A stretch of DNA of 10,566 bases, from positions 1 through 10,566 of the forward strand of contig DOHN01000191.1 in the NCBI GenBank assembly GCA_003535195.1. The letters run 5' to 3'. The notes beneath the pieces were generated by a model that was not told the origin of the DNA, ran no database searches, and saw only the letters and a program-made list of their open reading frames with translations. A program made the position numbers and the translations under genes. This document shows positions 1 to 10,566 of this stretch, in pieces. Each line of letters opens with the position of its first letter. The stretch's first letter is position 1. This DNA is from Ruminiclostridium sp. Lineage in GTDB: Bacteria; Bacillota; Clostridia; DSM-8532.

Positions 1-25
1 TTCTCTGTTAAAACTCTAATTTATT

Positions 26-646
26 TTACTGATCCATTAATTGAAACTGGGAGAAAGAAACCGAATCCCTGAAAGAAACAGAAGAATAATCATTAAAGGC
101 CAAATGAAGGCCCCTGGCAATAATATCCGCCATTCTCATGACCACCGACAGCCTTGTGCTTTGGAGCACCAGAAAGTCCATAAATCCCCCGGTGTTGACC
201 ACTCCTGTAATGTGCATATCACCTACGGCGGGCAGCTCTTTTTTAAGCCCCGCTCCCGGCTTTATCGGCCCTTTCCCGACCGTTATGCAGCCGACATGGT
301 CCAATACCCCGAGAGATGCGTCGACCGCGACCAAATAAGCTCCGGGATGAAGCGCAAGCGCATTTACCAGTGTTTCTTTCAGATTCCTTGCATGAACCGG
401 ATTATCCAGCGTACCATAGACGTGAATTCCGTTTAATCGCCATTTAACCAGCATGTCACCTACCAGAGGTCCCAGGGAATCCCCTGTTGACCGGTCGGTT
501 CCAATACACATGACAACAATGGGACGTTCCGCGGCAATATTCTTTCTGCTGCTGATTCCGGCTGAACCCATTGTTTCTGTGACCGCTCGTGCCACCCTGA
601 ATGCAGCAAATTTATCATCGGCTTTAAAATATCCTTTACCGTCCAA
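26..646 (-). CDS. yyaC: YyaC-family spore protease-like protein (sporulation protein)
   Basis: A 206-residue protein of the YyaC family, found in endospore formers and distantly related to the germination protease GPR. The signature CIGTDRSTGDSLGPLVG lies at residues 47-63, followed by HVYGTLDNPVHA (75-86), AVDASLG (107-113), the block GKGPIKPGAG (124-133) and GDMHITGVVN (142-151). Length is close to the family norm of about 200. The only in-frame initiator that gives a normal N-terminus is TTG at 644-646. GGAAGGG lies about 11 bases upstream, a loose ribosome binding site, so the start is less certain than the identity. The gene follows tex by 95 bases and may be cotranscribed with it. The last 20 or so residues beyond the conserved core are polar and not recognisable. 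The precise substrate of YyaC proteins is not settled. Family assignment is firm. Confidence 0.9.
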   Translation of the reverse strand: MDGKGYFKADDKFAAFRVARAVTETMGSAGISSRKNIAAERPIVVMCIGTDRSTGDSLGPLVGDMLVKWRLNGIHVYGTLDNPVHARNLKETLVNALALHPGAYLVAVDASLGVLDHVGCITVGKGPIKPGAGLKKELPAVGDMHITGVVNTGGFMDFLVLQSTRLSVVMRMADIIARGLHLAFNDYSSVSFRDSVSFSQFQLMDQ

Positions 647-741
647 ATAAAACGCAACCCTTCCGCAAAAGCGCCAATACTCAATAAATAAGTATTCCCG
701 TTGCCTGTCCCAATATGCAGAAGGTCATAAGGATTGATTTT

Positions 742-2898
742 CTATTTCATTCCCTTCATTGAAAGCGATATTCGTTTTCTTTTGGCATCCACATCTAAAA
801 CCCTCACCTTTACAATATCGCCCACCGCTACCGCGTCCATCGCATTCTTCACAAAACGGTCGGAAAGCTCAGAGATATGAACCAGGCCATCCTGGTGGAC
901 GCCGATATCCACAAATGCGCCAAAATCCACCACATTCCGGACGGTTCCGTCCAGGATCATGTCGGGCTTCAGATCGGCGATATCCATCACATCCTCGGAT
1001 AATAAGGGCGGCGGCAGCTCATCGCGCGGATCCCTGCCGGGCTTTAAAAGCTCGCTGATCATATCCTGCAGAGTCGGCACGCCCACGCCTATTTCCGCTG
1101 CAACCTTTTCAATGCCCAGCTTTTCAACCTCGGTTCTCAGGTTATCGAGCCTCTTTTTAGAAATCTCCTCCAGGGTATGGCCGGTAAGCTTCAAAAGAGC
1201 TTTACAAGCCTCATAGGACTCGGGATGGACGGAGGTATTGTCCAGGATATTTTCGGTCCCAGGTATTCTCAAAAAGCCCGCACACTGCTGGAATGTCTTA
1301 TCTCCCAGCTTTTTGACCTTCAAAAGCTCCTTTCGGGCTTTAAAGCCCCCGCTGACCTCCCGGTATTCCACAATATTTCCCGCAACCGTTGAATTGATGC
1401 CGGCCACATAGGACAGCAATGATGGGGAAGCCGTATTCAAATCCACTCCCACATTATTGACGCAGCTTTCGACAACACCGGATAAGGCCTCTCCCAGCCT
1501 TTTTTGATTCATGTCGTGCTGATATTGGCCTACGCCAATGGCTTTGGGGTCAATCTTAACAAGTTCGGCCAGAGGATCTTGAAGACGGCGTGCAATAGAA
1601 ACCGCACTCCGAAGCGAAACATCAAATTCCGGAAATTCCTCGGCGCCGAGCTTTGAGGCCGAGTATACGGAAGCCCCCGCTTCGCTGACGACCATGTAAC
1701 GGACTTTTCTGTCCAATGTTCGAATCACACCGGCTGCGAAAATCTCCGTTTCCCGGGACGCGGTTCCGTTGCCTATGGCAATGATATCCACACGGTATTT
1801 GGCAATAAGGGCTTTTAAAGCGGCTGTGGCCTCCGCCGTCTTATTTTGGGGCGGTGTGGGATATATGACGCCGGTATGGAGAACGCTTCCTGTCTCAGTC
1901 ACAACCGCGAGCTTGCAGCCTGTCCTGTAAGCGGGATCCAGCCCCAGAACCACCCTTCCCTTTACAGGGGGCTGTAATAGGAGATTTCTCAAATTTTCGG
2001 AAAACACTTTTATAGCCTGCTCCGAGGCGGCCTCGGTAAGGCCTCCCCGGATTTCGTTCTCAATGGAGGGAGCAATTAGACGGCGGTAAGCGTCTTCAAT
2101 CGCTTTTTCAATGGGATCCCTAAAGATCGAGCCGGTTTTCGAGAGCGTCCGGCTTTTAAGCCAATCAATGATCCTTATTTCAGGAGCTTCCAGCTTAACT
2201 GAAAGGAACTCTTCCTTCTCCCCCCGGTTAATGGCCAGCACCCTATGGGGCAATATTTTTTGTACCGGTTCCTTAAAATCGTAATACATCCGGTAGGGCG
2301 AATCCTCTTCCTTTTTTGCGGCAGTGATTAAAACGCCCTCCTTAAAGGTCAGCTCGCGGATGGCCCTTCTGTATTGCGCGTTGTCGGATATGGTTTCGGC
2401 GATAATATCCATAGCGCCGGCAAGGGCTTCTTCCGCCGTCTCCACGCCTTTCTCCGGATCAATGAAATCCGAGGCAATTAATAGCACGTCGCCCTTTGTA
2501 AGTTTCTGTGCATAAATGATCACGGCAAGGGGTTCCAATCCTTTTTCCCGGGCTATGGATGCCCTGGTACGGCGCTTAGGCTTAAATGGACGGTAGATAT
2601 CCTCTATTTCCTGCAATGAATCCGCTTTATTCAAGCTTTCATTGATTTCAGCCGTAAGCTTTTCCTGGGACTCAATCAGGCGGCGGACCTCTTCACGGCG
2701 GCTTTCCAGGTTTCTCAAATACATAAGCCTGTCATAAAGCTCCCGCAATACCTGATCGTCCAGCCCGCCCGTGACCTCCTTGCGATATCGGGCAATAAAA
2801 GGAATGGTATTGCCTTCGTCAATGAGCTTTACCGCGCTGTCAACCTGCGCTTGCCTAATAGAAAGCTCTTTGGCGAGCCTTGTTAAAATATCGGTCAT
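742..2898 (-). CDS. tex: Tex family RNA-binding transcription accessory protein
   Basis: A 718-residue Tex protein, a usual full length for the family. Tex is a cytoplasmic nucleic-acid-binding factor linked to transcription and RNA turnover. Domains seen in order: an N-terminal helical Tex_N region with the motif EGNTIPFIARYRKE (28-41) and IYRPFKPKRRTRA (101-113); a YqgF/RNase H-like fold from about 314 (VVLGLDPAYRTGCKLAVV, 316-333) to about 450; GVGQYQHDM (455-463); helix-hairpin-helix repeats around 483-560 (VGVDLNTASPSLLSYVAGI); and a C-terminal S1 RNA-binding domain from about 644 to 716 (VVDFGAFVDIG, LVHISELS). ATG at 2896-2898 has an excellent GGAGGA site six bases upstream. It has its own promoter and is separated from the flagellar genes by a terminator. 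Nothing looks truncated. Confidence 0.97.
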   Translation of the reverse strand: MTDILTRLAKELSIRQAQVDSAVKLIDEGNTIPFIARYRKEVTGGLDDQVLRELYDRLMYLRNLESRREEVRRLIESQEKLTAEINESLNKADSLQEIEDIYRPFKPKRRTRASIAREKGLEPLAVIIYAQKLTKGDVLLIASDFIDPEKGVETAEEALAGAMDIIAETISDNAQYRRAIRELTFKEGVLITAAKKEEDSPYRMYYDFKEPVQKILPHRVLAINRGEKEEFLSVKLEAPEIRIIDWLKSRTLSKTGSIFRDPIEKAIEDAYRRLIAPSIENEIRGGLTEAASEQAIKVFSENLRNLLLQPPVKGRVVLGLDPAYRTGCKLAVVTETGSVLHTGVIYPTPPQNKTAEATAALKALIAKYRVDIIAIGNGTASRETEIFAAGVIRTLDRKVRYMVVSEAGASVYSASKLGAEEFPEFDVSLRSAVSIARRLQDPLAELVKIDPKAIGVGQYQHDMNQKRLGEALSGVVESCVNNVGVDLNTASPSLLSYVAGINSTVAGNIVEYREVSGGFKARKELLKVKKLGDKTFQQCAGFLRIPGTENILDNTSVHPESYEACKALLKLTGHTLEEISKKRLDNLRTEVEKLGIEKVAAEIGVGVPTLQDMISELLKPGRDPRDELPPPLLSEDVMDIADLKPDMILDGTVRNVVDFGAFVDIGVHQDGLVHISELSDRFVKNAMDAVAVGDIVKVRVLDVDAKRKRISLSMKGMK

Positions 2899-2927
2899 AA
2901 AATTCCTCCATCATTTATGATATGCCA

Positions 2928-2955
2928 ATTATATCATGATTATCAGGGGCATCAA
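2928..2955 (-). promoter_or_regulatory. Sigma-A-like promoter of tex
   Basis: On the minus strand, a -35 TTGATG (2950-2955) and a perfect -10 TATAAT (2928-2933) are separated by 16 bases. The tex ATG lies about 30 bases downstream of the -10. The -10 is flanked by a 7-base inverted repeat (ATGATAT at 2917-2923 and ATATCAT at 2931-2937). That could be an operator, but the region is AT-rich, so I give it little weight. Confidence 0.6.
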
Positions 2956-3017
2956 ATCATGGCGCCCGTATCACTCACGGCACTTTAGCGTCAGTAGAAC
3001 AAATAAAAGTGCGGTTC

Positions 3018-3056
3018 AAAAAGAGCAAGAACATTCTATTTAAAGAAGTTCTTGCT
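3018..3056 (-). terminator. Rho-independent terminator after the flagellar cluster
   Basis: On the minus strand, AGCAAGAAC (read from 3056-3048) pairs with GTTCTTGCT (3032-3024) around a 15-base A/T-rich loop, and a CTTTTTG tract (3023-3017) follows. It lies about 85 bases beyond the stop of the rod-binding protein gene and before the tex promoter, so it separates flagellar transcription from tex. Confidence 0.75.
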
Positions 3057-3139
3057 GCTGATTATTTAAAAATGCTTTTTTTCAGTAAAGATAAGATATG
3101 TATACATAACAAAACTAAAAAGGCCAGTGGGAAAAGCCA

Positions 3140-3508
3140 TTATTTTTTAGTTTGGAGCTTGTAGGTTTTATCCATCTTGGCGCTGAGCTGGTTATACATC
3201 ATATCAGAAATGCCCATGCCGCGCCTGCTTGCGAGCTCCATGAGCTCGTCATCCAGCATATCCTCAAAAATACTGCGGGCGTTGCTTTTTTCGGTAAGTC
3301 CGCCATCCGGCACTGTGGCCTTCATCTGCTTATAAAGCATCTGCAGCATAATTTTCTCAAAATCGTTGCATACCTCTTTAAGCTCTTTTTTGTCCCCCTC
3401 GTCGAAGGCTTTCTGCAAAGCGCTCTCAAAATCGGAGGCTTCCGTCTGAGCCTGGCCGTTTTTTACTGTATCAAGATAATTGATTGGTCCCAATCCCTGT
3501 ATTTCCAT
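3140..3508 (-). CDS. flgJ: FlgJ-type rod-binding protein (no muramidase domain)
   Basis: A 122-residue protein matching the rod-binding domain of FlgJ, which helps assemble the flagellar rod in the cell envelope. The conserved core runs from about residue 42 to 110 and includes CNDFEKIMLQMLYKQMKATV, then FEDMLDDELMELASRRGMGI. The peptidoglycan hydrolase domain found in enterobacterial FlgJ is absent, as is common for Firmicutes forms. The N-terminal 40 residues are polar and variable. ATG at 3506-3508 follows a GAGGAG site by about six bases. It starts 32 bases after the FlgG-like gene, in the same direction, so the two are probably cotranscribed. The family call is confident. The symbol flgJ is used for the rod-binding half only. 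Confidence 0.85.
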   Translation of the reverse strand: MEIQGLGPINYLDTVKNGQAQTEASDFESALQKAFDEGDKKELKEVCNDFEKIMLQMLYKQMKATVPDGGLTEKSNARSIFEDMLDDELMELASRRGMGISDMMYNQLSAKMDKTYKLQTKK

Positions 3509-3540
3509 ACCTGTCTCCTCAAGTTAATTGTCCCGCCGGT

Positions 3541-4344
3541 TTATCTTCGCAGGTTGTTGGCGGTCTGCAGCATTTCGTCCGAGGTGGTAATGGCTTTTGA
3601 ATTGAGCTCATAAGCTCTTTGGGCCGTGATCAGCTTAACCATCTCTTCCACAACCTGAACATTGGAAGACTCAAGAAAGTAGTTTCTGATGGTGCTGGGG
3701 CTGTCTGTATCGCTGTCTAAAACAGCCTCGCCTGTGGCCCCATTGCTTTTGTACAGGTTTCCTCCCATGGCTTCTAAGCCCTGGGGATTTTCAAACTGAA
3801 AAAGACCTATAAATTGGCCCGTTGTCAGGCCTATGCCCGTTTCAGGGTCCTTGTACATAATTTCTCCGCTCGGCTGAATTTCGTAGCTGTCCAAGTCATA
3901 ATCCAGGTAGATCTCAATGCCGTCCTGGTCAAGAACAGGGTATCCGCTGGAATTAGTGAGCATCTTGCCCTCGTCGGTCATCCCCACCTTAAAGCTCCCG
4001 TCCCGGGTATAATAGGTGTTTCCGTCAGCCCCCCGGACTGTGAAGAATGCATCCCCGACAATAGCCATGTCAAGCTTATTGCTGGTTTGCTCTAAATTAC
4101 CCGAAGCGAAATCTCTTACAGTTGCCCGGGTCACCACGCCATGGCCTACCTGAAGATTGACCGGTCTCTGGTCATTTTCTCCCGAATATGCTTTTTGCAT
4201 GGTAACATATAAAAGATCTTCAAATTCGGCTTTTTCTTTTTTATATCCGGTAGTCGATACATTTGCCAGATTATTTGAAATGGTATCGATGGAAAACTGC
4301 ATTGCCTTCATGCCTGATGCAGCGGTCCAGAGTGATCTCATCAT
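3541..4344 (-). CDS. flhP: Flagellar basal-body rod protein, FlgG/FlhP type
   Basis: A 267-residue flagellar rod/hook family protein, exported by the flagellar type III apparatus and built into the axial rod. The N-terminal rod signature is clear (MRSLWTAASGMKAMQ, then DTISNNLANVSTTGYKKEKA at 20-39). The middle carries the hook-family F-V-R-G-A-DGNTYYTRDGSF block. The C-terminal coiled region FLESSNVQVVEEMVKLI and AQRAYELNSKAI is the usual family ending. It is closer to FlgG than to FlgF in the YVTMQKAYS and VGHGVV segments. The gene order mbl - flhO - flhP known from Bacillus supports the flhP name. Start at ATG 4342-4344, followed by a second ATG, with AAAGGTG eight bases upstream. Full length. 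Confidence 0.92.
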   Translation of the reverse strand: MMRSLWTAASGMKAMQFSIDTISNNLANVSTTGYKKEKAEFEDLLYVTMQKAYSGENDQRPVNLQVGHGVVTRATVRDFASGNLEQTSNKLDMAIVGDAFFTVRGADGNTYYTRDGSFKVGMTDEGKMLTNSSGYPVLDQDGIEIYLDYDLDSYEIQPSGEIMYKDPETGIGLTTGQFIGLFQFENPQGLEAMGGNLYKSNGATGEAVLDSDTDSPSTIRNYFLESSNVQVVEEMVKLITAQRAYELNSKAITTSDEMLQTANNLRR

Positions 4345-4414
4345 GGTCTGTTCACCTTTTTCTTTCGGACATCCCTATCCTTAATATTCTACTTCCTGTA
4401 AAATTCCTTTACTA

Positions 4415-4443
4415 TTTATAAGAAAGTTCTAAATCATTGTCAC
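4415..4443 (-). promoter_or_regulatory. Possible sigma-A-like promoter of the FlgG/FlhP-type gene
   Basis: In the 120-base gap before the FlgG-like gene, the minus strand carries GTGACA (4438-4443) and TATAAA (4415-4420) spaced by 17 bases. Each hexamer has one mismatch to consensus. This would allow flhP and flgJ to be transcribed apart from the upstream FlgF-like gene. It is only a motif match. Confidence 0.4.
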
Positions 4444-4464
4444 AGGAGCTATCCTCTTGACAAA

Positions 4465-5244
4465 CTATAATCTGCCTACTTCGTTCACTGCCTTTTCAAG
4501 GGTGGAATCCTGGTATTGAATCATCTTTTGATTGGATTCATAGGCCCGGAGAACAGTGATCATTTCAACCATTTCTTTAACAGAATCCACATTGGAGCGC
4601 TCTAAAAAGCCCTGTTGCAAGGTCCCTTCAAATGCGGCGTCCCGGCTTTCCCCGGCAGCGGTTATAAGATTATTTCCGTATTTTTGTAAAGATTCAGGAT
4701 TTTCAAATTTGCGGATTCTTAAGATATCAATGGTCTCACCATTTTGTATCACTTCGCCATTTTCAGTGATGGTAAAGTCTGAGCCATTTAAATAGATGGT
4801 GCCGTTATTGCCCATAACAGGATAGCCATCCTTTGTGACAAGCATGCCTGTGGGACTCAGTTTAAAGGAGCCGTCCCTGGTGTAATATTCACGGAACTGG
4901 TTGTTGTTATCGGGCACAGCGACACAGAAAAAAGCACCGTCGTCGCCGTTGATGGCAACATCAGTACTCATCCCGGTATTTTCAAAGGATCCTTGAGTAT
5001 AATCGGTATGAACCTCAGAGATATCATTGTATAGGGTCATATTCCCGATATCGGCAGGTCTGCCCGGAGGAATATTGCCTGTATCGGAGAAGCGTTTTGC
5101 CAATACGTCGGAAAATTCTTCAAATACTACGGTATCTTTCTTATATCCATTGGTATTTACATTAGCCATATTGTTTGACACAGTATCCATCTTCCTGTTG
5201 AGGGTAAGCATACTGTATCCGGATGTATATAACCCTCTGATCAT
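4465..5244 (-). CDS. flhO: Flagellar basal-body rod protein, FlgF/FlhO type
   Basis: A 259-residue member of the flagellar rod/hook family. N-terminal signature: MIRGLYTSGYSMLTL, then SNNMANVNTNGYKKDT (23-38). The middle has YYTRDGSFKLSPTGMLVT, and the C-terminal helix has ERSNVDSVKEMVEMI and LRAYESNQKM. Such proteins form the proximal or distal rod and pass through the flagellar export channel. It lies between mbl and the FlgG-like gene, the position of flhO in Bacillus, which is the basis for the symbol. ATG at 5242-5244 follows AAAGGGG by about 11 bases. A sigma-D-like promoter sits just upstream. Full length, with no visible defects. FlgF versus FlgG naming is uncertain because the paralogues are similar. 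Confidence 0.9.
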   Translation of the reverse strand: MIRGLYTSGYSMLTLNRKMDTVSNNMANVNTNGYKKDTVVFEEFSDVLAKRFSDTGNIPPGRPADIGNMTLYNDISEVHTDYTQGSFENTGMSTDVAINGDDGAFFCVAVPDNNNQFREYYTRDGSFKLSPTGMLVTKDGYPVMGNNGTIYLNGSDFTITENGEVIQNGETIDILRIRKFENPESLQKYGNNLITAAGESRDAAFEGTLQQGFLERSNVDSVKEMVEMITVLRAYESNQKMIQYQDSTLEKAVNEVGRL

Positions 5245-5292
5245 AAGGTTTTAAACCCCTTTTTCAATTTCTGGAATTATCTTCTGTTCCAT

Positions 5293-5320
5293 ATATCGGC
5301 TTATTGCCGTATAAACATTA
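5293..5320 (-). promoter_or_regulatory. Sigma-D (FliA)-like promoter before the rod genes
   Basis: The minus strand carries GCCGATAT (5293-5300), a near-perfect match to the flagellar sigma-D -10 element GCCGATAA. TAAT (5317-5320), resembling the TAAA -35 element, lies 16 bases upstream. It is placed between mbl and the FlgF/FlhO-like gene, where a flagellar-class promoter is expected. The -35 match is weaker than the -10. Confidence 0.55.
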
Positions 5321-5331
5321 GATATTTTCAC

Positions 5332-6363
5332 TTACCGGCCATATATTCCAGTTTCAGCAGGGTTACTTTTTTTTAAGATATCCAGGTTATCCAGTGTCTT
5401 TCCTGTTCCGATGGCCACACAGGACACTGCTTCATCGGCAATGATCACGTCAATGCCCGTTTTGTATGACAGGAGCTTGTCCAGCCCGTAAATCAGGCTT
5501 CCTCCGCCCGTCATGACAATACCCCTGTCGCTGATATCGGCCGCGAGCTCGGGCGGCGTCCTCTCAAGCACCGAATGGACCGCTTCAATAATGTTGGAAA
5601 CTGGCTCTTCAAGAGCCTCCATAAGCTCGGTTGAGGAAACGCTGATGGTTTTGGGAAGGCCCGATACCAGGTTTCGTCCCCGAATATCCATAGAGATTTC
5701 CTTCTCTCTTGGGAAAACCGTCCCGATATTGATTTTAAGCTCTTCTGCCGTTCTTTCTCCAACCATGACATTGTGCTTTTTGCGCATATACCGCACAATG
5801 GCTTCATCAATTTTGTCCCCGGCCACCTTGATGGATGAGCTGACAACGATTCCGCCCAGAGAGATAACGGCAATATCGGTAGTACCGCCGCCAATATCCA
5901 CCACCATGCTTCCGCAAGCCTTGGTAATGTCAATACCTGCGCCAATAGCCGCTGCAATGGGCTCTTCAATCAGGTAGGTCTTTCTTGCGCCTGCCTGTAT
6001 GGCGGCGTCTTCAACAGCGCGTTTTTCAACCTCGGTAACGCCTGAAGGGACACAGATCATAACCCTGGGCTTAAAAAGCTTAAAAAAGCTTTTGGCACAG
6101 ACCTTATTCAGAAAATGCTTGAGCATTTTTTCAGTCACATGATAATCTGAAATAACGCCATCCCGTAAGGGGCGTATGGCCACAATATTTCCCGGGGTTC
6201 TGCCCAGCATCTTCCGGGCTTCTTCACCAACCGCCAGAATCCTGTCACTATTTTTATCTATTGCCACAACCGACGGTTCCTGAAGGACGATCCCTTTGCC
6301 CTTAACATATACCAGAATCGTTGCGGTTCCTAAATCTATACCAATATCCATCCCAAGTCCCAA
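5332..6363 (-). CDS. mbl: MreB/Mbl family rod-shape cytoskeletal protein
   Basis: A 343-residue bacterial actin that forms membrane-associated filaments guiding lateral wall synthesis. Actin-fold ATP-binding motifs are clear: phosphate 1 DIGIDLGTA (6-14), phosphate 2 VVDIGGGTTDIAVISLGG (154-171), the IEEPIAAAIGAGI segment (132-144) and the adenosine motif VMTGGGSLIYGLD (283-295). Position immediately after spoIIID and before flhO/flhP favours Mbl (or MreBH) over MreB proper, which usually heads an mreBCD cluster. The chosen start is TTG at 6361-6363, with AAAGGGG nine bases upstream. It yields an N-terminus of normal length; the alternative ATG at 6349-6351 would shorten it by four residues and lacks a good ribosome site. 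Its own promoter lies downstream of the spoIIID terminator, so the mobile element should not silence it. Confidence 0.95.
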   Translation of the reverse strand: MGLGMDIGIDLGTATILVYVKGKGIVLQEPSVVAIDKNSDRILAVGEEARKMLGRTPGNIVAIRPLRDGVISDYHVTEKMLKHFLNKVCAKSFFKLFKPRVMICVPSGVTEVEKRAVEDAAIQAGARKTYLIEEPIAAAIGAGIDITKACGSMVVDIGGGTTDIAVISLGGIVVSSSIKVAGDKIDEAIVRYMRKKHNVMVGERTAEELKINIGTVFPREKEISMDIRGRNLVSGLPKTISVSSTELMEALEEPVSNIIEAVHSVLERTPPELAADISDRGIVMTGGGSLIYGLDKLLSYKTGIDVIIADEAVSCVAIGTGKTLDNLDILKKSNPAETGIYGR

Positions 6364-6403
6364 TCTCTACAACCCCTTTTCCTATTAATTGTATACAAAT
6401 TTT

Positions 6404-6432
6404 ATCTTATCAATATATTTCCCATAGTTCAA
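6404..6432 (-). promoter_or_regulatory. Sigma-A-like promoter of mbl
   Basis: On the minus strand, -35 TTGAAC (6427-6432) and -10 TAAGAT (6404-6409) are spaced by exactly 17 bases. The pair sits between the spoIIID terminator and the mbl start, giving a leader of about 35 bases. Confidence 0.6.
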
Positions 6433-6461
6433 TAGCTAATAGAAATTCTGCCCGGACATGC

Positions 6462-6486
6462 AAAAAGTCGGTATTAACCGACTTTT
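6462..6486 (-). terminator. Rho-independent terminator of spoIIID
   Basis: A perfect 10-bp stem: AAAAGTCGGT (read from 6486) pairs with ACCGACTTTT around a 4-base loop, followed by a run of T on the minus strand (6466-6462). The spoIIID stop codon TAA (6474-6476) falls inside the loop, so the gene ends within its own terminator. With the element inserted, the same hairpin would end recombinase transcription. Confidence 0.85.
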
Positions 6487-6632
6487 CTGCCATCTCTGCC
6501 ATATTTCATCCTTGTTGCTTCGCCTCCACGGATATGACGTTCCGCTTTGTTTTCATCCAGTATCCTTTTTACTTGCCCCGCCATGGACGGATCCAGCTTT
6601 GAAAGTCTCTCCGTTACATCTTTGTGAACGGT
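6474..6632 (-). pseudogene. spoIIID: 3' fragment of spoIIID, split by the mobile element
   Basis: Reading the minus strand from 6632, 52 codons and a TAA stop encode the C-terminal part of SpoIIID, the mother-cell DNA-binding regulator that acts with sigma-E and leads to sigma-K. Recognisable blocks are TVHKDVTERLSKLDPSMAG, QVKRILDENKAERHIRGG and EATRMKY. They align with B. subtilis SpoIIID from about Thr36 onward (STVHKDLTERL, INPDLANEVKEILD, RHLRGGEATKLKY). Homology ends abruptly upstream of the ACC codon at 6630-6632: the expected Ser is replaced by element sequence. About 35 N-terminal codons, including the start and most of the HTH, are missing and should lie at the far end of the element. 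The fragment is out of frame with, and overlapped by, the recombinase 3' end. It is followed by mbl, the usual neighbour. It may be a reversible split gene rather than a dead one. Confidence 0.93.
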
Positions 6633-8157
6633 TGTCATCAACTAGAACGGTTTCGTCCAGACCCAAATCCCCCAGCAAGCGCAGGTAAATATCAACGTTG
6701 CCGTCCTTGTCCACTTCAATTTTCTGAATAACCTGTTTCAGCTGGGCGTTGGTAAGCTGCCGCACATCAGTAATACTCTCAATGGTGTCAAAGGTTTTCT
6801 TAATAATATCCTCCAGCTGCTCACCCTTGTCAATGTTAAAGGAAACCAGCTTCAAATCATTCTCAAGGCGGGCAATCTCATCTTTCATGCCGCCGATCCG
6901 ATCATTCAGCTCCTGCCGGGTAATCAGATCATCGGCGTACATATCCATGTACTTTTGGCGAGTCTTGCCCAGCTTTGAAAGACGCTGGCGCAGCTCCTTT
7001 TCATACTCTACATTGTCGCTCTTGGCCTTATAGAGCCGGTTAAACTCCCCCACGACATAGGAAATGATATTCTTTTTCCCTTTCAGCACACCGGCGAAAT
7101 AGTCTTGCAGCGCAGCAATCAGCTCGTCCTCGTCTACGGTGGTACGGTTTGGACAGGAATCTGCCCCTTGCCCATTATGGCCGCTGCATACCCACCGGAC
7201 ATAGGTATTCTTGTAGGTGCGCACGGTACGCCGGAACGACCAGCCGCAGTCCTTGCATTTAATCAGGGTGGAAAACAAATATTTATTGCTTTGCCGCTCC
7301 CGGTCAACCTGAAAAGCTTTACCTCGCTGCTCCATGAGTTGTACGGCCTTTTCGTACTGCTCCGGCTCCACAATCCGCAGATCGGGGCGCTCGGTCACAA
7401 GCCACTCGGTTTCGTCCTTTTCTGCCCGCTGGCCGGTAAGAAAGTCGGTGACTTCCTGTTTTCCGTTAATGATCTTTCCAGTATATAACTCATTGGTAAG
7501 AATACGGCATACAGCGTTCTGTGACCAGATACAATCACGCTTTGTGCGTATTCTTTTTTCATTCAGCATTTTGGCAATTTTAGCGCCGCCATGCCCATCG
7601 TTTAGATACCAGTGATAAATCTGCCGCACAACCTCGGCTTCCTGCTCATTGATGGCCAGATTAAAATAGTCACCGGCCGTTTTGTCATACCCATAAACAA
7701 TATTGGGCACACGGCCTTTTTCGGCGTTGAGCTTTTTACCAAACTTCACACGCTTGGAGGTGTTGGCACTTTCCTCCTGTGCCAGAGCACCGAAGATGGT
7801 TAGTACAAATTCACTGTTGCCCAAAACCGTCATATTGGCCGTCAAAAATGTGGTTTCGATGCCTAGAGCTTTGAGCTTGCGGGTGCTTTGCAGCAGATCC
7901 ACCGTATTGCGGGCAAATCGTGAAATATCCTTGACCACAACCATATCAAAAAGGCCGCTTTCAGCGTCTTTCATCAGCCGCAGAAATTCCTTGCGGTTTT
8001 TTGTCTTTGTGCCGGAAATGCCCTCGTCCGCATATAGGCGCACAAGAGTATGTCCGTTCTTCTGTGTAAACTCGGTGAAGAACCGCTTTTGTGCGTCTAA
8101 GCTGTTGAGCTGATCCTCTTTGTCGGTAGACACCCGGCAATAGGCTGCTATATTCAT
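6553..8157 (-). CDS. Large serine recombinase (integrase/excisionase of the element)
   Basis: A 534-residue site-specific recombinase that cuts and rejoins attachment sites through a covalent serine-DNA link. N-terminal resolvase domain: YCRVST (6-11) with catalytic Ser10 and Arg8, DEGISGT (44-50), and KDISRFARN (76-84) with Arg80 and Arg83. A recombinase domain follows (about 155-260), including GYDKTAG and AKIAKMLNEKRIRTK. A zinc ribbon comes next, with C301, C304, C324 and C335. A coiled-coil region lies at about 371-440. ATG at 8155-8157 has an AGAGG site about eight bases upstream. The last 25 residues, after Asn509, are encoded by spoIIID DNA in another frame, so the native protein is about 509 residues plus whatever tail the circular form supplies. 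It lies at the element edge and faces the spoIIID 3' part, as expected of the enzyme that made this insertion. Its skin counterpart in B. subtilis is SpoIVCA. Confidence 0.96.
   Translation of the reverse strand: MNIAAYCRVSTDKEDQLNSLDAQKRFFTEFTQKNGHTLVRLYADEGISGTKTKNRKEFLRLMKDAESGLFDMVVVKDISRFARNTVDLLQSTRKLKALGIETTFLTANMTVLGNSEFVLTIFGALAQEESANTSKRVKFGKKLNAEKGRVPNIVYGYDKTAGDYFNLAINEQEAEVVRQIYHWYLNDGHGGAKIAKMLNEKRIRTKRDCIWSQNAVCRILTNELYTGKIINGKQEVTDFLTGQRAEKDETEWLVTERPDLRIVEPEQYEKAVQLMEQRGKAFQVDRERQSNKYLFSTLIKCKDCGWSFRRTVRTYKNTYVRWVCSGHNGQGADSCPNRTTVDEDELIAALQDYFAGVLKGKKNIISYVVGEFNRLYKAKSDNVEYEKELRQRLSKLGKTRQKYMDMYADDLITRQELNDRIGGMKDEIARLENDLKLVSFNIDKGEQLEDIIKKTFDTIESITDVRQLTNAQLKQVIQKIEVDKDGNVDIYLRLLGDLGLDETVLVDDNRSQRCNGETFKAGSVHGGASKKDTG
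6618..6652. other. Element-chromosome junction (attachment site, one end)
   Basis: The boundary is placed where SpoIIID coding homology stops, at about 6632-6633. The 8-mer GAACGGTT (plus strand) spans the boundary at 6626-6633 and recurs inside the element at 6645-6652, 19 bases away. GTTG and CAAC arms (6631-6634 and 6639-6642) form a small inverted repeat at the element edge. The crossover dinucleotide cannot be fixed without the other junction. The position next to the large serine recombinase is typical of such elements. Confidence 0.75.
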
Positions 8158-8172
8158 AGGGCGTTACCTCTC

Positions 8173-8210
8173 ATATAATTCAATACCTGTCTGTTACTAC
8201 TGAATTATAT
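8173..8210. promoter_or_regulatory. Inverted repeat overlapping the recombinase promoter (candidate operator)
   Basis: Perfect 10-bp arms ATATAATTCA (8173-8182) and TGAATTATAT (8201-8210) are separated by 18 bases. The right arm contains the -10 box; the left arm lies in the leader just before the ribosome binding site. Only one arm would be transcribed in full, so a protein-binding site is more likely than an RNA hairpin. The binder is unknown; the element's HTH protein or the recombinase itself are possibilities. Confidence 0.5.
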
Positions 8211-8232
8211 CCTGTATCGTTTCGTTTGGCAA
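8204..8232 (-). promoter_or_regulatory. Sigma-A-like promoter of the recombinase gene
   Basis: The minus strand has -35 TTGCCA (8227-8232) and a perfect -10 TATAAT (8204-8209) spaced by 17 bases. The recombinase ATG lies about 45 bases downstream. The -35 and -10 look vegetative, and I see no convincing sigma-E or sigma-K type boxes here. Confidence 0.7.
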
Positions 8233-8242
8233 GTGGCAGAGC

Positions 8243-8276
8243 AAAAGAAAAGGAGCCATTCACGTTAAATGGCTCC
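8243..8276 (-). terminator. Rho-independent terminator after the small protein gene
   Basis: GGAGCCATT pairs with AATGGCTCC (8252-8260 and 8268-8276) around a 7-base loop, followed on the minus strand by TTTTCTTTT (8251-8243). It overlaps the stop codon of the small upstream gene, and it isolates that gene from the recombinase promoter. Confidence 0.9.
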
Positions 8277-8460
8277 CAGTTGTTTCCAACTCGTCAGGGT
8301 AGGTAAAGGGCGGTGCAGCCGCAGAAATCTCTGCTGCGGTCTGCATAGCCTGTTCCACCTTTTCCTGATTGGCTTCTATAAAGATTTTCAATATGTAGTC
8401 GGCGGTTGCTTCCGCCGTGTTGGGGTTGTGAAAACGAAAATTCAGTTTTGATTTTGCCAC
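8260..8460 (-). CDS. Small protein of unknown function upstream of the recombinase
   Basis: A 66-residue protein with the core KSKLNFRFHNPNTAEATADY followed by ILKIFIEANQEKVEQAMQ, then a Pro/Ala-rich acidic tail. It has no membrane segment or cysteine. Small proteins of this size commonly sit beside recombinases in Firmicutes conjugative elements. A resemblance to the transposon-encoded TnpW type is possible, but I do not recognise it firmly. GTG at 8458-8460 is preferred as start: a strong AAAGGAGG lies about 12 bases upstream, while the TTG nine bases further up sits only three bases from that site. The gene ends inside a strong terminator, so it is a separate unit or the last gene of the trbL operon. 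A role in control of excision can be imagined but is not shown. Confidence 0.65.
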   Translation of the reverse strand: MAKSKLNFRFHNPNTAEATADYILKIFIEANQEKVEQAMQTAAEISAAAPPFTYPDELETTGSHLT

Positions 8461-8654
8461 GGCAGCCAACCACCTCCTTTTTGCTTGTCCTGTCCTTTCA
8501 TTTGTATGCTATTTTCAAAAAGAATAGCACGGGTGTATTTTGTAAGGTATTAGCGGTATTTGCGTTTGCTCCGGCGTTAGCCGATGGGGTTTGGGGCAAT
8601 GCACCAACAAGCAGAAACGGTAAAACCAGCCAGCGGCGGTTTTTCGGTTTCGGT

Positions 8655-8674
8655 GGAAGTGTGTACACACTTCC
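8655..8674. repeat. Perfect 20-bp palindrome
   Basis: GGAAGTGTGTACACACTTCC reads identically on both strands without a spacer. Lack of a loop suggests a dimeric protein site or cruciform rather than a terminator. It lies about 80 bases beyond the trbL-like stop codon. Confidence 0.85.
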
Positions 8675-8691
8675 TTTGCTTGTTATTCCTC

Positions 8692-8714
8692 GTAAACGGC
8701 AAGGTGCCGTTTAC
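8692..8714. repeat. Hairpin with 10-bp stem and 3-base loop
   Basis: GTAAACGGCA (8692-8701) is complementary to TGCCGTTTAC (8705-8714) with loop AGG. It lies 23 bases after the trbL-like stop. No T tract follows on the minus strand, so it is a poor rho-independent terminator for trbL, although it could protect the mRNA 3' end. Confidence 0.7.
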
Positions 8715-8736
8715 TCTTTTACAAAATGCTGGCTGC

Positions 8737-9573
8737 CTACATGGCATTGCAGATAGATTTTGCAAGCCTGCCGGAAGAAAAAACAGCCATCACCAGCACC
8801 AGTGAATAAAGCAGACATTGGAACAAAACGCCGGTTACATCACCACTCGCCAAGCCGCCGTTTGGAATGCTGACGGCCAGCGTCCCAAACATACTCATAG
8901 CAATATAGATTAGTACACCTTGCACACAAACCGCTGCAAAGGATTTAAGAAAATTTTTGCCGATCATCCCCAGTTCACCGCCGCCCAGTGTGGCAACCGG
9001 CACGGCTGCAATTGCGGTATAAATGTAAATTTCCACCATGCGTCCAATGACCACAACCGTAATAAGTAAGGACGAGAACTTAAATGTAATCCATATAATT
9101 GTTACTTGGACACACAAGAACAGCTTCGGAAACATTCCGCTCATGTTTTCTACCGCCGTCCGCAAGGTATCCAGATCAGCCGTTACGGAACCTCCAGGTG
9201 TACCGCCTGAAATGTTGCCAATTATGTTGCTGCTTAATTCAAAGATTGCACCTAAAATTTGTGGGGTCATATCAACGGCCATTTTACAAAGCACAAATTT
9301 TATCATCACCTTAAAGATCATTTCAGCCCCGAATGTCGCACCGGCTCCAGCTCCATCAATGCGAGTACTGGCGTTATACAGCTCCAATGTGAAAATAAGG
9401 GCTAATACAACATAGGCCACCGGCATGGCTGCGCTTTGGCAGATACCCTGCACCCATGAATAAATCGTGCTGTTGAACTGCGCCGGGGTCTGAACCAGCA
9501 AACCGTTATCCCCTCCCATGCTGGTAACGCCGTTCAAAATATCCTCGATTACACCAATTATGTAATCCTCCAT
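8737..9573 (-). CDS. TrbL/VirB6-like conjugation channel membrane protein
   Basis: A 278-residue polytopic membrane protein of the type found in type IV secretion modules of Firmicutes conjugative elements, where TrbL/VirB6 proteins form the inner-membrane channel. Hydrophobic segments are near residues 48-66, 84-112, 150-172, 174-196, 213-235 and 247-266. A Gly/Ser/Thr-rich loop (121-131) follows the second. The motif AIAAVPVATLGG at 188-199 is typical of these channel proteins. ATG at 9571-9573 directly follows the stop codon of the upstream membrane peptide gene, with GGAGG eight bases before it, so the two are translationally coupled. The usual downstream partners PrgI and VirB4 are absent: the next gene is the small recombinase-linked protein. 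The protein itself appears full length. Family call is by topology and context rather than a sharp catalytic motif. Confidence 0.8.
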   Translation of the reverse strand: MEDYIIGVIEDILNGVTSMGGDNGLLVQTPAQFNSTIYSWVQGICQSAAMPVAYVVLALIFTLELYNASTRIDGAGAGATFGAEMIFKVMIKFVLCKMAVDMTPQILGAIFELSSNIIGNISGGTPGGSVTADLDTLRTAVENMSGMFPKLFLCVQVTIIWITFKFSSLLITVVVIGRMVEIYIYTAIAAVPVATLGGGELGMIGKNFLKSFAAVCVQGVLIYIAMSMFGTLAVSIPNGGLASGDVTGVLFQCLLYSLVLVMAVFSSGRLAKSICNAM

Positions 9574-9765
9574 CTACTTTCCTCCCATCAGCTTCTTAAA
9601 CTGAACCACCAGAAATTTAATATCAAGGATTAGGCATACAATCACGCTGGCGGCCAGTCCTAACAGCAGCAAGCCGGGCATGGTTTGTCCGGCAGAAATA
9701 ATGAGCTGCCCTACAACCAGCGGATAAACAAAATAGAATGTTTCTTTTCTGGGTAAAATCCTCAT
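9574..9765 (-). CDS. Small two-helix membrane protein upstream of trbL-like gene
   Basis: A 63-residue peptide with two predicted membrane helices at about 10-28 (FYFVYPLVVGQLIISAG) and 30-52 (PGLLLLGLAASVIVCLI), and a basic C-terminus (KKLMGGK). Small membrane proteins, including the Maff2 family, occur just upstream of trbL in related conjugative modules, but this sequence does not look like Maff2 and I do not recognise it. ATG at 9763-9765 has AAAGGAG eight bases upstream. Its stop codon abuts the trbL-like start, which strongly supports a real gene cotranscribed with it. A structural role in the transfer channel is an inference from position only. Confidence 0.75.
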   Translation of the reverse strand: MRILPRKETFYFVYPLVVGQLIISAGQTMPGLLLLGLAASVIVCLILDIKFLVVQFKKLMGGK

Positions 9766-9796
9766 TTTATTGGCTCCTTTTATCCCTCTCTCCCTC

Positions 9797-9842
9797 CATT
9801 CCGGCTTTGCCGGATAGTACCGGCGGCAAAGCCGCCGGAATG
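9797..9842. repeat. GC-rich double hairpin with mutually complementary arms
   Basis: Two adjacent hairpins, CCGGC-TTT-GCCGG (9801-9813) and CCGGCGGC-AAA-GCCGCCGG (9820-9838), are also complementary to each other. Outer arms CATTCCGG (9797-9804) and CCGGAATG (9835-9842) can close one long hairpin over both. Alternative folding is therefore built in. No T tract follows on either strand. Confidence 0.8.
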
Positions 9843-9897
9843 ATAGAGTGAGTGATTATTAAATAAAATATTATTCTCTTATCATCTTATTAAATAG

Positions 9898-9969
9898 CCT
9901 ACATTTTGAACCGCATACGCTTTGAACCACATTCATTTTGAACCCTATACAAAATGTAGGTGGTTCAAA
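9898..9969. repeat. Iteron-like array: three TTTGAACC repeats at 16-bp period with flanking inverted repeats
   Basis: TTTGAACC occurs at 9905-9912, 9921-9928 and 9937-9944, exactly 16 bases apart, with an inverted copy GGTTCAAA at 9962-9969. A perfect 11-bp inverted repeat, CCTACATTTTG (9898-9908) and CAAAATGTAGG (9950-9960), encloses the direct repeats. The array starts 17 bases beyond the stop of the winged-helix gene, followed by an AT-rich stretch (about 9843-9897). This organisation resembles an iteron origin bound by the neighbouring Rep-type protein. Operator sites for the downstream membrane-protein operon are the alternative. Confidence 0.75.
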
Positions 9970-9985
9970 TCTCTTGAAAGCCGCT

Positions 9986-10354
9986 TTACAGCTGGATTTC
10001 TTGCCCAAGAATTTCACCGGTAATGCCTATATTTTGCAGGGCTGGCGTTATAAAATCAGCCCTGTCCAAAAGCTCGTACTCATAACGATAGCCTGAATGC
10101 GAACGTATGCGATACTGTTTCAAATAACCCGCTTCTTTTAACTCCTGCCACGCACCATCAAACGCCCTCTGCCCTAAACAAGACACTTTGCGCAAGTGAT
10201 TTTTGTAAAGTATAAAATCTGGTATGGTGATGTAGCTTTGTATGATGGCGTACAGACCTCGTGCCTTACATGAAAGCTCCGTGTTTTGCAGGGCTTCATT
10301 TGACACCTGTGTAAAAGGATTTTGCCGCTTTCTAAAACCGCCGTCTGTTCCCAT
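9986..10354 (-). CDS. Short winged-helix protein, N-terminal type of element replication initiators
   Basis: A 122-residue protein beginning GGFRKRQNPFTQVSNEAL, then LSCKARGLYAIIQSYI and a winged-helix-like region to YLKQYRIRSHSGYRYEYELL. This pattern matches the N-terminal DNA-binding domain of replication initiators and DnaD-like proteins in Firmicutes elements. Those proteins are often twice as long or more, with an extra C-terminal domain that is missing here, so this may be a short family member or a truncated one. The start chosen is ATG at 10352-10354 with AAAGGGG eight bases upstream. The ATG at 10388-10390 would add 12 residues read from inside the upstream gene and lacks such a site. 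It starts five bases after the HTH stop, so the two are coupled. The iteron-like array directly downstream supports a DNA-binding replication or regulatory role. Confidence 0.75.
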   Translation of the reverse strand: MGTDGGFRKRQNPFTQVSNEALQNTELSCKARGLYAIIQSYITIPDFILYKNHLRKVSCLGQRAFDGAWQELKEAGYLKQYRIRSHSGYRYEYELLDRADFITPALQNIGITGEILGQEIQL

Positions 10355-10359
10355 GGCAA

Positions 10360-10566
10360 CTACCCCTTTTTTGATTGATCGTTCAGCCATTCCACAAATG
10401 CGGCTTTCGGAATTTTAATTCTGCGGCCTACTCGGACAACTGGAAACCCATTGCTTTTCACCAGTTCATAGGCCGACACCTTACTGATTGCCATGATGGA
10501 AGCAACATCACTGACATTGAGAACCAGCGGCAGTTCATCAAAGGACGTTGCTTCCGTATTTGATTT
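10360..10566 (-). CDS. Excisionase-type helix-turn-helix DNA-binding protein (5' end outside the window)
   Basis: The last 68 codons are visible on the minus strand; the start lies at or beyond the window edge. The core LPLVLNVSDVASIMAISKV, then SAYELVKSNGFPVVRVGRRI and KIPKAAFVEWL, is a MerR-like HTH of the excisionase family type, with the typical wing RVGRRIKIP. Such proteins act as recombination directionality factors or as regulators of replication genes in integrative elements. The TAG stop (10360-10362) is followed five bases later by the start of the winged-helix gene, and the end of this gene supplies that gene's ribosome binding site. The gene is far from the recombinase in the linear map, although the circular form would bring the two ends together. 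Whether it controls excision or replication cannot be told here. Confidence 0.85.
   Translation of the reverse strand, partial: KSNTEATSFDELPLVLNVSDVASIMAISKVSAYELVKSNGFPVVRVGRRIKIPKAAFVEWLNDQSKKG

What the first reader, a model, noticed from the sequence alone, without database searches (positions are those of the whole stretch)
6474..6640. A mobile element splits the sporulation regulator gene spoIIID: a skin-like arrangement
The 52 C-terminal codons of SpoIIID, its own terminator and its usual neighbour mbl are intact, but homology stops at about 6632 in the HTH recognition helix and is replaced by an element carrying a large serine recombinase. In B. subtilis, sigK is split by skin and restored in the mother cell by the recombinase SpoIVCA; other sporulation genes are split by prophage-like elements. 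A spoIIID-splitting element would place a DNA rearrangement one step upstream, at the regulator that itself drives sigK. I do not recall a described spoIIID case, but I cannot search. The alternative is a recent insertion that has simply blocked sporulation.
Basis: partly seen in the sequence, partly recalled or inferred. Interest (0 to 1): 0.95.

Follow-up and report, generated by a model that had tools for sequence, protein, structure and literature searches.

The report
Excisable element splitting spore regulator spoIIID
A mobile DNA element breaks spoIIID, the gene for a key spore-making regulator, at the same codon in this bacterium and in dozens of related Clostridia, and it likely cuts itself out while a spore is being made, which would restore the gene; that step is untested.

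Summary
The window ends inside an element whose large serine recombinase abuts the 3' half of spoIIID; no 5' half and no intact copy is in the 81.6%-complete assembly. The far end cannot be checked in this genome because the upstream flank is not assembled. Relatives answer the question. Of the 80 closest recombinases in named genomes, 76 are followed by a spoIIID 3' half. Of 50 of those genomes searched, 47 hold spoIIID only as halves, 45 of them both halves. Joining at the shared His codon gives an unbroken spoIIID frame in 24 of 24 named and 8 of 8 unnamed cases. A conserved ~59-aa protein with no known family lies between the 5' half and the recombinase in 24 of 24 elements: a candidate directionality factor. 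Upstream of it is a sigma-E-like promoter that the recombinase lacks (20 of 55 versus 2 of 63 at p<=0.05). Four IMG/VR contigs carry the joined attP. I read these as skin-like gene-intervening elements one step above sigK, spreading horizontally with defence cargo. Sporulation-timed excision is inferred, not shown. I found no spoIIID case in the open-access library listings seen.

The parts
6474..6635 (-). 3' part of spoIIID (SpoIIID Pfam positions 34-79), open frame to its stop
   Evidence: Pfam PF12116 E 2.6e-22; only SpoIIID match in the assembly
6624..6626 (-). His codon (CAC) that holds the inferred crossover core CA; attL
6644..6652 (-). AACCGTTCT element-side att arm; the reverse complement AGAACGGTT lies at the other end of relatives' elements
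   Evidence: Window sequence; other ends and attP contigs
6553..8157 (-). Large serine recombinase; its last 26 codons are read from the junction region and spoIIID DNA
   Evidence: Pfam PF00239, PF07508, PF13408; PHROG integrase; tail
8263..8460 (-). Small conserved protein (HNPN motif), candidate recombination directionality factor, GTG start; Shine-Dalgarno at 8470-8480
   Evidence: Family found in 73 of 80 named loci; no Pfam, NCBIfam or PHROG family; role inferred
8501..8529 (-). Sigma-E-like promoter TGCTATT-N14-CATACAAA upstream of the small ORF
   Evidence: Consensus score p 0.01 but trained matrix p 0.19 with its best hit elsewhere; coordinates; same position and 14-nt spacing in the family
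8737..9573 (-). TrbL/VirB6-like conjugation protein of the element
   Evidence: PF19478 E 4.5e-12
9986..10390 (-). Replication-initiator/HTH-like protein of the element
   Evidence: PHROG matches, best E 4e-9
5332..6363 (-). mbl, host flank beside spoIIID
   Evidence: PF06723 E 3.9e-147; same order in relatives L038 and L039

Best explanation
A mobile element with a large serine recombinase interrupts spoIIID at the His codon of its helix-turn-helix, and it likely excises in the mother cell, when sigma-E is predicted to switch on a small candidate directionality factor, which would restore spoIIID. Shown: in relatives the break is at the same codon, both halves lie on one strand, joining them gives an unbroken frame, and the joined attP exists in metagenome contigs. 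Inferred: that the ~59-aa conserved ORF is the directionality factor; that sigma-E drives it; that excision is confined to the terminal mother cell so that the forespore chromosome keeps the element; and, for this genome, that the 5' half lies at the unassembled far end. Unlike in C. difficile skin, the trigger could not depend on SpoIIID, so sigma-E would have to act without it.
For: 76 of 80 related recombinases abut a spoIIID 3' half. 47 of 50 genomes searched hold halves only, 45 both halves, 37 of those on one contig and one strand. Unbroken frame on joining in 24 of 24 and 8 of 8. Candidate directionality factor between 5' half and recombinase in 24 of 24, present in 73 of 80 loci. Sigma-E-like site upstream of it: 45 of 78 at p<=0.05 against 4 of 82 for recombinases, 20 of 22 for the spoIIID positive control; with a matrix trained on spoIIID promoters 20 of 55 against 2 of 63 and 5 of 61, and in the expected position in 41 of 55 against 12 of 63 and 11 of 61. 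attP form in four IMG/VR contigs. SpoIVA kept in 45 of the 47 split named genomes and in 17 of 18 of the other set, G000 included. The layout parallels skin of C. difficile and SP-beta, with an RDF under a sporulation promoter (passages).
Against: No expression, junction-timing or spore data. The window's own promoter is not significant by the trained matrix (p 0.19). dN/dS of split halves is higher than of intact genes from other taxa (0.23 and 0.14 against 0.05), which allows relaxed constraint. Insertions look recent and horizontal, so open halves may reflect time before insertion. Two split named genomes (G426, G444) and G196 have no SpoIVA match. The far end of this element was not found.
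Confidence: 0.72

Rival explanations
1. Plain inactivation: the element uses spoIIID as a convenient conserved attachment site and simply blocks sporulation in its carriers; it excises only for transfer.
For: Elements spread horizontally: recombinases 99.4-99.6% identical sit in hosts whose spoIIID 3' halves differ by 20-23%. The window's element carries a conjugation-type gene. dN/dS of split halves is higher than in intact genes from other taxa. Insertion at other sites also occurs (L104, L112, L140). No statement on spores of carriers was found.
Against: Sigma-E-like promoter at a fixed place upstream of the candidate directionality factor; no stop in any of 77 3' halves; SpoIVA kept in 45 of 47 split named genomes.
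Confidence: 0.22
2. The far end of the element carries a complete replacement, so that a full spoIIID is kept and the 3' half is a scar, as in genome G056.
For: G056 has a full spoIIID followed by two 3' remnants that begin at the same site.
Against: No full copy in 47 of 50 named genomes; the far ends read are plain 5' halves in 24 of 24 and 8 of 8. Not testable in the window's own assembly.
Confidence: 0.03
3. Assembly or binning artefact.
For: The window is a short contig of a fragmented, incomplete assembly of 213 contigs.
Against: The same junction occurs in many separate assemblies, among them a single-contig genome, G163, and isolate genomes. The flank keeps the gene order of relatives.
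Confidence: 0.01

Closest known systems
skin of Clostridioides difficile (sigK; recombinase CD1231, directionality factor CD1234; PMC5025042, passages)
   Same: Large serine recombinase not under sigma-E, separate small directionality factor with a sporulation-type promoter, gene halves rejoined in frame.
   Different: Target is spoIIID, not sigK. CD1234 needs sigma-E and SpoIIID; here SpoIIID cannot be required. Timed excision is untested here.
SP-beta in spsM of Bacillus subtilis (SprA/SprB; PMC6957869, passages)
   Same: Still-mobile element in a sporulation gene; the directionality factor has a sigma-E/K promoter, the recombinase does not.
   Different: Phage, late envelope gene; here a regulator gene and, in the window, a conjugation-type gene.
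gin in gerE of Bacillus cereus (GirC/GirX; PMC5595907, passages)
   Same: Non-phage element that splits a small gene for a mother-cell regulator; GirX is 42 aa.
   Different: Late regulator in Bacillus; different directionality factor.
yin in yabG of Clostridium botulinum (PMC10747680, passages)
   Same: Clostridial gene-intervening element with a predicted directionality factor and a putative sporulation promoter.
   Different: Target yabG, putative sigma-K promoter, one isolate as described there.

Membership tests
Sporulation gene-intervening (skin-like) elements | Sporulation gene split in two halves on one strand by an element | tested here: met
   Relatives: 37 of 50 named genomes with both halves on one contig and strand. 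Window: 3' half only.
Sporulation gene-intervening (skin-like) elements | Precise excision would restore the reading frame | tested here: met
   24 of 24 and 8 of 8, by joining in a script; not in the window's genome, whose 5' half is not assembled
Sporulation gene-intervening (skin-like) elements | Site-specific recombinase next to an attachment site | tested here: met
Sporulation gene-intervening (skin-like) elements | Directionality factor or recombinase under a sporulation sigma factor | tested here: inconclusive
   Sigma-E-like sites enriched upstream of the candidate factor across the family; the window alone is p 0.01 or 0.19 by method; expression untested
Sporulation gene-intervening (skin-like) elements | Excision in the mother cell during sporulation | not testable with these tools
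   Needs cultures; attP contigs show that the joined form exists, not when
Integrative and conjugative element | Conjugation genes (relaxase, coupling protein, type IV secretion) | tested here: inconclusive
   TrbL_2 in the window; the contig ends before the rest; many related elements are only 4-6 kb
Prophage | Capsid, portal, terminase or tail genes | tested here: inconclusive
   None of five window element proteins matches a structural PHROG; most of the element is off the contig

The most novel reading that the evidence does not exclude
In many Clostridia, mother-cell development is gated by a DNA cut at its first regulator: a horizontally spreading family of elements has made the SpoIIID recognition-helix codon its dock, carries a new class of directionality factor fired by sigma-E without SpoIIID, turns spoIIID into a hotspot for anti-phage genes, and swaps the recombinase's C-terminal tail whenever it integrates or excises.
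Probability: 0.5. Interest if true: 0.93.

Novelty: new variant of a known kind. Interest (0 to 1): 0.86.

Why it matters
If excision is sporulation-timed, a genome rearrangement sits directly on the sigma-E to SpoIIID step that precedes sigK, in dozens of species, cultured commensals among them. The mother-cell programme of these bacteria would then depend on a mobile element, which would explain how such elements occupy a conserved sporulation gene at little cost. Genome-based calls of spore formation that ask for an intact spoIIID could misjudge carriers. The recombinases come with a defined attachment site inside a conserved coding stretch and a candidate directionality factor, so they can be tested as a two-protein system.

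Tried and rejected
Far end in this genome: sought with the Pfam model, an N-terminal protein and the upstream neighbour. The flank is not assembled, so this stays open.

Sigma-E control of the recombinase itself: not supported as a general feature. Sites upstream of it are at chance level, 4 of 82 at p<=0.05 and 2 of 63 nonredundant.

Vertical inheritance of the insertion: weak support only (Mantel r 0.108, 78 of 2000 permutations as high, 77 sequences). Some pairs are close in both genes. Using mbl as host marker failed: it was found downstream only in the window.

G051 as proof of mixed excised and integrated forms: only two contigs share the branch sequence and no third arm is in the assembly; suggestive only.

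Longest shared exact string as core: worked for G163 and G089 and gave meaningless cores for the six others; replaced by the shared His codon.

Not counted as two-ended cases: G269 and G335 (3' half, plus a 5' match with stop codons), G196 and G257 (3' half), G179, G121 and G051 (5' part), G026 and G031 (matches cut by contig ends). Of the 80 named loci, 30 genomes were not searched for the 5' half, since the tool takes 50 per call. In the class survey (391 genomes) the match list was cut, so split genomes were picked by weak best E-values: a lower bound.

Spore formation of named carriers: no statement found in the passages and listings seen; the Sporofaciens description is only cited there.

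PDB profile of the small protein: no credible match (best E 0.033). No fold search was run on its model.

The sigma-E consensus is recalled and its weights were set by hand; anchors on the best score, so the conserved CATA there is partly by construction. The matrix was trained on the 22 spoIIID 5'-half promoters only; intact ones were not picked up by my pattern.

Literature: searches listed every paper found; only the top 20 of 632, 15 of 20 and 15 of 903 were seen. Subscription papers are mostly not held.

Full report
What is in the window. The minus strand carries the last part of spoIIID (6474-6635; Pfam positions 34-79) beside an intact mbl. Where the N-terminus should be, a large serine recombinase runs into the junction, and its frame continues through spoIIID DNA to 6553. 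Further into the element are a small ORF (8260-8469), a TrbL/VirB6-like protein (8737-9573) and a replication-initiator-like protein. The contig ends at 10566. The assembly (3.10 Mb, 213 contigs, 81.6% complete) has no other SpoIIID match and no 5' half. It also lacks a close copy of the gene that precedes spoIIID in relatives, so the far side is not assembled. SpoIVA is present. Of the 13 sampled genomes of the same genus, 12 have one near-full-length SpoIIID match and G008 has none.

Relatives with both ends. A survey of 391 genomes of the class (280 with a match) pointed to genomes with weak, doubled SpoIIID matches. Coordinates and sequences show eight with both halves (G163, G078, G091, G317, G089, G309, G326, G373), broken at STV-H-KDV. 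G163 is a single-contig genome with the halves about 65 kb apart. Recombinases of the window's kind abut the 3' half in G317, G309 and G257, with 79, 74 and 66% identity to the window's. More distant recombinases lie at the same break in G078, G091, G326 and G163, so more than one recombinase lineage uses the site.

Named genomes. A scan with these four recombinases found 259 relatives and kept the best 80. In 76 of the 80 a spoIIID 3' half follows at once; the others are L104, L112 and L140, and L152 with only 84 nt held. Hosts include Extibacter muris, Schaedlerella arabinosiphila, Sporofaciens musculi, several Blautia, Agathobaculum, Angelakisella and Pseudoflavonifractor. In 50 of these genomes searched with the SpoIIID model, 47 hold halves only: 45 both halves, 37 of them on one contig and strand, about 4 to 70 kb apart. 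G433 has an intact gene; G405 and G411 have no match. SpoIVA was found in 47 of the 50, in 45 of the 47 split ones.

Core and restored frame. Both ends share the His codon. In G163 the ends share 17 identical bases and the reconstructed attP has inverted arms. Four IMG/VR contigs show the recombinase followed by the joined attP in place of spoIIID; three of them are identical over the 1600 nt compared. This is the excised, or not yet integrated, form.

Candidate directionality factor. A small ORF with an HNPN motif is present in 73 of the 80 named loci; the seven without it have 30 to 3612 nt held upstream of the recombinase. It lies between the 5' half and the recombinase, same strand, in 24 of 24. 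It is also in the window and in the four attP contigs. It matches nothing in Pfam, NCBIfam or PHROGs, nor credibly in the PDB. Its predicted fold is two helices (mean pLDDT 81, pTM 0.41). Its role is inferred from size, constant company and position.

Sigma-E-like promoter. With a recalled consensus, the best site upstream of this ORF beats shuffles at p<=0.05 in 45 of 78 sequences, against 4 of 82 upstream of recombinases and 20 of 22 upstream of spoIIID 5' halves as positive control. With a matrix trained on those 22 promoters the counts are 20 of 55 nonredundant against 2 of 63, and 5 of 61 in DNA 250-450 nt upstream. The site sits 22-62 nt from the ORF core in 41 of 55 against 12 of 63 and 11 of 61 (Fisher tests). 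The family pattern is GGACTATTTT, a 14-nt spacer after the 7-mer, and CATAG. The window has TGCTATT-N14-CATACAAA at 8501-8529: p 0.01 by consensus, but 0.19 by the matrix, whose best hit lies elsewhere. In C. difficile skin the recombinase is constitutive and its directionality factor is under sigma-E and SpoIIID (PMC5025042); in SP-beta the factor has a sigma-E/K promoter (PMC6957869). The layout here matches those, except that SpoIIID cannot be a prerequisite for its own restoration.

Mobility and selection. Recombinases 99.4-99.6% identical occur in hosts whose spoIIID 3' halves differ by 20-23%, and 98.6% identical ones in hosts differing by 47%; a few pairs are close in both. The elements thus spread horizontally. 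No stop occurs in 77 3' halves. Median dN/dS is 0.23 (3', 325 pairs) and 0.14 (5', 64 pairs), against 0.05 (78 pairs) for 38 intact genes from other taxa; nearest-neighbour pN/pS is 0.35 over 16 sequences. This speaks against long-dead genes but cannot separate selection before and after insertion, and leaves room for relaxation. Cargo of relatives includes AbiL-like pairs, a PDC-M07A-like ATPase and, in G163, Cas9.

Verdict. Best explanation: a skin-like, sporulation-excised element at spoIIID, confidence 0.72; plain inactivation is the main rival. Published cases named in the passages I read concern sigK, spsM, spoVFB, gerE and yabG. Searches for a spoIIID case showed none in the listings seen; passages of a recombinase survey (PMC10083194) and of a gut mobile-element survey (PMC6907783) do not name spoIIID.

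Noticed in passing
window 6553-6652; L104-L183; L184 and L187: Integration replaces the recombinase's C-terminal tail. In 23 of 24 loci (L175 gave no tail) the host site supplies a stop one residue past the junction, while the circle form would encode a conserved tail like TYGSNKIERFIW, seen in L184 and L187; the window's CAC codon gives a longer run-on tail. The arm is also an att site, so DNA constraint may explain it.
   Followed up: partly
L034 (genome G056): Intact spoIIID followed by two 3' remnants that start at the same site, with an AbiLi/AbiLii-like pair between: scars of serial insertion at spoIIID.
   Followed up: partly
genomes G440, G444, G448, G451: More than one spoIIID 5' half or part of one beside a single 3' half, as if elements had inserted in series.
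   Followed up: no
L103 (genome G226): An extra spoIIID 5' part about 2.3 kb upstream of a full spoIIID, another possible scar.
   Followed up: no
G407 (record of L108, Pseudoflavonifractor sp. Marseille-P3106), contig C20: SpoIVA matches in two pieces (model 1-150 and 145-237), same strand, about 252 kb apart: a second split sporulation gene, or a rearrangement or scaffolding error.
   Followed up: no
L104, L112, L140: Close relatives of the recombinase not followed by spoIIID; two of these genomes (G405, G411) have no SpoIIID match and one (G433) has an intact gene, so other sites can be used.
   Followed up: partly
L132, L134, L138, L150, L163, L173: An AAA ATPase gene (six loci), with a partner gene in five, inside small spoIIID elements; in L132 they match AbiLi and AbiLii: the site looks like a dock for defence genes.
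   Followed up: partly
L084 11190-14303 (genome G163): A Cas9-like protein inside the 65-kb spoIIID-splitting element.
   Followed up: partly
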